Source: a virus. From it: a stretch of 64,000 nucleotides of DNA. Of the stretch, positions 1-64,000 are shown piece by piece (positions within the stretch are counted from its first letter, which is position 1; each line of letters starts with the position of its first letter). Position numbers and translations under genes: made by a program. The stretch covers positions 33,278 through 97,277 of the IMG/VR virus record IMGVR_UViG_3300034104_004920. One strand, given 5' to 3'. A model generated the notes under the pieces. It worked only from the letters and a program-made list of their open reading frames with translations. It was not told the DNA's origin and did not search any database.

Positions 1-1
1 T

Positions 2-619
2 TCTACACTGCTTAATAGTTCATTTAGCGGACGCAGTTATAATTTTTTCCCAAATACTGGGATGACTACTTACACAGTTTATACTGATTTTGTTAATAGT
101 AATAAAATAGAATCTAGGTCTCAAGTAAGTGTTAATATAAATTATTATTTTCAAATTGGGGCAGCAACAACTAACGCCAATTTTTGTTATTTAATAATAG
201 AACCTGAGTGGTACTTTCAAACGATCGAAATCTCAACACTTAATTCATATAGTTCTCCAACGTATGGTTCAAACAGCGTTTTAGCTATACCAAAAGGAGA
301 ACGTTTTATGTCTAGTTGGACATATACTAATCCAGTTGGACAGATAAGAAATTTTTATGAAAGTAATAGTTTTAATTTTGTTCTATCCCCCGCTCTCATA
401 TCTGGAACTACGTTAGTAACTGGTCAAAACAATGAGCAGTACTACACGTGGCCTATACCTGAAGGGCATTTCGGAAGAGTATGGATTAGATTAAAAAGAG
501 TTATAAGATTTTATCCTACAGCCGCTACACTTACCCCTGTAGCTGGAGATACCTCCTCGGTAAGTGCTGGAGACTATCTTGGCAATATTGTATATAACAT
601 AAGAAACACGAGGATTTGA
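2..619 (+). CDS. virion/fibre-like structural protein, 5'-truncated by window edge
   Basis: The frame is open from base 2 with no stop, so the gene begins left of the window; the first internal ATG is at 62. The protein is rich in Asn, Ser, Tyr and Thr, with no helical or enzymatic motif. The stretch VNINYYFQIGAATTNANF resembles VELDYYFKFGAREYNNF in the product at 3290, so the two may be related. Position ahead of a tail-chaperone-like gene and a collagen-like fibre suggests a tail or fibre component. That role is inference. It overlaps the next start by ATGA-type coupling. Confidence 0.7.
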   Translation, partial: STLLNSSFSGRSYNFFPNTGMTTYTVYTDFVNSNKIESRSQVSVNINYYFQIGAATTNANFCYLIIEPEWYFQTIEISTLNSYSSPTYGSNSVLAIPKGERFMSSWTYTNPVGQIRNFYESNSFNFVLSPALISGTTLVTGQNNEQYYTWPIPEGHFGRVWIRLKRVIRFYPTAATLTPVAGDTSSVSAGDYLGNIVYNIRNTRI

Positions 620-981
620 TGAATAAACTCTATGGTATAATTCAAAATAATTATGTTATTACATTTTTGACTTCTGATTCTGTACAAGAGGCTCCGTGGG
701 TAGAATTAAATACCGAGATCTTGGAAACCAAACCGTCGCCAACAGCTAAGTTTAATTACGACCAACAGGTTTGGGAAACATTAAATGTAGACCTTTTAGT
801 ACCTCAATGGTATGTTGTGCGAGAACAAAGAAATCAGCTTTTACAAGAATCTGATTGGACCCAGCTTCCTGATGTGCCGCTAAGTACGAAGGAAAGCTGG
901 GCAACTTATCGCCAACAATTACGCGATGTAACGACCCAACCAGATCCATTCAACATAACTTGGCCGACCGCACCGGCCTAA
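619..981 (+). CDS. tail fibre assembly / tail assembly chaperone-like protein
   Basis: About 120 residues. The C-terminal half reads VREQRNQLLQESDWTQLPDV, followed by an aromatic YRQQLRD segment and a proline-rich FNITWPTAPA end. This arrangement is typical of small phage tail assembly chaperone (XkdW-like/APC) domains that accompany fibre genes. I take the ATG at 619, which overlaps the upstream TGA; a TTG three bases earlier is in frame but unnecessary. It probably helps a neighbouring fibre to fold or assemble. An intrinsic terminator follows directly. Confidence 0.7.
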   Translation: MNKLYGIIQNNYVITFLTSDSVQEAPWVELNTEILETKPSPTAKFNYDQQVWETLNVDLLVPQWYVVREQRNQLLQESDWTQLPDVPLSTKESWATYRQQLRDVTTQPDPFNITWPTAPA

Positions 982-985
982 CAAT

Positions 986-1016
986 AATACCCAGCTTTTG
1001 GCTGGGTATTATTTTG
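986..1016 (+). terminator. intrinsic terminator
   Basis: A 10-bp perfect stem (986-995 with 1001-1010) closes on a 5-nt loop and is followed by a short T-rich tract. It ends the upstream fibre operon just before the promoter at 1019. Confidence 0.85.
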
Positions 1017-1018
1017 AC

Positions 1019-1047
1019 TTGATTATACTTATCCTTTGTGATATAAT
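1019..1047 (+). promoter_or_regulatory. sigma70-type promoter
   Basis: TTGATT (1019-1024), 17 bp, then TATAAT (1042-1047). It sits between a terminator and the RBS (aggag) of the gene at 1092, so it likely starts the fibre/glycosylation operon. Confidence 0.75.
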
Positions 1048-1091
1048 TGTTACTATAAAAAAGCGCACCTATTTTTAATTAGGAGTTTAAT

Positions 1092-1676
1092 ATGACAGCA
1101 CCGACCCGATTAAATTTAAAGATTTATCAGGGCAGTACCTTTAGGCAAATCTTACGTTGGGAAAGTGCTACAAAGGTATATGCGCCTGTAACCTCTATTA
1201 CCAACGCAGCACCAATGGTAATCACAGCCAATGCTCATGGAGCTCCTCAAGGCTGGAGAGTAAAAGTCAGCAATGTTGGTGGAATGAAAGAAGCCAATAA
1301 TTTAGACTACGTAATAGCCACTGGAACGACTACAAATACTGTTACTATAAATAGTGTAAACAGTATTGGTTTCGCTACTTATACTAGCGGAGGCGTATTG
1401 GAGTACAATCAGCCCGTTGATTTAAGTGGTGTAACAGCAAGAATGCAGATCAGACCAAAAGTAGACAGTGACCAAATATTAGACAGTTTGACAACAGAAA
1501 ATAATAAGATTGTTTTAGATAACGTTTTAAAAACTATTACAGTTCAAATAGATGAATCTGTAACTGCGTCGTACTCTTTTAAGAGTGCAGTCTATGATCT
1601 AGAAATAGTTAAGAATAACGATGTTATACCATTTTTAACAGGAACAGTCTTGCTTACTAAAGAGGTAACTAGATGA
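1092..1676 (+). CDS. virion/fibre N-terminal module protein
   Basis: 194 residues, preceded by a strong aggag RBS. The sequence is beta-rich: it opens with LNLKIYQGSTFRQILRW, contains a TTNTVTINSVNS segment and ends in VYDLEIVKNNDVIPFLTGTV. Short proteins of this style commonly lie directly upstream of collagen-like or receptor-binding fibres in phages, where they act as adaptors; here the stop overlaps the ATG of the collagen-like gene (ATGA). I do not recognise a named family with confidence. Confidence 0.6.
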   Translation: MTAPTRLNLKIYQGSTFRQILRWESATKVYAPVTSITNAAPMVITANAHGAPQGWRVKVSNVGGMKEANNLDYVIATGTTTNTVTINSVNSIGFATYTSGGVLEYNQPVDLSGVTARMQIRPKVDSDQILDSLTTENNKIVLDNVLKTITVQIDESVTASYSFKSAVYDLEIVKNNDVIPFLTGTVLLTKEVTR

Positions 1677-3277
1677 CTACGTACACTACTGTAGAAAATG
1701 AAAATGCTCCTAGCTTAGTAGTTGTCGACGATACCAGAGATATTATTGTTGTTACAACTGGTATTGGGCCTCGCGGAGAAACGGGCCCACAAGGTGAGGC
1801 CGGACCTCAAGGTATCCAAGGTATTCAGGGTGAAACAGGACCTCAAGGCGAGACCGGACCTCAAGGCGAGACCGGACCTCAAGGCGAGACCGGATCTCAA
1901 GGTATCCAAGGTCCTCAAGGTATTCAGGGTCCTCAAGGCGAGACCGGATCTCAAGGTATCCAAGGTCCTCAAGGTATCCAAGGTATTCAGGGTGAAACAG
2001 GACCTCAAGGTATCCAAGGTATCCAAGGTGAGACCGGTATGGGATTCACCATAGCCAAAACATATAGCAGTGTGGCATTACTTTTAGCAGACACTAGTCC
2101 TGCTAATATTTTAAGTGGGCAATTTGCTATTATTGATACAGGGGATCCAAACAATACAGATAATAATAGACTGTATTTATGGAACGGGTTATCGTACTCG
2201 TATATAACAGATATCAGTGGTTCTCAAGGTATTCAAGGCGAAACAGGTCCACAAGGTAGTCAAGGTATCCAGGGTATCCAAGGCGAAACAGGTCCACAAG
2301 GTATCCAAGGTATCCAAGGTATCCAAGGTATCCAAGGTGAGACCGGGCCTCAAGGTACGCAAGGTATCCAAGGCGAAACAGGTCCACAAGGTATTCAGGG
2401 CGAAACAGGTCCACAAGGTATTCAAGGCGAAACAGGTCCAATGCCTTGGAACCTGCCGGCTGCACCATACAACAATGGCATATCATATAATATTGGAGCT
2501 GCTGTAACATACAATGGGGGATATTATTATAGATCTGGTAATCCATTAAATCCAGGATATCCACCAACACCTGGTTCAATTAATGAATCTTGGACCCCTG
2601 TTGCCGATCGCGGTGAAACAGGACCTCAGGGTATTCAGGGCATTCAGGGAGAAACAGGTCCTCAAGGTATTCAGGGTCCTCAAGGTGAAACAGGACCTCA
2701 GGGTATTCAGGGCATTCAGGGAGAAACAGGTCCTCAAGGTATTCAGGGTCCTCAAGGCGAAACAGGGCCTCAGGGTCCTCAAGGTATTCAGGGTCCTCAA
2801 GGCGAAACAGGCGACATAGACCTTTTAGAAGTATACAGCGACATACTACCAGGAATAGCATCAATATACGATATAGGAAATCAAGATTTTCCGTGGTATA
2901 GTGCATATTTTCATGATAGTATAAATATTGGTACAAATAAGCTATATGACTTACCTGATGATGCTTTAGCCATATACAGCAGTTCTATAGTAACGAATGC
3001 CGACGTAATTGCAAATTCATTGCTTTTAGACGAGCTTTTTATAAATCAAAATATAATTACGCCATTAAAAACGCCACTATACGGCGAGCCTACTTTAATT
3101 ATACAAGGCAGCTTGGATGTGGTAGGAGATTGGTTAAAAATACCAAACAGCAGCAAAAAAATAGAACAACCGCAGAGCGGGCAGCTAAGAAGCAACACAC
3201 AAAGTTATTCGTATAAAAAAATGAGTACGGGTACTTTTTTTACTTTATCAAATTCAGAACAATACTATTTGCAATAA
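1673..3277 (+). CDS. collagen-like tail fibre protein
   Basis: 534 residues. Three Gly-X-Y blocks (residues about 32-122, 183-255 and 312-381), mostly GPQGIQGIQGETGPQ-type triplets, are separated by short globular segments; a non-repetitive C-terminal domain of about 150 residues follows. Collagen-like triplets form trimeric fibres in phage tails, and the C-terminal part would be the head or attachment domain. The near-identical repeats (1767-2812) make the gene prone to length change by recombination. It lies between the adaptor-like gene and another structural gene. Confident as a fibre; the receptor is unknown. Confidence 0.85.
   Translation: MTTYTTVENENAPSLVVVDDTRDIIVVTTGIGPRGETGPQGEAGPQGIQGIQGETGPQGETGPQGETGPQGETGSQGIQGPQGIQGPQGETGSQGIQGPQGIQGIQGETGPQGIQGIQGETGMGFTIAKTYSSVALLLADTSPANILSGQFAIIDTGDPNNTDNNRLYLWNGLSYSYITDISGSQGIQGETGPQGSQGIQGIQGETGPQGIQGIQGIQGIQGETGPQGTQGIQGETGPQGIQGETGPQGIQGETGPMPWNLPAAPYNNGISYNIGAAVTYNGGYYYRSGNPLNPGYPPTPGSINESWTPVADRGETGPQGIQGIQGETGPQGIQGPQGETGPQGIQGIQGETGPQGIQGPQGETGPQGPQGIQGPQGETGDIDLLEVYSDILPGIASIYDIGNQDFPWYSAYFHDSINIGTNKLYDLPDDALAIYSSSIVTNADVIANSLLLDELFINQNIITPLKTPLYGEPTLIIQGSLDVVGDWLKIPNSSKKIEQPQSGQLRSNTQSYSYKKMSTGTFFTLSNSEQYYLQ
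1767..2812 (+). repeat. three blocks of Gly-X-Y coding tandem repeats
   Basis: Near-identical 9- and 18-bp units (ggtatccaaggtattcag and variants) occur at about 1767-2037, 2220-2436 and 2605-2812 within the collagen-like gene. Unit count is likely to vary between strains. Confidence 0.9.
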
Positions 3278-3289
3278 GGACATGTCACA

Positions 3290-4834
3290 ATGCCATACGT
3301 CAATTTTTTAAGTACAGACAATGATTGTGGAAATCCGGCTAGTAGTATAATGTATACCGAAGGATTTGGTGCAACACATATTACAGCCGGTTCTTTGTCA
3401 TTTCAGGGGACCACAGGAACATCTTCTGCGGGAAACTTTACAGTTTCCAGAGCCTATAAAAATATTTATAGATGGAGAGCTAGCTATTTATTAGTTGAAC
3501 TAGATTACTACTTTAAGTTTGGAGCAAGAGAATATAATAACTTTTTATTGTTAGGAAATGGTTACGTATTGTTTGGCGGTATTGAATTACTTACAAGTTT
3601 TGCCGATTATTTAGAACAAAATGCAGGCCAAAGTGACTACAGTGCTGAATCTTTTTCTAACACTGCTGGAACTGCTTATAACATTAAAAATAATGAGTAC
3701 GCATTATTTGCACCAACTTTGAGTAGTATTACCCTAAGTCAGTACGATAATTATGATTCTCCATATCCTTACTATGTAGAACTAGCTGAATATACAGGAG
3801 TAAAAAGAAAATTAAAATTACGTTGGATTGGACAAAACGGCGGCTATAATACTAATTTTCCAACCCCTTACCAGTATAATAATGCGCCTAACGATGGCGA
3901 ATATTCAAGTGATGCGAATTTAGTTGTAACGTATGAATTTTCCGAAAACGACGCAGTAAAATTAAGCCTAGATCAAAATGAATATGGTACCGCTAACAAT
4001 AGCAGTGTGTATTACCTAACAGGCAGACCGCTTGGATATTTTAACAATGATTTTACAGCTATAGAATCTGGTGAGATTTATAAAAATAAAAATAGTGGTG
4101 TACAAAATACTAGTTTCTTAGACAGTAGTGAATACACATATTCACAAAATTATAGCAGTGTACCCGCTAACAGAGTTTGGACTTTTAGTGGCACACCGAT
4201 TCAAGAATTACTAGAAACTATAGAGCATACAAAAGTAGAAGTTTATGGTTTTGGAAAGAATTCCGCTTGGTCAGAGCTTTCTGTAGGTGGGGCTGCTTAC
4301 AATATATTTCCATATGATAAAACCAACACAAAAAAATTTGCAACGGCACCCTTATCAGACTTAACAGAAAGAGAAGTAACGGGCAATTATATACTAGATA
4401 TAGATATGTCTAGTTATACTAGTAATAAACCTTTAGTTATATCTATTCCTGAATTACCCAACCTAGTTACCGGCCAAGGAAGTTCTAATATTAGATTTAA
4501 TTTTAAAAATCTAGATTTACCAAAGCATTCTGGTATTGTGGTAAAGTGTATTGTAAAATACAATGGCGGTAATTTAAGAGTCTACTTACCCTATATTAAT
4601 GGATATAATCCTTTAATACCCGATTCTTCAACCTATGATGGTATGACGAATCAATATAGTAGCGCTTATGTAAGCATATCTTCTTCGGTACTAAATTACA
4701 CTAGACTATTGGAGTTTTACATTGAAAATGTAGGTGGTATAGAGATAACAGACTACTATAACGTGTCGTATAAGTTTCCAGACGATAATAGTTACAAAGT
4801 AAGTTTTTTTGCTCCTGATTATGTAATTGTATAA
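3290..4834 (+). CDS. large virion/fibre-like structural protein
   Basis: 514 residues, no known motif, very rich in Tyr, Asn and Ser, as in phage beta-structured fibre or spike proteins. Residues about 60-80 (LLVELDYYFKFGAREYN) resemble the truncated protein at the left edge, so it may be a duplicate or diverged receptor-binding protein. An RBS (aagga) precedes the ATG. It follows the collagen-like gene by 12 bp and is probably co-expressed. Role inferred from position and composition. Confidence 0.65.
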   Translation: MPYVNFLSTDNDCGNPASSIMYTEGFGATHITAGSLSFQGTTGTSSAGNFTVSRAYKNIYRWRASYLLVELDYYFKFGAREYNNFLLLGNGYVLFGGIELLTSFADYLEQNAGQSDYSAESFSNTAGTAYNIKNNEYALFAPTLSSITLSQYDNYDSPYPYYVELAEYTGVKRKLKLRWIGQNGGYNTNFPTPYQYNNAPNDGEYSSDANLVVTYEFSENDAVKLSLDQNEYGTANNSSVYYLTGRPLGYFNNDFTAIESGEIYKNKNSGVQNTSFLDSSEYTYSQNYSSVPANRVWTFSGTPIQELLETIEHTKVEVYGFGKNSAWSELSVGGAAYNIFPYDKTNTKKFATAPLSDLTEREVTGNYILDIDMSSYTSNKPLVISIPELPNLVTGQGSSNIRFNFKNLDLPKHSGIVVKCIVKYNGGNLRVYLPYINGYNPLIPDSSTYDGMTNQYSSAYVSISSSVLNYTRLLEFYIENVGGIEITDYYNVSYKFPDDNSYKVSFFAPDYVIV

Positions 4835-4843
4835 GGTTTTATT

Positions 4844-5479
4844 ATGGAATTATACGCAAAACTAAATAATAGGCAAGAAGTTATTCAATTTCCAGTTTTA
4901 TTGCCTTATAAACTGGAAGCCGGACTTGCTAGGTATAATAATCTAGTATTAGTTAGTCAAGATGATAAACCAGAATACGTAGACTGGAAAAAACAATCTG
5001 TCCCAGTAGGTTTAAAAAAATCAATAGACTTTAAAAATCCAAAAAACTTTTTTAAAGCCGTTTATGAAGTAAAATCGGTTGTAGATAATACAACCGATTT
5101 TAAAACAAAACAAAATAAATTTTTAGAAGTTTACAATGAGTATAAAAATACAAACTACAAAGTATTTCAGCAAAAAGTAAAAGATCTAACAGGTGACTAT
5201 AAGCAGGAAGAGTTTGATACTTGGGACCAACAATTGGCTGAGGCAAAAGCCTATATAAGTACTAAAGAAGAAGGATTGCTATTAAAGAATATAAGCAATG
5301 AAAGAGGCATTTCATTACAAAATTTAGTAGATAAAATAATATCTAAATCTAATTCTTATAATTCTACTTATGGAAAATTATTGGGAAAATATAGAAAAAA
5401 CCAAGAAATACTAGACTCAATTGACTTAAAAAATGAAGCTACTTGGGACGGAGTAAACAACTATAATTGGAATTTATGA
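4844..5479 (+). CDS. tail-fibre associated protein with helical C-terminus
   Basis: 211 residues. The N-terminal half is featureless. The C-terminal half (about 110-195) is helical and reads EAKAYISTKEEGLLLKNISN, RGISLQNLVDKIISKSNSY, then YGKLLGKYRKNQ. This pattern (helix, RG-x-L-x-x-L-V-x-K-I-I, then small-x-L-x-G) is common at the C-terminus of phage tail-fibre assembly or tail accessory proteins. The stop overlaps the ATG of the glycosyltransferase gene. Family assignment is tentative. Confidence 0.5.
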   Translation: MELYAKLNNRQEVIQFPVLLPYKLEAGLARYNNLVLVSQDDKPEYVDWKKQSVPVGLKKSIDFKNPKNFFKAVYEVKSVVDNTTDFKTKQNKFLEVYNEYKNTNYKVFQQKVKDLTGDYKQEEFDTWDQQLAEAKAYISTKEEGLLLKNISNERGISLQNLVDKIISKSNSYNSTYGKLLGKYRKNQEILDSIDLKNEATWDGVNNYNWNL

Positions 5480-7029
5480 TACCTAAACAAATTTGGCAAA
5501 CTTGGAAAAGTTTAAAACTACCAGAAGAATTAGAATCTTATGTTAACGGCTGGAAGACTTTAAATAAAGACTACAAACATACTATATCAACAGATATAGT
5601 ATGTAGACAATTAGTTCTGCAGCACTTCGGCCAGAGTGTGGTAGAACTGTACGACAGTCTACCACAATCTATAATGAGAGCTGATTTTTGGAGAATTTTA
5701 GTTTTATATATAAACGGCGGAATTTACTGCGATCTTGACTTAGAAGCTAAAAAACCAATAGAAGATATTATTAATATAAATTGTGATTTAATAGTCGTTA
5801 AAGATTTGGATAATATTGTAAATTTCTTTATAGCAGCTACCCCAAAACATCCGGTATTAAAAATTTGCATAGATTATATGCTAGAAGAAGCTAATAGCAT
5901 ACTAGCGTTAGATACGCAGAGTTTTGGGATGCACAGCTTACACAGAGCTTTCAGAGAATACTATAAAGTAATAGGAACAAACTATCCAAATAATAATGAA
6001 GTACAAACCTTGGATGTAAAACACTTAGAGCAGAAGAATGTACTTATACACCATGCAATAAGTGGTAATCCTAGTACGTATGATTATACCAGTTGGAGAG
6101 ATAGCAATAATTTAATGTTAAAAAATAGAAGTCTCTCTAAAGATATATTATTTTTTACAACATTTAATAAGTCAGGATTTGATCTTTATGGTCAAAGCTG
6201 GATTAAATCTTTTACACAAATATCCAACTATTACCCAAGCATAAAAGCAAAAATATATTACGAAGGCCCAAGTCTGCCTAATATAAGACATCCTAATTTA
6301 GAATGGGTTAATTTTAACACTGCTATACCACACCATAAAACTTGGAAAGCTGATTTTTTAATTAAATCTAAGCATGAAGAATATGTAAAAACAATGACAG
6401 TTAAATTCAGTCATAAAAGTTTTGTAATACAACACGTATTAGATACCTGTAAAAACAATTATCTAATTTGGTTAGATGGTGATTGTATTTTTTTACCTAG
6501 TGATTACACTAATTTTCCTACAAATATTTTGAATAATAAATTTTTAGCTTGTCAAGTGGAGGAAAATTGGGATTTAGATCACATAGAAAGTGGTATTCTT
6601 ATTTTTGATACTACAAATGAAAATACTAAAAAATTTAATGAAATTTTTAAAAATAATTATGTACCACAAACTTTAGTTATAATGGGCCAGCCATATGATG
6701 GATTTGTAATAAGTAAAACACTTATAAATCTAAATGCAGAATATGTTAATTTAAACAGTAATTATGGTTTGGGCGGCATACAGAGTGACCCATCAAGAAC
6801 CTTTCAAAATCCAGAATTAAAGTCAAAATTTATACATAATATAGGATGGACTGGTAAAAATAAGTACGAGTCTTGGGAAAGAGTTTTTAATAATGATCCG
6901 GTGTACACTACTATTAAAAAATTTCTATTTGGAGGCAGTGAGTCAAAGAAAGAAAAACTTACTAATCATGTAGAAAAGTTGAAAAATCTACGGGAAAAAA
7001 GAGATCTGTTCATAAAACAAAATGGATAA
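5476..7029 (+). CDS. two-domain glycosyltransferase (GT32-like N-terminus)
   Basis: 517 residues from the ATG at 5476 (ATGA overlap with the gene before). The first domain begins IPKQIWQTWKS, then SIMRADFWRILVLYINGGIYCDLDLE at about 67-92; RADxxR, GG and the DxD (DLD) are the hallmark of GT32/sugar-binding DxD glycosyltransferases. A second domain from about 225 has YLIWLDGDC near 331-339, another GT-A-type DxD. It would transfer sugars from nucleotide sugars with a divalent metal. Target unknown: either virion fibres encoded just upstream or host surface polymer. Confidence 0.8.
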   Translation: MIPKQIWQTWKSLKLPEELESYVNGWKTLNKDYKHTISTDIVCRQLVLQHFGQSVVELYDSLPQSIMRADFWRILVLYINGGIYCDLDLEAKKPIEDIININCDLIVVKDLDNIVNFFIAATPKHPVLKICIDYMLEEANSILALDTQSFGMHSLHRAFREYYKVIGTNYPNNNEVQTLDVKHLEQKNVLIHHAISGNPSTYDYTSWRDSNNLMLKNRSLSKDILFFTTFNKSGFDLYGQSWIKSFTQISNYYPSIKAKIYYEGPSLPNIRHPNLEWVNFNTAIPHHKTWKADFLIKSKHEEYVKTMTVKFSHKSFVIQHVLDTCKNNYLIWLDGDCIFLPSDYTNFPTNILNNKFLACQVEENWDLDHIESGILIFDTTNENTKKFNEIFKNNYVPQTLVIMGQPYDGFVISKTLINLNAEYVNLNSNYGLGGIQSDPSRTFQNPELKSKFIHNIGWTGKNKYESWERVFNNDPVYTTIKKFLFGGSESKKEKLTNHVEKLKNLREKRDLFIKQNG

Positions 7030-7717
7030 AAATATTTTTCAAATACTTATATGCGACGAACCAGCCTCTAATGATTTCAAATATTCTTTAAAACAAAAAA
7101 TTACTGATGTTTATAGTAATTATAACTACAACCTCTACGATAATGAGGCTATAAGAAATTTTTTATATTCCTTCGACAAAGATATACTTAATGCATATGA
7201 TAATTTATTACCTTATGCATTTAAGGCTGACTTGGCCAGATATTGTTTACTTTATGAATTTGGTGGTTGGTATTTTGATATATCTGTTTTTCCAATTTTT
7301 AAATATACTACAAATAAAACAGGTCTTGTATTTTTTAACACATTTTTTAAGATATTAGAAAATAGTATCATGTATTTTCAATCAAAACATGTACTGCTGG
7401 AAAAAACAATACGTATTTCCGTTGAAAATATTAATAATAAAAACTATGGCACTAGTCCTATAGATATAACTGGTCCTCTAGTATTGACTTCAGCATTTAA
7501 TTCTTTAGGTGCTGCTTCAAAAAGAAGTATTGAATACGGGTTATTTAATCTAGCTGATAAAAATGACATTTCTTCTAATAGACGGTACGACATAAAGAAA
7601 AAAAGATTTTCTAACTATAAAGATTATAAAAATGTTAGTGATATATCGTACTTAGGACTATCTGGAACAAACAATTATGTAGATATGTGGAAAGAGAAGA
7701 GTGTATACAGACAATAA
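7022..7717 (+). CDS. GT32-like glycosyltransferase
   Basis: 231 residues. Contains AFKADLARYCLLYEFGGWYFD at about 61-81, the KADxxRxxxLxxxGGxYxD signature of GT32 enzymes, but the metal-binding DxD is reduced to FDIS. The N-terminus has the usual IFQILICDEPAS strand. It overlaps the preceding gene by 8 bp and the next by 17 bp. The altered DxD may mean weak or altered donor use. Acceptor unknown. Confidence 0.7.
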   Translation: MDKNIFQILICDEPASNDFKYSLKQKITDVYSNYNYNLYDNEAIRNFLYSFDKDILNAYDNLLPYAFKADLARYCLLYEFGGWYFDISVFPIFKYTTNKTGLVFFNTFFKILENSIMYFQSKHVLLEKTIRISVENINNKNYGTSPIDITGPLVLTSAFNSLGAASKRSIEYGLFNLADKNDISSNRRYDIKKKRFSNYKDYKNVSDISYLGLSGTNNYVDMWKEKSVYRQ

Positions 7718-8564
7718 AATAATACCATCAACCTTAAATCCTAGAGTAGAGGATGAAAAGTTTCAAAAAATACCAAAAATCATATATCAGACGTTTAAAT
7801 CAAATATAGTAAGTGATAAAATATATGAAGGTATTGAATCTTATATAAGTTTAAATCCTGATTATAGATACGAATTCTATGATGACGACAGGATGTGTAG
7901 TTATATAGATTCATATAATTGTAGTGATTTTAATTTTAATTTGGAAGAATTAAAAAAGGCATTTTACAACATAGTTCCACCTGCCGGCAAAGCGGATATT
8001 TGGCGATATTTAATCATATATGAGAATGGTGGCATATACACAGATATTGATAGTAAATGTATAAAACCATTTTCATCATACATTAATCCAGATGATGATA
8101 TAGTTACATGTTTAACAGGAATTGCTCATAATTACGACAATCCTACTGTAGTATGGAGACATTTATTTCCGCAATGGTTTTTGATTTATTCACCAAAATG
8201 TTCTATACTAAAGGAAATAATAGAAGAATGCGTAAAAGCAGTAAATACAAAAATTCCAGTGCCTAACTCAGAAGACTGCAAAAATATGTTGGAAAGATAC
8301 ACTGGTGTTTGTTTATCAAATTATGTGTACAGAAAGCTATTTAATTTTAAAGATAAAGATAAAGAGGCAAGATTGCAGCCAAGAGTATACAGCATAAAAC
8401 ATAGTAAAAACAAATATAATTTAGCTATACACGACAGTTTACCAGATATTTTTAACACAGCACTTATCAGTAAAAATTTCGAAAGATTCGAAGATTATAA
8501 AAAGGAATTATTAACAAATAATTCCAATCATTGGTTGAGCTATGATTCAATATTTAAAAGTTGA
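7701..8564 (+). CDS. GT32-family glycosyltransferase
   Basis: 287 residues from a GTG start. Classic order: IPKIIYQTFKS at about 26-36, PAGKADIWRYLIIYENGG at 94-111, then IYTDIDSKC with an intact DID. This is the capsular polysaccharide synthesis/GT32 pattern. Overlap with the previous gene implies translational coupling. Together with its two neighbours it forms a run of three related but non-identical glycosyltransferases. Confidence 0.8.
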   Translation: MYTDNKIIPSTLNPRVEDEKFQKIPKIIYQTFKSNIVSDKIYEGIESYISLNPDYRYEFYDDDRMCSYIDSYNCSDFNFNLEELKKAFYNIVPPAGKADIWRYLIIYENGGIYTDIDSKCIKPFSSYINPDDDIVTCLTGIAHNYDNPTVVWRHLFPQWFLIYSPKCSILKEIIEECVKAVNTKIPVPNSEDCKNMLERYTGVCLSNYVYRKLFNFKDKDKEARLQPRVYSIKHSKNKYNLAIHDSLPDIFNTALISKNFERFEDYKKELLTNNSNHWLSYDSIFKS

Positions 8565-8570
8565 CTTTTA

Positions 8571-9077
8571 ATGATTAATCTTGATAAAAAATATACGGAA
8601 TATATTTTAAATAAAACAGATATATTCCAATATATTCATCCAAATGCGGTATCAGTTTTAGGTTTATTTACTGATTTTTTTATTTTGTACTTTATAAGCT
8701 CACATAACATTGTACTAGCAGGCATAGCAATTTTTATAAGATATTCCTGCGATACATTGGATGGTGGCATAGCAAGAAAATATAAGAAGGTAAGCGATCT
8801 AGGTGGGGCCTTAGATACTATTGCAGATAATACGCTTATATTTGTATTATCTTATTCTATATTGAAATTATACGGCAGTAATTACTCGTTATTAGTATCA
8901 GGCATAATAGTGGCTGCAAACCTGCTGTATATGTACAGAAAAAAAGCTTTGTTACATCATGAGCATTTGCATGATTCACGTAGTCTATGTGCTAAGATTT
9001 ATACCTTTGGTATGAATAATACTTGTATACTGTATGCTTTTATATACTTATGGATAGTTGCACTGATATGCTTTTAA
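8571..9077 (+). CDS. CDP-alcohol phosphatidyltransferase family membrane enzyme
   Basis: 168 residues with several hydrophobic segments. Residues about 61-86 carry the complete family signature D-x2-D-G-x2-A-R-x8-G-x3-D-x3-D (DTLDGGIARKYKK, then GGALDTIAD). Enzymes of this family displace CMP from a CDP-alcohol and transfer the phospho-alcohol to a second alcohol, making phospholipids or polyol phosphodiesters in the membrane. The gene lies between glycosyltransferases and nucleotidyltransferase-like genes that could make its CDP-linked donor. The substrate cannot be read from sequence. Rare in phages. Confidence 0.85.
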   Translation: MINLDKKYTEYILNKTDIFQYIHPNAVSVLGLFTDFFILYFISSHNIVLAGIAIFIRYSCDTLDGGIARKYKKVSDLGGALDTIADNTLIFVLSYSILKLYGSNYSLLVSGIIVAANLLYMYRKKALLHHEHLHDSRSLCAKIYTFGMNNTCILYAFIYLWIVALICF

Positions 9078-9787
9078 ATAAAAAAATAATAATTTGTGCT
9101 GGAGGAGATGGAGGACCAAAGTGGAATAGACATTTAGGCATTTCAAAACACATGATTACAGCATATGGTGAAGCTCTAGTTCACAGAATCCAACGACAGT
9201 TATTAGAATCTGGATTCAACAATATATATGTAGCTTGCTCTTACGAATACAAAGACACCTATCTATTAAAACATATAAAATATATAGAATCGCCAAAATT
9301 ATCTGGTGACTTAGGCGACTACTCATGTGTTTGGCATTATAAAAAATTTTTAGATGTTTATTCTACAACTGTTATATTATTTGCAGATGTTTATTACACA
9401 GATGAATTTATAAACGTTCTAAAGCATGATTCAGGCAATCATTTTAAAATATATGGTAGAAGCGATGCTTCTCATATAACTAAAAATTGGAGGCAAGGAG
9501 AACCATTTGCCATAATTTTAAGTAGTAATGCTGTTAAAAAATACTTTAAATCTTTGAAAGAAGTAATGCTGGTTCTTCCAGATTTTATACAAAAAGGTAA
9601 AGCTATACGAGAAGATATAGGAAAATATACTTATAGAAAATTTGTTGGTATACCATATGAAGCGCCAGGTAATGTAACCGAAGACACACATTGGCACGAA
9701 TGGAACGATTTAACGGATGATTTTGATGATCCAAACGATTGGAAAATAAAATCTGAATTGTTTCCTAATATATTCTACATAAAATGA
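9068..9787 (+). CDS. nucleotidyltransferase-like (GT-A fold) protein
   Basis: 239 residues from ATG 9068, overlapping the previous stop; an upstream in-frame ATG at 9023 would overlap more and is less likely. The N-terminus, KKIIICAGGDGGPKWNRHLG, resembles the Gly-rich NTP-binding loop of sugar-1-phosphate nucleotidyltransferases, and ISKHMITAYGEALVHRIQRQL matches the helix after it. VILFADVYY at about 100 is a plausible metal-binding acidic turn. It might make a CDP- or NDP-linked precursor for the neighbouring transferases. Exact substrate unknown. Confidence 0.6.
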   Translation: MLLNKKIIICAGGDGGPKWNRHLGISKHMITAYGEALVHRIQRQLLESGFNNIYVACSYEYKDTYLLKHIKYIESPKLSGDLGDYSCVWHYKKFLDVYSTTVILFADVYYTDEFINVLKHDSGNHFKIYGRSDASHITKNWRQGEPFAIILSSNAVKKYFKSLKEVMLVLPDFIQKGKAIREDIGKYTYRKFVGIPYEAPGNVTEDTHWHEWNDLTDDFDDPNDWKIKSELFPNIFYIK

Positions 9788-10464
9788 CTCTTGGAAATGT
9801 ACTATTTTTAGGCAGATATAACTGTGAAGTCAGCAATAGTGCTATGCGCTATTTACAAAAACACTGTAATAAACTTGATGTAATATGGTCGAAGGATATG
9901 TCAGAGAGGTTGCCTGAATTTGTAAATAATTGGGAAGGCGATTACATTGTATCTTTTATGAGTTTTTTCATCTTGCCAAAGTCTTTGTTGAATAAAGCAA
10001 AAAAAGATGCTATAAATTTTCACCCAGGACCGCCAAAGTATCGTGGCAGAGGGGCGGCTTCTTTTGCTATATACAATGACGACAGTATATTTGGTGTTAC
10101 CGCGCATCTTATAGACGAATTAATAGACAATGGAAAGATAGTTGCTGTACTAGAGTTTTCCATAGAAGAAGGCGATACTGTTGAAACAATAGTTTACAAG
10201 AGTAGAGAGGCTTTGTATGAATTATTTACCCTAGTGATTGATAGTATATTATTAGATGGTAATTATATACAAAAATCAATTAATAGTTGTATATATCAGT
10301 GGAGTGGTAAACTTAGGTCTATTAAAGAAATAGATAGTTTACGAAAAATTAAACTAGATATTACAAAAAATGAATTGGATAAAATAATAAAAGCCACAGC
10401 TATAGGTACTACTGTACCATACATAGAACTATATGGACATAAGTTTGTATTTAGAGAGACGTGA
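9784..10464 (+). CDS. formyltransferase-family enzyme
   Basis: 226 residues. INFHPGPPKYRGRG at about 77-90 supplies the catalytic Asn-x-His of the methionyl-tRNA/GAR/sugar N-formyltransferase family, and IDNGKIV at about 115 the catalytic Asp; FGVTAHLID is the conserved strand between them. The family moves a formyl group from 10-formyl-THF to an amine. Context points to an amino-sugar rather than tRNA acceptor. The ATG overlaps the stop before it (ATGA). Confidence 0.8.
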   Translation: MTLGNVLFLGRYNCEVSNSAMRYLQKHCNKLDVIWSKDMSERLPEFVNNWEGDYIVSFMSFFILPKSLLNKAKKDAINFHPGPPKYRGRGAASFAIYNDDSIFGVTAHLIDELIDNGKIVAVLEFSIEEGDTVETIVYKSREALYELFTLVIDSILLDGNYIQKSINSCIYQWSGKLRSIKEIDSLRKIKLDITKNELDKIIKATAIGTTVPYIELYGHKFVFRET

Positions 10465-10467
10465 TAT

Positions 10468-11241
10468 ATGGTAAAAGATATCGTTATTGTAACTGGTGGA
10501 TTTGATCCAATACATTCAGGACATATTGCTTATATTCAGGATGCTTCTACCTACGGAAAAGTAGTTGTTGGTGTTAATAGCGACAATTGGCTTGTACGAA
10601 AAAAAGGTAAAGTATTTATGCCGTTTCAAGAGCGTGCAGCTGTAGTACAGAGTATGAGAAATGTTATGTCTGTTATTGACTTCGATGACTCAGACAATTC
10701 AGCCTGTGATGCTATTAACAAAGTACGAAAAATGTACCCACATAACAAAATATTATTTGTGAATGGTGGTGATCGCACAGCAGAAAATATTCCTGAAATG
10801 CGCGTTAATGATACCAATTTAGAATTTATATTTGGAGTTGGTGGTACAAACAAGTTGAATAGTAGCAGCTGGATACTTAAAGAATGGCAAAAGCCTTTAA
10901 AGTTTTCAAAGCCTTGGGGTTACTACACTGTTTTAGACGAAACTAATGCGCATGTAAAAGTAAAAAAATTACATGTTATTCCAAAAGCATCTCTTAGTAT
11001 GCAGAGACATTTTAAAAGAAATGAACTTTGGTTTGTAGCAAACGGAGTAGCGTCGCTAGAACTTTTAGACCAAGATAAAAATAAATATACTCTAACATAC
11101 AATAAGTATGACCGTATAGATATTCCTTTAAACAGTTGGCATAGACTGCATAATGAATCAGAGGATATATTAGAAGTAATAGAAGTACAATACGGCTTGG
11201 AATGTTCCGAGGAGGATATAGAACGAATCTATGCTTTATAA
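10468..11241 (+). CDS. cytidylyltransferase-cupin fusion
   Basis: 257 residues. The N-terminal half (1-130) starts VTGGFDPIHSGHIAYI with the HxGH motif of the glycerol-3-phosphate/heptose cytidylyltransferase family. The C-terminal half (about 145-257) is a mannose-6-phosphate isomerase type II-like cupin: KPWGYYTVLDETNAHVKVKK, then SMQRHFKRNELWFVANGVA. The fusion could activate and then modify or bind a sugar phosphate. It closes the surface cassette. Both domains are clear; the combination is unusual and the substrate unknown. Confidence 0.8.
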   Translation: MVKDIVIVTGGFDPIHSGHIAYIQDASTYGKVVVGVNSDNWLVRKKGKVFMPFQERAAVVQSMRNVMSVIDFDDSDNSACDAINKVRKMYPHNKILFVNGGDRTAENIPEMRVNDTNLEFIFGVGGTNKLNSSSWILKEWQKPLKFSKPWGYYTVLDETNAHVKVKKLHVIPKASLSMQRHFKRNELWFVANGVASLELLDQDKNKYTLTYNKYDRIDIPLNSWHRLHNESEDILEVIEVQYGLECSEEDIERIYAL

Positions 11242-11257
11242 ATAAAGGAGTCCCAAT

Positions 11258-11722
11258 ATGGACCCTATTACTGCAATAGCTATGGCGAGTACTGCATTGG
11301 GTACAATTAAAAGCGCTATTAACACTGGAAAGGAAATTCACGAAGTAACCAGTGAAATAGGCAAATTTTTTGGAGCCGTAACAACCGCAAGGAGTATTCC
11401 AAAAAAGAAAAAGTCTGTTTTTAAAAAGTTATTGGATAGAGGGTCCGTAGAGCAAGAAGCTCTGGAAACAATTGTCAATCAGAAAAAGCTGGAGCAGATG
11501 GAGTCTGAACTACGCGAGTTAATCGTGTATACTTATGGTGTAGAAACCTACAGAGACATGATTATCTTGCGTAGAAAGATAAAACTGGACAGAGAGTTAG
11601 AAGAAAAGAAAGAGCTTTTGAAAAGAAAAGAACTGTTTGAAAACTATATTTATGCAGCCACCATACTTGGATGCGTAGGGGTAATAGCTTGGATAACAAT
11701 CGTAATACTACAAAATATATAA
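11258..11722 (+). CDS. membrane-anchored coiled-coil protein
   Basis: 154 residues after a strong aaaggag RBS. The N-terminus is small-residue rich (DPITAIAMASTALGTIKSAI), the middle is highly charged and coiled-coil prone (LEQMESELRELI, RELEEKKELLKRKELFENY) and the last 22 residues form one transmembrane helix. It precedes the spanin genes by 4 bp, so a role in lysis or virion-membrane interaction is possible. No family recognised. Confidence 0.6.
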   Translation: MDPITAIAMASTALGTIKSAINTGKEIHEVTSEIGKFFGAVTTARSIPKKKKSVFKKLLDRGSVEQEALETIVNQKKLEQMESELRELIVYTYGVETYRDMIILRRKIKLDRELEEKKELLKRKELFENYIYAATILGCVGVIAWITIVILQNI

Positions 11723-11726
11723 AATC

Positions 11727-12194
11727 ATGGAACAAGTATTGTGGATTTTAGGGTTCTTGCCCAAAGCTTTCTGGTTTCTTTTGTTGATAATCTCTTTTTT
11801 AGTGTTGTTATTGAATAGGCTTTTAAATAAAATTCCAGGATTTTATTTGTACAGTGGTTACATAAAAACCGCCTCCGTAATAGCACTGATTGTTTCATCT
11901 TGGTTTATTGGGTACAACTACAATGAAACCAAATGGCAAACAGAAATACAGCAAACAAAACAAAAGATAGAAGTACTGGAACAAAAGAATAAAGACTTGA
12001 GTAACACACTAGAAACCCGTTCTCAAGAAAAGATTGTTGAAATACAAGAAAAAACAAGAAACGTAATAAAGTTTGTAGAAAAGCAAGTGTTCCAAGACAA
12101 AGAAGTAATTAAGTATGTAGAAAGTTGTCCAAAACTGCCAGATGCTGTATTAGAAGCACATAATAGAGCAGCTCACTTGGAGAAGCAAAAATGA
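11727..12194 (+). CDS. inner-membrane spanin subunit (i-spanin, Rz-like)
   Basis: 155 residues: two hydrophobic N-terminal segments (about 5-28 and 46-60), then a long periplasmic coiled coil (TEIQQTKQKIEVLEQKNKD onward). The stop overlaps the start of a small lipoprotein, the usual Rz/Rz1 arrangement. The i-spanin pairs across the periplasm with the lipoprotein to fuse inner and outer membranes at the last step of lysis. Sequence of spanins is poorly conserved, so the call rests on topology and order. Confidence 0.75.
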   Translation: MEQVLWILGFLPKAFWFLLLIISFLVLLLNRLLNKIPGFYLYSGYIKTASVIALIVSSWFIGYNYNETKWQTEIQQTKQKIEVLEQKNKDLSNTLETRSQEKIVEIQEKTRNVIKFVEKQVFQDKEVIKYVESCPKLPDAVLEAHNRAAHLEKQK

Positions 12195-12448
12195 AAATTT
12201 TTGTAGGTTTAGTACTGAGTTTGTTATTAACCGGCTGTTGGAAAACTATTCCCACTTTTCCAACACCTCCGCCTTCAGCCATGGAAAGTTGCCCCGTTTT
12301 AGAAAAAGCAAATGACGCAGATTTAGAGTCTTTTATTAAAACAGTAATAAAAAACTATGAGTCTTATTATTTGTGTAAAAATAAAACAGATACTTGGATA
12401 AAGTGGTATAGTGATACTTCAAAAAACTATAAGGAATCTATTAAATGA
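12191..12448 (+). CDS. outer-membrane spanin lipoprotein (o-spanin, Rz1-like)
   Basis: 85 residues with a signal peptide and lipobox LLLTGC ending at Cys16. The mature part begins with a proline-rich tract (TFPTPPPSA) typical of Rz1. It overlaps the i-spanin by 4 bp and the endolysin by 4 bp. It would be lipidated, sorted to the outer membrane and bind the i-spanin. Confidence 0.8.
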   Translation: MKIFVGLVLSLLLTGCWKTIPTFPTPPPSAMESCPVLEKANDADLESFIKTVIKNYESYYLCKNKTDTWIKWYSDTSKNYKESIK

Positions 12449-13056
12449 TTTCAGAAGATAAATTAAAGGAATTGATTCCTAAAAACAAATATGTCCCTCA
12501 GTGGTCAAAAGCTTTGAATTTAATACTTCCAGACTATGAGATTAATAGTACACTGAGAATTGCTGCATTTTTAGCACAGTGTATTCATGAAAGTGGTGGT
12601 TTTATTTTCTTAACAGAAAACCTAAACTACAAGGCTGAAAGTTTAATGAGAGTATGGCCACGTCATTTCCCTACTTTAGAAATTGCAAAAAGCTATGAGC
12701 GTAATCCACAAAAGATTGCAAATAAGGCGTACGCAAACAGAATGGGTAATGGGGATGAAAACAGTGGCGACGGTTGGCGATACTGCGGACGCGGGTTAAT
12801 TCAATTAACTGGTAAATCAAACTATCAAGCATTTGCAGACTCAATTGAAACATCACTACAAGATATTCCAGAATACCTTCAGACATTCGAAGGGGCGGTT
12901 CAAAGTGCTTGCTGGTTCTGGGAAACAAATAACTTGAATGTGTTAGCTGACAAAAAAGATATTTTGGGATTAACTAAAAAGATCAATGGCGGAACTATTG
13001 GACTAGATGATAGAATAAAACACTACGAACATGCACTCCATGTTTTAGGAGGCTAA
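12445..13056 (+). CDS. endolysin, glycoside hydrolase family 19
   Basis: 203 residues. AAFLAQCIHESGGF at about 40-53 includes the catalytic Glu of GH19 lysozyme/chitinase-like endolysins; GWRYCGRGLIQLTGKSNYQ near 110-128 is the family substrate-binding block, and a second acidic residue lies between them. It cleaves peptidoglycan glycan strands. No signal peptide is visible, so release needs a holin; small membrane proteins follow. Confidence 0.9.
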   Translation: MISEDKLKELIPKNKYVPQWSKALNLILPDYEINSTLRIAAFLAQCIHESGGFIFLTENLNYKAESLMRVWPRHFPTLEIAKSYERNPQKIANKAYANRMGNGDENSGDGWRYCGRGLIQLTGKSNYQAFADSIETSLQDIPEYLQTFEGAVQSACWFWETNNLNVLADKKDILGLTKKINGGTIGLDDRIKHYEHALHVLGG

Positions 13057-13058
13057 TA

Positions 13059-13358
13059 ATGTTAAATGACAAAAAATTGTTTTTGGGATTATTGGCACTA
13101 TTAATAATTCCTATCACGGCATCCTTTATAATGTTTGGAAAAGATCATTTTAGATATCAATGTCAGGATCCAAAAAATTGGAGCTCAGAACAGTGTAAGC
13201 CGCCTATATGTGATGTTACGCGCTCTTGCCCAGAACACGTATTTAAAGGTCAAAGAGATCCGCGATTAGGGCCACCACCACCAGCCGTATTTACCGCACA
13301 GCCCCCAAGCTGTCCTAGTAGTTGTGTTGCAGGAGCACAAGATGGAAAACAAAAATAA
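13059..13358 (+). CDS. small membrane protein, Cys/Pro-rich
   Basis: 99 residues: one N-terminal transmembrane segment (about 7-26) then a Cys- and Pro-rich exported tail with six cysteines and the tract LGPPPPA. Location two bases after the endolysin suggests a lysis accessory or holin/antiholin candidate, but no signature proves it. Confidence 0.55.
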   Translation: MLNDKKLFLGLLALLIIPITASFIMFGKDHFRYQCQDPKNWSSEQCKPPICDVTRSCPEHVFKGQRDPRLGPPPPAVFTAQPPSCPSSCVAGAQDGKQK

Positions 13359-13758
13359 TTTTATGTACACAGAAGAACAACTCATGGCAAGATTAAAGTT
13401 TTTTATAGGTGTATGTCTTGCACTAACACTGTTCGGAATTGTGTTTGTGGTACTGTACAGCATTATATTTGTTGCTCAACCATTGAATGCAATAAGTCCA
13501 ATAGATCAAAAGTTCTTTGAATTGATTGTTCCTATCGCAACTTTTTTGACTGGTACATTGAGCGGTATTATGTTGGCTGGTAATAAAAAAGAAGATCAAG
13601 AAGCAATGTTGAGTGCTCAAAAACTGGCAAACGACAACTTTGCAGAAACAAAAAAGACTATTGCACGAGTTCATGAAGAAAAAAAGGAACCGGCTTTAGG
13701 TCTTCCACAACCACAAGTGTTAAAAGCCCCAGTTCAACCACCACATCCGGAGATTTAA
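13342..13758 (+). CDS. two-TM membrane protein, holin candidate
   Basis: About 139 residues from ATG 13342, inside the end of the gene before; a TTG at 13324 is in frame but lacks support. Two transmembrane helices (about 17-42 and 59-78) are followed by a charged, proline-rich C-terminal tail. Size, topology and place in the lysis block suit a class II-type holin. Function inferred from context only. Confidence 0.55.
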   Translation: MENKNNFMYTEEQLMARLKFFIGVCLALTLFGIVFVVLYSIIFVAQPLNAISPIDQKFFELIVPIATFLTGTLSGIMLAGNKKEDQEAMLSAQKLANDNFAETKKTIARVHEEKKEPALGLPQPQVLKAPVQPPHPEI

Positions 13759-13759
13759 A

Positions 13760-13957
13760 ATGAAAAAAGTTTTTGCACTGTTAGTTTCCTTTAGTTTGTT
13801 GATGCCGGTATATGCGGCAGAAACAAAAGAAGTATGCAAGCCCAAGATGACAAAAGATAACAAAGAGGTTTTGGATAAAAATAAGAAACCTGTTATGGAC
13901 TGCAAAAAAATAAAAGTTCATAAAAAGCATGAAGGAACTCCTGTACCTTCAAAATAA
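13760..13957 (+). CDS. small periplasmic lysine-rich protein
   Basis: 65 residues with a clear signal peptide (KKVFALLVSFSLLMPVYAA, cleavage likely after AxA-like YAA). The mature part is short and very basic with three cysteines. It lies at the end of the lysis block. Function unknown. Confidence 0.6.
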   Translation: MKKVFALLVSFSLLMPVYAAETKEVCKPKMTKDNKEVLDKNKKPVMDCKKIKVHKKHEGTPVPSK

Positions 13958-13980
13958 TCTTTAACTAACCAAGGAATAGC

Positions 13981-14667
13981 ATGGCAGTATCAAGTGGTAA
14001 AAAAGCTAGAAAAGCTCATAACTCGGAAGACTCTTTTTTTGCAACAGAATTTAAAGAAGTCAAACCACTTAATTATATCCAAGAAACATATTTAGATGCT
14101 ATAAAACATAACGATATAGTGTTTGGTGTAGGTAGTGCAGGTACTGGCAAAACCTACATTGCTGCAAATTACGCAGCACATGAACTGTATCACAGAAACA
14201 TAGAAAAAGTAATACTAACACGTCCAAATATTGAAACTGGCAAAGGTCTTGGATTTTTGCCGGGTACATTGGAGGAAAAATATCAGCCGTACTTAGAACC
14301 ATTTGATTCAATATTTTCTAGATCTCTTGGCAAAGGATTTTATGAATACTGCTTGAAGAACAAAAGCATTGAGCCGCGTCCATTAGGCTTTATGAGAGGC
14401 ACTACGTTTGAAAACTGTGTTGTTTTAGTCGACGAGGCTCAAAACTGCACAAAGACCGAACTAAAAATGCTATTGACAAGAGCTGGTAGAAATTGTAAAA
14501 TAATAGTTTCAGGAGACACCGATCAGTGTGATATTGAAAACAGTGGTCTGCAAGACGCAGTAAACCGCCTGAGTCACATAGAAGGAATAGAAGTAGTTCG
14601 CTTCTTAGACTCTGACATTGTTCGTAGCAGACTTTGTAAGAATATAATTATGGCTTATAGGAATTAA
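13981..14667 (+). CDS. phoH: PhoH-like ATPase
   Basis: 228 residues. Walker A GSAGTGKT at about 51-58, Walker B VVLVDEAQN at about 149-157, and SGDTDQCD at about 178 match the PhoH family; ILTRPNIETGKGLGFLPGT is its conserved middle block. PhoH proteins bind and hydrolyse ATP and are linked with RNA metabolism; they are common in large phages. An aagg RBS precedes the ATG. The role in infection is unsettled. Confidence 0.9.
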   Translation: MAVSSGKKARKAHNSEDSFFATEFKEVKPLNYIQETYLDAIKHNDIVFGVGSAGTGKTYIAANYAAHELYHRNIEKVILTRPNIETGKGLGFLPGTLEEKYQPYLEPFDSIFSRSLGKGFYEYCLKNKSIEPRPLGFMRGTTFENCVVLVDEAQNCTKTELKMLLTRAGRNCKIIVSGDTDQCDIENSGLQDAVNRLSHIEGIEVVRFLDSDIVRSRLCKNIIMAYRN

Positions 14668-14668
14668 A

Positions 14669-15439
14669 ATGGAAGAACTAAAAAGTTGCCCTGTTGGTAC
14701 ACTGTACTCAGAGGTAAATCTACAAAATCATATTTTTGCGTTAGAACTTGGTGAGTACGGACCAGCAGACCCTCGTCAGCCCAATACAGAGTTTTGGCAA
14801 AACAAAATGAAAATCTGGGACGTAAATGAGGGCACCGCAATAATGAGAGTTTGCACCAGCTGTCATTTTGCAGATAAAACTGCAGAAATGCAAGACTGCA
14901 TTATTGAAGGACCGGGCGGCGAGTTCAAAGAAAGCGATCTTCCATTGAACCCTGTTTGGGCAGAGATTGATGGATTACCGTACTACTACTGTACCAGATG
15001 GAACATGACAATCAATCCACTGCGTACATGCAACGGTTGGCAACCAGAAGACTGGGAGCCCGACGAAGACGAAGACGAGGAACACTCTAAAAACTACGTC
15101 GAAAAAGCACTTACTTACAAACCTACAACCGGAATGGCAAGTGCAGCGCGCAGAGCATTAAAGTGGAAAGACGAAGGTCAGCGTGGAGGTACACGAGTAG
15201 GATTGGCACGAGCTAATCAGCTTGTGCGCCGTGAAAACCTGAGTGAGAGTACTGTGTTACGTATGTATTCTTTCTTTAGTCGACACGCTGTTGACAAACA
15301 AGCAACAGGATTTAGTAGTGGCGAAGAAGGTTTTCCTAGCCCTGGCCGAGTTGCGTGGGACTTGTGGGGTGGTGACGCTGGCGAGAGTTGGAGCAAAGCC
15401 AAGCGTGATCAAATCATGAGAAGACGAGAAAGCAAGTAA
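14669..15439 (+). CDS. phage structural/maturation-associated domain protein
   Basis: 256 residues in two parts. Residues 1-135 have four spaced cysteines (CTSC, DC, YYYC, RTC) that could bind metal. After an acidic linker (DEDEDEE), the C-terminal 90 residues include GMASAARRALKWK, GGTRVGLARANQLVRRENLS and RMYSFFSRHAVDK...WDLWGGDAGESW. That domain recurs in phage head-maturation and structural polyproteins and is thought to be a DNA- or scaffold-associated module. Last gene before the convergent terminator. Confidence 0.65.
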   Translation: MEELKSCPVGTLYSEVNLQNHIFALELGEYGPADPRQPNTEFWQNKMKIWDVNEGTAIMRVCTSCHFADKTAEMQDCIIEGPGGEFKESDLPLNPVWAEIDGLPYYYCTRWNMTINPLRTCNGWQPEDWEPDEDEDEEHSKNYVEKALTYKPTTGMASAARRALKWKDEGQRGGTRVGLARANQLVRRENLSESTVLRMYSFFSRHAVDKQATGFSSGEEGFPSPGRVAWDLWGGDAGESWSKAKRDQIMRRRESK

Positions 15440-15442
15440 ATA

Positions 15443-15478
15443 AAAAAGCCCGCTTAGTATTATCTAAGCGGGCTTTTT
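15443..15478. terminator. bidirectional intrinsic terminator
   Basis: A long stem (about 15443-15457 with 15464-15478), flanked by A-run on one side and T-run on the other, separates the convergent plus- and minus-strand operons. Confidence 0.9.
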
Positions 15479-15481
15479 GTT

Positions 15482-15691
15482 TTAGTCGTCGTGTTCGTGA
15501 ACAAGGTGTTTGTAGTGTTTCATTGTTAACACAGCACCCTTCTTTTCTTCTGTTAAACGCACAATCTTTTCCATCAATTCGTGCAAGTCTTCGTCTGTTG
15601 CATCTGTTGCGTATTCCATAAGCCGTAGCAGCAGTGGAATATTTAGTTTAACAACATCTTCTGTATCCTGACGTACAATAAATAGCATCAT
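15482..15691 (-). CDS. hypothetical acidic protein
   Basis: 69 residues from the ATG at 15691, which has ggaaag about 10 bases upstream; an earlier in-frame ATG at 15733 would sit inside the gene before it. The sequence (NIPLLLRLMEYATDATDEDL, then EKIVRLTEEKKG) is helical and acidic with a His-rich end. No family recognised. It is the last gene of the minus-strand small virion group. Confidence 0.6.
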   Translation of the reverse strand: MMLFIVRQDTEDVVKLNIPLLLRLMEYATDATDEDLHELMEKIVRLTEEKKGAVLTMKHYKHLVHEHDD

Positions 15692-15707
15692 GATATTCTG
15701 CTTTCCA

Positions 15708-16112
15708 TTAAACTGCGTTCCAATTTGTTCCATTAAATACTAATGTAACACTACCGTCTGTTGCTGCTAAAATTGTATAGCTTGCTGCATTTTCAATCGT
15801 TTCTGCTCCGTTTGGAACAATGGTGATGTCACTTGTTTGGCCGGCTTCTGATTTGATTACAACTGTTCTGCCGTTAGTGCCTGCAGTTAGGTTGATCGTA
15901 ACACCGCCTCCAGCCCCCTGCACGCCCAAATAATAATTTGGAGTAGTACCAGCACTGTCTAATGTATAGGGACTGGCTGCATCAGTAACTGTGTAAACAT
16001 TAACAGTGTCGTTTCCTACACCAGAAATAACACCGTTGGTTACACTGATATTTGTTCCAACTTTAACTACACCGTAGCCTGTAGTTGAGGCTAATGGACT
16101 ATTGAATGCCAT
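15708..16112 (-). CDS. small fibre/virion-like protein
   Basis: 134 residues, Gly/Thr/Val-rich beta structure. The N-terminus TGYGVVKVGTNISVTNGVIS matches the protein at 16437 ([20 protein letters not shown]), and the end TLVFNGTNWNAV matches the ends of the two proteins upstream ([21 protein letters not shown]). The group therefore shares duplicated modules. Tail fibre or head decoration proteins are likely. Confidence 0.6.
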   Translation of the reverse strand: MAFNSPLASTTGYGVVKVGTNISVTNGVISGVGNDTVNVYTVTDAASPYTLDSAGTTPNYYLGVQGAGGGVTINLTAGTNGRTVVIKSEAGQTSDITIVPNGAETIENAASYTILAATDGSVTLVFNGTNWNAV

Positions 16113-16129
16113 GATTTTTTCCTTTAAAG

Positions 16130-16435
16130 TTATCCTGCTATTGTTTTCCAGTTAATGCCGTCATATAATAACAACAATCGGCCGAATTGGGTGTTTATAA
16201 TAGCAAATGCTGCACCATCAATGGTCTTGCCACCAGGTGCTGTGATTGTAATTGGGTTGACTTTGGAATTGCCCGAAAAATCTTTAACGTAATAACTTCT
16301 GCCCTTTTTATCGCCAGAAACTGCTGGTAGTATTATGGACGAACTTGTGGCTACATTACTCAGTATTACCTCGTCATCGGTAGTGATGGTATAAGGAGTT
16401 GTGGTAATTATTTTGGTGTCATAATTTATGGCCAT
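16130..16435 (-). CDS. small fibre/virion-like protein
   Basis: 101 residues. Core PITITAPGGKTIDGA and C-terminal RLLLLYDGINWKTI are shared with its neighbours, a pattern seen in phage surface proteins with a beta-prism fold. Located between two related genes, with 1-bp and 17-bp gaps. No catalytic features. Confidence 0.6.
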   Translation of the reverse strand: MAINYDTKIITTTPYTITTDDEVILSNVATSSSIILPAVSGDKKGRSYYVKDFSGNSKVNPITITAPGGKTIDGAAFAIINTQFGRLLLLYDGINWKTIAG

Positions 16436-16436
16436 T

Positions 16437-16997
16437 TTAGTCTATCCTTGTTACCGTGACTTTGGCAGCATAACCAGTTGGTCGTGTTGGATTAACCTGT
16501 GTAGCAATAGGAGAAAAACCGGTTGTTATATCAGGACTACTCCAGCACATTTGAATATTATCACCAGCTGCTAGTGCTAGTGTAAAATTACCACTTAAAA
16601 ATACAATAGATAACACGTTGGTTAGTTGTAGCTCTTGAGTACTACCAACCACATCTACACCGTTTTTTCTTAACCAAATACTAAGCGTTGCAGTTCCACC
16701 GCTGGTTTTTGTAGTGATCAAATCAAATATTTGAGTGTATGTTCCAGCATTGCTGACAACAATACTGTTGCCACCACCACCAATGCTAACACCATTTGAA
16801 GGACCCAAAGTATCAAAGGTCACGATGTTGATTGCATTAGCAACTGGATTGGACTGAGGTGTGCTGCTGTTAATAAAACCGTAATTGTTAGACCCTGCAG
16901 CTCCAGCACTGATTATTCCATTTGTTACACTTATGCCACTTCCTACTTTTACAACTCCATAGTCTGTGGCACTAGCTATATTCTGATTGTAGCTCAT
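16437..16997 (-). CDS. fibre/virion-like protein
   Basis: 186 residues from ATG 16997, which overlaps the upstream stop (ATGA); a longer ORF start at 17009 lies inside the upstream gene. The N-terminal YGVVKVG module is followed by a TNF/C1q-like beta stretch: [20 protein letters not shown], then [11 protein letters not shown]. Such heads often trimerise at fibre tips. Likely a host-interaction or decoration protein; inferred. Confidence 0.6.
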
Positions 16998-17497
16998 ACC
17001 ACGTTCCATTCTATTCCGTTGTAGATTAAACTAATAGATCCCCAGTCTGTATTTAGAGTATAACTTGGTTGAATATCTATTGTTGAGGACGTTGCAGTTA
17101 TTGTAATAGGATTTGTATTTGCAGCTCCAACACTGTCTTTTATAACAAACACTTTGCCTAAAGTACCTGCAGGTAGGTTTATTGTAACTGCACCATCATA
17201 AATAACGCCTAAAAAGTATTCATCAACAGTGGCGTTGTATGTGGGGTCGTCTATTAAAGTAACAGGAACGTTTGCAAGTGTGCCTGGTGGACCCTGTGGA
17301 CCGGCCGGACCTTGCGGGCCAACTGGTCCTTGAGGACCAGGCGGGCCGGGCGGGCCTGGTTGACCAACAATACTACTGTTAATAAAAATATCAGAATCAT
17401 CAATCAGTGGTAGTGGAGGACACGGCAGCGGCATCAATGGAGGCGGGGGCAACATATACCAAGACGGCATAAATCCTTGACGTTGATTTTGTTGCAT
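16994..17497 (-). CDS. short collagen-like virion protein
   Basis: 167 residues. A proline-rich start ([16 protein letters not shown]) leads into a nine-triplet Gly-Pro-x collagen block ([19 protein letters not shown] onward, about residues 46-73) and the shared beta module ending [12 protein letters not shown]. It is a small counterpart to the plus-strand collagen fibre. First gene of this cluster after the terminator at 17516. Confidence 0.7.
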
Positions 17498-17515
17498 AAT
17501 TATACCTACAATAAA

Positions 17516-17548
17516 AAATCCCCCACAGATCGTGGCTGAGGGGGATTT
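17516..17548 (-). terminator. intrinsic terminator
   Basis: Stem 17516-17524 with 17540-17548 (nine G:C-rich pairs) followed on the minus strand by a T-run. It ends the transcript of the gene at 17559. Confidence 0.85.
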
Positions 17549-17558
17549 TCAACAAATA

Positions 17559-18446
17559 TTAGCGGATGTTAGTATTTGTGTTTGTTGGGTTGGCGGTTAG
17601 TGTGCCGCTTCCAACGTTGATTGCTTCGTTGTTTGAACGAATGTTTTGAGCTAGACCCCACAACACATTGTAGAGCTGACCCCACTGTTGCTGCTGCTGC
17701 TGCTGTTGCTGCATCTGGTTGATGTTGTTTGTTGTTGTAACTTCAACACCACGAGTTGCTGAGCTTGTGTCAAGCTTTGCCTGTAGAGCAATAACTGCTG
17801 CATTAGCATCACTTAGCTGGCGATTTAGCGTGGCCTCATACTGTTGTGTGATTAGAGCACGAGTCTTTTCTCCGTCACTACTAATATCTTTACTCAGCTC
17901 ATAACGGTTTTCCATTACTTGTTGCTGTAGACCATTTAATTGCTGGGCCAGTACCATTGTGCCAGAGCTAACATTGTCCTTTACGCCTTGGATGGCGATT
18001 AGATTAGCGCTCGTGGCCGCATTAACTGCATTAGTTAGTTGACCTGTTTGTGTAGCATTAGAGGTCTCCGTAGTAGCTGTACCAAGAGCAACTGAACGGT
18101 TTATATCGCCAAGTGCTTGCATGATACTCATATTGGCTTGACTCTGTTCAGGCGGGCTTCTTAGAGCTGCACCTTCTGCACCATTTCCGAAAAGATTTCC
18201 GTTGTTGCGTAGAAGGCTTCCGAGGATAAGACCGCCAATTAGTCCGCCTCCGCCAGCGCCGAAAAGACCGTCGCCACCACCGCCACCCATAATCATACTT
18301 GGAGTTAATACTTCTGCCATTTCATTTTCCTTTTCAGTAATTTTATCAGCCAGTTTCTTGTAATAACGCTTAGCTGATTCTTCTAATTTTCTTACATCTG
18401 CTGCTATGCTGTCCATAGTAGCAGGTACAACTGCTTCTTCTGCCAT
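17559..18446 (-). CDS. Gly/Gln-rich virion-associated protein
   Basis: 295 residues from ATG 18446 with an aaggaagg RBS; the ORF is open to 18554 but that start has no RBS and precedes the promoter's start site. A helical N-terminus (IAADVRKLEESAKRYYKKLA), a glycine-rich hydrophobic stretch (GGGGDGLFGAGGGGLIGGLI), a long Ala/Gln/Asn coiled-coil region and a run of nine Gln follow. Similar glycine-loop plus coiled-coil proteins occur as virion proteins in large phages. Function unknown. Confidence 0.6.
   Translation of the reverse strand: MAEEAVVPATMDSIAADVRKLEESAKRYYKKLADKITEKENEMAEVLTPSMIMGGGGGDGLFGAGGGGLIGGLILGSLLRNNGNLFGNGAEGAALRSPPEQSQANMSIMQALGDINRSVALGTATTETSNATQTGQLTNAVNAATSANLIAIQGVKDNVSSGTMVLAQQLNGLQQQVMENRYELSKDISSDGEKTRALITQQYEATLNRQLSDANAAVIALQAKLDTSSATRGVEVTTTNNINQMQQQQQQQQQWGQLYNVLWGLAQNIRSNNEAINVGSGTLTANPTNTNTNIR
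17689..17711 (-). repeat. CAG/CAA trinucleotide repeat (poly-Gln)
   Basis: Tandem ctg/ttg triplets on the plus strand encode the poly-Gln run of the gene at 17559; a potential length-variable tract. Confidence 0.8.
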
Positions 18447-18525
18447 ATTTTCCTTCCTTTGTAAGTTTTGCAGGAAGTTCGTTTTGTTGATTTTTATATT
18501 TGTTATTTTACCACCAACTTTTAGT

Positions 18526-18554
18526 ATTATACTATTTTTGCTGGTAAAAAACAA
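18526..18554 (-). promoter_or_regulatory. sigma70-type promoter
   Basis: On the minus strand TTGTTT (18554-18549), 17 bp, TATAAT (18531-18526). It serves the gene starting at 18446 and lies just after the terminator of the ribonucleotide reductase gene. Confidence 0.8.
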
Positions 18555-18576
18555 TATGTAATTTTTTATGACAATA

Positions 18577-18610
18577 AAAAAAGCCTGCTAAATTTTTAGC
18601 AGGCTTTTTT
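18577..18610 (-). terminator. intrinsic terminator after ribonucleotide reductase
   Basis: Near-perfect A/T-flanked stem (about 18577-18590 with 18595-18608) with T-run on the minus strand; it ends the replication/nucleotide operon. Confidence 0.85.
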
Positions 18611-18611
18611 G

Positions 18612-20636
18612 TTAACGTATTGGACAAGCGCCAGTACTGCAGTCTTGATCTAGCAATTCATCGAAACTATTGCTGGTTTCGATATCTACTGGTAACAACT
18701 TACGAACATATTCTTCATATGCTTCTTTGGTTGTTACTTCTTGAGGCAGATAAGGATACCCTAAATCTTTAGCAGTCTTGCTTGGATCGTTACGGAATAA
18801 GAAACTTACGGCAACATAACTATCCCAGTTTTGGTATAGCCAGTTTACGATTTCTTCTGTTTCATCCACGCTGTAAGAAATTGTACAGCTCACATTTTGT
18901 TGACAGTAATTGTCCATCAACATCTTGTAAACCTCTAACTGCTGAACAGCTGAGTCTAGGTTTACTTCTTTGTTGTCGACTACATCAAACTCTACTCCGT
19001 CGTTTTTAACTGGAAATGTAATCAGTGTAGCACTGTCGTCGTAGGGATGGTTGAAAACATTATAGTTTGCACTACGTAGCTTTTCCACTAGTGGATCGTA
19101 CTTTGAAAAAGCAACATTGTTGAAAATGTACTTTCCAAGTGGCTTGTGCATTCCTTCCAGTGAATCATAGCACTTTGATTGTGTACCTTCTGGCTTCAAA
19201 GCTGTGATATTCTTTGGATAGGACAAGTCCAGTTCTTTAGCCATTTCGTACGCAGCGGCTGTAACAACACGCTCTAAACGTCGATAGTCATAAGCCTTCA
19301 TGTCATTGCGACCGGCTACACCCATCAAGCTAACACCACACAGCCGCAGGTGTTCGTTGTTTAAGTGCCAGCTTTCTTGTAGGATACCGTCTCTGAAATC
19401 TACAACAGTCTGACGGTAATTGGCGCGAGCAATAATTTTTGCTGCACGCAATAACCCCAAGTTGTCGTTTTTGAACTTCAACACATCAATACTGACCAGG
19501 TTGCAGAAGCCCTTATTTGGCAACAAGATCTCTGCACAAGGATTCATTCCAACTGCCCAAGGTGCACGAGCACGAAGTTGTTGGCCGTTGATTAGTCCAG
19601 GCTCACCATTACCACCCTTGTTGATCTTTTCAAACCAAGCAGTTAGTTCTTCGTAGCTGGGCTTTTTCCAGAAAATAATAGAATTATTACTCTGTGCACG
19701 ATGGTTATTGCCGTTTTCCCAAATGTTGTACTTTGCTTCTGCAAAGTCGTAGATCACTGGACTGTGATCATCCAACACAGCAATCTGTGCGCTCCGACGA
19801 GTGCTCAACACAGTACCCAACAGATTTACAATGTCTAAGATGTCGATTTCTGATAGTAATGAATCTGCCTTTGCATTTAAGATTTCATAGACCTTTGTGT
19901 AGGCTTTTGTCAAACCAACATCGCCCTGACTCAACCAGCCGTAGTTCTTTAAACGAACGCCAGGCTTGCGAATCTGTGAAAAGTCCAACACCAGCTTTTG
20001 GGCTGCAAACTTGCCGGCCAACAGTTTGCCAATACTCTTGGCCCATGCCTCAGCTGAGTCTCCGATTCTAATGGTCCAGGTCTTGGTAGTATTGTCCCAA
20101 GTCTCTGTATTGGTTTCGATTCCTTTATCGGTAGAATTATTACTGCGTACAATCTCCAGTTCTGGAATGTACTTTCGGAATCCGGTTAAGGAACCGCTAA
20201 CAGGACGGAAGCCTACTCCACAGCCCTGCAGTAGCAGCCAGAACACATCTACTACGTCGTATACAGTTTCCACATTTGTAAAGCTGCAATTAAACATACT
20301 GGCTTCACGACGACGAGCAATGTCTGTTCCACCCAACCACAGGGTACGACCCGCAACCGCTACCTTGCGATCGTGCAGTAGTGCCTTCAACTCTTGTAGT
20401 TCCGATTCTTCTTTTTCACTTAAAGCCACCCAGTCTTTTGACTCGCGTACAATGTTGTGAAGTGCAACGTCTGGAATTAGGTTGTGTGTTTTTGCTCGTT
20501 CCCACAAAAACCGTTGATGATTTACAACTCGTTCAACAGTTTGAGCCCAAGTCTCAAAAACTGTTCCCTCGTCGTTCAATGGACGGTTGTAGGTTCGTCG
20601 TGTAATTACTTGTGCTCTTGTACTAGGATTATTCAT
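18612..20636 (-). CDS. nrdJ: adenosylcobalamin-dependent ribonucleoside-triphosphate reductase (class II, monomeric)
   Basis: 674 residues, the size of monomeric class II RTPR. ASMFNCSFTN near 115 gives the first redox Cys; GMNPCAEILLPNKGFCNL near 362 holds the radical Cys with the Asn and Glu of the active site; the C-terminus DQDCSTGACPIR provides the CxxxxC pair that shuttles electrons. The enzyme reduces NTPs to dNTPs using coenzyme B12 and needs no oxygen or small subunit. The glutaredoxin at 24620 is a plausible reductant. It implies a B12-containing host. Confidence 0.93.
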   Translation of the reverse strand: MNNPSTRAQVITRRTYNRPLNDEGTVFETWAQTVERVVNHQRFLWERAKTHNLIPDVALHNIVRESKDWVALSEKEESELQELKALLHDRKVAVAGRTLWLGGTDIARRREASMFNCSFTNVETVYDVVDVFWLLLQGCGVGFRPVSGSLTGFRKYIPELEIVRSNNSTDKGIETNTETWDNTTKTWTIRIGDSAEAWAKSIGKLLAGKFAAQKLVLDFSQIRKPGVRLKNYGWLSQGDVGLTKAYTKVYEILNAKADSLLSEIDILDIVNLLGTVLSTRRSAQIAVLDDHSPVIYDFAEAKYNIWENGNNHRAQSNNSIIFWKKPSYEELTAWFEKINKGGNGEPGLINGQQLRARAPWAVGMNPCAEILLPNKGFCNLVSIDVLKFKNDNLGLLRAAKIIARANYRQTVVDFRDGILQESWHLNNEHLRLCGVSLMGVAGRNDMKAYDYRRLERVVTAAAYEMAKELDLSYPKNITALKPEGTQSKCYDSLEGMHKPLGKYIFNNVAFSKYDPLVEKLRSANYNVFNHPYDDSATLITFPVKNDGVEFDVVDNKEVNLDSAVQQLEVYKMLMDNYCQQNVSCTISYSVDETEEIVNWLYQNWDSYVAVSFLFRNDPSKTAKDLGYPYLPQEVTTKEAYEEYVRKLLPVDIETSNSFDELLDQDCSTGACPIR

Positions 20637-20946
20637 TTCTTGGTTTCCACAATTTGCTAAATTTTAATACATTTGGTACGTCTTGTCTTGGACACACCAC
20701 AATACAGCTTTTGACACCATCTAGTGTTTTGCTTTCATGTGCTAAATACACCAGTTCTAAAGCTGCGATCTTCTCAAATTCTTTTTTGTTTACTCTTACA
20801 ACACACTTTTTAAAGGAATTGTTTAGCCACAGATTGTAGTCTAGTATGTCCTTAAAAAGTAAATGCGCACCCAATACTGAGTGCGCAACAAGAGTCGGTG
20901 TTATAAAGTCTGGTACATCTTCTAACACCGCTATGTACAGTTTCAT
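20629..20946 (-). CDS. peptidyl-tRNA hydrolase II-like phage protein
   Basis: 105 residues. DVPDFITPTLVAHSVLGAHL and ESKTLDGVKSCIVVCPRQDV resemble small phage proteins related to the Pth2 fold, where the first block would include the catalytic region. If correct it would free tRNA from peptidyl-tRNA, which fits a phage with tmRNA and many tRNAs. The stop overlaps the RNR start. Assignment moderate. Confidence 0.45.
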   Translation of the reverse strand: MKLYIAVLEDVPDFITPTLVAHSVLGAHLLFKDILDYNLWLNNSFKKCVVRVNKKEFEKIAALELVYLAHESKTLDGVKSCIVVCPRQDVPNVLKFSKLWKPRNE

Positions 20947-21506
20947 TGCTTTCCAGTACTGCCAAATCCGCCAGCACCACGAGCTGTGTTATTCCACTGT
21001 TCTTCTGTGGAATAGTGATCTACTTTTATCATTGTATAGGGAACAGGCATTACAACCAATTGTACTACGCGTTCATTTTTTGGAATTATTACGCCATTTT
21101 CAAATTCGCCCACGTACATCAAGCTGGCCAAAATCTCTCCGCGATAATCAGAGTCGATTACGCCAACAGAATTGGTCATCACAATACTGTTTTTGCTGAG
21201 CGAACTGCGAGGAAATAACAGTCCTACATGGTCTTCTGGAATAATCGCTCTGACCCCAGTACCTACCAGTGTGCGCTTGTTTGGCTTTAAAACAACGTCT
21301 TCTTTAGACCTTAAATCAAATCCAGCACTTCCGTTTGTGCCTTTTTGAGGAATCAAGTCTCCGTGTTCTACTTTTACCACTAGTGGCATATAGGGCTTTG
21401 TAAATCTCATACCAGTACCGCTATCTGCATAACCGCTGTAGTAGTAGGTGTCTTTGTTTGTGTATTTAAACATGCCTTCATTTACACCGTCAAATTTAAT
21501 AGCCAT
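20943..21506 (-). CDS. dut: dUTP diphosphatase
   Basis: 187 residues with all five trimeric dUTPase motifs in order: AGFDLRS (about 61), PRSSLS (about 99), GVIDSDYRGEI (about 115), ERVVQLVV (about 146) and RGAGGFGSTG at the C-terminus. It hydrolyses dUTP to dUMP, which feeds the ThyX encoded at 41357, and keeps uracil out of DNA. About 40 extra N-terminal residues precede the core. Confidence 0.95.
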   Translation of the reverse strand: MAIKFDGVNEGMFKYTNKDTYYYSGYADSGTGMRFTKPYMPLVVKVEHGDLIPQKGTNGSAGFDLRSKEDVVLKPNKRTLVGTGVRAIIPEDHVGLLFPRSSLSKNSIVMTNSVGVIDSDYRGEILASLMYVGEFENGVIIPKNERVVQLVVMPVPYTMIKVDHYSTEEQWNNTARGAGGFGSTGKQ

Positions 21507-22347
21507 TGCTTTTTAATACCTCTTTAATAATGCTGCAGTTTGTTTCGCCCAATGCTTCGTCGCAAAATTCTAACAAATCCATCAGTTTATAGTTGTTTAG
21601 TAGTTGCGCGGCCCCAAAATCGTTAAGATTACTGATATACTTATAACGACTGCTAATGGGCATATTAGCAATAATATCGTAACAAGTTCCGTACTCTTTA
21701 ACAAGAGCTTGCGCTTTCTTAGGACCAATGCCAACAACACCAGGAATGTTGTCACCAGCATCACCCATAAGACACTTGATAGAGATATGGTCATCTGGAT
21801 CGTAGTCATAGTGAGTACTCCAGTTATCCCAAGTGACCTCTTTACGCGTTACGTAAGAGAACCTCATTACATCAGGTCTAATCAACAAATCCCAGTCTTT
21901 ATCGCTAGAGATCAGAACAATATTTTTGAAACCAAACTGCTTTTTGTGCTTTACCACATACGCAGCAATATCGTCGGCTTCACACTTGTCAAACCTAAAA
22001 ACAGGATATTTGTTTTTGTTTTGATAGTCTTCTATTGTTCTGTTGAACTCGTTAAAGAACATTTCAAATGCTTTACGTTCTTCTTCGGTTTGAGTTTCAA
22101 ACTTGTCTTTGCGATTTTGCTTGTAGGTTGGTAGCAGATTCTTTCTGTAGCTGCTGCTACCACTATCACAAGCCAAGATTACTTTGGATGCTTTGTAAGA
22201 CCTTTTTAGACTTTCTACTGTTTTTTGATATTCGTCTAGAAACTCAGCTGCTCCGCTGTGCTTCCAACGAAATCCCAAATTTAAGCAGTCTACAATCATT
22301 ACCGTAGATTCTGCTTCTTGTGTTAAATTGTTAAATGTTTTGCTCAT
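21496..22347 (-). CDS. FLAP/5'-3' exonuclease (RNase H-like)
   Basis: 283 residues of the FEN/PIN superfamily: MIVDCLNLGFRWK near 17 gives the first metal Asp, CEADDIAAYV near 124 the acidic pair, SSDKDWDLLI near 147 more, and GDAGDNIPGVVGIGPKKA near 195 the helix-3-turn-helix DNA-binding motif. T4 RNase H-type enzymes remove RNA primers from lagging-strand fragments. A promoter places the transcript start at or next to the ATG, so it may be leaderless. Confidence 0.9.
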   Translation of the reverse strand: MSKTFNNLTQEAESTVMIVDCLNLGFRWKHSGAAEFLDEYQKTVESLKRSYKASKVILACDSGSSSYRKNLLPTYKQNRKDKFETQTEEERKAFEMFFNEFNRTIEDYQNKNKYPVFRFDKCEADDIAAYVVKHKKQFGFKNIVLISSDKDWDLLIRPDVMRFSYVTRKEVTWDNWSTHYDYDPDDHISIKCLMGDAGDNIPGVVGIGPKKAQALVKEYGTCYDIIANMPISSRYKYISNLNDFGAAQLLNNYKLMDLLEFCDEALGETNCSIIKEVLKSNGY

Positions 22348-22353
22348 TTATAA

Positions 22354-22382
22354 ATTATATAGTATTGTGGTATTTTTATCAA
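22354..22382 (-). promoter_or_regulatory. sigma70-type promoter predicting a leaderless mRNA
   Basis: Minus-strand TTGATA (22382-22377), 17 bp, TATAAT (22359-22354). Only six bases separate the -10 from the ATG at 22347, so transcription should begin at the start codon. Confidence 0.75.
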
Positions 22383-22831
22383 GTCACAAATTTGGGATTT
22401 GTGTGGGTTATCCAGTCTTCTAGTATCGACACAAAAAACTGATGCGGATCTCTGGAAATATAAACAAAGTTATAGTCTACATCAGGAAAGTCTTCAAACC
22501 CAACAAAGATCTTGCTGCGATCGTGTTTGAATAACAACAGTGGCTTTTTATTTACTTGAACGGCCTGTCTAACAGCTTGAGACCACCAATCGATTATAGT
22601 AGGATTTTTACTTGTTAGTATTTCCGACGTCAAATGATCTTCTTTGTAGTGTTTGCATTCTACACAGAATAAGTTGGTAACTCCAGGCACGTATAGATCC
22701 CCCTTTAATAGATGTTTAGGGTCTAGTGCCCCGCTGCCTGGAGTTCTTTGCCAGCCCAAGCCCGTTAGGGCTTTGAGCTTGTCTTTTATTAGTGTTTCTG
22801 CTCTTGAACCTTTGTCTCTGCTGTCAACCAT
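22379..22831 (-). CDS. PD-(D/E)XK nuclease, Holliday-junction-resolvase type
   Basis: 150 residues. RAETLIKDKL near 10, GWQRTPGSGA near 26, GDLYV near 44 and FCVECKHYKE near 55 form the E...GSG...D...ExK core of Hjc/archaeal-type resolvases and related nucleases. It could resolve recombination intermediates or trim DNA before packaging. It overlaps the Rad50-like gene by 8 bp, consistent with a recombination role. Confidence 0.8.
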   Translation of the reverse strand: MVDSRDKGSRAETLIKDKLKALTGLGWQRTPGSGALDPKHLLKGDLYVPGVTNLFCVECKHYKEDHLTSEILTSKNPTIIDWWSQAVRQAVQVNKKPLLLFKHDRSKIFVGFEDFPDVDYNFVYISRDPHQFFVSILEDWITHTNPKFVT

Positions 22832-24623
22832 TCTCTATCCTTGATATATTCTTTGTTTTTACAACATGAATCTTTTCTAACAAAGGATGAGAAAATCCGT
22901 GAGAGATAATAAAAGTGTTCAAGTAAGGTTCTTGTAACAACACTTCTATTAGCTTTTCTTTGCCTTCTAGGTCTAGATTCTCAATTGTTTCGTCTAAAAT
23001 CAACACATTGATTCGTGTATTGCTAATGCCCTGCATCAATTTGCGAATTCCCAACAGTGCAGCTGCATTTACTCGTGCACGCTCACCACTGCTTAACGCA
23101 GTCATTTCTATGTCTTTGCCGTTGTCTGTTACTACAACGTTCAATTTGTCACTGTCGTTGATTTTAAAGCTGAGCTGAAACCTTCCATCACTCAATGTAC
23201 TCAAGTAACGGTTGATTAAGTCTTCTAAGTCTTTTACCAAACACTCTATCTTGTACGCAATCAATCCAGTACTGCTAAAAGTTTTTGTTAAAACGCCGAT
23301 TTTGGAGATTTTATCTTCTAACAGCTTTTTGGACTCAAACAGTTCCAACAACTCTTTGTTGTGTTCTACTAGCTGTTCTTTTATTAACACCACTCTTGCA
23401 TTGTGAGCCAATACTTCGTTGTTTGTTTTTGTGGCTACTGCAATAGAGGCTTCAATATCTTTTATTTTGGCACTATTGACAGCTATTTCTTTTTCTAGTT
23501 CTTTTTGATCTGTTGTTGTCTTTTCCATTGTTGGATCGTACAGATTGTAGTATTCTTCATACTGCTTTTTAGAACGCTCTTTACGTTCCCACTCTGAAAC
23601 GTCCTTGTAAAAACTAGAAATAACTTCTTCAAGAATTTTGGACTTGTTTAGTCCGGTCTCACAGATTTCATTGTGTTCTTGTACCAGTTCGTTGATCTTG
23701 GTCTGATCAATCTTCTGCAAACAGGTCGGACAAGAAGACCCTAACTTGTTCATTTTTAGTATAAAAGCAGAACTGTCTTTTACTGCTTTATCGTGTTCTG
23801 CTTTTTCAGTAATCAGTGTGTTGACTAGTAGCTTCGGCTTTTCACCCGGTAGTTCAACAATTATGGAATCTAATAACTCTTTGTATTTGTTGTTTTGAAC
23901 TACACGCTTGTTGAGCTTTTCTAAGTTTCTCAGCCTGTCCAACAATACAGCATTCTTTTCTTCCAAGTCTTTTGGGTAATTCAACACCTCTACTAACGCT
24001 TTTTGTTCTTGTGGCTCTTTGGAGTACTTTTTGATCAAACTATCTGTTGTGTTTATTTTGGTGTTTATAACAGCCAGGTTCTTGTCTAGACTCTTTAATT
24101 CTTCTTTAAAGTACTCGCCAATCTCAACGTACTTGTTCAAATTCAACAAATCAATCAAGAACTTTTTGCGATTTGTGTCAGTTGCTGTTAAAAACTCTAA
24201 ACTTGCAGCACTGCTTTGGTATACAATCTGACAAAACGTTTTGTGATCGTATCCTATCAAACCCTCTATTGCTTTAAATGTGGCCGTTGCAGTGTGGCTA
24301 GAAATGTCTGCGTTATCTTTTAACAACACAACTGTTTGAGTAGCGCCTCTAACAGTTTTTATGTTGTAAACACTGTTGTCTTTTTCAAACTCCAGTTCAA
24401 TAGAGTACGTCTTTGCTTTGGAGTTGCGGTTTAAGATATCGGCTTTTTTAATGTTTTTGCTGTTTTTGTTGTACAACACTTCTTCTAGTATAAGTGCTAT
24501 ACTACTCTTTCCGTGGCCGTTAAATCCTACAATCTGCGTTAAGGGGCTGTTATCAAAATTAATAGAGTTATTTTCTCCATAAGAAAAAACATTGCTCCAA
24601 CTCATCTTTTTTAGTTTAATCAT
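22824..24623 (-). CDS. SbcC/Rad50-like recombination ATPase (T4 gp46-like)
   Basis: 599 residues: Walker A GFNGHGKSS near 34, long coiled coils, a zinc hook SSCPTCLQKI near 296, ABC signature SSGERARVNA near 510 and Walker B NVLILDETIENLD near 541. With the Mre11-like protein at 24852 it forms the nuclease complex that resects DNA ends for recombination-dependent replication. A glutaredoxin gene sits between the two subunits. Confidence 0.92.
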   Translation of the reverse strand: MIKLKKMSWSNVFSYGENNSINFDNSPLTQIVGFNGHGKSSIALILEEVLYNKNSKNIKKADILNRNSKAKTYSIELEFEKDNSVYNIKTVRGATQTVVLLKDNADISSHTATATFKAIEGLIGYDHKTFCQIVYQSSAASLEFLTATDTNRKKFLIDLLNLNKYVEIGEYFKEELKSLDKNLAVINTKINTTDSLIKKYSKEPQEQKALVEVLNYPKDLEEKNAVLLDRLRNLEKLNKRVVQNNKYKELLDSIIVELPGEKPKLLVNTLITEKAEHDKAVKDSSAFILKMNKLGSSCPTCLQKIDQTKINELVQEHNEICETGLNKSKILEEVISSFYKDVSEWERKERSKKQYEEYYNLYDPTMEKTTTDQKELEKEIAVNSAKIKDIEASIAVATKTNNEVLAHNARVVLIKEQLVEHNKELLELFESKKLLEDKISKIGVLTKTFSSTGLIAYKIECLVKDLEDLINRYLSTLSDGRFQLSFKINDSDKLNVVVTDNGKDIEMTALSSGERARVNAAALLGIRKLMQGISNTRINVLILDETIENLDLEGKEKLIEVLLQEPYLNTFIISHGFSHPLLEKIHVVKTKNISRIENG

Positions 24624-24868
24624 TTCTTAGTCATAAAGTAAAGTTCTAGCCCTCCAAGACCACCAACGTGTTCGCCTTCAATAAAAATCTGAGGCACACT
24701 TCGTGCATTTGGTAGTACCTCAAACAAATCTTTTTTAGTCCAAGTGCTTTCGCCGATCAGTCTGTAGTCTACCACATAGTTCATGCTTTCTAATATTGCT
24801 TTTGCTTTTTTGCATGCAACACAGTTTGTTTGACCCCAAACTACAGCGGTTTTACCATTTTGATTCAT
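24620..24868 (-). CDS. glutaredoxin/thioredoxin-like protein
   Basis: 82 residues: strand AVVWGQTNCVACKKAKAIL with the redox motif CVAC near 16-19, cis-Pro block SVPQIFIEGEHVGG near 56-69. The family donates electrons to ribonucleotide reductase, present at 18612. ATG overlaps the stop of the Mre11-like gene region (24852). Confidence 0.88.
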   Translation of the reverse strand: MNQNGKTAVVWGQTNCVACKKAKAILESMNYVVDYRLIGESTWTKKDLFEVLPNARSVPQIFIEGEHVGGLGGLELYFMTKK

Positions 24869-25817
24869 GATTTTTAAACTCCTCTATTACAGAACCCACA
24901 ACTTCTTCGTTTAATCCAAGTGCGTATGTTAAGTACTCCTCCACTTCTTGTTGCAGTGTCATATTGGAGTCTAAAATAAGTGTTAGGTCATTTACTGTTT
25001 TTACTAACTTTTTGTCTACGAGTTCGCTGTCTTCTATGTTTATCAACTCAGAAAGATTGCCTTCTACTTCATAAACAACATGATCAAAAGTACCTGGCGT
25101 CATTTCTTCACCGGCTCTAACCGTTTTACGAATTAATTGAGGTAAATTCAATTTGTGCCAAGTATGTGTTAAGTCCTCTGTGTCTAACACTACTACACCA
25201 GTTTCTATGGTATTACGGTGAAAGCTTGTAGAAAGTGGACTACCGGGATAGACAATATTACGCTGACTATTACTATAACTGTGTAGATCGCCGGCAAGAA
25301 CCACCTGCCATCTGGAGAAAATATCGAGATCAACTTCTGCTTTAACATGGGGCGGAATATCTCCTCGGACATGAGTACACAATATACGATTGTGTAGGCT
25401 GTGAAAAGCGTTGTCTTGCTCTTTTTCGTATTCCTTTAACTTGTTGTAAGGAATAATATCGATTGGTAGAACTGGATGTGACCAGTAGTCGTCTACGACT
25501 GTCACTAATTTATTGACTTTGTTTGTGACCGCTTTTAGGCTGGTCAAGAATGTTGTGTTCTTTTTAACAGCTTCGTGATTTCCGCTGTAGATAAAAGTAG
25601 GAACCTTGCAACTGGCAACAAAATTAAAGTAGATTTCTAACTCGTCCATGTTGGGCAGTTTGTCGAATACATCACCACCAACAATAAACAAGTCACAACC
25701 TTCTTGCAAGTCCCATAGCTGATCCAACAACATTTCGTAGCGGTTTAGGGTCCAGGTAACTGGAACATTCTTTTGACCGATCTTTATGTGTATGTCTGCT
25801 GTGAATAGTAATTTCAT
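24852..25817 (-). CDS. SbcD/Mre11-like nuclease (T4 gp47-like)
   Basis: 321 residues of calcineurin-like phosphoesterase: LLFTADIHIKIG (metal D/H) at the start, VGGDVFDKLP near 46, YSGNHEAV near 77, CTHVRGD near 150 and LAGDLHSYS near 175. Partner of the ATPase at 22824. It opens an operon following a terminator and probably makes recombination substrates. Confidence 0.92.
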   Translation of the reverse strand: MKLLFTADIHIKIGQKNVPVTWTLNRYEMLLDQLWDLQEGCDLFIVGGDVFDKLPNMDELEIYFNFVASCKVPTFIYSGNHEAVKKNTTFLTSLKAVTNKVNKLVTVVDDYWSHPVLPIDIIPYNKLKEYEKEQDNAFHSLHNRILCTHVRGDIPPHVKAEVDLDIFSRWQVVLAGDLHSYSNSQRNIVYPGSPLSTSFHRNTIETGVVVLDTEDLTHTWHKLNLPQLIRKTVRAGEEMTPGTFDHVVYEVEGNLSELINIEDSELVDKKLVKTVNDLTLILDSNMTLQQEVEEYLTYALGLNEEVVGSVIEEFKNHESKW

Positions 25818-25829
25818 AGTTTTTATAGT

Positions 25830-25867
25830 AAAAGAAGCCCCTAGGCTTTAGGCTTAGGGGCTTCTTT
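25830..25867 (-). terminator. intrinsic terminator after ssDNA-binding protein gene
   Basis: Stem about 25832-25846 with 25852-25866, GC-rich with T-tail on the minus strand; separates the ssb gene from the gp47-like gene and may set a higher level for the former. Confidence 0.85.
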
Positions 25868-25869
25868 GT

Positions 25870-26505
25870 TTATAGATCTTTGACTGATTCTTTGTCTACT
25901 GTTGCAGGAACTTCTTCGTCCGCACCACTAGCAAACTTTTCTAGAAGTGCTAGTACGTCGTCGGGTGTTGGACGTGGATACTTTGCGTCAATGTTTTCCG
26001 CTGCGTCCGCAAGAGCTTGTTCGTCCTTTGACAGAGCCCTGCGCTTGCACTTCAAAACTGCAAGAGTGTATTCTACATTGAAAGGTAGAGGGCCAGTCTT
26101 GGCTCGCTTGAATACTACGTCCCAACCAGTATCGTAATCAGTAGGATCGCCCAGGTCTTCTGCAGCAGTTAGAATCTGCTCGAACAGCTTCTTTTTAAGA
26201 TTCAATACCTTGACCTTGCCGTCCTTTGGATCAATACAGTTGATGCTGTAAGACCAAGAGCACTTGGCTTCTGGATAAAACGTTGGTACGTGATCTGTTT
26301 CTTTGTTTGTGAACTTTTCCTTGTCACGATCAAAAGCCAAGCACTCTACGGGAATATCCTTGTTGTTGCTTCCCTTTAGCCAGTAAACATACCGTGGCAG
26401 TACTCCGCCAATTAGTCGTACTACGTTCTCGCCGTCTTTGTACTCGTATGCTTCTACTGACTTCTTTACTGCCTTGCCTTTTGTTTCGTTAAACTTTAGT
26501 GCCAT
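25870..26505 (-). CDS. single-stranded DNA-binding protein (gp32-like)
   Basis: 211 residues. ENVVRLIGGVLPRYVYWLKG, a CLAFDRDKEKF segment and a Cys/aromatic block CSWSYSINCIDP suit an OB-fold binder; the end (SGADEEVPATVDKESVKDL) is the acidic tail used for protein contacts. A cgagga RBS precedes ATG and an intrinsic terminator follows, as expected for an abundant protein. Called from context and layout; sequence similarity to T4 gp32 is weak by eye. Confidence 0.7.
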   Translation of the reverse strand: MALKFNETKGKAVKKSVEAYEYKDGENVVRLIGGVLPRYVYWLKGSNNKDIPVECLAFDRDKEKFTNKETDHVPTFYPEAKCSWSYSINCIDPKDGKVKVLNLKKKLFEQILTAAEDLGDPTDYDTGWDVVFKRAKTGPLPFNVEYTLAVLKCKRRALSKDEQALADAAENIDAKYPRPTPDDVLALLEKFASGADEEVPATVDKESVKDL

Positions 26506-26887
26506 GATCTTCCTCGTGTTTAAACTTTATTTGTTTGTTGGTGATTGTTAGTAACGGATTGTTTTTTATGTTTTGTATATTTAAATCCGGAAAAAAACTT
26601 AAATCTAAGTATTTTATCTTGTAGGTTCTATACAGTAACAGATCGCGACGTCCTGCTAGTTTAATGTATTGTACTATGTCTGAGAGTTTGCGATCTGTAC
26701 TATATAAAACCGGATTCGGATTTAAAATAAAACTATTTCCTGCAAGTGACTTTGTTAGTGGCTTGTATTTTTCTTTCTTGGGTACTACTATTGTTTTTTC
26801 GTGATGATACTTTAACAGTTTTAAAAACTTTTCATCATTGTTTTCAGCTTCTTGCTCTAGAAGACTCAAATTAAAAAATAAAGCCAT
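26489..26887 (-). CDS. hypothetical replication-region protein
   Basis: 132 residues from ATG 26887 (RBS gaggcg); the ORF extends to 26935 but that part overlaps the promoter. Basic, with short helical and beta segments (FFNLSLLEQEAENNDEKFLK; LNPNPVLYSTDRKLSD). Overlaps the ssb start by 17 bp. No family recognised. Confidence 0.6.
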   Translation of the reverse strand: MALFFNLSLLEQEAENNDEKFLKLLKYHHEKTIVVPKKEKYKPLTKSLAGNSFILNPNPVLYSTDRKLSDIVQYIKLAGRRDLLLYRTYKIKYLDLSFFPDLNIQNIKNNPLLTITNKQIKFKHEEDHGTKV

Positions 26888-26906
26888 ATTCGCCTCAAGA
26901 ACAACT

Positions 26907-26935
26907 ATTATAGCACTTTGGCTATGTTGTTGCAA
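26907..26935 (-). promoter_or_regulatory. strong sigma70-type promoter for ssb operon
   Basis: Minus-strand TTGCAA (26935-26930), 17 bp, TATAAT (26912-26907), preceded by the A/T-rich box AAATTTAGAC that recurs upstream of other promoters here. Confidence 0.85.
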
Positions 26936-26944
26936 GTCTAAATT

Positions 26945-27247
26945 TTAGTTAGGTTTGTTATTATTGCTAACAACTGGTTTACTGTAATAATAGGTTAGTT
27001 TTTCCCATAGTTTTACTAAACCAGGAGTATAGAGATCTACTATTAATGCGAAAATATTTATTACGGGCATAAAAGAAGCAACAAGCCTCAATACTACGTC
27101 ACCCCACGTGAGTTTGACAACGTAGTAGTCTAAGTTTTCTCTGCCTTTATCTCGCTTATAATCTTGGTAGGTTTTGTAAGTATAACCAATCAAACACAGT
27201 ATTGTTGGTAACACATACACTAGTAGTATTATATTAGAGTTGGTCAA
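26945..27247 (-). CDS. small two-TM membrane protein
   Basis: 100 residues: TM at about 6-25 and about 50-70, with a basic cytoplasmic loop (KTYQDYKRDKGREN). Overlaps the helicase gene by 14 bp. Function unknown; a superinfection or membrane role is possible but not shown. Confidence 0.6.
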   Translation of the reverse strand: MTNSNIILLVYVLPTILCLIGYTYKTYQDYKRDKGRENLDYYVVKLTWGDVVLRLVASFMPVINIFALIVDLYTPGLVKLWEKLTYYYSKPVVSNNNKPN

Positions 27248-28550
27248 TTTTCCATCCTTTGCTCAAGTAAAATCCCATCTTTATAGCCTGTTGTTTCTTT
27301 TCTGCAGGACTATTGAAGTGTAAATCAATAACTACGGGATCTTGTTTGTCTTCGTGCATTCTCATTACTCGTCCAATGATCTGCTCTAAGTTTACTAGGT
27401 TAGAGCTTGGTACAGGTAGAATAACGCAACTCAAACGGTTAATTGAAATCCCTTCTGAGAATATCTGACGCGATCCAGCAATACACAACACTTCGCCGTT
27501 GTTGACTTTTTCTGCGATTTGCTGTCGTTCTTCAAAAGAGGTTTTGCCTGTAACAAGCGCGCAATCTTCACCAAGTTTTTCCTTTAAGTTTTCTAGAAAT
27601 TCTACTCTATCAGCAATAACTAAAACACTGTGTTTTTGAAGGATTTGTGCTCTAGCTACACCGGCTACAAAGTTTTGATAGTCCTCATCGTACAATAATT
27701 CGTTTATTTTTTCAACCCAAGTTTTTGAACTACTCAACCGTAATCCTGTGTTCAATATTTTAACTGTGGGGTTCAACGTATTGCTTTGTGGTGGACGAAT
27801 TACTTTTGTTCCAAAAAAGTCTTTGAACAAAACGTGCTTTTTGTCTTTTCGTTCCATTGTTCCACTCAATGCAATTCTATAACGAGAATACATAGAGTCT
27901 AAAAACTCGTGAAACGTTTCAGCTGGAACGTGGTGTGCTTCGTCTAAAATAATGGTTCCAAACTCTTTTTGAATTTGTGGAACCATTTTAATAGCAGTTT
28001 GAATGTTTGCTATAACAATAAAATGATCTTCAATATCAAACACACCGCTGCCAATGATGCCAGGCTTCATTCCAAATAGCTTTTCTACTTCTGTAGCCCA
28101 CTGATCTCGTAGGAAAGTATTGTGAGTTAAGACCAGTGTTTTTTGTTCTAGCTTTTTAGCAATGTGCAGTGCAGTAAAGGTCTTGCCCCAGCCTACTAGG
28201 GCATTAATAAAGCAAGTGTCGTTTACTTCTTCATACACAGGAGTTTGTGTGTCACGCAGTTCCAGCAGTGTTTTAGGAAACGGAACTTCGTTTTTTACTC
28301 GCTTGTCTACTATTAAGTAGTCTTGTGGAATCAAGTCTGTTCGACCTTGTGGAATGCTGATTACGTCACCTGGTAGTAGCTTGTAGTTTTTAATAATTTC
28401 TAGTCTTTTTGTTTTGCTAGTTTTTGCACTTCCGCCAATGTTGTGTTCTATTACATAAGTGAGTTCACTCATTATGAAATTTTTGTACTCGCGGTCTTTG
28501 CACTTAAAGTATATTCGATTGCTTATGATTGCTTTGTTTTGTTCTGTCAT
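27234..28550 (-). CDS. SF2 DNA helicase, UvsW-like
   Basis: 438 residues: Walker A GWGKTFTALHIAKKL near 119, DEAH box IILDEAHHVPAETF near 199, motif III ALSGTMERKD near 228 and motif VI IIGRVMRMHED near 389. This is the T4 UvsW/RAD25-like family that rewinds R-loops and branch-migrates recombination structures. Sits between polymerase-side genes and ssb. Confidence 0.9.
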   Translation of the reverse strand: MTEQNKAIISNRIYFKCKDREYKNFIMSELTYVIEHNIGGSAKTSKTKRLEIIKNYKLLPGDVISIPQGRTDLIPQDYLIVDKRVKNEVPFPKTLLELRDTQTPVYEEVNDTCFINALVGWGKTFTALHIAKKLEQKTLVLTHNTFLRDQWATEVEKLFGMKPGIIGSGVFDIEDHFIVIANIQTAIKMVPQIQKEFGTIILDEAHHVPAETFHEFLDSMYSRYRIALSGTMERKDKKHVLFKDFFGTKVIRPPQSNTLNPTVKILNTGLRLSSSKTWVEKINELLYDEDYQNFVAGVARAQILQKHSVLVIADRVEFLENLKEKLGEDCALVTGKTSFEERQQIAEKVNNGEVLCIAGSRQIFSEGISINRLSCVILPVPSSNLVNLEQIIGRVMRMHEDKQDPVVIDLHFNSPAEKKQQAIKMGFYLSKGWKIDQL

Positions 28551-29068
28551 ACTGCTCTTACTGTGTCGTCGTACTTTTTATCGAACATTCCGTACAACAC
28601 TGTGCCTTCTGGAAGAAGTAAAATTCCTGCCCATTTTTGGTCTTCGGTTGGCGCGTACAAAGTTTTAAATCTTGTTACCATGCCTTCCACTTCAATCAAC
28701 ACACCTGCACTGTGTTGTATTACTTTTTTTATCTTTTTGAACACCAGTGGCACACGTCTTGTCTTTTTATAGTTAAAGACCTTGCCATTGCTGTCTATAA
28801 ACCAAGTGTTGCCTTTGCTTATCTTGATGAGATCGCCTACAAAATATACCCCATATTTTATATTGTACAACATATCGCCAGACTTAAAAACTTGTAGCCT
28901 TCTTTCTGCAAGAGTGTTTCCTGGTTTGTTTTTATCGTCAATGATCTTTATTATGTTGACGTCGTCTTCCAGGTTCTTTTTTCTGTACAAAAAGAAGGTT
29001 ACATTGTTTTCAGTAATGGGTTCTTTACCTAACAGATATGCCGGAAAAGCTATATCTGCTAGATTCAT
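28547..29068 (-). CDS. hypothetical protein, replication operon
   Basis: 173 residues; beta-rich with many short charged turns (YNIKYGVYFVGDLIKISKGN; RVPLVFKKIKKVIQHSAG). Overlaps both neighbours (polymerase and helicase) by 4 bp, so it is translated with them. No recognised domain. Confidence 0.65.
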   Translation of the reverse strand: MNLADIAFPAYLLGKEPITENNVTFFLYRKKNLEDDVNIIKIIDDKNKPGNTLAERRLQVFKSGDMLYNIKYGVYFVGDLIKISKGNTWFIDSNGKVFNYKKTRRVPLVFKKIKKVIQHSAGVLIEVEGMVTRFKTLYAPTEDQKWAGILLLPEGTVLYGMFDKKYDDTVRAV

Positions 29069-31353
29069 TTTTTAGTCAACAATTCACCATTTTTTACTTC
29101 GTAGTATTCGTCGTACTTTCCAAAGCTGTAATCGGTTCCCACATCTTGATCTACACCAATTGGAGTGTTTGGAATACTGCAGCCTCGATCGCGCTGAGTA
29201 GAAGCCTTTAAAACTTCACAGTAACGCTCAACGTGTTCGTCTTTTACTAGTGCAACAATGGAGTCGTGTACTAGCATAAAGATTTTAGCATCCAGCTTCA
29301 AACGATTGATTTCGTCTTGAGCGTCCATTGCACCCAATAAGTTGATATCACTACAAACACTCTGAACTTCGGCATTGATTCCGCTTCTTACTTCGTGCGA
29401 AGCAATGCCCTTGTCTGCTGAAAACACATTTTCCAATCGTCGTTTACGACCAAAGAAACTGTATGTATAGCCGTTGGTTTCAATAAACTCTTTGCGAGCT
29501 TTCAACCAGCTTTTTAGCTTATTGAATCGTGTAAAGTAGCTGTCAATATCGTCTTGAGCCTGCGATATTGGATAGTTTTCGCCTGTGGCTTTTGTAACGC
29601 TCTCTGATACCTTTTTGGCACCTGAACCGTATAAAATCCCGAAACTAATAGCTTTTGCACTCTGCCGCATGTTGCTATACAGTTTCTTGACGTCTTCTAC
29701 ACTGCACGGTAAATTGAATACCATTTTTGCAATACTAGAGTGAAAGTCTCCTTTGGAAACAAACACACTCTGCAAGTTCTTATCTCCACTCAATACAGCT
29801 GCATAATACATTTCACCTGTTTGAAGGTCTTGTGAAACTATTTTGTAGCCGTCTGGGGCAACGATGCATCCTTTGATAATGGGATCATCACGAGGAATCT
29901 GTTGCGCATTAAACTTACCACTTGAAGATAAGCGCCCACTTGTGGTAAAAATAAGATTGAAATTTGTACGAATTCGCCCATCGCGGTCTAGTTCTGGTAG
30001 GATTTTAGAAACATAGCTAGATTGAATCTTGGCCAGTTGACGAACCTGCAGGATTTGGGCAGGCAGTGGATGTTGTTCACTAAGTTCTTCGAGTACTTCG
30101 GCATCTGTTGATAGGGCTCCGGTTTTTGTGAGCTTGCCCGTTGGTGAAAGTCCCACATAGTCGAATAAAACAGTTCGTAGTTGTTGAACTGAGTTGGGAT
30201 TGAAGATTTTGTTACTGTCTTGTTCAAAACGTTTTACCTCATCAAACTCGTAGATTTTGTTTTTTGCAGCTTGGATCTTTTCGTCCAAGTAAGTCATTGC
30301 AGACTCTAAACGAGACTTGCTCATTGGAATACCCACTTCTTCCATTTCCATTAAAAAGTGAGTTCCGCGAACTAGTAGGTTTTTGTATACCCAAGACAGT
30401 TTTGTGTTCTTTTCAATGAGTGGAAGAAACTTTTGATGTAATTCCCAAGTTACGCCAGTATCTTTTGCAGCATAAATTTTGATAATGTCAAACGGGATCA
30501 AGTCGTAAGTAAAGTCTTCTTCTTTGATTCCGTGCTTTCTGCAATAGTCCTTTTTAAAGGTCTCCAACGGAGAATCATAGTCTCCGTAGTCTGTGTACTT
30601 CAACGCCAAGTCTTTTAGACTGTGAGAACTGTTTTCGTCCAACACATAATGCTGAAGCATTGTGTCGTGTGTTCTAGACTTGTTGAAGTTTAAGGAAATA
30701 TGGTAGCGCAACATTTTGAAGTCAAACTTCATGTTGTGCATTACTGCTTCATACTTGTCTGAGATTTGTTGCAGTACTTCTAAATGGCGTTCGTCTAGAA
30801 TATCTGTGAGGATGTATCTGCCCTGCTTTGGCTTGTATGTCATGCTAATACCCAACACATAGCCGTCTCGAGGGTATAACGCAGTGGTTTCTGTGTCCCA
30901 CGCCACATGAGTGGTATTGCTGTTCAATACTTCATAAAAGTATTCCAATGCCTGCTCTGCATTGTCGATGCCATCAAAGTCTCCGATCGATACTGGTTTA
31001 ACATCACCAGACACATACTCATGAATCTTTTTTAGTGCTCTTTCAAAGTCTGGCTTGCCTTCTGGCTTGAATACCAGCATGCTGGGGTTTGTTAAACAAA
31101 CGTACTTGTCGTTTGTTAATGTACCCTGATAGTTTGTAACACTTGTAATCTTTGCGTACTCTTTTGCAGGCTCTGAGCCTACCAGTATAATCAAGTCGTA
31201 CGGTTCCAACAGTTTAGGGTCTAGGTCTACGTCTTTCTTTAGTAGCTTTTGAATGGGAACGCTACTCATGTGAAAAACATCAAACTCAAACTCAAAGTAC
31301 TTTTTGTAGTCTGCTCGTGACGGTGCTTTATCAATTACTGCTATCTTTTTCAT
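29065..31353 (-). CDS. polA: DNA polymerase, family A with 3'-5' exonuclease
   Basis: 762 residues. Exonuclease motif I AWDTETTALYP near 150 and later acidic motifs give a proofreading domain. In the polymerase domain, SQDLQTGEMYYAAV near 503 is motif A (the usual DYSQIELR is altered but the metal Asp and Glu remain), RQSAKAISFGILYGSG near 562 is the O-helix with Phe, and MLVHDSI near 693 is motif C. The N-terminal 130 residues are phage-specific. Main replicase; overlaps the primase gene. Confidence 0.93.
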   Translation of the reverse strand: MKKIAVIDKAPSRADYKKYFEFEFDVFHMSSVPIQKLLKKDVDLDPKLLEPYDLIILVGSEPAKEYAKITSVTNYQGTLTNDKYVCLTNPSMLVFKPEGKPDFERALKKIHEYVSGDVKPVSIGDFDGIDNAEQALEYFYEVLNSNTTHVAWDTETTALYPRDGYVLGISMTYKPKQGRYILTDILDERHLEVLQQISDKYEAVMHNMKFDFKMLRYHISLNFNKSRTHDTMLQHYVLDENSSHSLKDLALKYTDYGDYDSPLETFKKDYCRKHGIKEEDFTYDLIPFDIIKIYAAKDTGVTWELHQKFLPLIEKNTKLSWVYKNLLVRGTHFLMEMEEVGIPMSKSRLESAMTYLDEKIQAAKNKIYEFDEVKRFEQDSNKIFNPNSVQQLRTVLFDYVGLSPTGKLTKTGALSTDAEVLEELSEQHPLPAQILQVRQLAKIQSSYVSKILPELDRDGRIRTNFNLIFTTSGRLSSSGKFNAQQIPRDDPIIKGCIVAPDGYKIVSQDLQTGEMYYAAVLSGDKNLQSVFVSKGDFHSSIAKMVFNLPCSVEDVKKLYSNMRQSAKAISFGILYGSGAKKVSESVTKATGENYPISQAQDDIDSYFTRFNKLKSWLKARKEFIETNGYTYSFFGRKRRLENVFSADKGIASHEVRSGINAEVQSVCSDINLLGAMDAQDEINRLKLDAKIFMLVHDSIVALVKDEHVERYCEVLKASTQRDRGCSIPNTPIGVDQDVGTDYSFGKYDEYYEVKNGELLTKK

Positions 31354-32200
31354 TAATCCATTCCTTTATGCTGTTAACGTATTCTTGCGACAAATCGCCA
31401 GGGTCTTGAGTTTCTTCCAACACTATTTTTTCAACCAAATAGTTGCATTCTTGAAGAATGGGCTCTAGCTTTTCCATTGCTTTTTGACCAGGCTCATCGC
31501 CGTCGTACATTAAGTAGATTTTGTTTATTCCTTGTGTTTTTAGACTTAATAGCTTTAATTGTGCGTCTTCAAAAAGTGTGTTTGTGCCAAAAGTACAAGC
31601 AACATTCTTTAAGCCTTTGTCGTACAAGTTCAGCATATCAAATATGCCTTCTACTAACACAACACTCTTTGCGTCTTCAAATACTTCTGGATAGATGGGC
31701 AGTCTTACACCAGATGGATAGTTTAAGTATCTAGGATTTCCACTACTCAACATGTGTCTGCCAACAAACACCTGTGTCTTATTTCTCAAGTCTTTTATTG
31801 GGAACCAAATTCTGTCCTGAAGTTTTTCATCACCGGTTGTAGTGCAAAACGCATCAAAGTGCTTTAGTGTTGCTGTACTTATTCCTCTAAAGGGCTTTGT
31901 TATTGGAACTTGTCGCTCTGGAAACTCAACACCGTTCATGCTAATATTTAGGCTTTCTAGCTTCTTTTTTAGTTTTGCTATTTTAACACTGTATGGTGTT
32001 GTTGTTATTCCAAAATACTTGAATATGTTTGTTTTAAACCCACAACTAAAGCAGTGTGCTATTCCACTGCTTTTGTCGATTCTAAAGCTGGGGTTTCTGT
32101 CGTCATGATCTGGGTTTAAACAATGCGTAACCCAGTCTTGACCACTGCTTGTGGCTGGTATGTTGTTCTTTTGTAAAAGCTGTAGTACTGGGTCTGACAT
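31331..32200 (-). CDS. DnaG-type DNA primase
   Basis: 289 residues: zinc-binding CHC2 domain (HCLNPDHDDRNPSFRI, then HCFSCGF, residues 25-57), a linker, and a TOPRIM domain (VVLVEGIFDMLN near 183; IYLMYDGDEPGQKAME near 221). Shorter than bacterial DnaG and without a helicase-binding tail. It makes RNA primers and lies next to the helicase gene. Confidence 0.92.
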   Translation of the reverse strand: MSDPVLQLLQKNNIPATSSGQDWVTHCLNPDHDDRNPSFRIDKSSGIAHCFSCGFKTNIFKYFGITTTPYSVKIAKLKKKLESLNISMNGVEFPERQVPITKPFRGISTATLKHFDAFCTTTGDEKLQDRIWFPIKDLRNKTQVFVGRHMLSSGNPRYLNYPSGVRLPIYPEVFEDAKSVVLVEGIFDMLNLYDKGLKNVACTFGTNTLFEDAQLKLLSLKTQGINKIYLMYDGDEPGQKAMEKLEPILQECNYLVEKIVLEETQDPGDLSQEYVNSIKEWINEKDSSN

Positions 32201-32201
32201 T

Positions 32202-33578
32202 TTATAAATTCCAAGGTATGTCGCTGCTGCTATCGTCTACTTCTTTTGTCTTTTTTGCTTTTTTGATCGTTTCTTTCTTCTCTGGAGCATCAATAGAATT
32301 AGGACTAATTCTCAAAGTTTCCCAATTTATAGGAGAAGTTATTGTAAGCTCGCTCGCACCTCTGATTTTTGTAGTGCTAAAAGTAAGTGCGGCTTTTTCT
32401 TTGTCATGGGCTTCCATTACCAGTGCAATGTCTGCTGCATCCAAGATGCCTTTGGCAAATCTTGCTTCGCCACTTGCATCTATTTGATAAGGAGAAACCA
32501 TTACTATTTCGTACTTTCGTGCCAAGTTTTTGAGTTTTTTACTGATTTCTATCTGAGGCTGCCAGTCGTATTGACTAGCACCTTCTATTACAATTTGGTT
32601 TAAGTAGTCTACAACACAAACAGTAAACTTGTCTCCAAACTTAGATTTCAGCTTTCCTAAGTGCAAATCTAAGCTGGTAATGGTAAGAGCTCTGTCGTCA
32701 ATAATAATCATTTGATTATCTTGATTCAGTGCTTTTTCTCGTACCAGTCTGTTTTCAAAGCGATAACGATCTCGAGTTCTACGAAACTCGTCGACCAAGT
32801 CATCTGCGTCTTGAAACATGCCTGCTCGTGCTTTTACCAGTTTTAACAAGTCTTCTTCAGTTAGTTTGTTTTGCTTGATGGCCTGATGGTTTACGTCGGC
32901 CAGAATACTCATGTTTCGTTCTAGTACTTCTTTTGCTGTCATTTCAATTGTGAATATAACAGCAGTGTTTCCGTTTTCGTACTGATTTACAAGAATATTA
33001 CTACTACAAATAGATTTGCCACTGCCTCTTTTGCCGCCTATCAAGATCAGTTCTTGTCGTGCAACACCACTCAGTGCTGCATCAAAACTATTATTGAATC
33101 CAAGAAACACTCTGTCTCGTGCAAGGTCTTCTGGATTTGTAAACAGCAGTATGTCTGACATATTGTAGACCCCTTCGGTTGTTAGGGTCTTGTCTTCCAG
33201 GGTCAGTACAATGCTGCTCAAATTGTCTTTTATTTCCTGACTGTCGTATACAGGTAATTTGTCGATAAACTTGTCTAATAGCTTTATGGCCTCATTTTGT
33301 GTATACTGATCAATCAAGGCATTTAGTGCAACTTCTGCACTAATGTCTTCGTTTGTTGCTAGTTTTACGGTTGCCAGCGTTCTAAGTGCTGGGCCTTCTC
33401 GTAGTGTTAGCTCTAATTCGTCGAAACTTGGAATGTTACTGTAGTTATCGTAGTACTTAGAAATAGCACTATATAAACTGCTAAAGGCTGGGTCCAAAAA
33501 GGCGAGTTTTAGCCTAGACCAAATATCCAAGTTTCTTTCTACTAGCAGTTTATTTAGTACAATAGCACTACAATCCAT
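32202..33578 (-). CDS. replicative helicase, DnaB-like
   Basis: 458 residues: an N-terminal helical domain, then Walker A LIGGKRGSGKSICSSN near 174, VIFTIEM near 205, Walker B-like FTVCVVDYLNQIVIEG near 318 and a DnaB-type motif after it (MVSPYQIDASGEARFAKG). RecA-fold hexameric helicase for the fork, co-transcribed with primase and polymerase. Confidence 0.9.
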   Translation of the reverse strand: MDCSAIVLNKLLVERNLDIWSRLKLAFLDPAFSSLYSAISKYYDNYSNIPSFDELELTLREGPALRTLATVKLATNEDISAEVALNALIDQYTQNEAIKLLDKFIDKLPVYDSQEIKDNLSSIVLTLEDKTLTTEGVYNMSDILLFTNPEDLARDRVFLGFNNSFDAALSGVARQELILIGGKRGSGKSICSSNILVNQYENGNTAVIFTIEMTAKEVLERNMSILADVNHQAIKQNKLTEEDLLKLVKARAGMFQDADDLVDEFRRTRDRYRFENRLVREKALNQDNQMIIIDDRALTITSLDLHLGKLKSKFGDKFTVCVVDYLNQIVIEGASQYDWQPQIEISKKLKNLARKYEIVMVSPYQIDASGEARFAKGILDAADIALVMEAHDKEKAALTFSTTKIRGASELTITSPINWETLRISPNSIDAPEKKETIKKAKKTKEVDDSSSDIPWNL

Positions 33579-33877
33579 TAGGTCACTCTTGATTCATTGT
33601 CTATGATAACTTGATTAAGTATTTCCTCAACTTTTGCTAGTATGTCGTTTCTCAACTCTTTTATTTCATGCTGATAAAACGCTTTTTTATCAAAAATAAT
33701 ACTTAACTGCTTGTGTGTTATTAACTGCTGAATGCCAAAATAAATGGCATCGTACGCTATCCAGCTTTCCGGCGTTATTTCTACTGTTACATTTTTGCCG
33801 TAATTGTGCTGTGCTTGGCGCACGATTTCCTCCACAGTCAGGCTGTCGAGGTCGTGATATGATATGTTTACCTTCAT
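33578..33877 (-). CDS. hypothetical protein upstream of helicase
   Basis: 99 residues. Its stop overlaps the helicase ATG and its start overlaps the previous gene (ATGA). VEEIVRQAQHNYGKNVTVEI suggests an alpha/beta fold. Place beside DnaB-like gene hints at a loader or replication accessory, which is unproven. Confidence 0.6.
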   Translation of the reverse strand: MKVNISYHDLDSLTVEEIVRQAQHNYGKNVTVEITPESWIAYDAIYFGIQQLITHKQLSIIFDKKAFYQHEIKELRNDILAKVEEILNQVIIDNESRVT

Positions 33878-34137
33878 TTATATTTTTGTTCCAAAGCCTC
33901 AAGCTGGGCCAGTTCTACTAATTCTTTTTTGTGTTTCTCTTTTAAGTCGATCAGCTCTTTTTCTTGATTTACAAACAGCTTTAGTCTCTTGTTGGTGTAC
34001 CCCAGGCTTAGACCACGATGTGCAAGATTGTATTCTGGAGAATACAGCTTCCAGTCTGTTCCCACTACGCCGGCCCGGATTTTGAATTCTGACCAGCTCT
34101 TCTCGTCGTCGTAAATAGCACTGATTGATGAACCCAT
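33874..34137 (-). CDS. hypothetical protein with C-terminal coiled coil
   Basis: 87 residues; LFVNQEKELIDLKEKHKKEL then EALEQKYK is a clear charged coiled coil; the N-terminus contains AIYDDEKSWSEFKIR. Translationally coupled with the gene at 33578. Function unknown. Confidence 0.6.
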   Translation of the reverse strand: MGSSISAIYDDEKSWSEFKIRAGVVGTDWKLYSPEYNLAHRGLSLGYTNKRLKLFVNQEKELIDLKEKHKKELVELAQLEALEQKYK

Positions 34138-34153
34138 ATTATTTCCTCAGAAC

Positions 34154-34192
34154 AAAAAGGCATAGAGCTTTTTAGTTCTCTATGCCTTTATT
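34154..34192 (-). terminator. intrinsic terminator
   Basis: Stem 34156-34167 with 34178-34189, twelve pairs, T-rich 3' end on the minus strand, between the HTH gene at 34208 and the helicase operon. Confidence 0.85.
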
Positions 34193-34207
34193 TATACAAT
34201 CTGTATA

Positions 34208-34954
34208 TTACTCAGCAGATTTGGCTTCTGCTTTTGCCTTCTTGGCAGCACCATCATAGTCTGCTACCTTGATACCACGGCGAGTCAGCATTGTCTTGAT
34301 GCCGCGCTCGGTCTTGTCTACAGCCTGTGCGATCTGTGTAACAGTCATGGTATTGATCTTGTCGCCAAGTTGAGCAACTGGATCTGGCTGTGCATTGCTG
34401 TGTGAAGTCTTTTGAGCGGGGATCTTTGAGATCTGGCCGTTGCGAGTAAGGCTGAGTGCCTTTCCGCGAACTGAGGCAATGGTCTTTCCAAGAGCGTCTG
34501 CAATGTCTTCGATAAACTTGCCAGACTCTGCCATCTTTACGAAAACAGCTTCTTCTTGTTCTGAATAAGACTTGGCAGCCTCTACCTTTTCAGCTGGCTT
34601 GACCATGCCGGTAAGTTCCATGCTCAAGATCTTGCCCTGAATTTCCTTGGCAGAGAACTTGCCTTCCAGGAACACTTCTGAGATTTGCTTGTAGGTCATT
34701 GTGCCTGAGTTTTGCTCAACAAAACGTGCAAGGCTTTGTGCTTCTTGGTCTGAGAAGCGTGAGACCTTTACCTTAGCCAGTGAGGCTACTTCACGGTCTA
34801 GCTGACGTAGCTTTGATGCTACTGAACGGGTAGATACACCTAGTTGTTCTGCTGCGGCTTCTACGGTTTCGGGACTGACTGGAGACTCGTTTCCTACTGC
34901 GGCTAGTAGAGTTTGAACTGCTTCGTCTGACCACTTCTTGGTTTTTTCTGTCAT
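34208..34954 (-). CDS. multi-HTH DNA-binding protein
   Basis: 248 residues with three or four similar helix-turn-helix units: AAEQLGVSTRSVASKLRQLD, YKQISEVFLEGKFSAKEIQGKI, IADALGKTIASVRGKALSL and IAQAVDKTERGIKTMLTRRG. This is the SANT/sigma-region-4-like HTH style shared with smaller proteins in this window (38344, 38998, 61091, 63472). The C-terminus is Ala/Lys-rich. A terminator follows. Likely an abundant DNA-binding or regulatory protein; role inferred. Confidence 0.7.
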   Translation of the reverse strand: MTEKTKKWSDEAVQTLLAAVGNESPVSPETVEAAAEQLGVSTRSVASKLRQLDREVASLAKVKVSRFSDQEAQSLARFVEQNSGTMTYKQISEVFLEGKFSAKEIQGKILSMELTGMVKPAEKVEAAKSYSEQEEAVFVKMAESGKFIEDIADALGKTIASVRGKALSLTRNGQISKIPAQKTSHSNAQPDPVAQLGDKINTMTVTQIAQAVDKTERGIKTMLTRRGIKVADYDGAAKKAKAEAKSAE

Positions 34955-34955
34955 T

Positions 34956-35711
34956 TTAGATTTCTTTCTTTAAAAATTTGTCGAGGTTACTGATGATTGT
35001 TATGCCATAACTGTCTGCTTTTTGTCTTTTTGTGCTGTTATCGTTTGCTTCGTCTACCAAATAGTCAAGCGACTTTGTGACAGACTCTACTACTTTATAA
35101 CCGCCTTCTTCTAGAGCTTTTTGTGCTAGTGCTTTTGTTTTGAAGGTTTTTAGCTTGCCAGTGATGCATACTGTGGCCAAATATTCTTTGGCCTGTTGCT
35201 TTGATGCAGAAGTCCAGGAAAATGGCAAAAATTCCTGAAGCTCTGCTAGTTCTGAGTTGATCCAAGCCATAAGGTTTTGTGTAGCCTTATCGCCTAGTCC
35301 AGCTTCTTTACATTTGGTTTCGGTTATCTCACTTACATGATTTACTGCACCTGAAATCTTCTCACTTGCCGTAGACCCGATAAGTGGAATAGAAAAGCTC
35401 TGTAGCACTACGCTGAGCTTTGCAGACTTTGACAATTCTATTTCTTGAAAGAGTTTTTCTGCAAGCCTTGCACTGCCAAGAGCAATTTCTACTTCTTTTT
35501 GATCTAGAAAGTAAATTTCAGTGATATCGTTGAGTGATAGTTTTTCAAGTGTTTTTGGGCCCATGCCCTTAATACCAATTGTTTTACAAAAATGTTCAAT
35601 CTTTTTGAACACTTGAGCATCGCACAGGGGGTTGCGGCAAAACAATTGTTCATTGATTGTTTCAAGGGTATAGTTGCAGCAGGGGCAATTATTTGGTATG
35701 GTAATTTGCAT
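34956..35711 (-). CDS. ligA: NAD+-dependent DNA ligase, C-terminal subunit (zinc finger, HhH, BRCT)
   Basis: 251 residues equivalent to the last third of LigA: four-Cys zinc finger (CPCCNYTLETINEQLFCRNPLC), helix-hairpin-helix region starting GIKGMGPKTLEKL, and a BRCT domain (ATVCITGKLKTF, then VVESVTKSLDYLVDEANDN). It has no adenylation domain; that is encoded separately at 37097. The two would assemble into one ligase. Strong promoter 26 bp upstream. Confidence 0.88.
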   Translation of the reverse strand: MQITIPNNCPCCNYTLETINEQLFCRNPLCDAQVFKKIEHFCKTIGIKGMGPKTLEKLSLNDITEIYFLDQKEVEIALGSARLAEKLFQEIELSKSAKLSVVLQSFSIPLIGSTASEKISGAVNHVSEITETKCKEAGLGDKATQNLMAWINSELAELQEFLPFSWTSASKQQAKEYLATVCITGKLKTFKTKALAQKALEEGGYKVVESVTKSLDYLVDEANDNSTKRQKADSYGITIISNLDKFLKKEI

Positions 35712-35736
35712 GGGTCTTTAACTAATCAAGAACACT

Positions 35737-35765
35737 ATTATAGCCTAAAAGATACCGTCGTACAA
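35737..35765 (-). promoter_or_regulatory. sigma70-type promoter for ligase C-terminal gene
   Basis: Minus-strand TTGTAC (35765-35760), 17 bp, TATAAT (35742-35737); ATG at 35711. Confidence 0.75.
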
Positions 35766-35767
35766 CA

Positions 35768-35839
35768 TTAAATTTTTAATGCTCGACGTAGCCAATTCTT
35801 GCTTTTTGGTTGAAAGTGGACAGTTACTGTGTCAATCAT
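35768..35839 (-). CDS. possible small basic peptide
   Basis: 23 codons starting at an ATG that overlaps the stop of the gene at 35832; product MIDTVTVHFQPKSKNWLRRA plus LKI. It lies over the next promoter's -35. Coupled start is the only support. Confidence 0.3.
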   Translation of the reverse strand: MIDTVTVHFQPKSKNWLRRALKI

Positions 35840-36008
35840 ACAGCCACTCCCTGGTAATACGTCTCATGGTTTTAAGATAGTCCAGCAATATCTGATTTTC
35901 TTTGTAGATATGCTCCAAAGCGTCTGCAGCTTGTTCAATCAAATCTGGATTTGCTCCGGTCTCGGGTACTGCCCTCAGTTGTTGTACAATGTCTTTTACG
36001 TTAAACAT
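35832..36008 (-). CDS. small hypothetical protein
   Basis: 58 residues, helical and acidic-to-basic (VKDIVQQLRAVPETGANPDL; EHIYKENQILLDYLKTMRRI). ATG overlaps the end of the gene at 36001. Typical small accessory phage protein without known function. Confidence 0.55.
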   Translation of the reverse strand: MFNVKDIVQQLRAVPETGANPDLIEQAADALEHIYKENQILLDYLKTMRRITREWLYD

Positions 36009-36609
36009 AGTTCTTTTCCTTTAGCCTGGCCTCAATTGCACGGACAATGTCTGCCCAATCACCGCCCTCAAGACCATCGTCAAAAATCTGTACAATTTCC
36101 TCATTAGTCAGACTCACCCACTCGACTCGAGGTGGAACGGTGTAGACCACATCACCCTTGCGTACAGAAGTGCTTTTAAAGTGGCAAATGTCTCCCAGTT
36201 TGCCAGTGATCTTGTAGGCCGACGGATCTTGTTGTTCTTGAGCCCACGTCCCGCAGTGAATGCATCGGTACTGCCCAGGTTTCATGCCTCCGGTTCGGAA
36301 CCATTCGTGGTTGTGCGAAATTGCCGCCGGTTCCTGCGCCAGCGCGAGCTTGTGCATCGTCCAGTCCCGAATCCACACCCGCAGGAACTCTCGGGCAGAC
36401 TGGCGGGCACCAGGAGCTGCGCCTAGGCCGTCCAGAATCGCGTTCAGTTGGGCAACGCTCGGCTCTGGGCTGTACCCCTGATCTGGTTGCTCCAACACTG
36501 CGTCTAAGGCGATAAGGGCTTCGGACCAGTTGTCACATCTGCCGCGATAGGCAAAGTCTTCCAATGCCTTTATGGCTTTTTCTAATACTGCTTCGTCAAC
36601 CGTCTTCAT
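36001..36609 (-). CDS. GC-rich hypothetical protein, recent acquisition candidate
   Basis: 202 residues from ATG 36609, coupled to the upstream stop; the longer ORF to 36687 lies inside its neighbour. The C-terminal RVEWVSLTNEEIVQIFDDG is a motif common in hypothetical proteins of proteobacterial phages, and the middle has a CIHC/CH pair. The sequence is clearly richer in G+C and rare codons than flanking genes, which suggests transfer from another phage lineage. Confidence 0.6.
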   Translation of the reverse strand: MKTVDEAVLEKAIKALEDFAYRGRCDNWSEALIALDAVLEQPDQGYSPEPSVAQLNAILDGLGAAPGARQSAREFLRVWIRDWTMHKLALAQEPAAISHNHEWFRTGGMKPGQYRCIHCGTWAQEQQDPSAYKITGKLGDICHFKSTSVRKGDVVYTVPPRVEWVSLTNEEIVQIFDDGLEGGDWADIVRAIEARLKEKNYV

Positions 36610-36949
36610 TTTTGTACTTTTTCCACAGTGCTTCATGCAACTCAGTCCAGTATTCCATGTCCATTGCAGTTGGTTCGTATGTTTCATCGAACACTATGTC
36701 GTTTGCAATTTGCAGTTTAATAGTTTTTCGTGCTTCAATGCGTAGCAGGGTCTGCAGTTGTGGAAGACTCCAGTTGATGTTGTCGTACAGCTCCTGGGCT
36801 TTTTCAGATACCTTTGGATCTAATGCAATTTCTGTCTCCATTTGTATTAGATCGTTTAGTGCCTTGACTGGGTCCTCATCATGTGAAGGGTTGTAGATGT
36901 GCAGACTCACCAAACGATCAATGACAGCATCTTTCCAATTATTGTTCAT
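36596..36949 (-). CDS. hypothetical acidic helical protein
   Basis: 117 residues, helical (KALNDLIQMETEIALDPKVS; WSLPQLQTLLRIEARKTIKL), acidic C-terminus (KKYKNEDG). Overlaps neighbours on both sides. No family recognised. Confidence 0.6.
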   Translation of the reverse strand: MNNNWKDAVIDRLVSLHIYNPSHDEDPVKALNDLIQMETEIALDPKVSEKAQELYDNINWSLPQLQTLLRIEARKTIKLQIANDIVFDETYEPTAMDMEYWTELHEALWKKYKNEDG

Positions 36950-37100
36950 GTTTATTTAGTTTGTATTGTAGACGTGCTGCTATAGCTGCCCACATTGCTA
37001 CGCTTAGTTGTGATGTCGCCAAAGCCCAATGTTGGTCGGCAAGCGACATTCCGCACAACACCAAGTTCAAAGCACATATTGCTAGTGATAATACTATCAT
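36939..37100 (-). CDS. small membrane protein
   Basis: 53 residues, mostly hydrophobic (MIVLSLAICALNLVLCGMSL; AMWAAIAARLQY) with two likely membrane segments. The ATG overlaps the ligase stop (ATGA) and the end overlaps the next gene. Small size but well coupled. Confidence 0.5.
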   Translation of the reverse strand: MIVLSLAICALNLVLCGMSLADQHWALATSQLSVAMWAAIAARLQYKLNKHEQ

Positions 37101-38044
37101 ACTTTGTACACAATCTCAGGAATGATTTCGCCTGCTCGACGAATGCCTACTACATCACCAATACACAACTCCAGTGCTTTGATAAAGCCAGGATTGTTCA
37201 ACGTGGCTCGGCTCACTGTTGCATCGCCTACCATAACGGGTTCCAAGATGGCTACAGGAGTTACTTTGCCTGTCTTGCCAACTTGCCATTCCACGTCCAG
37301 CAACACAGTCTCAACACACTCCTGACGAGTCTTCAACGCATAAGCACCACGAGGATGCTTGCTGGTGTGCCCCAGCTCATCAAAGCGTTCATTGTTGTCT
37401 ACACGAAATACCAAACCATCAGTGGGATAGATCTTTTCCAGGTGGTTATCAAACACAGTAGAAAAGCCCACTGCACTCAGTGTGTTCATGTCTTGAGTGA
37501 AGGTTTCGGTTAGATATGGATACACACCATATGCAAAAAACTCAACACTGCGAGTTTTCCACTCTGACAAGTCACTCAAGTTCAAGCTGCCTGCTGCATA
37601 GTTGCGAGCATTCTCAATGTGACTCGGAGCACACACTTCTCCAGTGATCTGAACTGTGTGACCCCAGAAGTCTGGAATCTTGACAGGAACCAGACGAGCT
37701 ACCTTGTCTGTTACATCACGACCGTTCACACCATCGCCTCGGGTGAGTGCACGAACAAAATTGCCGTTTACGTATAACACACTGATTGCTGCACCATCCA
37801 GCTTTACAGTGACTGCAATGTTCTTTTCGTTGTGCAGTGGGCTGGGCTTGTTTGAGTCTTCGTAGTGCTTTTGAAGACTGTACATTTGATACATATGGGC
37901 TTGTGAGTCACCCCACTCACTGCTACCTACTTTGTTGTAGTTTGAGATAGCCGCCAGTCGATCAAACTGTTCGTCAGAGATGATGGGCACACCGTTGTAA
38001 TATTGACGGCTGCACTCGTCTAGATAGTTGTGTAGTGTTTTCAT
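37097..38044 (-). CDS. ligA: NAD+-dependent DNA ligase, N-terminal subunit (adenylation and OB)
   Basis: 315 residues. VKLDGAAISVLYVNG near 79 is the KxDG motif with the AMP-accepting Lys; ALTRGDGVNGRDVT near 98, ITGEVCAPS near 133 and TDGLVFRV near 208 are LigA nucleotidyltransferase motifs, and the end (GDATVSRATLNN, then GDVVGIRRAGEIIPEI) is the OB fold. The NAD-binding Ia domain is reduced. Needs the C-terminal subunit at 34956. Its ATG sits 7 bp from a -10 box. Confidence 0.9.
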   Translation of the reverse strand: MKTLHNYLDECSRQYYNGVPIISDEQFDRLAAISNYNKVGSSEWGDSQAHMYQMYSLQKHYEDSNKPSPLHNEKNIAVTVKLDGAAISVLYVNGNFVRALTRGDGVNGRDVTDKVARLVPVKIPDFWGHTVQITGEVCAPSHIENARNYAAGSLNLSDLSEWKTRSVEFFAYGVYPYLTETFTQDMNTLSAVGFSTVFDNHLEKIYPTDGLVFRVDNNERFDELGHTSKHPRGAYALKTRQECVETVLLDVEWQVGKTGKVTPVAILEPVMVGDATVSRATLNNPGFIKALELCIGDVVGIRRAGEIIPEIVYKV

Positions 38045-38051
38045 AGTATCT

Positions 38052-38080
38052 ATTATACAACAATAATTGATTAAATTCTA
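38052..38080 (-). promoter_or_regulatory. sigma70-type promoter predicting a leaderless mRNA
   Basis: Minus-strand TAGAAT (38080-38075), 17 bp, TATAAT (38057-38052); the ligase ATG at 38044 follows after 7 bases. Confidence 0.6.
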
Positions 38081-38344
38081 GTCTTTAATTCTAGAACTAA
38101 TATGCTGTTTGATTGAATCCCACCCTTCACTCTTGCTTAACACATCCAACAATCCGTCTAAAATATTATAAGTATTTTGAATAGTTGCTGGAATACTTGC
38201 CCCTTCTTTGCTTGGATGGTAGTCACCGTCATAGGTTAAAAAATATTTTCGAAGGTGTATATACTCCACGTCCCTAAACGTACTGTACGTTAGTCTGTAT
38301 TGATAGCCTTTTTCTTCATTTTCATAAATTGTTTTTTCGTACAT
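38078..38344 (-). CDS. PC4-like ssDNA-binding transcription cofactor
   Basis: 88 residues. VEYIHLRKYFLTYDGDYHPSKEGASIP matches the PC4/p15 core (xxIRKYFxxxDGxxxPxKxGxxL) in order, followed by a helix (TYNILDGLLDVLSKSEGW). Phage PC4-like proteins bind ssDNA and act in replication or transcription. Assignment from the motif alone. Confidence 0.55.
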   Translation of the reverse strand: MYEKTIYENEEKGYQYRLTYSTFRDVEYIHLRKYFLTYDGDYHPSKEGASIPATIQNTYNILDGLLDVLSKSEGWDSIKQHISSRIKD

Positions 38345-38952
38345 TAGGTTATTCCGTATTCTTTTAAGTGTTGTAGGCTTGCTAGCTCAGATGCTGGCTG
38401 CAGTGCATATTGTTGCCAACGATCGCTAACTAGCCAGATTCGGTAAACCTTTTCTAGGCGGTGTGGAACTTCTGCTTCGATTGTGCAAAGGCTGTCGTAT
38501 CGTGCACTGTAAACTTTTTCTCCAATGGAAAATTGTGTTCTTACACAATCTTCTGGAATGAGTTCTGGTTTAAAGTAGTCGTGCTTTCGCTGACGGCGAG
38601 GAATGTTGTAGGTGTTCAATACTTGGGTTACAAAAGTTGAGGGTCTGTGAAGAGACTCGCTTATCTTTTCTACCGACTCTCCGTTGAGATAGTATTTTGC
38701 AATATAACTGATCTCGTCTTTTGTTGCAGGCATACCGCGCTTTTGAGCCCTCAGCCGCTTGTCTCTTTCCTGACTTTCACGATGCTTTTCAATGATCTTG
38801 TCTAAGCGAGTGGTATTGTAGGCAATGTTCAGGATTTCACAAGCTGCTTTTTTGGTGATGGGTGGCACAGCACTCAACAGCTTTAACACCCTTTCAATGT
38901 TATTTGAATCCAGCTTTTCATTTTCACCATTCTTTGTTTTCTTGTTAGCCAT
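38344..38952 (-). CDS. HTH DNA-binding protein
   Basis: 202 residues. Two helix-turn-helix segments: ITKKAACEILNIAYNTTRLD near 33 and VEKISESLHRPSTFVTQVLNTY near 97; a basic linker (RAQKRGMPATKDE) and a beta C-terminus follow. Related in style to the HTH proteins at 34208, 38998, 61091 and 63472. Probable regulator. A terminator lies upstream at 38974. Confidence 0.6.
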   Translation of the reverse strand: MANKKTKNGENEKLDSNNIERVLKLLSAVPPITKKAACEILNIAYNTTRLDKIIEKHRESQERDKRLRAQKRGMPATKDEISYIAKYYLNGESVEKISESLHRPSTFVTQVLNTYNIPRRQRKHDYFKPELIPEDCVRTQFSIGEKVYSARYDSLCTIEAEVPHRLEKVYRIWLVSDRWQQYALQPASELASLQHLKEYGIT

Positions 38953-38973
38953 ATATGATCTCCTGAAAAAATT

Positions 38974-38996
38974 AAAGCGGCACGAGGCCGCTTTTT
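38974..38996 (-). terminator. intrinsic terminator
   Basis: Stem 38974-38981 with 38987-38994, 5-nt loop, followed on the minus strand by a T-run; ends the transcript of the gene at 38998. Confidence 0.85.
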
Positions 38997-38997
38997 A

Positions 38998-39360
38998 TTA
39001 GCTGATTACTTCTGCTAGATACAGTGCAGCTTTGCCGGTGAGCTTGTCAAGAATGTCGTCATCGACTTCCTTGCCACGACCACGAATAGCTTCCTTCAGT
39101 GCGGCAATGGCTGCTTCCTTTGACACACGCTTAGTGCCCTCTGAGCCAGTTCCGGACTTTTTGGTAGTTGTAGTACCAGCTGTGGCTGCTTCCTTTTTTA
39201 CATATACTCCTGCTTGAACAAGAATCATACGTACACCGTTTGCACTCTGCTCATACTCTTGAGCAAGTTCTTGTACAATTTCCAGTGAGTTTTCTGCTGT
39301 GGGATTTGCTGCTTGATATGCTTCGATTACGGTTTGCTTTAGTTCTTCAGTCCATGCCAT
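38998..39360 (-). CDS. small HTH-type DNA-binding protein
   Basis: 120 residues. An N-terminal HTH (IVQELAQEYEQSANGVRMIL, then VQAGVYVKKE) shares the 'R-x-x-L-x-x-x-GVY-x-KK' feature with the proteins at 61091 and 63472; a Thr/Gly linker leads to a C-terminal helical domain (DDILDKLTGKAALYLAEVI). An RBS (aaagga) is present. Likely chromatin- or transcription-related. Confidence 0.65.
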   Translation of the reverse strand: MAWTEELKQTVIEAYQAANPTAENSLEIVQELAQEYEQSANGVRMILVQAGVYVKKEAATAGTTTTKKSGTGSEGTKRVSKEAAIAALKEAIRGRGKEVDDDILDKLTGKAALYLAEVIS

Positions 39361-39372
39361 GATTGTTTTCCT

Positions 39373-39639
39373 TTAGTGATGTGTTGTGGTTGATTTGGGA
39401 TAGCCGTGAGTAATAAGTTCTTCTTCTAACAACTTGTCGTACATTGCTTCGTAACACAACAGCATTTCATAGAATGTTGCTGTTGGTACGATACTTTGTG
39501 GTAGTTCTTCTATTGATAGATTATTTGTGATTGCTACATTTTCTATTTGATCTTTGAATTGTAATACTCGCTCCAAGTTTTGAAATAACAGCCTGTTATC
39601 CCAAAAACGAAACTTTCTTTGCGATTTCGTTACACTCAT
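39373..39639 (-). CDS. hypothetical helical protein
   Basis: 88 residues (NLERVLQFKDQIENVAITNN; FYEMLLCYEAMYDKLLEEEL). Its ATG is overlapped by a consensus -10 box, so a transcript from that promoter would start inside the gene; either an upstream transcript is used or the promoter is fortuitous. Function unknown. Confidence 0.55.
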   Translation of the reverse strand: MSVTKSQRKFRFWDNRLLFQNLERVLQFKDQIENVAITNNLSIEELPQSIVPTATFYEMLLCYEAMYDKLLEEELITHGYPKSTTTHH

Positions 39640-39666
39640 TATAGATTCTTTTCACAAGTTATTCAA
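39638..39666 (-). promoter_or_regulatory. sigma70-type promoter overlapping a start codon
   Basis: Minus-strand TTGAAT (39666-39661), 17 bp, TATAAT (39643-39638); the last two bases of the -10 are the AT of the ATG at 39639. Confidence 0.6.
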
Positions 39667-39680
39667 CATAAAAATTTCTC

Positions 39681-39767
39681 ACCATATCTATAACCACAAA
39701 GGACTCGAACCTCATTTCTAGAATAGTTCCAAACTACCAGAGCGACTGGCTGTGGTTATAGATATGG
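39681..39767 (-). ncRNA. inverted-repeat-closed tRNA-like RNA element
   Basis: A perfect 17-bp inverted repeat (39681-39697 with 39751-39767) closes a 53-nt loop that carries a T-arm-like GGTTCGAGTCC, a CCAG/CTGG mini-stem and a TAGTT/AACTA pair. The 5' arm starts with the CCA end of the tRNA-Thr gene, so the two overlap by three bases. It is not a normal tRNA: the anticodon arm cannot be placed. Confidence 0.6.
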
Positions 39768-39839
39768 TGCCGCATGAGGGATTCGAACTCTCGACCTACC
39801 GCTTACAAGGCGGTTGCTCTACCACTGAGCTAAAACGGC
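39765..39839 (-). tRNA. tRNA-Thr (TGT)
   Basis: 75 nt including encoded CCA. Acceptor GCCGTTT/..GCGGC, D arm AGCTCAGTGGTAGAGC, anticodon loop CTTGTAA, T arm AGTTCGAATCCCT-type. Confidence 0.95.
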
Positions 39840-39841
39840 GG

Positions 39842-39950
39842 CGGCACGACAGCCCATCCTGTTTTCGTCGTGCACTGAGGCGGGTTCGCAATTGCGGGGT
39901 GTACAGGCCCGCCCAAGACAGCCACCACGTACATTACTGCAGAGGTGGTG
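39842..39950 (-). ncRNA. structured RNA spacer with three hairpins
   Basis: Between tRNA-Thr and the next inverted repeat: stems GCACGAC/GTCGTGC (39843-39872), GGCGGG/CCCGCC (39880-39914) and CCACCAC/GTGGTGG (39922-39951). No ORF. Presumably part of the tmRNA-tRNA precursor. Confidence 0.55.
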
Positions 39951-40037
39951 GGCATTTTATTAGGGTAGCAAGTGGTACGATAACCGTCGCAAGTGCTTAC
40001 TCGACGTACATCACATGAGCTACCCTAATAAAATGCC
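39951..40037 (-). ncRNA. inverted-repeat-closed RNA element next to tmRNA
   Basis: Perfect 19-bp inverted repeat (39951-39969 with 40019-40037) enclosing 49 nt with inner stems GTACG/CGTAC and CGTCG/CGACG. Its 5' arm overlaps the 3' hairpin of the tmRNA gene. Confidence 0.6.
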
Positions 40038-40065
40038 ACGTGATTTGATAACAAGGACACGTGGC
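40035..40065 (-). terminator. tmRNA 3' hairpin/terminator
   Basis: 8-bp stem GCCACGTG (40058-40065 with 40035-40042) followed on the minus strand by ATTTTATT. Confidence 0.7.
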
Positions 40066-40089
40066 GAAAACCCTGGCTCAGCTAGTTTT

Positions 40090-40122
40090 TCAGGCTGCTA
40101 GAGCAAATACCTCATCGTTGGC
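40090..40122 (-). CDS. tmRNA tag peptide ANDEVFALAA
   Basis: Ten codons and TGA inside the tmRNA coding piece. The end -ALAA is the usual ClpXP/ClpAP degradation signal; the start ANDE matches known proteobacterial tags. Confidence 0.92.
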   Translation of the reverse strand, partial: ANDEVFALAA

Positions 40123-40376
40123 ATTTATTTTTGTTTTGCTGTTTCGGCCAGGAAACTCCCAACCCTACGGCTTTCGCATTGCCGAGCTGTCCATTTCGTT
40201 ACTCATTGCCCCGTCGAAACCAGGTCAGGCCCATCAAAAGCATACTAAGCGCACACGCAAACTCCTACAACTTCCGTCATCTAAGCTTGAGGCCTTAAGG
40301 TGTTAAGTATGCTTTTGGTGGACCTGGGCGGAATCGAACCGCCGTCCGGAACACTTTTCTCTCTACTTCATACAGC

Positions 40377-40411
40377 CATATTTAATTTTTCAGATATACT
40401 CTGAAAAATTA
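40377..40411 (-). terminator. hairpin between protein gene and tmRNA acceptor piece
   Basis: AATTTTTCAGA pairs with TCTGAAAAATT across the stop of the gene at 40390. It lacks a T-run, so it may be a processing stem rather than a terminator. Confidence 0.45.
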
Positions 40412-40662
40412 ATCTTCATGCGTTCTGGAACGAACTCACGATAGTTATTTACCACGTCATATTCTTGGTAAATCTTCATTAGAGCAGCTTGAAACTCCTC
40501 CAGTGCTTTGTTGTACGCTGCGGCAAACTGTGCTTGTTCATCAGCCTCCAGTTCGCTAACATCAATGCAGGCCATTTTGTCAGTTGGATTGTTGAGCACA
40601 AGAGCTTCACGGTTAGAAACCTTGTTATTACGATCCACATATTCAAAGTCAATGAACTTCAA
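40390..40662 (-). CDS. hypothetical protein upstream of tmRNA
   Basis: 90 residues from a TTG start with ggag eight bases upstream, downstream of a consensus promoter. Alpha/beta: FIDFEYVDRNNKVSNREALV then acidic helix ELEADEQAQFAAAYNKALEE. Probably on the same transcript as the tmRNA. Function unknown. Confidence 0.65.
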   Translation of the reverse strand: MKFIDFEYVDRNNKVSNREALVLNNPTDKMACIDVSELEADEQAQFAAAYNKALEEFQAALMKIYQEYDVVNNYREFVPERMKINFSEYI

Positions 40663-40687
40663 GACACTCTCCGTTGTTTAAAAATCT

Positions 40688-40716
40688 ATTATAGCCCTAT
40701 AAACAAAAACATTCAA
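40688..40716 (-). promoter_or_regulatory. sigma70-type promoter for the tmRNA-tRNA operon
   Basis: Minus-strand TTGAAT (40716-40711), 17 bp, TATAAT (40693-40688). Confidence 0.8.
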
Positions 40717-40717
40717 A

Positions 40718-40984
40718 TCAATATTTTTGTTCTGTGATTAAACTGACATACAAACGATTCTTAAATTTTTCACTCAATTTTGGAACCAACACACTCCAGA
40801 TCAAGATTGGAGCTAACACAAAGCCGCCGATTAGTAACGAAAAAGTGGCCATTCTCCAGTTTCGTGCCACCATTGTTTCTGGTTCTGTGATGCGAACTTC
40901 TTTAATAACTGGCCAAAAAAGCTCGTACATTGCAGACAGTGCTGTTGTGATACAGAACAAACAGTAATATCCAAACAGTTCCAT
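40718..40984 (-). CDS. two-TM membrane protein
   Basis: 88 residues: N-terminal hydrophobic segment (YYCLFCITTALSAMYELFW) and a second one near 50-70 (FSLLIGGFVLAPILIWSVLV). Coupled to the gene at 40984. Function unknown. Confidence 0.6.
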   Translation of the reverse strand: MELFGYYCLFCITTALSAMYELFWPVIKEVRITEPETMVARNWRMATFSLLIGGFVLAPILIWSVLVPKLSEKFKNRLYVSLITEQKY

Positions 40985-41367
40985 TACACAAACCTCGCAC
41001 GCAAGCCAATTTGAAACATGGTCTTTGTGTTCAAGTCGGGCTGTGTCTTTGTCTTGCTGTACGGACCAGGCATCAACAATGCAGCAGCACTGATCTTTTC
41101 GTTGCTGTGGAAGATGTCACGATCTACACGACCTCTAAAAGTCTTGAACAGTTCAGCAATACGAATCTGAGTGTGTGACCATTGTGGAGTCTTTGGAATC
41201 TTGCGGCGATAAACAATGTTGTTTACAGCCTTTTCAGCCACTTTATCTTCTGGAAAACGTTTTAGATGGCGTGCAATCTTCTTCAATCGGTTAGATTCCC
41301 ACCGCTTTAGGGTCTTGTAGTTATTTGCTTGTGCTGTCTTGCTGTTACCGCCGCTCTTATTGCTCAA
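40984..41367 (-). CDS. hypothetical basic protein
   Basis: 127 residues, Lys/Arg-rich (TLKRWESNRLKKIARHLKRF; NNIVYRRKIPKTPQWSHTQI), consistent with nucleic-acid binding. Overlaps the ThyX stop by 11 bp. No family recognised. Confidence 0.6.
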   Translation of the reverse strand: MSNKSGGNSKTAQANNYKTLKRWESNRLKKIARHLKRFPEDKVAEKAVNNIVYRRKIPKTPQWSHTQIRIAELFKTFRGRVDRDIFHSNEKISAAALLMPGPYSKTKTQPDLNTKTMFQIGLRARFV

Positions 41368-42031
41368 TGTGTTCTCCGATAAAAAATTCTTTTAGTGATG
41401 GAAAGTGTTCAACCAGCTGGTCACGACAGCTAAAAGCAACCTGACGATGCTCTTTTTGTGTTCCGGCTTCACACCGAAGTTCGCAGTAGTGAATCCAGCT
41501 ACGCAGAGTGCCGCTCATGTACAACCGGCTCATTGTTAAACCTTCTGGTAGAACGGCACGAGCTTGTTCTTTTGCAATACCGTTACTAATGGCCCAGTCG
41601 TACGTTTGCTTTGCTTTGCGTACTACGTCTTGTTGCAGTTCTTTCCACAGATCTTGCAGTTCAGTATCGCTGGTTTCAATACTGTTTTGACGGTTTTTAT
41701 TGTCTTGCAGTCGCGCTTCTTTAAACTCAAAACCCAGCTCGTCTACAACAGCATATCGCTGAGAAAACTCCTGAAATGAAAAGCTGCGGTGTCGTAGGAT
41801 CTGACGTGCAATGTCACGAGTTGTATTGATTTCCATTACAACACTCACCATTTCAAATGGCGACCAGTGCTTGTTTTTAGCCAGGTATTTTAACAGCTTT
41901 GAGGCTGTTGAGGTATTGTGTTGGTTACTTGGATTGCTGACTCGTGCTGTGTAGGCAACCAAGTCTTCTGCACTGGACAGGTCTAACTCAAGAGGTTTTG
42001 TGATACCAATAATTTTGGCAATGTGCATCAA
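41357..42031 (-). CDS. thyX: FAD-dependent thymidylate synthase
   Basis: 224 residues with the diagnostic ThyX motif RHRSFSFQEFSQRY at about 79-92 and a downstream RSWIHYCELRCEAGTQKEHR block. It makes dTMP from dUMP with methylene-THF and FADH2. With dUTPase and RNR it completes a pyrimidine deoxynucleotide route. Overlaps the next upstream gene by 4 bp. Confidence 0.95.
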   Translation of the reverse strand: MMHIAKIIGITKPLELDLSSAEDLVAYTARVSNPSNQHNTSTASKLLKYLAKNKHWSPFEMVSVVMEINTTRDIARQILRHRSFSFQEFSQRYAVVDELGFEFKEARLQDNKNRQNSIETSDTELQDLWKELQQDVVRKAKQTYDWAISNGIAKEQARAVLPEGLTMSRLYMSGTLRSWIHYCELRCEAGTQKEHRQVAFSCRDQLVEHFPSLKEFFIGEHIEQ

Positions 42032-42312
42032 AACTCCGAAGTTGATGGAGTATCAAAACTGTTCTGTGCTACTTTTTGTGCGTTGTAGACTTGTTCTACA
42101 TCAAACATTAAGTCACCCAGTTCTGTTAAAACCTCAACTGGAAGCGGCATTACGCGACCGCACGTGTCGCGAATAACAAACTCGTCGTTGTCTGTGTATT
42201 GGACCTCAAACCAGTAGTGATTTACACCATCACTAAACACTGGAAAATCGTCGTCTTGTTGTAGGTCGTGAATTTTTGTGTTGATCTTTCCGATATACTT
42301 TGATAGATTCAT
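42028..42312 (-). CDS. hypothetical acidic protein
   Basis: 94 residues; HYWFEVQYTDNDEFVIRDTC and VEVLTELGDLMFDVEQVYNA. Starts right after an ATCAAA repeat. Coupled to thyX. Function unknown. Confidence 0.6.
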   Translation of the reverse strand: MNLSKYIGKINTKIHDLQQDDDFPVFSDGVNHYWFEVQYTDNDEFVIRDTCGRVMPLPVEVLTELGDLMFDVEQVYNAQKVAQNSFDTPSTSEF

Positions 42313-42333
42313 TTTGATTTTGATTTTGATTTG
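42313..42333 (-). repeat. short tandem hexamer repeat
   Basis: On the minus strand (ATCAAA) is repeated about three times immediately ahead of the ATG at 42312, where an RBS would be expected; length change here could tune translation. Confidence 0.7.
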
Positions 42334-42343
42334 TGTTGTTGAT

Positions 42344-42418
42344 TGGCGGTCCTGACGGGAATCGAACCCGTGTCACCGGCGTGACAGGCCGGCATAATAA
42401 CCGTTATACTACAGAACC
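42344..42418 (-). tRNA. tRNA-Asp (GTC)
   Basis: 75 nt, CCA encoded. Anticodon loop CTGTCAC on a CCGGC/GCCGG stem; T arm GGGTTCGATTCCC. Its 5' end overlaps the stop of the small ORF at 42404. Confidence 0.95.
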
Positions 42419-42574
42419 TTTGATTTCGCCATTATTGTAAGCGTGTAGAAACTCTTTGTTGTATTGCTCAACAGAGCATCCAGTTGAGTTTATAACAAAC
42501 TGCTCCAGTTGAAGGTCTTTAAAGCCGTAGCTCATGCCTTCTAGAATTGCTGCAAAGATAAAGTAATTGTTCAT
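42404..42574 (-). CDS. small hypothetical protein overlapping tRNA-Asp
   Basis: 56 residues beginning MNNYFIFAAILEGMSYGFKD. Helical. The last codons and stop lie within the 5' end of tRNA-Asp, so tRNA processing would cut the message at its very end. Start follows the stop of the gene at 42577 by two bases. Confidence 0.5.
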   Translation of the reverse strand: MNNYFIFAAILEGMSYGFKDLQLEQFVINSTGCSVEQYNKEFLHAYNNGEIKGSVV

Positions 42575-42576
42575 AT

Positions 42577-42738
42577 TTACTTAGCTAATAGTTTTACTTG
42601 GACGCAGGTGGCTTCTTGGTATTTTACTGCTTGCTGCATTCTAACACAGCTGGCTAGGTCTTCTACTGGAGGCCCGAACACAGTTGGTTTACCACCAGAA
42701 CTAATTACCAATACCCACACCAGTACAAAAGTTGTCAT
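42577..42738 (-). CDS. small exported/membrane peptide
   Basis: 53 residues: MTTFVLVWVLVISSGG is a signal or TM segment; the rest has two Cys (SCVRMQQAVKYQEATC), which may form a disulfide in the periplasm. It lies between tRNA-Phe and the gene at 42404. Confidence 0.5.
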   Translation of the reverse strand: MTTFVLVWVLVISSGGKPTVFGPPVEDLASCVRMQQAVKYQEATCVQVKLLAK

Positions 42739-42745
42739 ATTTATT

Positions 42746-42821
42746 TGGCCCCCACTCTTAGATTCGAACTAAGCACGCCAGGCTCTTCAGGCCTGCGCTC
42801 TACCAACTGAGCTAAATGGGG
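42746..42821 (-). tRNA. tRNA-Phe (GAA)
   Basis: 76 nt with CCA. Loop CTGAAGA on CAGGC/GCCTG stem; acceptor CCCCATT/AGTGGGG. The ORF at 42812 ends inside its 5' acceptor strand. Confidence 0.95.
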
Positions 42822-43093
42822 ATAGAAGATACAAAACCTTCGCCTTCTGCTACAACACACATAATGTTATTGTCTGTTAAAACAAAAGTCCAGGTTTTAG
42901 TTGTTTTGTTCAAAAACAAACCGTATACAATCTCCTTTTTTTGTGACATCCAAACTGGAGATTCTTTGTACTTGGTTTGTAGTGCGTTAACTACTACATC
43001 GTGCTTGTCGCACTGTAGTGTGCTGTTTATTGTGACGGGATCAGCATATGCTAGATTTGCTGATAGTGCAAGCATTAAAAATGCTTTTTTCAT
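42812..43093 (-). CDS. periplasmic small protein
   Basis: 93 residues with a signal peptide (KKAFLMLALSANLAYADP, cleavage likely after AYA) and two Cys in the mature part. Beta-rich ending VLTDNNIMCVVAEGEG. The stop codon lies in the acceptor stem of tRNA-Phe. Function unknown. Confidence 0.6.
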   Translation of the reverse strand: MKKAFLMLALSANLAYADPVTINSTLQCDKHDVVVNALQTKYKESPVWMSQKKEIVYGLFLNKTTKTWTFVLTDNNIMCVVAEGEGFVSSIPI

Positions 43094-43102
43094 ATAATCC
43101 TT

Positions 43103-43177
43103 TGGTACATCCTGTAAGAATTGAACTCACGACCCTTTCCGTGTAAAGGAAACGCTCTACCACTGAGCTAAGGATGC
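43103..43177 (-). tRNA. tRNA-Val (TAC)
   Basis: 75 nt with CCA. Loop TTTACAC on TTTCC/GGAAA; D arm AGCTCAGTGGTAGAGC. Confidence 0.95.
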
Positions 43178-43178
43178 A

Positions 43179-43257
43179 TGGAGCGGGTAGGGAGAGTCGA
43201 ACTCCGCGTTAATCAGCTTGGAAGGCTGCTCCTGGCCCCTTCAGGTAGTCTACCCGC
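43179..43257 (-). tRNA. tRNA-Gly (TCC)
   Basis: 79 nt with CCA. Acceptor GCGGGTA/TACCCGC, loop CTTCCAA on CAGC/GCTG; the D loop is larger than usual (ACTACCTGAAGGGGCCAGG). Confidence 0.88.
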
Positions 43258-43347
43258 AGTTTTAGTTTGATACTACTACACAACTAACAAAATTGTGTTT
43301 TGAAATACCCCATACAATGAAGCTGGGCTTGTGTGGTGTTAGTACAA

Positions 43348-43587
43348 TCACAGTTGATGTACACCAGCACTGACGTCTTGATCTTCCAAGTAGGCAAGCA
43401 GAGTGTCTACTGCTTCGTCGTATTCCATGTTGGATACATCTGGTACAGTATCCATGTGGAAGTCTTCATCTTCCAAGAAGCCCAGAATTGCATCTACACC
43501 AGAAATGCAGTCGTCGTACACTTCGATTTGAACTTTACCGTCAATGTGATGATAAGCTGCAATTACAAAACTGTAAAGAGGTTCCAT
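43348..43587 (-). CDS. hypothetical acidic protein
   Basis: 79 residues, strongly acidic (DDCISGVDAILGFLEDEDFH; EYDEAVDTLLAYLEDQD). RBS aagga. Downstream of a promoter at 43619. Possible inhibitor or DNA mimic by charge alone; no evidence beyond composition. The 90 bases after it to tRNA-Gly hold nothing visible. Confidence 0.6.
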   Translation of the reverse strand: MEPLYSFVIAAYHHIDGKVQIEVYDDCISGVDAILGFLEDEDFHMDTVPDVSNMEYDEAVDTLLAYLEDQDVSAGVHQL

Positions 43588-43618
43588 TTGTTTGTTCCTT
43601 TGTTAGCGTTAAAAGAAT

Positions 43619-43647
43619 ATTTTACTTCAAAAACACAACACACTCAA
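43619..43647 (-). promoter_or_regulatory. sigma70-type promoter
   Basis: Minus-strand TTGAGT (43647-43642), 17 bp, TAAAAT (43624-43619), directly after the tRNA-Ser CCA end. Confidence 0.6.
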
Positions 43648-43661
43648 GATTAAAATTTTAT

Positions 43662-43754
43662 TGGAGGAAGCGGTGAGACTCGAACTCACACACCTTTTTC
43701 AAGGCCTTCTGTTTTCAAGACAGTTGCCGCTAGTCCAACTCGGCTAACGCTTCC
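43662..43754 (-). tRNA. tRNA-Ser (TGA)
   Basis: 93 nt, class II with a long variable arm (GGCCTTGAAAAAGGTG); loop CTTGAAA; CCA encoded. Confidence 0.95.
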
Positions 43755-43758
43755 TTTT

Positions 43759-44316
43759 TTATTTATTTGCTAATGGATTGTCGAGTGCTTTCTTTATTTT
43801 TTCATCCATTTCTTTTGACATTTTTCTAAGATCTTGATCAGTTTCACGATCTAGTTTATTCATTTCCATTCTTACAGATTTCATTTCTTGATCTACGTCG
43901 CGTTGACTTTGTTTTGCACTTCTTTCAACGTTATCTACAACGCCTTCTAGTCTGCGAATATCTGTTTTTAGATCGTTTTTAATGTTGTTTGTGTAGTCTG
44001 TGGCTTGGGCTACATTAGTCTCTATGCCATCTAGTTTTTTGTCTAGTACACTTAACTTTTCAGTTATAGCAGTTAGGTCTGGGGTAACATATTCTGCTAT
44101 TTTCTTTTTCATGTTTTGATAGTCTTTGTAGACCTCAAAAGCCCCATATAATCCGCCTAAAATACTACTTGCAAGTGTAAAAGCTACCATTAGTTTAGCT
44201 GGCGTAAACTCATATCCGCCAATACTGATTACAGTATCTTTGCTTGCGTATTTTTTGGCCGTTTTTTCAAGTTGTTCTATTTTTTGATCAAGATCTTTTG
44301 TCTCCGCCATTATCAA
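43759..44316 (-). CDS. membrane-anchored coiled-coil protein
   Basis: 185 residues: a TM helix near 47-65 (LMVAFTLASSILGGLYGAF), then a continuous coiled coil to the C-terminus (LDKKLDGIETNVAQATDYTN onward). Coupled by ATGA to the secreted protein at 44313. Suggests an envelope-spanning structure with its neighbours. Confidence 0.6.
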   Translation of the reverse strand: MIMAETKDLDQKIEQLEKTAKKYASKDTVISIGGYEFTPAKLMVAFTLASSILGGLYGAFEVYKDYQNMKKKIAEYVTPDLTAITEKLSVLDKKLDGIETNVAQATDYTNNIKNDLKTDIRRLEGVVDNVERSAKQSQRDVDQEMKSVRMEMNKLDRETDQDLRKMSKEMDEKIKKALDNPLANK

Positions 44317-45539
44317 TCTCCACGCCTGAACTGTATATCTACTAGTTCCTGCCAGCGGTTTTCTTGTGCGCCACCTAGTGTTCTTTGTGCGCTTCTGTTG
44401 TCGATTGTTCTTTGATTTCTATATACCTCTCGTACTGGATAAAAAGGAATGTCTTTTAAGACCAAAGCACTGTAGTTTGAAAAGCCAGTTGGTATAACCT
44501 GAAAAGCACTAACCTCTGGTCCGCCTACAATTTCTTGCGGTGAATTAACCGCCAGTGGTTGTTGTTTTTCTGTTGTTTGAGTAGGTTTAGGTGCAACATT
44601 CTGTATTAAAACTACTGGATTTTCTTTTTGTTCTTGTACTACTACTTCTTGCTGAACAACCACTCTAGTATTTTCTGTTACCCTGCTTGCTACCACATTT
44701 TGTTGCGTTGCGCGCTGCAGTGCTGTTGGTACAATCTCTGTGGCTTCTACTGCAGTGGTTCTACCACAAATCTGTGGGTTTGTACTACAATTCTTTTCTA
44801 AAAGTGCTCTGGAGTATCCGGGGCACTGTGTGCTGTATAGTGGGTCTAAGTTACATTGTTGAGACAAATAGGCAGCATTGTAGTTTTTACAAGAAACATT
44901 GTATACTGGGTTAAAGTCGCACTGCTGTAGTGGATCGTAGTAGTAACTAAAATCTTTTAGCTCTGTGTTATTTCCATAGCTTCTAAACCAGTTTTTATAT
45001 TCATATTTACTTAAGTCACCGCTGTAACCTATTGTAACTGGCTGGCGAGATAACGACACAGAGTTGTATCTAAACTCAAAACTGTTGTTATTCCACAACT
45101 GTACTTCAAAGCTGTTTTTTCTAACAGGATTACGATATTCCATCATATCGTACCAGCCTATTACTACATTGTCGGTCCCCAGTCTTATATAAGGACTTTT
45201 GTTGTTAGACACTAAGTCTGTCCAAAGTGGAAACAATGTGTAATTGTACTGAGAATCCAGGTTTTTATTTAATACCTGCGGCCAATACCCGGGCCTTATG
45301 TTTTCATTAAAACTAACAATGCCATTGGTATTTACTGCAACAGTATTAAAATTTCTTCCGAAAAACTGAAAGCTAAAAGGCAGTGTTATAGGACCACTGG
45401 TACCCTCGTCACTTAAGTTGAGTGGCGTTCCTGTTTTTCGTATGTCTAATAGTGGATTAGTGCTGTGAAAAGTCTGAGCACTAGAACAGCCAACCCATGA
45501 TCCTAGTAAACAAGCCAGGACTGTTACTTGTTTTTTCAT
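44313..45539 (-). CDS. secreted Cys-rich protein with nidogen-like N-terminal domain
   Basis: 408 residues. Signal peptide (VTVLACLLGSWVGCSSAQ, with a lipobox-like VGC). Residues about 35-190 (LPFSFQFFGRNFNTVAVNTN, GIVSFN, TLFPLWTDL) have a beta-sandwich pattern like NIDO/PEP-CTERM exported domains. About 205-262 has Cys repeats of the form C-x-x-(N/D)P-x-Y-x-x-x-C-x-x-Y. The C-terminal third is low-complexity. Exported to the periplasm or outer membrane; purpose in a phage unclear. Confidence 0.6.
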   Translation of the reverse strand: MKKQVTVLACLLGSWVGCSSAQTFHSTNPLLDIRKTGTPLNLSDEGTSGPITLPFSFQFFGRNFNTVAVNTNGIVSFNENIRPGYWPQVLNKNLDSQYNYTLFPLWTDLVSNNKSPYIRLGTDNVVIGWYDMMEYRNPVRKNSFEVQLWNNNSFEFRYNSVSLSRQPVTIGYSGDLSKYEYKNWFRSYGNNTELKDFSYYYDPLQQCDFNPVYNVSCKNYNAAYLSQQCNLDPLYSTQCPGYSRALLEKNCSTNPQICGRTTAVEATEIVPTALQRATQQNVVASRVTENTRVVVQQEVVVQEQKENPVVLIQNVAPKPTQTTEKQQPLAVNSPQEIVGGPEVSAFQVIPTGFSNYSALVLKDIPFYPVREVYRNQRTIDNRSAQRTLGGAQENRWQELVDIQFRRGD

Positions 45540-46119
45540 TTTGTGTGTCCTTGTTCAAGACTGGTTTTTGATGTGGATTGTTAGTCCACAAGACCTTGGC
45601 TTGGTCGCCTATTTTTCCATCATACGGACAAGGAGTGCCTGCTTCCCACATGGCATCAAACACTCGTCTGTCTTGACACAACAGTGTAACAGCTGCCACT
45701 TTCATTCCCATGTCGAATAGCGTTTTGCTCAGCTTTAGTCGTTCACAGTTTAGATCTCGCACAGTACTACCACTGCTCAATCCCAACACCTGAGTTTGCA
45801 TTGCACCGCCTGTTCCTGTAGCGCATAAATCTGGGTTACCGCCACTCATCATGCTTGGCGCAACAGCCGTTGGCGGAGGCTGGATTATTTTTTGCACAGT
45901 ATCGTTTTTGTTGGTACTTTCTTGTACAACACTGCTTTGATTTATATTTGTATTTGTGCTGGTAGTATTTCCGTTATTTGTGCTAGTAATAACACTAGTA
46001 GTTGTATTTGTAGTATTTGTATTTGTGTCTAACAGACTCTTATTGTCGTAGACGGTTTGCCCAAACACATAAAAGCTGCTAATGCAAAGCATTGCAGCTA
46101 CAATTTTTGTCTTTAACAT
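45481..46119 (-). CDS. secreted Asn/Thr-rich protein
   Basis: 212 residues from ATG 46119 (RBS ggagc); the longer ORF to 46167 lies in tRNA-Trp. Signal peptide (KIVAAMLCISSFYVFGQ), a low-complexity Asn/Thr linker (residues about 30-70), then a conserved-looking Cys-containing domain (LNCERLKLSKTLFDM, LLCQDRRVFDAMW). Its end overlaps the next gene by 59 bp. With the genes at 44313 and 43759 it forms an exported module. Confidence 0.6.
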   Translation of the reverse strand: MLKTKIVAAMLCISSFYVFGQTVYDNKSLLDTNTNTTNTTTSVITSTNNGNTTSTNTNINQSSVVQESTNKNDTVQKIIQPPPTAVAPSMMSGGNPDLCATGTGGAMQTQVLGLSSGSTVRDLNCERLKLSKTLFDMGMKVAAVTLLCQDRRVFDAMWEAGTPCPYDGKIGDQAKVLWTNNPHQKPVLNKDTQNEKTSNSPGLFTRIMGWLF

Positions 46120-46132
46120 TACTGCTCCTAAT

Positions 46133-46207
46133 TGGGTTCCCATTACGGACTCGAACCGCAACTCCAAGGTTTTGGAGACCTGGCGACTACCACTATCTTA
46201 ATGGGAA
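46133..46207 (-). tRNA. tRNA-Trp (CCA)
   Basis: 75 nt with encoded CCA. Loop CTCCAAA on AGGT/ACCT; acceptor TTCCCAT/ATGGGAA; discriminator base C is unusual. Confidence 0.92.
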
Positions 46208-46384
46208 TCAGACAATCAATTCGCTATACTGTGGAAAAAATAAACTGGTCTTGTGTACCCAACTTATAACTCTTGCATTGGTTCTAGGGTCGTGATACAC
46301 TATTTGATAGGTGTCGCTAAATCTGTTTAAGATTTCACACCCAACTGTTAGTCCACTAGGAGTTTTATATATTACTTCAGGCAT
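46208..46384 (-). CDS. small hypothetical protein
   Basis: 58 residues, MPEVIYKTPSGLTVGCEILN then a beta-rich DTYQIVYHDPRTNARVIS. It overlaps the rubredoxin gene by 8 bp and ends one base before tRNA-Trp. Function unknown. Confidence 0.5.
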   Translation of the reverse strand: MPEVIYKTPSGLTVGCEILNRFSDTYQIVYHDPRTNARVISWVHKTSLFFPQYSELIV

Positions 46385-46535
46385 ATCTGTTTAGTTCAAT
46401 TTGTACAAACTCTTCTTTTGCTGAACCGCAGTGTGGACAGTTCCAGTACTTGGGTAGTTGTTCCCAGCTCATGCCTGTATCTTCTTCGTCGTATAAATAC
46501 TCACACACTGTACACACCCAATTGTGGTTTTCCAT
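46377..46535 (-). CDS. rubredoxin
   Basis: 52 residues, the normal rubredoxin length, from ATG 46535 with aagga RBS. Two Cys pairs: VCTVCEYLYD near 7-16 and NCPHCGSAK near 32-40, spaced as required for one Fe(Cys)4 centre, plus the aromatic WEQLP. A one-electron carrier; the partner may be an oxidoreductase of the host or phage. Confidence 0.88.
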   Translation of the reverse strand: MENHNWVCTVCEYLYDEEDTGMSWEQLPKYWNCPHCGSAKEEFVQIELNRYA

Positions 46536-46552
46536 TTTAAATTCCTTTTTGT

Positions 46553-46630
46553 TGGAACACAGGGTGAGATTCGAACTCACGAATCAACGGGTTTGCAATC
46601 CGCGCCATTGGACCGCTCTGGTACCTGTGT
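46553..46630 (-). tRNA. tRNA-Cys (GCA)
   Basis: 78 nt, CCA encoded. Loop TTGCAAA, acceptor ACACAGG/CCTGTGT, T arm GAGTTCGAATCTC. Confidence 0.93.
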
Positions 46631-46640
46631 ATTAATTATT

Positions 46641-46729
46641 TGGCGGAAGTAGTAGGACTCGAACCTACGCGCCCCTATTAAGGACGACAGTTTAGCAAAC
46701 TGCTGGTTTAACCACTCACCCATACTTCC
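46641..46729 (-). tRNA. tRNA-Ser (GCT)
   Basis: 89 nt class II; loop TTGCTAA on CAGT/ACTG; variable arm GTCCTTAATAGGGGC; CCA encoded. Confidence 0.94.
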
Positions 46730-46875
46730 TTAGTAAAAGACTCTAGAATGTGTTTAAGAGAATGCACTTCTCTCCAAAACTGGAACCACACCAACCACGA
46801 TATGGTATTTTGGATACTGTTTCACCGTTCTAGATCGGCTGCTGGTAAGGCACTTTGTCTCACATCTTTTACTAA
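46730..46875 (-). ncRNA. inverted-repeat-closed RNA between tRNA-Asn and tRNA-Ser
   Basis: Perfect 11-bp repeat (46730-46740 with 46865-46875) whose 3' arm directly abuts the first base of tRNA-Ser and whose 5' arm begins five bases after the CCA of tRNA-Asn. Inside are TCTAGAA/TTCTAGA and AGAGAA/TTCTCT stems. tRNA end-processing would release it as a free RNA of about 150 nt. Confidence 0.6.
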
Positions 46876-46880
46876 AGAAC

Positions 46881-46955
46881 TGGCTCCCCCGGGATGGATC
46901 GAACATCCGACCAATTGATTAACAGTCAACTGCTCTACCGCTGAGCTACAGGGGA
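46881..46955 (-). tRNA. tRNA-Asn (GTT)
   Basis: 75 nt, CCA encoded. Loop CTGTTAA on GTTGA/TCAAT; acceptor TCCCCTG/CGGGGGA. Confidence 0.95.
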
Positions 46956-46960
46956 ATATT

Positions 46961-47146
46961 TTATGGTCTACTGTGGATTATATAGTCTTTTACAACATCT
47001 GGATCTACATCCCACTGTTGTAGTGGAGTGAGCAATCCAAAAGCTACGTTTGGTGAATTCCACCAGTTGTCGCACAACAGCTTACTGCCTAAAATATAGT
47101 ACACTGCGAGCTGATATACTGAAGGAATTTGTGTTATAGTTGTCAT
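46961..47146 (-). CDS. hypothetical protein
   Basis: 61 residues from ATG 47146, coupled (ATGA) to the deaminase stop. VYQLAVYYILGSKLLCDNWW and WDVDPDVVKDYIIHSR. Aromatic-rich. Unknown family. Confidence 0.55.
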   Translation of the reverse strand: MTTITQIPSVYQLAVYYILGSKLLCDNWWNSPNVAFGLLTPLQQWDVDPDVVKDYIIHSRP

Positions 47147-47451
47147 GTGTGGTCTACAATTTTGATGCCGGCGGCAGAGATGGCACTGCAACAGATACTA
47201 CACGGCTTTGCTGGGGCCGGAGAACCGTCTTCCAAGAACCGAAAAATCTTCATGCTATGTGCTTTAGATAAGTCTTTACACAAAGTAATAGCATGGACTT
47301 CGGCATGAAGATACATTTTGTACGGTTCTCCGGTTTTAACAGCGTGATGAGCCTGAAGTGGATGTGTTTTGACGTAACTGTTTTTACCAATGCTCAACAC
47401 ACGTCCACGACGGTCATAGATTATTGCAGTGATCTTGTATTGCTTCGACAT
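47143..47451 (-). CDS. cytidine/deoxycytidylate deaminase-like enzyme
   Basis: 102 residues. HAEVHAI near 50 (zinc His and catalytic Glu) and KPCSICCSAI near 81 (PCxxC zinc ligands) are the deaminase core; short for the family. If it acts on dCMP it would feed dUMP to ThyX. A promoter leaves only seven bases before the ATG, so its mRNA is probably leaderless. Confidence 0.82.
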   Translation of the reverse strand: MSKQYKITAIIYDRRGRVLSIGKNSYVKTHPLQAHHAVKTGEPYKMYLHAEVHAITLCKDLSKAHSMKIFRFLEDGSPAPAKPCSICCSAISAAGIKIVDHT

Positions 47452-47458
47452 AGACTAT

Positions 47459-47487
47459 ATTATAGCCTAGTGTGCGTTGTTTTTCAA
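47459..47487 (-). promoter_or_regulatory. sigma70-type promoter predicting a leaderless mRNA
   Basis: Minus-strand TTGAAA (47487-47482), 17 bp, TATAAT (47464-47459); ATG at 47451. The -35 overlaps the upstream A/T box (CTCAGACTTGAAA). Confidence 0.8.
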
Positions 47488-47658
47488 GTCTGAGTTTTTG
47501 ACTTCTTTTGTGCAACTATCACAGGAGTTGTCAAACTCTTTATTTTCTCGTGCGTGAACGGCACGTTCTGCTGCTTTGCAAGCCTCCAGTGTGTCAAACA
47601 CACAACGGCCCTTTTCACCATACTTGTACTTGTTGTTATTGCATTTATAGCACGGCAT
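47467..47658 (-). CDS. small zinc-binding protein
   Basis: 63 residues with PCYKCNNNKYKYGEKGRC and DNSCDSC: five or six Cys in CxxC pairs, suggesting one zinc site. Overlaps the metallophosphoesterase end. Function unknown. Confidence 0.55.
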   Translation of the reverse strand: MPCYKCNNNKYKYGEKGRCVFDTLEACKAAERAVHARENKEFDNSCDSCTKEVKNSDLKNNAH

Positions 47659-48169
47659 GTTCTAGTTCTTTCTTTAAAGAGTTCCACTCCACTGGAACGT
47701 AGTCAACACACTCCACACTTACATTGTAGTATTTTGGGTGTGTGTTGCCACTGCTATCCAACACTCGGCGATGATGTAGATGACCGTGAATGTTGTATTT
47801 CCAACGGTAAAGATTGCTTTCATGCACTGGAATGTGTGACAGCAAACAATCTTCTAAGACATGGTAACCACGAATGTCATCAAAGTAGGGCACATAGTCG
47901 TTCAGCTTGAAAATGTCGTGGTTGCCCTTGATTAACACTTTGCGGCCGTTTAAACGACTTAAAATCTTCAATGCTTTGCGGTTGATGACCACATCGCCTA
48001 GATGATAGACACGATCTTTGGGCGACACCACAGAATTCCAATTCTTCACCAAATCCTCGTCCATGGAGTCCGCGTTATTCCAGGGGCGTAGTTTTGTGTT
48101 GTCGTCTCGCAAAAAGTTACACACACCTTGGTGGCCAAAGTGTGTGTCTGAGATCAAAAAGGTTTTCAT
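47645..48169 (-). CDS. metallophosphoesterase
   Basis: 174 residues of calcineurin-like phosphoesterase: LISDTHFGHQGV at the N-terminus, YHLGDVVIN near 56, LIKGNHDIF near 80, LLSHIPVHE near 110 and NIHGHLHHRRV near 125. Two-metal enzyme; phage and bacterial relatives hydrolyse phosphodiesters or nucleotides. Substrate unknown. Overlaps the next upstream gene by 4 bp. Confidence 0.85.
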   Translation of the reverse strand: MKTFLISDTHFGHQGVCNFLRDDNTKLRPWNNADSMDEDLVKNWNSVVSPKDRVYHLGDVVINRKALKILSRLNGRKVLIKGNHDIFKLNDYVPYFDDIRGYHVLEDCLLSHIPVHESNLYRWKYNIHGHLHHRRVLDSSGNTHPKYYNVSVECVDYVPVEWNSLKKELEHAVL

Positions 48170-48531
48170 GACTTATTCAAGTAAAAGTCTGTTGCTGCCG
48201 CAGCCGGATTTTCAACACCACAGTGTGCTGCAAAATGTTCTAACAATTCGCGTTCGTGTGATGCGTCGTAGATCGAATTGTGGATTGCCAAGTACCCTGC
48301 ATCTTGTGCAGCTGCATAGGCTTCGGGTCCGAAACCAAAGATTTCATACAACACATAACGATATGTTCCGCCGTCCTCAATCTCACCTTTGTAAATTCGG
48401 CGTGAGACTGCACAAAAAGCAGCCAACTGCTGTGAAGGTGTTAACGAATTCCAATAGGCCTCTTGTTCATTTTCGAGTTCTTTCATGGCCTCTGTATAAA
48501 GTCTGGAAAGGTTGTCGAATTCTGCGTTCAT
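48166..48531 (-). CDS. hypothetical helical protein
   Basis: 121 residues from ATG 48531 (ATGA coupling). EAMKELENEQEAYWNSLTPS, FGFGPEAYAAAQDAGYLAIH. Alanine/aromatic-rich helices. No family recognised. Confidence 0.6.
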   Translation of the reverse strand: MNAEFDNLSRLYTEAMKELENEQEAYWNSLTPSQQLAAFCAVSRRIYKGEIEDGGTYRYVLYEIFGFGPEAYAAAQDAGYLAIHNSIYDASHERELLEHFAAHCGVENPAAAATDFYLNKS

Positions 48532-48848
48532 ACCAGTGTGCTCCAGTCTGTTGTGTGTGGTAGGACTTCTACTTTTGAACCAGCTGCTACTGCGCCCTTG
48601 ATTAGGAATTCCAGCTGAGAAACACCCCAACTACTTAAACCATAGGATTGAAGATTACACAAGTACTGAGACCCACTGTTACCGTGAAATAACACGCACC
48701 CATCACTCACTTCGAGAGACGCAATACCTGAGTTCAACTGCCAGTTATTGCCTCCCATGTAGCCACCATACCAAACTCCAAAAACTTTGTAGACAGTTTT
48801 GTTTTCTGTTTCAATCTTCAGGACAACCCAGCGATCTGGAATATTCAT
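48528..48848 (-). CDS. hypothetical protein
   Basis: 106 residues from ATG 48848 (RBS gagga); the longer ORF enters the tRNA-like gene. Beta-rich: DRWVVLKIETENKTVYKVFG, GYMGGNNWQLNSGIASLEVS. This pattern is common in small phage hypothetical proteins. Function unknown. Confidence 0.6.
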   Translation of the reverse strand: MNIPDRWVVLKIETENKTVYKVFGVWYGGYMGGNNWQLNSGIASLEVSDGCVLFHGNSGSQYLCNLQSYGLSSWGVSQLEFLIKGAVAAGSKVEVLPHTTDWSTLV

Positions 48849-48863
48849 TTTTTCCTCTGTTAG

Positions 48864-48966
48864 TGGTAGGAGAGGTGGGAATCGAACCCACATTACTCCG
48901 CCTTATCTAGACGGTGCTCTACGAGTTTATAAGGCTCGCCCTTAGGCCAATATTAGCAACTCTCCC
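48864..48966 (-). tRNA. aberrant tRNA-Ile-like gene (GAT) with enlarged D arm
   Basis: 103 nt with canonical acceptor (GGGAGAG/CTCTCCT), T arm (GTGGG TTCGATT CCCAC) and encoded CCA. The anticodon stem CCGTC/GGCGG holds TAGATAA (A at position 33 instead of U). The segment between acceptor and anticodon arm is about 45 nt instead of 19, with a TAAGG/CCTTA hairpin. A normal tRNA-Ile lies 220 bp upstream, so this may be a decayed or repurposed copy. Confidence 0.65.
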
Positions 48967-49055
48967 ATAAGTTAGCATACATTAAAATATCCTTCAGTAA
49001 TTGCAATACTATCTCCCGTTTGCATCGGGCGGAATATTTGTATGCTAACTTATGG
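48965..49055 (-). ncRNA. inverted-repeat-closed RNA element
   Basis: Perfect 16-bp repeat (48965-48980 with 49040-49055). Its 3' arm includes the first two bases of the aberrant tRNA. Inner stems CCCG/CGGG and AAATATTCC/GGATATTT. No ORF. Confidence 0.6.
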
Positions 49056-49057
49056 AA

Positions 49058-49180
49058 AGAAAGCGGTCTACTATTACACGCTGGTTACACTGTCCAGTCG
49101 TTACCGTTACGCTAGTGAGGCATCCTAGTCGCCAGTAATAGCATTATAGGTTCAGCAGAATTATCCTGCAACCGCTTTCT
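49058..49180 (-). ncRNA. inverted-repeat-closed multibranched RNA element
   Basis: 10-bp outer stem (49058-49067 with 49171-49180), inner CTATTAC/GTAATAG stem and a GCAGGATAATTCTGC hairpin. It starts five bases after the CCA of tRNA-Ile (GAT) and runs into the element at 48965. Confidence 0.6.
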
Positions 49181-49184
49181 TGTC

Positions 49185-49260
49185 TGGTAGGAAAGAGTGG
49201 GATCGAACCACTGACCTATGCTTTATCAAAACATTGCTCTACCAACTGAGCTACTTTCCC
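49185..49260 (-). tRNA. tRNA-Ile (GAT)
   Basis: 76 nt, CCA encoded. Loop TTGATAA on ATGTT/AGCAT; D arm AGCTCAGTTGGTAGAGC. Confidence 0.95.
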
Positions 49261-49269
49261 TTAGTTCTG

Positions 49270-49341
49270 CAGGGGATGATGGACTCGAACCACCGAATGC
49301 TTGAATCAAAATCAAGAGCCTTACCGCTTGGCCAATCCCCT
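49270..49341 (-). tRNA. tRNA-Gln (TTG)
   Basis: 72 nt without a full CCA (GCA follows), so the host must add the tail. Loop TTTTGAT on CTTGA/TCAAG; acceptor AGGGGAT/ATCCCCT. Confidence 0.93.
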
Positions 49342-49552
49342 ATAGAATTCGTATTTCGTCGATGCGGTTCCAGGCAATCCAAGCTGTACTGCAGGTGCTT
49401 TCAATGTATTTTAGATCACGAATGCTGCAGTATGGACCGCCAATGATTTTGAAATCTTTTCCAGCCCTCCAGTCTGATAATGCTTCTTCTGCAGAATCGT
49501 AAATCTTTCCGTAACTCGGAAGAAGTACCATTGGTCCCATTGCAAAGTTCAT
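49340..49552 (-). CDS. small hypothetical protein
   Basis: 70 residues: GKIYDSAEEALSDWRAGKDF and IRDLKYIESTCSTAW. The stop overlaps the first base of tRNA-Gln. This 'DWxxGKDFKI' type is common among small phage proteins. Unknown role; coupled to the gene at 49549. Confidence 0.6.
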   Translation of the reverse strand: MNFAMGPMVLLPSYGKIYDSAEEALSDWRAGKDFKIIGGPYCSIRDLKYIESTCSTAWIAWNRIDEIRIL

Positions 49553-49851
49553 AGATCTTCAATCTTTGTTAAGGTCTTTACTTTGTGACCAACAATGGTA
49601 TCTGTTGGTTCGTACTTGTCGCCGGTTTTCTGGTATACCCTGATCAATGCACCGGGATCTTCTGGTGTGCCGGTGATTTTGAAACTAGAGCCTGGAATTT
49701 GTTCTTCTCCGGAGTTAATGATTTTGGTGATCTTGCCGCGAGCAGTACCTCCGCTCGAATTCCAGCTAACGCTGTCTCCTCGTTTAACACTACCGGGTTT
49801 TGCTTTTTCTAGCAGTTCTACTACTGCTTTGTAGAAGGTGGAAGCACTCAT
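49549..49851 (-). CDS. TUDOR-like (DUF2945/hypervirulence-associated type) protein
   Basis: 100 residues. The core KRGDSVSWNSSGGTARGKIT with later GDKYEPTDTIVGHKV matches the small SH3/Tudor-like domain of the DUF2945 type. Helical N-terminus (TFYKAVVELLEKAKPG). Function of the family is not established. Confidence 0.6.
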   Translation of the reverse strand: MSASTFYKAVVELLEKAKPGSVKRGDSVSWNSSGGTARGKITKIINSGEEQIPGSSFKITGTPEDPGALIRVYQKTGDKYEPTDTIVGHKVKTLTKIEDL

Positions 49852-49871
49852 AAGTGTCCTTTATGTGGTTT

Positions 49872-49947
49872 TGGTGGAACGTGCGGGGTTCGAACCCACG
49901 ACCAATAGATTAAAAGTCTACTGCTCTACCAACTGAGCTAACGTTCC
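49872..49947 (-). tRNA. tRNA-Lys (TTT)
   Basis: 76 nt, CCA encoded. Loop CTTTTAA on GTAGA/TCTAT; acceptor GGAACGT/ACGTTCC. Confidence 0.95.
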
Positions 49948-49959
49948 ATTTAAAACATT

Positions 49960-49988
49960 ATTATAGATGAATAGAGCAAAGATATCAA
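49960..49988 (-). promoter_or_regulatory. sigma70-type promoter for tRNA-Lys operon
   Basis: Minus-strand TTGATA (49988-49983), 17 bp, TATAAT (49965-49960), 13 bp ahead of mature tRNA-Lys. Confidence 0.8.
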
Positions 49989-49999
49989 ATCTGAAATTT

Positions 50000-50206
50000 T
50001 CAACGATTGAATACGTGACTGAAAATCCAAGTTAGCAAACTAATCAATCCGCTTCCAAGCGCAATAATGCCCCAGCGAAGTGCCGAGTCACGATCACGTT
50101 GTAGTTGTGCTAAAATATTCTTTTCTTCTTGTAGTTCTTTTTCTAGTAATTCTACTTTTTGCTCTAGTCTTGCAAGAGCTACTGCTTTTTCAATTTCATC
50201 AGCCAT
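50000..50206 (-). CDS. coiled-coil protein with C-terminal TM anchor
   Basis: 68 residues from ATG 50206 (RBS ggagg). ARLEQKVELLEKELQEEKNI coiled coil then a TM helix (WGIIALGSGLISLLTWIFSH). The same plan is seen in small phage haemolysin XhlA-like proteins. Function unproven. Confidence 0.6.
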   Translation of the reverse strand: MADEIEKAVALARLEQKVELLEKELQEEKNILAQLQRDRDSALRWGIIALGSGLISLLTWIFSHVFNR

Positions 50207-50265
50207 AGCGGCCTCCCGTCTAATACATATCTCCAAAATTCAAGCTAGTAGCCCTCCTATAAAAA

Positions 50266-50341
50266 TGGTGGAGGATATCGGACTCGAACCGATGACTCCC
50301 TGCTTGCAAAGCAGGTGCTCTCCCAGCTGAGCTAATCCCCC
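50266..50341 (-). tRNA. tRNA-Ala (TGC)
   Basis: 76 nt, CCA encoded. Loop TTTGCAA on CCTGC/GCAGG. The acceptor shows a G at position 3 against the T-strand, consistent with alanine identity. Confidence 0.95.
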
Positions 50342-50348
50342 ATAATAA

Positions 50349-50376
50349 CTTTGATATGGCTGACGCCATATCAAAA
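50349..50376 (-). ncRNA. 11-bp processing hairpin between tRNA-Pro and tRNA-Ala
   Basis: Perfect stem TTTGATATGGC/GCCATATCAAA with TGAC loop and no T-run; likely a precursor processing stem. Confidence 0.55.
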
Positions 50377-50381
50377 CTATT

Positions 50382-50461
50382 TGGTCTGAGTGAGAGGATT
50401 CGAACCTCTGGCCTCCGAGTTCCAAGCTCGGCCGTCTAACCTGGCTGACAATACACTCAGA
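50382..50461 (-). tRNA. tRNA-Pro (TGG)
   Basis: 80 nt, CCA encoded. Loop CTTGGAA on CCGAG/CTCGG; acceptor TCTGAGT/ACTCAGA. Confidence 0.94.
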
Positions 50462-50666
50462 TTGTTTTGTTCTTACAACAGTCCTCAAAAGTTTCGAATA
50501 GTGTTTCAAACTTCAACTGGTATAAGCTGTGAATTCCAGTCAACAGGTTCACAATCTCGTCTTTACTCAAGTCGCGTTCCAAAATGGCTTCGTTGATTAG
50601 CTCTACATCATCAACAACATTCCAGCAGTGAAGAATTTCTTGTTCTAGGTCAAATCGTGTTTTCAT
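50457..50666 (-). CDS. small hypothetical protein
   Basis: 69 residues from ATG 50666; the longer ORF runs through two tRNAs. Acidic and helical (FDLEQEILHCWNVVDDVELI; LKFETLFETFEDCC). Its stop overlaps the 5' end of tRNA-Pro. Confidence 0.55.
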   Translation of the reverse strand: MKTRFDLEQEILHCWNVVDDVELINEAILERDLSKDEIVNLLTGIHSLYQLKFETLFETFEDCCKNKTI

Positions 50667-50683
50667 AGTGATGTGGTGTGGGT

Positions 50684-50759
50684 TGGTGGAAATAGTTAGA
50701 TTCGAACTAACGACCAATGCCGTATGAAGACACTGCTCTACCTGCTGAGCTATATTTCC
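50684..50759 (-). tRNA. tRNA-Met (CAT), elongator-like
   Basis: 76 nt, CCA encoded. Loop TTCATAC, fully paired acceptor GGAAATA/TATTTCC. Confidence 0.9.
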
Positions 50760-50760
50760 G

Positions 50761-50836
50761 TGGTTGCGGTGCCCTGGAGTCGAACCAGGTTTCTCTGGCT
50801 TATGAGGCCAGCGGATTGCCATCTTCCTCGCCCGCT
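50761..50836 (-). tRNA. tRNA with CAT anticodon, initiator-like
   Basis: About 76 nt ending CGCAACCA as in initiator tRNAs; position 1 is probably unpaired and the acceptor has a bulged A. Loop CTCATAA on CTGGC/GCCAG. It could be tRNA-fMet or a lysidine-modified tRNA-Ile2; sequence alone does not decide. Confidence 0.75.
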
Positions 50837-50845
50837 GTTATAATC

Positions 50846-51040
50846 TCAAACGTAGATGTCAACAGATCCCATGAGGTATTGGTATACTTTTGTAGGATCT
50901 GTATTCCATAATTCTTGCGGTGTGGCTTTTAGAGTTGTGTTGTGTTTGTACCACCAACTATCTCTATATTCTTTTCCTACTAGGGCAGTTACTAACATAA
51001 CACAACGTTTTCTCATTATTTCTTCACTTAAATCGTACAT
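50846..51040 (-). CDS. small hypothetical protein
   Basis: 64 residues from ATG 51040 (an ATG at 51055 is also in frame). CVMLVTALVGKEYRDSWWYK, then LKATPQELWNTDPTKVYQYL, which has a faint resemblance to the Xre/MbcA/ParS toxin-binding tail. That likeness is too weak to name it. Confidence 0.5.
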   Translation of the reverse strand: MYDLSEEIMRKRCVMLVTALVGKEYRDSWWYKHNTTLKATPQELWNTDPTKVYQYLMGSVDIYV

Positions 51041-51212
51041 CAAACAGAACTCCAATAATTATTGCAAAAATAGAAATCATTGCTGTTGATATACTAAACA
51101 GTAGTACTAAAAATATAATACTAACAATAATCTTACCAGTAATAGTTATGAGGTTTCTTTTTAAGGTCTGGAATGTCAAATTCTTCCAGATCTGATACTC
51201 TGGCAGCTTCAT
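51024..51212 (-). CDS. small membrane protein
   Basis: 62 residues; after a polar start there is one long hydrophobic segment (IIVSIIFLVLLFSISTAMIS then IFAIIIGVLF). Overlaps both neighbours in other frames. Function unknown. Confidence 0.5.
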   Translation of the reverse strand: MKLPEYQIWKNLTFQTLKRNLITITGKIIVSIIFLVLLFSISTAMISIFAIIIGVLFDVRFK

Positions 51213-51468
51213 GTTCTAAGAGATGGTAGTACCGTCGTGTGGGCCGGTTCATTGTTAATCGTGTCCACCATGACGGAGTAGCCATCCAATGGTATTCTAG
51301 ATCCAATTCTTTTCGCTTTTTAGGCTTTAAACCTGGAAGCTCTTTGTACCAGTAGCGCGTCTTTTCATTTTCATTTAAATACGCTACCTTTTCAATATTA
51401 TAATTATAGTCGTATACATCGCGAGGTTTGCGGTGTTTGACTGGAACATCTTTGTGTGTTCTACTCAT
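51133..51468 (-). CDS. hypothetical basic protein
   Basis: 111 residues from ATG 51468 with aggagg RBS; the extension to 51507 lies in tRNA-Leu. Arg/Lys/Tyr-rich (HKDVPVKHRKPRDVYDYNYN; WWTRLTMNRPTRRYYHLLEH). Unknown. Confidence 0.55.
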   Translation of the reverse strand: MSRTHKDVPVKHRKPRDVYDYNYNIEKVAYLNENEKTRYWYKELPGLKPKKRKELDLEYHWMATPSWWTRLTMNRPTRRYYHLLEHEAARVSDLEEFDIPDLKKKPHNYYW

Positions 51469-51477
51469 AATACCTCC

Positions 51478-51554
51478 TGGTGCCCAAGGCGAGACTCGAA
51501 CTCGCAAAATTTGGCTTCTAAAACCAACACGTATACCAATTCCATCACTTGGGC
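51478..51554 (-). tRNA. tRNA-Leu (TAG)
   Basis: 77 nt with a short variable region, CCA encoded. Loop TTTAGAA; acceptor GCCCAAG/CTTGGGC. Confidence 0.92.
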
Positions 51555-51562
51555 TGTTTGAC

Positions 51563-51639
51563 TGGTACCCTCGAAGGGACTCGAACCCTTAAAATTTGGA
51601 TTTTGAATCCAACACGTATACCTATTCCGTCACAAGGGC
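51563..51639 (-). tRNA. tRNA-Leu (CAA)
   Basis: 77 nt, sister of the preceding gene in backbone (GGTATACGTGTTGG shared). Loop TTCAAAA on TTGGA/TCCAA; CCA encoded. Confidence 0.93.
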
Positions 51640-51640
51640 T

Positions 51641-51871
51641 TTAAAAGATTGTTACTGCATTAAACTTGTTGTAGTTGTGTTCGTCTTCGTTGTTCCACCA
51701 ACCAAGTGATTCGTGAGCGCCTACCCACGACCGTCCCTTGTTGTAGTTTTCCAACAAAATCAGTTCTGAAATGCCAATAACATTTTTATAGCCGCCTTCG
51801 TAACCACTGACGACTACTTCTAAATCAGGTTCGTAATCTTTCAACAGATTGATGAGTTCGTAGACTTTCAT
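51641..51871 (-). CDS. small acidic hypothetical protein
   Basis: 76 residues: VYELINLLKDYEPDLEVVVS opens as in a common small phage protein family with this N-terminus and an acidic, Asn-rich end (NNEDEHNYNKF). Stop two bases before tRNA-Leu(CAA). Function unknown. Confidence 0.6.
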   Translation of the reverse strand: MKVYELINLLKDYEPDLEVVVSGYEGGYKNVIGISELILLENYNKGRSWVGAHESLGWWNNEDEHNYNKFNAVTIF

Positions 51872-52065
51872 AGGTTTGCTTTGTATTGTTTGATTGCGTC
51901 AGCATCGACAGATGCGTAGACACGGAACTTGTCGCGTCCTACTGTGTCGTAGAACTCGTTATACATTTTTTCTAGGCTTTCGACTTGCTCTGCGGTCAGC
52001 AGACTGCAATGCACAAAGCGGTCAAGAGCCACATCTATCAAAAACTGTTTAGAATAGCCTGCCAT
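51868..52065 (-). CDS. small hypothetical protein
   Basis: 65 residues from ATG 52065 (RBS gagga), 15 bases after the predicted transcript start. Helical: LIDVALDRFVHCSLLTAEQV, ESLEKMYNEFYDT. Coupled to the gene at 51641. Confidence 0.6.
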   Translation of the reverse strand: MAGYSKQFLIDVALDRFVHCSLLTAEQVESLEKMYNEFYDTVGRDKFRVYASVDADAIKQYKANL

Positions 52066-52087
52066 AGTATTCCTCATCAAAGAAACT

Positions 52088-52116
52088 ATTATACAGGCTA
52101 TGATTAAACAATTCAA
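52088..52116 (-). promoter_or_regulatory. sigma70-type promoter
   Basis: Minus-strand TTGAAT (52116-52111), 17 bp, TATAAT (52093-52088). Confidence 0.8.
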
Positions 52117-52118
52117 TC

Positions 52119-52925
52119 TTAGATTTCTACAGTCTTCAACCTGAAAGTCTTAGCCAGACTTTCGTATCCAATGTACCCACGAGGATTGCACACTACTCGT
52201 GTGTTTCCAATATTGTAGTCATGCGGATCGTGGGTGTGTCCGTGAAACCACAGTGGCACATTGTTGAAGCCTAGGATATCTTCTTCCAGGTTGTTGTAGT
52301 ATGCCCAGTTAACAGAGTCGTTTGCTGGGTAGCGTGGGTGTTTACTCAGTGAGCTAGGACCATGATGAGTAACAACTACTACGGGCAGGTCTGTGTTTTT
52401 CACAAAACCCATTAGTGCGTTCTTGCTGTGTACATGCCGACTAACACTATCTTTTGCTTTCAGTTTTCTGTACGTGCCACTATCATAGGTGATCTTGGCG
52501 TAGTCGTTCATGGAATATTCAATATCCATCATTGTGAGTGGATCCATGTTGTTCATGTCTGTCCACAGAGTACAACCGTAGAATTCTACGCCATTTACTC
52601 TTAGATGATTGTCTTCCAAAAAGTACACGTTGTTGTAGTTGTCAACAGTCCAGTCACGTAGAACGTCTAGGGTCTTGTTCCACTTGTAATTGTAAAACTC
52701 GTGGTTTCCTGCCACGTAGATCACAGTGTCAAACTCTTTACTGGCTTGATCAAAGAACTTCTTTGTTGCCAAATACGTTTCATGGTATGGGCCTTCAGAG
52801 CTGGCCCTCAGAGCTCGTGCAAGTGTGATGTCTCCTGCACAGACCAGTACGTCTGCATCGTGTGTATTGATCAAGTCCAGTTCACCAAATTCAAGGTGAA
52901 CATCACTGCAAATTGAGATCTTCAT
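52119..52925 (-). CDS. metallophosphoesterase
   Basis: 268 residues: ISICSDVHLEFGEL, LVCAGDITLA near 30, YVAGNHEFYNY near 71, VVVTHHGPSS near 184 and LWFHGHTHDPHDY near 223 form the complete two-metal core. Distinct in sequence from the shorter enzyme at 47645. Substrate unknown; possibly nucleic acid or nucleotide. Confidence 0.88.
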   Translation of the reverse strand: MKISICSDVHLEFGELDLINTHDADVLVCAGDITLARALRASSEGPYHETYLATKKFFDQASKEFDTVIYVAGNHEFYNYKWNKTLDVLRDWTVDNYNNVYFLEDNHLRVNGVEFYGCTLWTDMNNMDPLTMMDIEYSMNDYAKITYDSGTYRKLKAKDSVSRHVHSKNALMGFVKNTDLPVVVVTHHGPSSLSKHPRYPANDSVNWAYYNNLEEDILGFNNVPLWFHGHTHDPHDYNIGNTRVVCNPRGYIGYESLAKTFRLKTVEI

Positions 52926-53109
52926 TTTTTACTTCTTCAGCGGGTGTGTTATTGCTTCTGGTCAATCCTTCGATTACCTGTTGAAGCGTTACAATAGCTC
53001 TTGCTGCTTGTAGCTCCAAACTGGTTGGAGGGGTGTGACCCACCAACACTTCGTCTTTGTAAACAGGTTTTGGATTGTTTAATAGTTGTACTAGAATGTT
53101 ATAGTTCAT
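52903..53109 (-). CDS. hypothetical protein starting on a tRNA 3' end
   Basis: 68 residues. The only early ATG (53109) shares its first base with the terminal A of the tRNA-Arg CCA, so no separate leader or RBS exists. Contents: ILVQLLNNPKPVYKDEVLVG and LQAARAIVTLQQVIEGLTRS. Translation could rely on the unprocessed precursor. Function unknown. Confidence 0.5.
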   Translation of the reverse strand: MNYNILVQLLNNPKPVYKDEVLVGHTPPTSLELQAARAIVTLQQVIEGLTRSNNTPAEEVKNEDLNLQ

Positions 53110-53293
53110 GGCCGGGCGTGCAGGAATCGAACCCACATTCAGAGCTTAGAAGACTCCTGTATTCTCCATTATACGAACGCCCGGTTTGTGGTTTATTATA
53201 ACTTTTTTCATTGGCTGGTTCAACATCATAATCAATGATGTCATAGTATTCTGGTTTTAAGATAACCAGCTTTTCCCAAGTATCTTTATTCAT
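53099..53293 (-). CDS. doubtful ORF overlapping tRNA-Arg
   Basis: 64 codons coupled to the UV endonuclease stop (MNKDTWEKLVILKPEYYDII) but its second half is the tRNA-Arg sequence read through. If real, only the first 36 residues are independent coding. Confidence 0.3.
   Translation of the reverse strand: MNKDTWEKLVILKPEYYDIIDYDVEPANEKSYNKPQTGRSYNGEYRSLLSSECGFDSCTPGHEL
53109..53184 (-). tRNA. tRNA-Arg (TCT)
   Basis: 76 nt, CCA encoded. Loop CTTCTAA on GGAGT/GCTCT; acceptor CCGGGCG/CGCCCGG. Confidence 0.95.
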
Positions 53294-54281
53294 GATTCAT
53301 TTCAACACAGAATTTATTATGGGCCAAGTTTTTGGTCTTAGACTCCAGCATGATATCGTGTGTGTTGGAGAAGCTGTAAGCCCAACGATTACATGAACGA
53401 TTCCAGTAGTAGTCACTGTGCGCGCGCAATTGAGTTTTTGTAAACCCGTTGTTGATCAACAGATCTAGTTCTGGAAGGTCGGACTCGCTCCACACATCAC
53501 TCAACACTTCTTCTCGTGAGACTGAATAGTGGATCACAGGACGTACACCACGCCAACTATCTATCAGTTTCAACACTCGAGTATCGTCTGGTTCGATATA
53601 CTCGCCTGTACGAATCCAGTGATGATGAATGTCTAAGACCAGTGCACAATGATCTATTAATTCCAAGCTGGACTCCAACCCCCACTTGAACTCGTCGTTT
53701 TCGATTGTGATGACGTTTTTAGCCGTACTGCTCAGCTTTTTCAACACACTTTTAATACCGTCTGGGCCCAGCTGACCGCCGATGTGTACGTTGCACTTGA
53801 AGTCTTGAAAACTTTGACCATAACCCATCATTCGGATCATGTCGCAGTGGTATTCAAACTCCATGACGGAGTTTGAGACAACGCCTGGATTGTTGGATGC
53901 CAACACACAAAACTGACCAGGATGGAAACTCAGGCGAACGTCAAGAGAACGGGCTAACTCACCAATCTTTTGAAACTCCCTCACCAAGATCTGTTGGACG
54001 GATGGTTGACAATAAAACCAGAACCAGTCGTCGTGAGTGTAGGCTGGTAGTACATCGCTTGAAATCCGTAGCATTCGGTGACTTGGCGAACGGCCCCCCA
54101 CCCACTTTACCTGCTGAAGTAGTGCGTTTAGATTGTGAGTGATTAGAGCGTGCAACTTTGATTCTGCAGCCTGCTTTGTGGCGTTATTCAACCACGTAAT
54201 AGTGGTAGTCTTGATGTTCGGTACTGGTACATCCTCGAACTTGCAAGCAAAGCCTACTCGATTGATATTTTGATTGAACAT
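53286..54281 (-). CDS. uvsE: UV damage endonuclease (UvdE/UvsE)
   Basis: 331 residues of TIM-barrel UVDE: N-terminal INRVGFACK, MLRISSDVLPAYTHD near 69, RLSFHPGQFCVLAS near 113, CNVHIGGQLG near 163, ITIENDEFKWG near 192 and LVLDIHHHW near 212 supply the His/Glu/Asp metal ligands. It nicks DNA 5' to UV photoproducts and starts excision repair. Phage copies help in sunlit water. Full length. Confidence 0.92.
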   Translation of the reverse strand: MFNQNINRVGFACKFEDVPVPNIKTTTITWLNNATKQAAESKLHALITHNLNALLQQVKWVGGRSPSHRMLRISSDVLPAYTHDDWFWFYCQPSVQQILVREFQKIGELARSLDVRLSFHPGQFCVLASNNPGVVSNSVMEFEYHCDMIRMMGYGQSFQDFKCNVHIGGQLGPDGIKSVLKKLSSTAKNVITIENDEFKWGLESSLELIDHCALVLDIHHHWIRTGEYIEPDDTRVLKLIDSWRGVRPVIHYSVSREEVLSDVWSESDLPELDLLINNGFTKTQLRAHSDYYWNRSCNRWAYSFSNTHDIMLESKTKNLAHNKFCVEMNHE

Positions 54282-54282
54282 T

Positions 54283-54507
54283 TTAATAAGGCCTCAAATT
54301 CATCCAGTGATCTTCGTTTTCGTCTTCTGGAATACTGTCTACAATCCATCTTTCCAGTTCAGATATACGACCTCCAAGCTGGAGCGTTTGCAGCTCGATA
54401 TTGTGTTCTAGTGGACAAGGTATCAGGTCTCTAGCATTGAATATTTGTGCATTATGTACAATCAGTCTTTTTGGTTTAAAATTTAGTTTATTGAATGGCT
54501 TGCTCAT
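54283..54507 (-). CDS. small hypothetical protein
   Basis: 74 residues: NKLNFKPKRLIVHNAQIFNA, LQTLQLGGRISELERWIVDS. The ATG is six bases from a -10 box, so probably leaderless. Unknown function. Confidence 0.55.
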   Translation of the reverse strand: MSKPFNKLNFKPKRLIVHNAQIFNARDLIPCPLEHNIELQTLQLGGRISELERWIVDSIPEDENEDHWMNLRPY

Positions 54508-54513
54508 GTGTCT

Positions 54514-54542
54514 ATTATAATAGACTAAAAAACTAAAATCAA
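54514..54542 (-). promoter_or_regulatory. sigma70-type promoter predicting a leaderless mRNA
   Basis: Minus-strand TTGATT (54542-54537), 17 bp, TATAAT (54519-54514); ATG at 54507. Confidence 0.75.
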
Positions 54543-54543
54543 G

Positions 54544-55140
54544 TCAGGGATTGTGTAAGTAAAATGCTTTGCTAAAACCGAGTGGAGTAATACTGCGTAG
54601 TTCTTTTGTTTTTTCTGATTTGCCGCCCAGCTTCATGATGGGTGAGTTACCTAAAAGAGGGTATACTGGTTTTTTGACAGGAACATTGAAAACCCCCCAC
54701 AATCCAGTACGCTTGTTATATGCCTCCGATGTTGGGTCGTCTAAGTACCCAGCATAATCACAAGGATTAAAGTAGTACGGCTTTTTTAGGCCTGGAAATA
54801 ATGTATTCAATCGTCCAACTGGATTTTCTAAACACCACCAGACCGGCTTGTAATAGTCTACAAACTCAAACACTTTGTTGACCAATGACACGCTGTAGTC
54901 TGTGCGCCCGTCCAAATCCTTCGCCTTCCAATACTGAGCACCACTGCTTGCAAAGTCTGTGCAGGGAGGAGCTGCCAATATTCCGTGTACACTTTCCAGT
55001 CCCAACTCGCTTGGTACTAGGTCTAATACGTCTATGCCCAATTTTAAGTCAAACCTGTAAACATCATAGCCGGAATTTTTGTAATAACTACTCCAGTTTC
55101 CGCTGTGGTCAAAAAGAGATATTATTGTTTTACAATCCAT
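54544..55140 (-). CDS. small cytosine-C5 DNA methyltransferase-like protein
   Basis: 198 residues. IISLFDHSGNWSSYYKNSGY stands for the SAM-binding motif I, AAPPCTDFASSGAQYW near 57 is the catalytic PC motif, and WWCLENPVGR near 103 the ENV-like motif. Much shorter than a complete C5 methylase and without a clear target-recognition domain, as in several phage enzymes. It may methylate phage DNA against restriction, or act on a different cytosine modification. Confidence 0.7.
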   Translation of the reverse strand: MDCKTIISLFDHSGNWSSYYKNSGYDVYRFDLKLGIDVLDLVPSELGLESVHGILAAPPCTDFASSGAQYWKAKDLDGRTDYSVSLVNKVFEFVDYYKPVWWCLENPVGRLNTLFPGLKKPYYFNPCDYAGYLDDPTSEAYNKRTGLWGVFNVPVKKPVYPLLGNSPIMKLGGKSEKTKELRSITPLGFSKAFYLHNP

Positions 55141-55336
55141 AAAATCGCTTACACACTTTGCAGATTGGATTGGAGTCTAAATCTAATACCAATTCACTAC
55201 TCTTATACCAGATACTACAGCTGCTGCATGTTTCCAAGGTGTTCAGTGGAGCGTCTTCGACTGGTATGTTGAATTCTTTGCAGGCCTCTAAAAGGCTTAT
55301 TTTTCTGCGATAGATACTGTTTTCAAAACTGTTCAT
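55130..55336 (-). CDS. small zinc-binding protein
   Basis: 68 residues; ETCSSCSIW and NPICKVCKRFYG form a four-Cys zinc ribbon after a helical N-terminus (ISLLEACKEFNI). Overlaps the methylase start. Unknown role. Confidence 0.6.
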   Translation of the reverse strand: MNSFENSIYRRKISLLEACKEFNIPVEDAPLNTLETCSSCSIWYKSSELVLDLDSNPICKVCKRFYGL

Positions 55337-55674
55337 CTTATTTTTCTGTCGTCATTGGTATAAATATCCTTGTGTTGGATGTAATACAAAAGAAAGATTA
55401 GGTTACACACAGCGTGTGCTAAGTGGCTTTCGCCTGTTTCAGGATCCAGATCACGTCCTCGAGTCCACTCAAAGATGTGGCGCAGAGTGGCTGAAATTAC
55501 TCGTGTGTACTTAAAACCTGATCCCTCACTCCAGTTCCAGGCTGAGTACTTCTGACTACCGAAGTGTAACACTCGTACCACAGGCTCCAGGGCTTCCATT
55601 GGGATCAAACTCCAGTCCAGTTTGGAGCTGTCGTGTTTGACTGGAGATATTTGTTTTGTTAGGTTATCATTCAT
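55333..55674 (-). CDS. dATP/dGTP diphosphohydrolase-type domain protein
   Basis: 113 residues: KHDSSKLDWSLIPMEALEPV, FGSQKYSAWNW, SATLRHIFEWTRGRDLDPE, ETGESHLAHAVCNLIFLLYY. The H-x-x-x-W, D, E and H pattern on helices is that of the phage dATP/dGTP diphosphohydrolase N-terminal family (MazG-like all-alpha NTP pyrophosphatases). It would adjust dNTP pools. A structured leader precedes it. Confidence 0.7.
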   Translation of the reverse strand: MNDNLTKQISPVKHDSSKLDWSLIPMEALEPVVRVLHFGSQKYSAWNWSEGSGFKYTRVISATLRHIFEWTRGRDLDPETGESHLAHAVCNLIFLLYYIQHKDIYTNDDRKIR

Positions 55675-55684
55675 TTATAGTAAA

Positions 55685-55909
55685 AATTAGAGGGCCCGGT
55701 ACTTCCCCGGGCAAAAAGAACGGTACCTTTCTTTTAAGCACGATTACCCTGTGCTTCTAGTATAAAACGCAGATATAACACAATTTCTGCAAATAACTGC
55801 CGTGCGGGTTTTGTAGAGGTTTGTGTAGTATTTCTACGCTTGCGAACGGCTTAGGGACTATTTTTTTGCTTCTTGGCTACTCGCCTGTTAGAGGTAAATG
55901 CCAAAACCT
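55685..55909 (-). ncRNA. structured leader or small RNA
   Basis: About 225 nt without an ORF, ending just before the ATG at 55674. Stems: GCCCGG/CCGGGC (55694-55712) with a crossing GGTAC/GTACC pair, AGCAC/GTGCT, GCAGA/TCTGC, GTAGA/TCTAC inside GCCGT/ACGGC, and AGAGGT/ACCTCT. Could be a cis-regulatory RNA for the gene at 55333 or an independent RNA. Confidence 0.5.
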
Positions 55910-56092
55910 CTAGTGGTATTCTTTTTTGGGCTGCAGTAGTGCGGCCGTTTTGGGCTTTAAAACTTTAAACAACTCTAGTGTTAGTGCTGGAGGGTCCAGG
56001 TTCTTTTCTTGGAAGTAACGATTGTAGACTGGTAATAGTTCGTTTACAATGCATTCTTCTAAAATGACAACATAGGGTTCTTTAAAATTCAT
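55910..56092 (-). CDS. small hypothetical protein
   Basis: 60 residues from ATG 56092 (RBS ggaga), 15 bases after the predicted transcript start; the upstream ORF extension precedes the promoter's start site. ILEECIVNELLPVYNRYFQE, acidic then basic end. Unknown. Confidence 0.6.
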   Translation of the reverse strand: MNFKEPYVVILEECIVNELLPVYNRYFQEKNLDPPALTLELFKVLKPKTAALLQPKKEYH

Positions 56093-56114
56093 GTGGAGTC
56101 TCCAACAAAACAAC

Positions 56115-56143
56115 ATTATAACATAGGGATATTGTTGTTTCAA
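56115..56143 (-). promoter_or_regulatory. sigma70-type promoter
   Basis: Minus-strand TTGAAA (56143-56138), 17 bp, TATAAT (56120-56115), directly after the terminator of the large RNA. Confidence 0.8.
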
Positions 56144-56164
56144 ACGCAAATTTTAAAGTGGTAT

Positions 56165-56195
56165 AAAAACAAAAAGCCCACGAAAGTGGGCTTTG
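56165..56195 (-). terminator. intrinsic terminator of the large RNA
   Basis: Stem 56173-56181 with 56186-56194 on a four-base loop, then TTTTTGTTTTT on the minus strand. Confidence 0.9.
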
Positions 56196-57048
56196 TTGCT
56201 GGATTTCTTTCTCCAGCGAGAATCCTAGTAACAGCTAGGGTCCAGTTTAAGGTTTTTTGTTCTGATAGGTTAGACTTCCTAACAACACAGTTATCATCAC
56301 ACTGTATTGTGGTAGCAGTTTAAGCACTCTGCACAAACTCCAAGGAGTGTTCTGTTAAATCTCCCTGATATGCGCCTGTGGGATTATGCGGACCCACATT
56401 CCAGCATTATCTGTTGGTCTTAGTTAGAAGAAGGCGACTGTATTTCAAACGGTTCTTTCCGTACAGTGTTATAGCACACTGTTTCGCTCTGATGCAATAG
56501 AGACTATTGCTACTCCCAAGAAGAGGTACCGATGAAGCTGGTACGGACTAACAATACTAAAAATTGTTGCTGCTATCTTGACTAGTAGTCGTACCACTTC
56601 TTGAATGATCACGGCGTATTTTTGTGTGCCTACAAAAATACCTAGCCTGAATCAAACTCAGTGGGCTCTGAGGTTTCATCGTAACAGACAACGCCAACAG
56701 GCATTGCTGGTTTTAGTATTATTGGTTGTATTGTCTTGTTATGGACAACAATAACCCTATTGTCGTTTGCTTTTAACGATGTCTACTTATACAAGGGCAG
56801 TGGCCACTGCTGATCTTGCTTTCGTTACAGTGATAGTGACCAAGGACTTAACCCTGACCACTGGACATCAACTCGTGTAGGACGTTGATCACCGGAGCCT
56901 ACATTGATAGTGCATTAGCCTGGTGAACACAGGCTTTTTCCAAAACAATACAACTAATAATACTACTAGAGGGCTGTGGCTCGGAGTATACTTTTCCCAC
57001 AATTAAGACGTATGGCAGATTACCGCCACCGCTGTCGCCCCATATTAG
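56165..57048 (-). ncRNA. large highly structured RNA of about 880 nt (GOLLD/ROOL-like candidate)
   Basis: Bounded by its own promoter (57055-57083) and terminator (56165-56195), with no credible ORF. At least fifteen local hairpins are visible: GCTGGA/TCCAGC (56197), CCTAG/CTAGG (56224), ACTCC/GGAGT (56337), GTGGG/CCCAC (56378), ACAGTGT/ACACTGT (56463), CAATAG/CTATTG (56495), GTACC/GGTAC (56526), AACAAT/ATTGTT (56551), GTATTTTTGT/ACAAAAATAC (56616), CTCAG/CTGAG (56658), ATCAAC/GTTGAT (56868), AGCCTG/CAGGCT (56917). Size, density of structure and position beside phage tRNAs suit the giant ornate RNA classes. The exact class is not shown. Confidence 0.7.
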
Positions 57049-57054
57049 ACAACT

Positions 57055-57083
57055 ATTATAGTACTTTTAATAGTATCAAACAA
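57055..57083 (-). promoter_or_regulatory. sigma70-type promoter of the large RNA
   Basis: Minus-strand TTGTTT (57083-57078), 17 bp, TATAAT (57060-57055), preceded by AAATTTAGAC. Confidence 0.85.
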
Positions 57084-57098
57084 GTCTAAATTTTTATA

Positions 57099-57195
57099 CC
57101 ATAGTTCAACACACTAGCGGCGTGATAAGATCAGAGCCATCTCGTTTAAAGGTTGCTATTACTGAGCAAACCTCCACTAATGTGTTGAACTATGG
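57099..57195 (-). ncRNA. long-stem RNA element, copy 1
   Basis: 22-bp stem with G:U pairs (57099-57120 with 57174-57195) enclosing two hairpins with 7-nt loops (AGGTT-TGCT/AGCA-ACCT, AGAT/ATCT). Confidence 0.7.
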
Positions 57196-57266
57196 CGGCA
57201 GTGTTGCTGCCTCAGGAATCCCGGCCCTCAGTGCTAAGAGAACACCTACATGCCACCCTACTCTTA

Positions 57267-57336
57267 CCATAGTTCAACACACTTCCCAACCTAACCCGGG
57301 ATGCTGTTTGTACATTAGAAATGTGTTGAACTATGG
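57267..57336 (-). ncRNA. long-stem RNA element, copy 2
   Basis: Same outer stem sequence as copy 1 over 15 bp, extended to 19 bp (57267-57285 with 57318-57336); shorter, different interior containing CTAA/TTAG. Confidence 0.7.
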
Positions 57337-57530
57337 CAACGCCCCCTAAAGCGTAGCATAGTGTCTTGTACCAGGACGACGATCCCGCTGTATCTTAATA
57401 GAGGATAGTACTATTCTACAGCGGCATAGTACTATTTTTCGCCTTGTTGCACTGTACAATCTAGGGAATGATTGTACGTCGTGTGGCACCTCAGCTCGAG
57501 GGTTCATAAGAACCTCGGTGTTATGGTAGC

Positions 57531-57671
57531 AGGGTTCGAACCTGCAGTTGAATAGTCTGTCGCACTAGCTATTCTGGTCAGGTTTTGCCATGAGTGCGAG
57601 TCCTGCATCTTAATGCAGACGACTGTCCGTATAGGCTTTTCCTCGACCGTGTTCTCCGATTTTCACCATAC
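57531..57671 (-). ncRNA. tRNA-like RNA with T arm and long interior
   Basis: A perfect T arm GCAGG TTCGAAC CCTGC is followed by TACCATA, which pairs with TATGGTA 125 nt upstream, as an acceptor stem would. The interior (about 110 nt) holds TGCAT/ATGCA and GAATAG/CTATTC hairpins, not a normal cloverleaf. No CCA. Confidence 0.5.
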
Positions 57672-57857
57672 CATAGTTGTCCAGACCCGAGTGGAGACGT
57701 CTGAACCTTTCTATCTCATTCCACCATTAGACCCGTTAACTAGAGGTCAGCTAGATCCAAGATAAAGTGGAGTACTTGGACGTTTGTGTTGATCCACTAT
57801 CAGACCATTTGAACCTAGCGGTCGGCTAGGGTTTGAGTACAAGAGTTATGATTTTTA

Positions 57858-57966
57858 CCATATTTCAACACACTGCTGCGGCCGCAGACTACCGAGTACA
57901 TAACGCACGGAGGAGCAACCCTTGCCGATCTGCTGTACTGACTCGTCACAATGTGCTGAAATATAG
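57858..57966 (-). ncRNA. long-stem RNA element, copy 3
   Basis: Outer stem 57858-57874 with 57950-57966, in which one G:C pair of copies 1-2 is replaced by T:A and one A:U by G:U. Interior with TGC/GCA, GCAA/TTGC and CGAGT..GTACA/TGTACTCG stems. Confidence 0.7.
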
Positions 57967-57974
57967 CGACCCTT

Positions 57975-58072
57975 TGTAGGCAGGATTCGAACCTGCAAGT
58001 GGCTTCTACCACCACCGGCCCCAATGCGGGCCTATGTTTACCAGTTTCCATCACTACGGGTCCTCGGAGTCA
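57975..58072 (-). ncRNA. tRNA-like RNA, class II-like, non-canonical
   Basis: T arm GCAGG TTCGAAT CCTGC, variable-arm-like GTGG/CCAC, anticodon-like stem GGCC/GGCC, and an acceptor split as GACCC+GTAG against CTAC+AAA+GGGTC with a bulge. No CCA and no clear anticodon; may be a decayed tRNA-Leu or a mimic. Confidence 0.45.
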
Positions 58073-58109
58073 TGACTTCCGAGTATGGTTGAGGGTAGCT
58101 ACTCCTCTA

Positions 58110-58182
58110 CCATATTTCAACACACTGCTGAACAATCGTCAGTCTTCCTAAACAATCGTTAGGATCAATGTGCTGAAATATG
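58110..58182 (-). ncRNA. long-stem RNA element, copy 4
   Basis: Outer stem 58110-58126 with 58166-58182 (same T:A version as copy 3). Inside, two hairpins, TCCTAA/TTAGGA and CTGA/TCAG, carry the identical 7-nt loop CGATTGT. Confidence 0.75.
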
Positions 58183-58266
58183 CCCCCAACTCGTCAATTT
58201 AGGGTAGGGCTTCAACAGCTCATCAAGGAACAAATCCCACTGTTTACAAGCCGTTGCCATGATATT

Positions 58267-58295
58267 ATTATAATATGTTTAGAACATCATTTCAA
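58267..58295 (-). promoter_or_regulatory. sigma70-type promoter for the long-stem RNA cluster
   Basis: Minus-strand TTGAAA (58295-58290), 17 bp, TATAAT (58272-58267), between tRNA-Tyr and the RNA elements. Confidence 0.8.
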
Positions 58296-58309
58296 ATTCA
58301 ATTTTTTAC

Positions 58310-58396
58310 TGGTGGAAGCGGTAGGAATCGAACCTACGGTGTTTCTCTTGTCACTGATTTACAGTCAGCTGCCTTCGCCGCTCAGCACACACTTCC
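58310..58396 (-). tRNA. tRNA-Tyr (GTA)
   Basis: 87 nt class II; loop CTGTAAA on GCTGA/TCAGT; CCA encoded. Confidence 0.95.
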
Positions 58397-58399
58397 GTT

Positions 58400-58484
58400 T
58401 GGTACCCTCGGCCGGACTCGAACCGGCATGATGTTACTCGAGAGATTTTAAGTCTCTTGTGTCTACCGTTTCCACCACAAGGGC
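58400..58484 (-). tRNA. tRNA-Leu (TAA)
   Basis: 85 nt class II; loop CTTAAAA on AGAGA/TCTCT; acceptor GCCCTTG/CGAGGGT; CCA encoded. Confidence 0.95.
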
Positions 58485-58492
58485 AATGATAC

Positions 58493-58568
58493 TGGTACCT
58501 CTAGGGGGAGTCGAACCCCTCGTTTCCGCCTTGAAAGGGCAGCGTCCTAACCATTAGACGATAGAGGC
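58493..58568 (-). tRNA. tRNA-Glu (TTC)
   Basis: 76 nt; loop CTTTCAA on CTGCC/GGCGG; acceptor GCCTCTA/TAGAGGT; CCA encoded. First tRNA after the promoter at 58605. Confidence 0.95.
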
Positions 58569-58604
58569 AAAGTTGTTGAGTTTATATTGTTCAACAGAGG
58601 ATCT

Positions 58605-58633
58605 ATTATACAGGGTTAACCATTTCAAAACAA
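58605..58633 (-). promoter_or_regulatory. sigma70-type promoter for tRNA-Glu/Leu/Tyr
   Basis: Minus-strand TTGTTT (58633-58628), 17 bp, TATAAT (58610-58605), with AATTTTGAAG upstream. Confidence 0.85.
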
Positions 58634-58780
58634 CTTCAAAATTGTTAACCCTGTACAACAGGGGCTGAAACTATAACCAAACAGAGCAACGACTTCTGCT
58701 GGAGTATAGCTTGTCGAAGCTCTACAGTACGCTAATGACTTTATGACTATAACCCAAGTTGTTATCTTGTAGTCAGTCAT
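58625..58780 (-). CDS. small hypothetical protein
   Basis: 51 residues from ATG 58780 (weak gaagg RBS), downstream of a promoter at 58827: TDYKITTWVIVIKSLAYCRA, then TPAEVVALFGYSFSPCC. The region also folds (TTATGACTA/TAGTCATAA), so an RNA role is an alternative. Confidence 0.45.
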   Translation of the reverse strand: MTDYKITTWVIVIKSLAYCRASTSYTPAEVVALFGYSFSPCCTGLTILKLF

Positions 58781-58826
58781 AATGGGCCTTCGTCGAACAG
58801 CAGTTACTTCTATCAACAGAACACAT

Positions 58827-58855
58827 ATTATGACACAAAAAAGCACTCAAAACAA
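58827..58855 (-). promoter_or_regulatory. sigma70-type promoter
   Basis: Minus-strand TTGTTT (58855-58850), 17 bp, CATAAT (58832-58827), with AATTTTGAAC directly upstream. Confidence 0.7.
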
Positions 58856-58872
58856 GTTCAAAATTGTTCGTT

Positions 58873-59115
58873 TTATGCTCTGCGATTCCACTTGTCAATG
58901 CATTCTTCACGAGTGTCGGCATTGACTTGTGCGTCACATCCGCCACTTGTTTCTACGCAAAACATGCTATAACAACGCTGTTCTGGAGGAACAACTAGAG
59001 CACTGCAATACGACTTGAGTCCGCTCTTTCTAAGCACCCAGCCGATGCCGTTAGGATAAATGGTGTCTGGATCGCTCATGTCTACTTCATGGCCGCAAAA
59101 AGGACAGGGTTTCAT
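58873..59115 (-). CDS. Lar-like (restriction alleviation type) zinc protein
   Basis: 80 residues. KPCPFCGHEVDM at the start and the end TREECIDKWNRRA are the Lar/phage zinc-ribbon pattern; two further Cys lie between (MFCVETSGGC). Lar modulates type I restriction in Rac prophage, but most phage relatives are untested. ATG coupled to the gene at 59112. Confidence 0.7.
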   Translation of the reverse strand: MKPCPFCGHEVDMSDPDTIYPNGIGWVLRKSGLKSYCSALVVPPEQRCYSMFCVETSGGCDAQVNADTREECIDKWNRRA

Positions 59116-59342
59116 TGTGTTAGTCCAAAATGTTTTTTGATTGCCACTTGAGTTACTGATGCTGGAACATCATCGCCCATATAAGTATTATTACGAATTG
59201 CGTTATGGGATTCTAGCTGAATGATATCTACGCACTCCCGAACAATCAACTTAGTTAACCTTTCAGAATCCTCAATATTCCAACGCATATTTTCGCTTTC
59301 AGATACGACCTTATTGTGAAGTTCTTTAATCCTTTCGTTCAT
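59112..59342 (-). CDS. small paralogous phage protein, MNxRIxEL family
   Basis: 76 residues: NERIKELHNKV start, middle LTKLIVRECVDIIQLE and C-terminal IKKHFGLTQ. These three blocks recur in the products at 59339, 59563, 60026 and 60782. Function of this widespread phage family is unknown. Confidence 0.65.
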   Translation of the reverse strand: MNERIKELHNKVVSESENMRWNIEDSERLTKLIVRECVDIIQLESHNAIRNNTYMGDDVPASVTQVAIKKHFGLTQ

Positions 59343-59566
59343 TCTTCAACTCCGAAATGTTTTCTAATCAAGTCTGATGATTGGTATGGTTCCGCTTTGT
59401 TAGCAATACCCGCACATTCTCCAACAATCAACTCGGCGAACTTTTCTTCAAACTTAACTTCAAGTTCATTATGTTCCATGTAATAGCCGTAATGCTTACA
59501 GTCTGCCACATAGTCACGAGCATATTGCCTAGCCTGATCAGCAAGTTCACGAATTCGTTTATTCAT
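59339..59566 (-). CDS. small paralogous phage protein, MNxRIxEL family
   Basis: 75 residues: NKRIRELADQARQYARDYVA, FAELIVGECAGIANK and LIRKHFGVEE. The most typical member of the array. Stop and start overlap neighbours by 4 bp. Confidence 0.7.
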   Translation of the reverse strand: MNKRIRELADQARQYARDYVADCKHYGYYMEHNELEVKFEEKFAELIVGECAGIANKAEPYQSSDLIRKHFGVEE

Positions 59567-59781
59567 GGGCAGACCTCAAATTTGTTCTTGATGCCGTCAA
59601 TTATAACACGACAACACCAGGAAATGTCTTCATTTTCATAATTTGTTACACCCATTAGAGCAATCTCTGCAACGCAGTCTTGGACGACCATCTCAGTGTA
59701 TCTCTCTAGATACTTGTTATCTGCGGCGACATACTGAGTCATACCAGAATCTTCCGCAAGTTTATGAATTCGTTCGTTCAC
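59563..59781 (-). CDS. small paralogous phage protein, diverged
   Basis: 72 residues: NERIHKLAEDSGMTQYVAAD and YTEMVVQDCVAEIALMG keep the first two blocks; the end (IKNKFEVCP) is a diverged version of the HFGV block. Confidence 0.65.
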   Translation of the reverse strand: MNERIHKLAEDSGMTQYVAADNKYLERYTEMVVQDCVAEIALMGVTNYENEDISWCCRVIIDGIKNKFEVCP

Positions 59782-60026
59782 AGGCTTACTCCTTTGGAAA
59801 GATTTGCCAGTCGGCGTTGCTCATTGCTTGCTTGGTGTTCTGCCTTGCGACGTTCCTTCAATGCTCGTTCACGGAAGTCCTTTTCAAACTGTACATCGTT
59901 GAACACAGTTTGTTGCGGCACACCATACACCTCAGCAACAGCCAACACAGCAGGCCATTCATTATACCGCAGCCGATCCTCTGAATTATCAACCAGCCAT
60001 TGAATCATTTCTTCATAGATTTTCAT
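59778..60026 (-). CDS. hypothetical protein within paralog array
   Basis: 82 residues, unrelated to its neighbours: MIQWLVDNSEDRLRYNEWPA, AVAEVYGVPQQTVFNDVQFE (HTH-like) then a basic helix RERALKERRKAEHQA. Coupled at both ends. Possible DNA or RNA binder. Confidence 0.55.
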   Translation of the reverse strand: MKIYEEMIQWLVDNSEDRLRYNEWPAVLAVAEVYGVPQQTVFNDVQFEKDFRERALKERRKAEHQASNEQRRLANLSKGVSL

Positions 60027-60226
60027 TATTTGACTCCGAAATGTTCTAAAATTTCAGCACCAATGTTTTTATTGCCATTGTATTCACAACGAGTAGCAAT
60101 TACGGCACATTTAGTAACAATCAACTCGGCAAACTTTTCTTTTGAAAAATGATAGCACTCGAAAAGATTTTCATCTTTAAACGGTATCATTGCCTGTTCG
60201 GCAAGCTCTAGTACTCGTGAGTTCAT
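60026..60226 (-). CDS. small paralogous phage protein, MNxRIxEL family
   Basis: 66 residues: NSRVLELAEQAMIPFKDE, KFAELIVTKCAVIATRCE, ILEHFGVK, all three family blocks. Confidence 0.7.
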   Translation of the reverse strand: MNSRVLELAEQAMIPFKDENLFECYHFSKEKFAELIVTKCAVIATRCEYNGNKNIGAEILEHFGVK

Positions 60227-60227
60227 C

Positions 60228-60425
60228 TTAGTACCTTTTTACGAAAATTTCGTGATTACAGGGCGGACACTTGATAAAGTTAACTAACTCACGAGTACCA
60301 TCGTAATCAACTACAGACCGTTCTTGAATATCTGCTGGTACATAATTCAGCGTTGAACCACAGCTAGGACAAATGACTTCTTTAACCACACTTGGATGCG
60401 GTACGGTGCTTACTGCTGTTACCAT
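60228..60425 (-). CDS. zinc-ribbon protein
   Basis: 65 residues with CPSCGSTLNYV and CPPCNHEIFVKRY, two CxxC knuckles about 37 residues apart. Probably a single zinc ribbon. Role unknown. Confidence 0.6.
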   Translation of the reverse strand: MVTAVSTVPHPSVVKEVICPSCGSTLNYVPADIQERSVVDYDGTRELVNFIKCPPCNHEIFVKRY

Positions 60426-60461
60426 TATTCAATCCCGGCCCAACTCAAAACAAGTCTAAAT

Positions 60462-60785
60462 TTATTTGTTTTCTACAAGAGTTGCTGCAGCTTCAACCAC
60501 CACGTAGCGAACCACCTCATAGGGGTCGTCGTGAAGACCACGACGAGCAGCCAAGGTTTTTAAACACTGCTTAAAGAAACGATAAAATCCAAAGGAGACC
60601 ATACACACCACTGCCAGCCTGAACGCATCGCCGTCAGACGTGAGTGGGTTCCATAAAAAATAAACATCGTCACCCTCACCGTGAGAGATGCCGGTTCCCC
60701 ACGAAGTGTTCTCAACAAAGCGCGGATTTTTAAGCCCTGCTGCCTTCGCGGCACCCTCCAATAACGACTGGATCTTGCTGTTCAT
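60462..60785 (-). CDS. hypothetical protein
   Basis: 107 residues from ATG 60785, coupled to the gene at 60782. N-terminus NSKIQSLLEGAAKAAGLKNP is a loose match to the paralog family; the rest (HGEGDDVYFLWNPLTSDGDA, AARRGLHDDPYEVVRYVVVE) is different and more GC-rich. Function unknown. Confidence 0.55.
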   Translation of the reverse strand: MNSKIQSLLEGAAKAAGLKNPRFVENTSWGTGISHGEGDDVYFLWNPLTSDGDAFRLAVVCMVSFGFYRFFKQCLKTLAARRGLHDDPYEVVRYVVVEAAATLVENK

Positions 60786-61039
60786 TGTTCTACTCCAAAA
60801 CCGCGATCTAGGTTGAACTGGTCTTGAATACTCCACACACAGCTACGAACTCCATCATGCCAAGTGTTGCCAACAATCCACCTATCGCCTGGATCGCTTG
60901 CAGCTTGGATACACTTTTTAATGATGACTTCAGCGAACTGTTCAAAAACTTCTTCGCCTACAACATACAAACCATCGCTTCGTTGATTCATACGGGTCAT
61001 GCCAGCACTGATGGCAAGTTCTTTAATCTTTTGATTCAT
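60782..61039 (-). CDS. small paralogous phage protein, MNxRIxEL family
   Basis: 85 residues: NQKIKELAISAGMTRMNQRS, FAEVIIKKCIQAASD and a final GFGVEQ block, with an insertion GDRWIVGNTWHDGVRSC. First gene of the array after the HTH gene. Confidence 0.65.
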   Translation of the reverse strand: MNQKIKELAISAGMTRMNQRSDGLYVVGEEVFEQFAEVIIKKCIQAASDPGDRWIVGNTWHDGVRSCVWSIQDQFNLDRGFGVEQ

Positions 61040-61090
61040 CTTGGTCTTCTAGTGTTTAAAAGACTATTTTAAGCTAAAAAAGAAGTGCGT

Positions 61091-61381
61091 TCAACATCGA
61101 ATTTTTGTGATTGAAGAGTACAGCAGCATGAGTTGTTCGTGGGTGCAATTTTTTAGTGAGTCTAAGGAATCTGGTGTCAAGTTCAATTCTTCGCAGATTT
61201 TGATGATGACCTCGTCTTTCTTTAATCGCTTGGTTTCTTTTTTATATACACCTTCTTTTCCCAGTTTTACAGCAATGCTGCGAGGGGTACGGCTTAACAA
61301 AAAACCAATATTCTCTATACTCATTCCGGAGTTGTATAATTCTAATAGTTTATTTGTTGTTGTTGAATCCCAATAGTTCAT
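61091..61381 (-). CDS. small HTH DNA-binding protein
   Basis: 96 residues: TTTNKLLELYNSGMSIENIG then FLLSRTPRSIAVKLGKEGVY and KKETKR, an HTH with recognition helix RSIAVKL. The C-terminal part (LNLTPDSLDSLKNCTHEQLM) matches EDLEKIESLEKCNKRVLQLL in its plus-strand paralog at 63472. Divergent promoter region follows. Confidence 0.7.
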   Translation of the reverse strand: MNYWDSTTTNKLLELYNSGMSIENIGFLLSRTPRSIAVKLGKEGVYKKETKRLKKDEVIIKICEELNLTPDSLDSLKNCTHEQLMLLYSSITKIRC

Positions 61382-61403
61382 ATATACCTCCGAAAATTAA
61401 GAG

Positions 61404-61432
61404 TTGTTTTGTGTGATCTTTTGTACTATAAT
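61404..61432 (+). promoter_or_regulatory. sigma70-type promoter
   Basis: TTGTTT (61404-61409), 17 bp, TATAAT (61427-61432), for the plus-strand genes from 61458. Confidence 0.8.
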
Positions 61433-61457
61433 AATCTTTTAAACAAGGAAAAACTCA

Positions 61458-61652
61458 ATGTTTTGCATCAAGTGCGGCGATGACGTCAATCCAAAGCGTG
61501 TAGCCTTGGGTTACAAGACGTGTTTGAGTTGTGGTGAAACACTTGCCAAACAGTACAAACACTGTATTGTTCCTCTTCATAAGTCCAATTATCAACCCAT
61601 CACAGACCTGAGCCTGTTGAAAGGCATCAATTCAAAAGTATGTCCCGTCTAA
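61458..61652 (+). CDS. small zinc-ribbon protein
   Basis: 64 residues: MFCIKCGDDVNPKRVALGYK then CLSCGETLAKQ. Two CxxC separated by about 18 residues, a DksA/TraR-like ribbon frequently seen in phages. RBS caagga. Confidence 0.65.
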   Translation: MFCIKCGDDVNPKRVALGYKTCLSCGETLAKQYKHCIVPLHKSNYQPITDLSLLKGINSKVCPV

Positions 61653-61828
61653 AAGACATTTTAACACAACTGGGATTCTATAAACAAGGTGATTTTTATT
61701 GTAGTAGAACGCATGACTGCTACAGTGTGATTCACGAATCCCATGTTGAAGTCATGGAGAAGTACCTTGAAAACAAAATGTTTGTTCAAGGCAGCAGTCT
61801 TGTGTATCATCCTCCTGTGGATCCCTAA
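61640..61828 (+). CDS. small hypothetical protein
   Basis: 62 residues: LKDILTQLGFYKQGDFYCSR, VIHESHVEVMEKYLENK. Overlaps both neighbours in other frames. Unknown. Confidence 0.5.
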   Translation: MSRLKDILTQLGFYKQGDFYCSRTHDCYSVIHESHVEVMEKYLENKMFVQGSSLVYHPPVDP

Positions 61829-62231
61829 CGAAACTCACTACACTGATAAAAAAGGGGTGGTATGTCTTGCACAAGCACTGTACCACGAAGCCCGAGGCGA
61901 GAGCTTGAAGGGCAAGTTGTGGGTTGCTAAAGTGGTCTTTAATCGTGGAGACGACCTCTGCCGTGTAATATATCAACCACACCAGTTTCCTTGGACGACT
62001 GGAAAGGTTACATATGATCGCTACCACTACAACCTAGCCCAGGTCATCATCCGCAACCCACACTTGTTACCACATACCCGTGCTACCCACTTTCATAACC
62101 TAACGGTCGATCCAGGCTGGCACGATTTAGAGTACATCACCACAATCAAAAACCATAAATTTTATGCAAAAAAAGCAAGTTCATCCAGAAGTAAGAAACC
62201 AGGCTCTAAAAAAGCTCAAACAAGAAGATGA
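61743..62231 (+). CDS. SleB/CwlJ-type cell wall hydrolase
   Basis: 162 residues. An N-terminal hydrophobic anchor (CLFKAAVLCIILLWIP) precedes the hydrolase_2 core: VVCLAQALYHEARGES near 41 with catalytic Glu, KLWVAKVVFNR, and VIYQPHQFPWT near 81. Lys/Ser-rich basic tail. It would cut peptidoglycan from the periplasmic side and is distinct from the GH19 endolysin. Its first 28 codons overlap the gene before, so the start is less certain. Confidence 0.75.
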   Translation: MLKSWRSTLKTKCLFKAAVLCIILLWIPNETHYTDKKGVVCLAQALYHEARGESLKGKLWVAKVVFNRGDDLCRVIYQPHQFPWTTGKVTYDRYHYNLAQVIIRNPHLLPHTRATHFHNLTVDPGWHDLEYITTIKNHKFYAKKASSSRSKKPGSKKAQTRR

Positions 62232-62307
62232 GGTGTTGGAGCCGTTGGTGAGCTTTTTAAAGCCTAGCCGAGTCAAAACTAGAAAGGCCCATAAACACAA
62301 ACACTAG
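62164..62307 (+). CDS. small basic peptide
   Basis: 47 codons out of frame with and overlapping the hydrolase end: VHPEVRNQALKKLKQEDEVL, then KTRKAHKHKH. Stop is followed after one base by the next ATG. Possible only from its position between coupled genes. Confidence 0.4.
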   Translation: MQKKQVHPEVRNQALKKLKQEDEVLEPLVSFLKPSRVKTRKAHKHKH

Positions 62308-62308
62308 C

Positions 62309-62485
62309 ATGGGCTTTTTTCCTCAACCACCCAATCATAATTTTTACTTTTTATTTGAGTACCAAAAACTACAAGAAGACTTGTTCTATATTGTGGGGAT
62401 TGCACACGAGGTAACCCGAGGTCACAGCGACCCACAAACTGCTCTGAGTTCCATTATGTCTGTCTTAGACGAGTACTTATACTAA
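62309..62485 (+). CDS. small hypothetical protein
   Basis: 58 residues: MGFFPQPPNHNFYFLFEYQK, LFYIVGIAHEVTRGHSD, SSIMSVLDEYLY. The ATG lies in the 3' arm of a GCCCAT/ATGGGC hairpin with a T-run, which could act as an attenuator over its own start codon. A clear terminator follows. Confidence 0.5.
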   Translation: MGFFPQPPNHNFYFLFEYQKLQEDLFYIVGIAHEVTRGHSDPQTALSSIMSVLDEYLY

Positions 62486-62488
62486 CCC

Positions 62489-62515
62489 AGACCGGCCCGT
62501 GAGCCGGTCTTTTTG
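62489..62515 (+). terminator. intrinsic terminator
   Basis: Stem 62489-62496 with 62503-62510, then TTTTTGTTG. Confidence 0.88.
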
Positions 62516-62559
62516 TTGTGTTCAACGCCCTTAAAACACCCCCCTCATAAAAAATACAC

Positions 62560-62588
62560 TTGTTTTTCGGTAAAATTCATGATACAAT
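62560..62588 (+). promoter_or_regulatory. sigma70-type promoter for a small RNA
   Basis: TTGTTT (62560-62565), 17 bp, TACAAT (62583-62588). Confidence 0.75.
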
Positions 62589-62594
62589 AGTTGT

Positions 62595-62735
62595 ATCTCA
62601 ACAGAGATAAGACAACAGCGCATCAGCGCGAAGGTTTTGAGTTCAAAACCTCGCCGCGGGAGGGACCCCACAGGGAGGGCACCGCGGGCACGAGCTCTCG
62701 AAACCGTCACGCTGATGCATGCGGTTGTATAATGA
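62595..62735 (+). ncRNA. small multibranched structured RNA
   Basis: Starts at the predicted transcript start. 5' hairpin TTGT-ATCTC/GAGAT-ACAA (62592-62615), long-range stem GCATCAGCG (62620-62628) with CGCTGATGC (62711-62719), enclosing AGGTTTTGA/TCAAAACCT (62633-62652), a G/C-rich CCGCGG/CCGCGG stem-loop, and CGAG/CTCG. No ORF or RBS; about 110 bases of A/T-rich DNA follow before the gene at 62848. Confidence 0.6.
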
Positions 62736-62847
62736 TCAAATAGGGGAAGTATTTTTTTATATTTTTTTAAAATTTTGATGGCTAAAAGAACACTGATGAA
62801 ATCCCATATTTAAAACAAAAAAGAAAAGAAGCAAAGTTTTCGCAAAA

Positions 62848-63471
62848 ATGAAGAAAAACATTTTACAAGTTGCGCCGGCCGATCTGGTTTCCTCACAATT
62901 CTGGCAAACCAACCACAGCTGGATCTGGAATCAAGCCACTGCAGTTTTAGCTCAAATACCACCAGTCCGTGGTCATAACCGTTATAACTCGGTAGCAACT
63001 CTGGAACGTATTCAAAGAGACCCTCTAGCCCGTCAAGTCCTCAACGTCTTTACGACCAGCCCTCGCTCACAGTACATAAAAAATCAGACCCTCGTTCCTC
63101 AGTTTAACCAAAGCGTGCCATTAGTCTTGATGGCATATAAACGTTACTACAACGTGTGTTACCACAGCTGGGATGATGACGTCTGTTCATTATTAGAGTT
63201 CGACCATCAACTAGTATTAAAAAATCAACACCACGTACTGCCGTGTGTTAAGACTTTAGACTGGAGTACTTTTCCCACCAGAGACCTCTCAGGTTACTGC
63301 AGTTTAGGGTCATGGAGTAGTGGTGTCATTGGAAGACTAGATCGGTTAAGCAAACACATATACCTACAAACCTGGCTCTGGCACCACACTAAAATTACTC
63401 CATACTCAATCCAAAGCCTAGAAGACTGGGACCACAGACACACAACACTACACACCTCAGACATATTTTAA
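62848..63471 (+). CDS. hypothetical protein
   Basis: 207 residues, unusually rich in His, Trp and Tyr (NHSWIWNQATAVLAQIPPVR; LQTWLWHHTKITPYSIQSLE). Two short Cys/His clusters might bind metal. Codon use is more GC-rich than the neighbours. RBS weak (aaaaga). No family recognised; its stop abuts the HTH gene at 63472. Confidence 0.6.
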   Translation: MKKNILQVAPADLVSSQFWQTNHSWIWNQATAVLAQIPPVRGHNRYNSVATLERIQRDPLARQVLNVFTTSPRSQYIKNQTLVPQFNQSVPLVLMAYKRYYNVCYHSWDDDVCSLLEFDHQLVLKNQHHVLPCVKTLDWSTFPTRDLSGYCSLGSWSSGVIGRLDRLSKHIYLQTWLWHHTKITPYSIQSLEDWDHRHTTLHTSDIF

Positions 63472-63768
63472 ATGAACTACACACCAGAAATAACAGAAGA
63501 AATTGTTAAGTCTTACAAGGCCGGACAAACTGTTCATGACCTTGCACTTCACTACAAAGTGCCTCCGCGCAGCATTATAGCCAAGCTGTCGCAGCTGGGG
63601 GTCTATAGCAAAAAAATTTACCTTTCCAAAACGGGGGAGGTGCCAATCAAAAAAGAGCAGCTTGTGGAGCAGATTGCAGTGCTCATTGGTGAGGACTTAG
63701 AGAAAATAGAAAGTCTTGAAAAGTGCAATAAAAGAGTGTTACAACTATTAATCACTCACTTAAGTTGA
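63472..63768 (+). CDS. small HTH DNA-binding protein
   Basis: 98 residues: ITEEIVKSYKAGQTVHDLAL, HYKVPPRSIIAKLSQLGVYS then KKIYLSKTG. Clear paralog of the product at 61091 on the other strand (shared RSI-x-x-KL and GVY-x-KK). Likely sequence-specific DNA binder. Intrinsic terminator follows directly. Confidence 0.7.
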   Translation: MNYTPEITEEIVKSYKAGQTVHDLALHYKVPPRSIIAKLSQLGVYSKKIYLSKTGEVPIKKEQLVEQIAVLIGEDLEKIESLEKCNKRVLQLLITHLS

Positions 63769-63806
63769 AAAAAGCCCCAATAAGTCACCTTATTGGGGCT
63801 TTTTGT
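63769..63806 (+). terminator. intrinsic terminator
   Basis: Stem about 63769-63784 with 63789-63804, A-run and T-run flanks. Confidence 0.9.
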
Positions 63807-63812
63807 TTTTCT

Positions 63813-63903
63813 TGACCCTAAACCGTACCGGGCTTGTGTGGGCTGGGGGTGGTTGGTGTGGGTTTGGTGTGGGTTTGGTACGGTTTGACTCAGCTTAGGG
63901 TCA
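63813..63903. repeat. inverted repeat enclosing a G-rich, quadruplex-prone loop
   Basis: TGACCCTAA + ACCGTACC (63813-63829) are mirrored as GGTACGGT (63877-63884) and TTAGGGTCA (63895-63903). The 47-nt loop has at least five GGG runs and two TGGGTTTGGTG direct repeats on the plus strand. Confidence 0.8.
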
Positions 63904-63920
63904 GTTGTGTAAAACTGATC

Positions 63921-63950
63921 TTGACTCAATAAGGTTTTGCACTGTATAAT
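63921..63950 (+). promoter_or_regulatory. sigma70-type promoter
   Basis: TTGACT (63921-63926), 18 bp, TATAAT (63945-63950); drives a transcript leaving the window. Confidence 0.8.
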
Positions 63951-64000
63951 GTGGGCGCAGAACGGGGGGTGTGATTTTTTAGAGATTTTGCACTGGCGCA

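Follow-up and report, generated by a model that had tools for sequence, protein, structure and literature searches.

Phages hold large tRNA arrays for reasons that are still an open question, as is the role of the extra RNAs found in them. Two described RNA families, GOLLD and ROOL, are located near phage tRNA islands (PMC12286853), and in T4 the small stable species 1 and 2 RNAs (rnaC and rnaD) lie directly behind phage tRNAs. The tRNAs themselves are targets of immunity. AriB, the nuclease of PARIS, cuts tRNA-Lys(UUU) and tRNA-Thr(UGU), with tRNA-Asn(GUU) as a secondary target, and the T5 versions of the Lys, Thr and Asn tRNAs inhibit PARIS (PMC12409363). RloC prefers tRNA-Glu and also cuts tRNA-Lys and a tRNA-Gln species (CUG), while PrrC cuts tRNA-Lys (PMC2610378).

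Here we describe a family of viral RNA hairpins, often placed on tRNA 3' ends, that is previously undescribed in the Rfam matches listed and in the open-licence papers searched; an earlier description elsewhere is possible. The starting point was a 64 kb stretch (the window) of a 97 kb virus record whose DNA polymerase is about 49% identical to those of T5/BF23-group phages. Below, L025, L055 and the like are locus labels of the analysed set, in which L317 is T4.

Four elements in the window and their family

The original prediction was of four copies of a long-stemmed RNA with compensatory base changes, and all four are present (Table 1). Folded on the minus strand, their outer stems measure 15-22 bp and their z values against shuffled sequences are -7.7, -7.0, -3.7 and -7.1, none of 200 shuffles being as good. 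Every tRNA in the window also lies on the minus strand. Folding of the plus strand was ruled out, since the A-C mismatches that E3 and E4 show there are G-U pairs on the minus strand only.

Table 1. Positions of the elements and neighbouring features in the window
Feature	Position	Strand	Basis and details
Element E4, stem CATATTTCAGCACATT / AGTGTGTTGAAATATG	58109..58184	-	Pattern and folding; interior 40 nt
Element E3, stem GCTATATTTCAGCACATT / AGTGTGTTGAAATATGGT	57857..57967	-	Folding; interior 75 nt
Element E2, stem CCATAGTTCAACACATT / AGTGTGTTGAACTATGG	57264..57339	-	Pattern and folding; interior 36 nt
Element E1, stem GCCATAGTTCAACACATT / AGTGTGTTGAACTATGGT	57098..57196	-	Pattern and folding; interior 63 nt
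RNA unit between E4 and E3	57968..58108	-	90-92% conserved in L025, L041, L048
RNA units between E3 and E2	57340..57856	-	Sequence comparison
RNA unit between E2 and E1	57197..57263	-	3' minihelix GGCAG-CAACA-CTGCC-GCCA
Near-consensus sigma-70 promoter, TTGAAA-17-TATAAT	58267..58295	-	11/12 consensus match; just upstream of array
Terminator-like hairpin and T run	56173..56194	-	Far end of ORF-poor region
tRNA-Glu, tRNA-Leu, tRNA-Tyr	58310..58568	-	Directly upstream of array; all three without CCA-masking hairpins
Fifth element, arms ACCATATCTATAACCACA / TGTGGTTATAGATATGGT	39682..39768	-	On CCA of tRNA-Thr(UGU); z -6.9
tRNA-Thr(UGU)	39765..39839	-	Intact; N73-CCA tail paired in fifth element

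The interiors of the four elements differ, as had been noted, and this proved to be the essential property of the elements. That of E4 folds into two small hairpins and recurs in five further contexts. Each of its loops is ACGAUUGU, in which CGAUUG can pair with itself through G-U, making kissing loops or dimers possible. The flanks of E3 hold another interior in L025 (6168-6246), the E2 interior is also found in L041 and L053, and that of E1 occurs in L025, L041, L048 and L053 with different arms or flanks.

Between the hairpins lie further RNA units. The one between E4 and E3 contains a tRNA-like part (57972-58060) with T-arm GCAGGTTCGAATCCTGC and the end CTACAAAGGGTCGCTA at the E3 arm. From E3 to E2 there is a conserved unit ending in a T-arm (57522-57675), closed by the pairs TATGGTA/TACCATA, as well as a unit with the end ACGCTTTAGGGGGCGT-TGCCA. 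Relatives of the unit between E2 and E1 in L041, L145, L148 and L154 have compensated stems (GCCAG/CTGGC). We also observed, in L264, L284, L285, L288 and L053, conserved tRNA-like units ending in CCACAATGGRTYRMYA at an element arm; acceptor, D-arm and T-arm are present in them and an anticodon arm is apparently absent.

The array had been credited with a promoter of its own, which holds as a consensus match, and it occupies an ORF-poor stretch of about 2 kb from that promoter to the terminator-like hairpin. Such a stretch could be imagined as one large ornate RNA of the GOLLD/ROOL kind, a cage-forming transcript of 2 kb in which the arms are internal helices, and the presence of those RNAs near phage tRNA islands (PMC12286853), together with a GOLLD RNA directly before an element in L025, would fit. 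This reading is very unlikely, however: the window has no Rfam match to GOLLD or ROOL (none in the element region even at E <= 10), and elsewhere the elements also stand singly on tRNAs, in shuffled order and with shuffled neighbours. GOLLD is a neighbour in one array, not a relative of the elements. In that array (L025:2411-2870, minus strand; 225 bits) it has a tRNA inside and lies directly before the hairpin element at 2272-2404. Elements in L161 and L289 likewise seem to follow 3' ends that resemble those of GOLLD.

In agreement with the prediction that no known family has this form, none of the Rfam gathering-score matches listed for the window and 15 related loci lies on an element. The matches listed comprise only tRNA, tmRNA, one GOLLD and one group I intron, the last (L145:13185-13378, minus strand) lying within an array near elements. 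Blastn of element-bearing regions against cultured phages returned tRNA matches only, or none.

A gapped stem pattern led to further viral contigs, in which as many as four copies were present among the matches listed, whereas a relaxed stem pattern matched nowhere in 257 Gb of genomes from bacteria and archaea, which serves as a chance control and is a sign of a viral family. (A scan of viral contigs with a single 15-mer arm gave chance matches for the most part.) In 316 loci, most of them fetched by stem patterns from the viral contig matches listed, a mechanical finder recognised 374 elements in 206 loci, or 314 unique ones once nested and identical elements were taken out; the family in viruses is at least this large. 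Its consensus is ACCATATTnnARCACATT-[interior]-AGTGTGYTnnAATATGGT. The conservation of the core letters is partly imposed, since RCATT/AGTG was a requirement of the finder and the patterns that retrieved most loci fixed C75 to the core. An invariant core ACATT/AGTG was thus rejected as a universal trait; elements without it exist.

The arms are kept by compensatory change, that is, by selection for pairing. Within the window G-C is exchanged for U-A. In the 166 distinct arm pairs, each of the four Watson-Crick pairs is seen at positions 9-12, where pairing is 88-100% canonical against 43-78% expected from column shuffles. Column shuffles ignore relatedness, although counts of relatives affect the variety of pair types less. 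Randomly re-paired arms mostly have 1-4 mismatches, compared with 0-1 in true partners. A search for homologues whose two arms diverge independently therefore left the original prediction of a structured RNA under selection for pairing intact. That prediction did not extend to the strand, the association with tRNA 3' ends, the masking of CCA, the exchangeable interiors, a fifth element or the size of the family.

Pairing of the tRNA 3' tail

The stem of the hairpin continues the acceptor stem of a tRNA, or of a unit with a CCA-like end, such that N73-C-C-A is paired. Exactly at A76 of a tRNA called by ARAGORN begin 114 of the 314 elements, their left arm opening with the discriminator and CCA. 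When elements are aligned on the core, a T-loop stands at the place expected for a tRNA in 116 and a complete T-stem in 103. The acceptor partner of element-linked tRNAs is mostly found 63-67 nt upstream, which ruled out permuted tRNAs with a downstream partner. Overall, 96% of elements lie within 1 kb of a tRNA on the same strand, against 33% of random positions.

Pairing of A76 and C75 was fixed by the search pattern. At the positions left free in tRNA-linked elements, C74 is paired in 92% and N73 in 82%, and pairing then falls to 45% at N72 and 25% at N71. Since pairing reaches N73 and stops at N72, the whole single-stranded NCCA tail is masked. Charging of such a tRNA should be hindered unless the hairpin is removed. 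More than half of the elements follow RNA units that are not tRNAs; these mostly end in RCCA, or else in RCTA or RTCA with a changed or G-U partner.

Masking was also scored independently of any arm pattern, by asking, for each of 2657 tRNAs, whether an arm further downstream can pair with its CCA. Scores of at least 11 were reached by 250 tRNAs and of at least 13 by 229, forming a clear second mode, while shuffled trailers gave 0 of 2657 at 11 or above. Because 80 of the 250 masking hairpins lack the RCATT core, the principle is wider than the arm sequence. None of the 40 tRNAs of T4, PA5oct and BF23 carries a masking hairpin at a score of at least 10.

One of these 80 is the fifth element of the window, whose interior is predicted by folding to be a three-armed cloverleaf without an anticodon and with the 3' T-arm GAGGTTCGAGTCCTT. 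The tRNA-Thr that bears it adjoins a permuted tmRNA (39999-40425, minus strand; 131 bits), and a second permuted tmRNA occurs at L126 13913-14302. Elsewhere in the window, at 50341-50384 (minus strand), the hairpin that pairs the CCA of tRNA-Pro(UGG) is shorter and imperfect (score 12.6) and extends up to the start of tRNA-Ala, and hairpins of about 180 nt stand on tRNA-Pro in L056, L058, L060 and L204. Two Rfam tRNAs of the window, at 50765-50835 and 48867-48966 (minus strand), were not called by ARAGORN.

One function to imagine for such a hairpin is in the maturation or control of the tRNA 3' end. The NCCA would be masked, and the tRNA kept inactive or shielded, until the stem was cut by a double-strand-specific endonuclease or by one of the phage, the interior being a freely variable spacer. 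We consider this reading unlikely, if a serious rival. It would account for pairing of exactly the four tail nucleotides up to N72, for the conservation of stems and not of interiors, and for the frequent cases in which a hairpin takes up all the room between neighbouring tRNAs, the second of which begins between 5 nt before and 12 nt after the right arm. It does not account for the elements behind non-tRNA units, leaves the anticodon bias described below unexplained, and sits poorly with interiors that are not free spacers, as they fall into conserved families common to unrelated arrays, at least one of them with covariation.

Exchangeable interiors

The interiors amount to 285 distinct sequences in about 155 families, mostly 28-125 nt long. 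The same interior is seen with different arms and flanks, and identical flanks with different interiors. The stem is kept while the interior is replaced wholesale between near-identical arrays: in the clearest swaps (L121/L315, L173/L270, L184/L261 and, twice, L167/L226) flanks that are 94-100% identical enclose interiors unrelated in sequence and length. Empty and filled sites also occur (L204/L263, L060/L067 and others), an empty site consisting of the tRNA CCA and then a few mostly A/T bases.

These swaps and paired sites are what would be expected of a selfish, MITE-like hairpin cassette that brings the phage no benefit and spreads through viral tRNA arrays by recombining at its arms and at the 3' ends of tRNAs. 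Presence and absence in close relatives point the same way: L055, which is 96-97% identical to the window over most of the region, is without the block of E4, unit and E3, and its E2 and E1 are fused. Yet the long-term compensatory evolution of the arms requires selection on the RNA, the anticodon bias is found with unrelated arm types too, no target duplication was seen at the inspected sites, and the 257 Gb of prokaryote genomes held no match. Nor is there, among the many interior families, the single conserved, trans-mobilised interior of a MITE. A purely selfish cassette, though likewise a serious rival, is thus decidedly unlikely.

Several interiors bear signs of being RNAs in their own right. 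In one family, four divergent members show nine pairs with two-sided changes, and two other families show two such pair changes each. Across families, predicted stability is barely above that of shuffles (mean z -0.45). A T-arm is present in 22 interiors, against a mean of 1.6 and a maximum of 5 in shuffles, and is clear in only 14 of the 155 families; a tRNA-like character is thus evident for some interiors but not for most. One interior family (GCCGAACAGAC..CCGAUGAG) resembles the core strings of a hammerhead but is without stem III, and was rejected as a small ribozyme; besides the group I intron, no ribozyme was among the Rfam matches listed.

Anticodon bias and comparison with known systems

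The masking hairpins are not spread evenly over tRNAs. Counted over tRNA clusters at 85% identity, a hairpin is present on 56 of 130 clusters with UUN anticodons and on 62 of 1043 others (odds ratio 12, p 3e-27), with an odds ratio of 6 for U34 clusters (p 2e-16) and of 7 for UUN among hairpins with unrelated arm types (p 3e-8); these p-values overstate the certainty, as the clusters come from element-enriched loci and some share descent. Lys(UUU) (23/42), Glu(UUC) (24/45) and Thr(UGU) (11/41) clusters bear hairpins, as do Leu(UAG) (9/39), Leu(UAA) (9/43) and Gln(UUG) (9/43). Few or none are on Lys(CUU) (0/12), Thr(GGU) (0/22), Met (1/102), Asp (0/45) or His (0/34), and tRNA-Asn(GUU) is not enriched. 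Confounding by gap size was ruled out, since the bias stays at fixed gap size: among tRNAs with a gap of 40-120 nt behind them, the hairpin is on 73% of UUN tRNAs and 14% of others. U72 was rejected as the cause, since within an isotype the tRNAs with and without a hairpin show no consistent difference. Loci fetched by the UvdE protein instead of the hairpin yielded no more than 10 hairpins, of which 4 were on tRNA-Pro, too small a number for an independent check of the bias.

The anticodons that bear hairpins overlap the targets of tRNA-cutting immunity, and masking is concentrated on these defence targets. This overlap and the rapid exchange of interiors suggest an arms race. Judging from sequence patterns, we propose, with a probability of about 0.38, that the elements are exchangeable RNA cassettes on tRNAs that may act as decoys or inhibitors against tRNA-targeting defence. 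The hairpin would be transcribed together with the tRNA array and then persist as a stable RNA, either left in place or excised. The conserved arms could provide a common scaffold and a processing handle, and might also serve as short homologies for the exchange of interiors between phages. The interiors, of which some are anticodon-less and tRNA-like, may be decoys or inhibitors of host enzymes that attack tRNA, and their exchange would track changes in those enzymes. The broader notion of RNA-only gene cassettes, drawn from a shared pool of payloads, framed by a standard stem and carried on the tRNAs that anticodon nucleases attack as an adaptable counter-defence, we regard as somewhat unlikely.

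The anticodon correlation is by itself no proof of a decoy role, and several observations count against it. Leu tRNAs are enriched and no defence target is documented for them in this analysis; tRNA-Asn(GUU), the secondary AriB target, has hairpins on 4 of 44 clusters, and the Gln target of RloC is the CUG species. The T-arm is confined to few families, more than half of the elements are on non-tRNA units, and the interiors are hardly more stable than shuffles. The expected hindrance to charging of a tRNA with a masked CCA also speaks against it.

Whatever their function, the elements provide a widespread and precisely defined component of tRNA arrays that follows a strict rule (N73-CCA paired and nothing further), hundreds of interchangeable RNAs, and an anticodon bias pointing to tRNA-cleaving immunity. 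If the counter-defence function is true, they offer RNA-based anti-defence parts in large supply; if it is false, they still represent a previously undescribed means by which tRNA 3' ends are masked and probably controlled.

The likeness to the stable RNAs of T4 that had been suggested is a loose one. Position is shared, rnaD starting 2 nt after tRNA-Arg, and rnaC (L317:10909-11047, minus strand) ends in the T-arm CCGGGTTCGAATCCCGG, comparable to the window unit at 57522-57675. Because of that T-arm, rnaC resembles the units between the hairpins and not the hairpins. The common arms are absent from rnaC and rnaD, no exchangeable interior was seen in them, the T4 tRNAs are without a CCA-masking hairpin and reach a hairpin score of at most 7.3, and the arm pattern is not above chance in T4. 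GOLLD and ROOL, too, are structured RNAs of phages that occur within tRNA arrays or close by, but they are several hundred nt long with a conserved fold. The defence-evading Lys, Thr and Asn tRNAs of T5 come from a related phage type and overlap in anticodon, yet they have no such 3' hairpins, and neither does BF23, which is closely related to T5. Permuted tmRNA and anticodon-less tRNA-like RNAs recall those interiors that are T-arm cloverleaves without an anticodon, although here a long stem encloses the interior and leaves no CCA end free. Finally, integron attC cassettes also combine hairpin-forming arms with exchangeable content; in the elements described here, by contrast, that content is no coding cassette but a short, non-coding interior within the hairpin, carried on tRNAs and under selection on the RNA strand.
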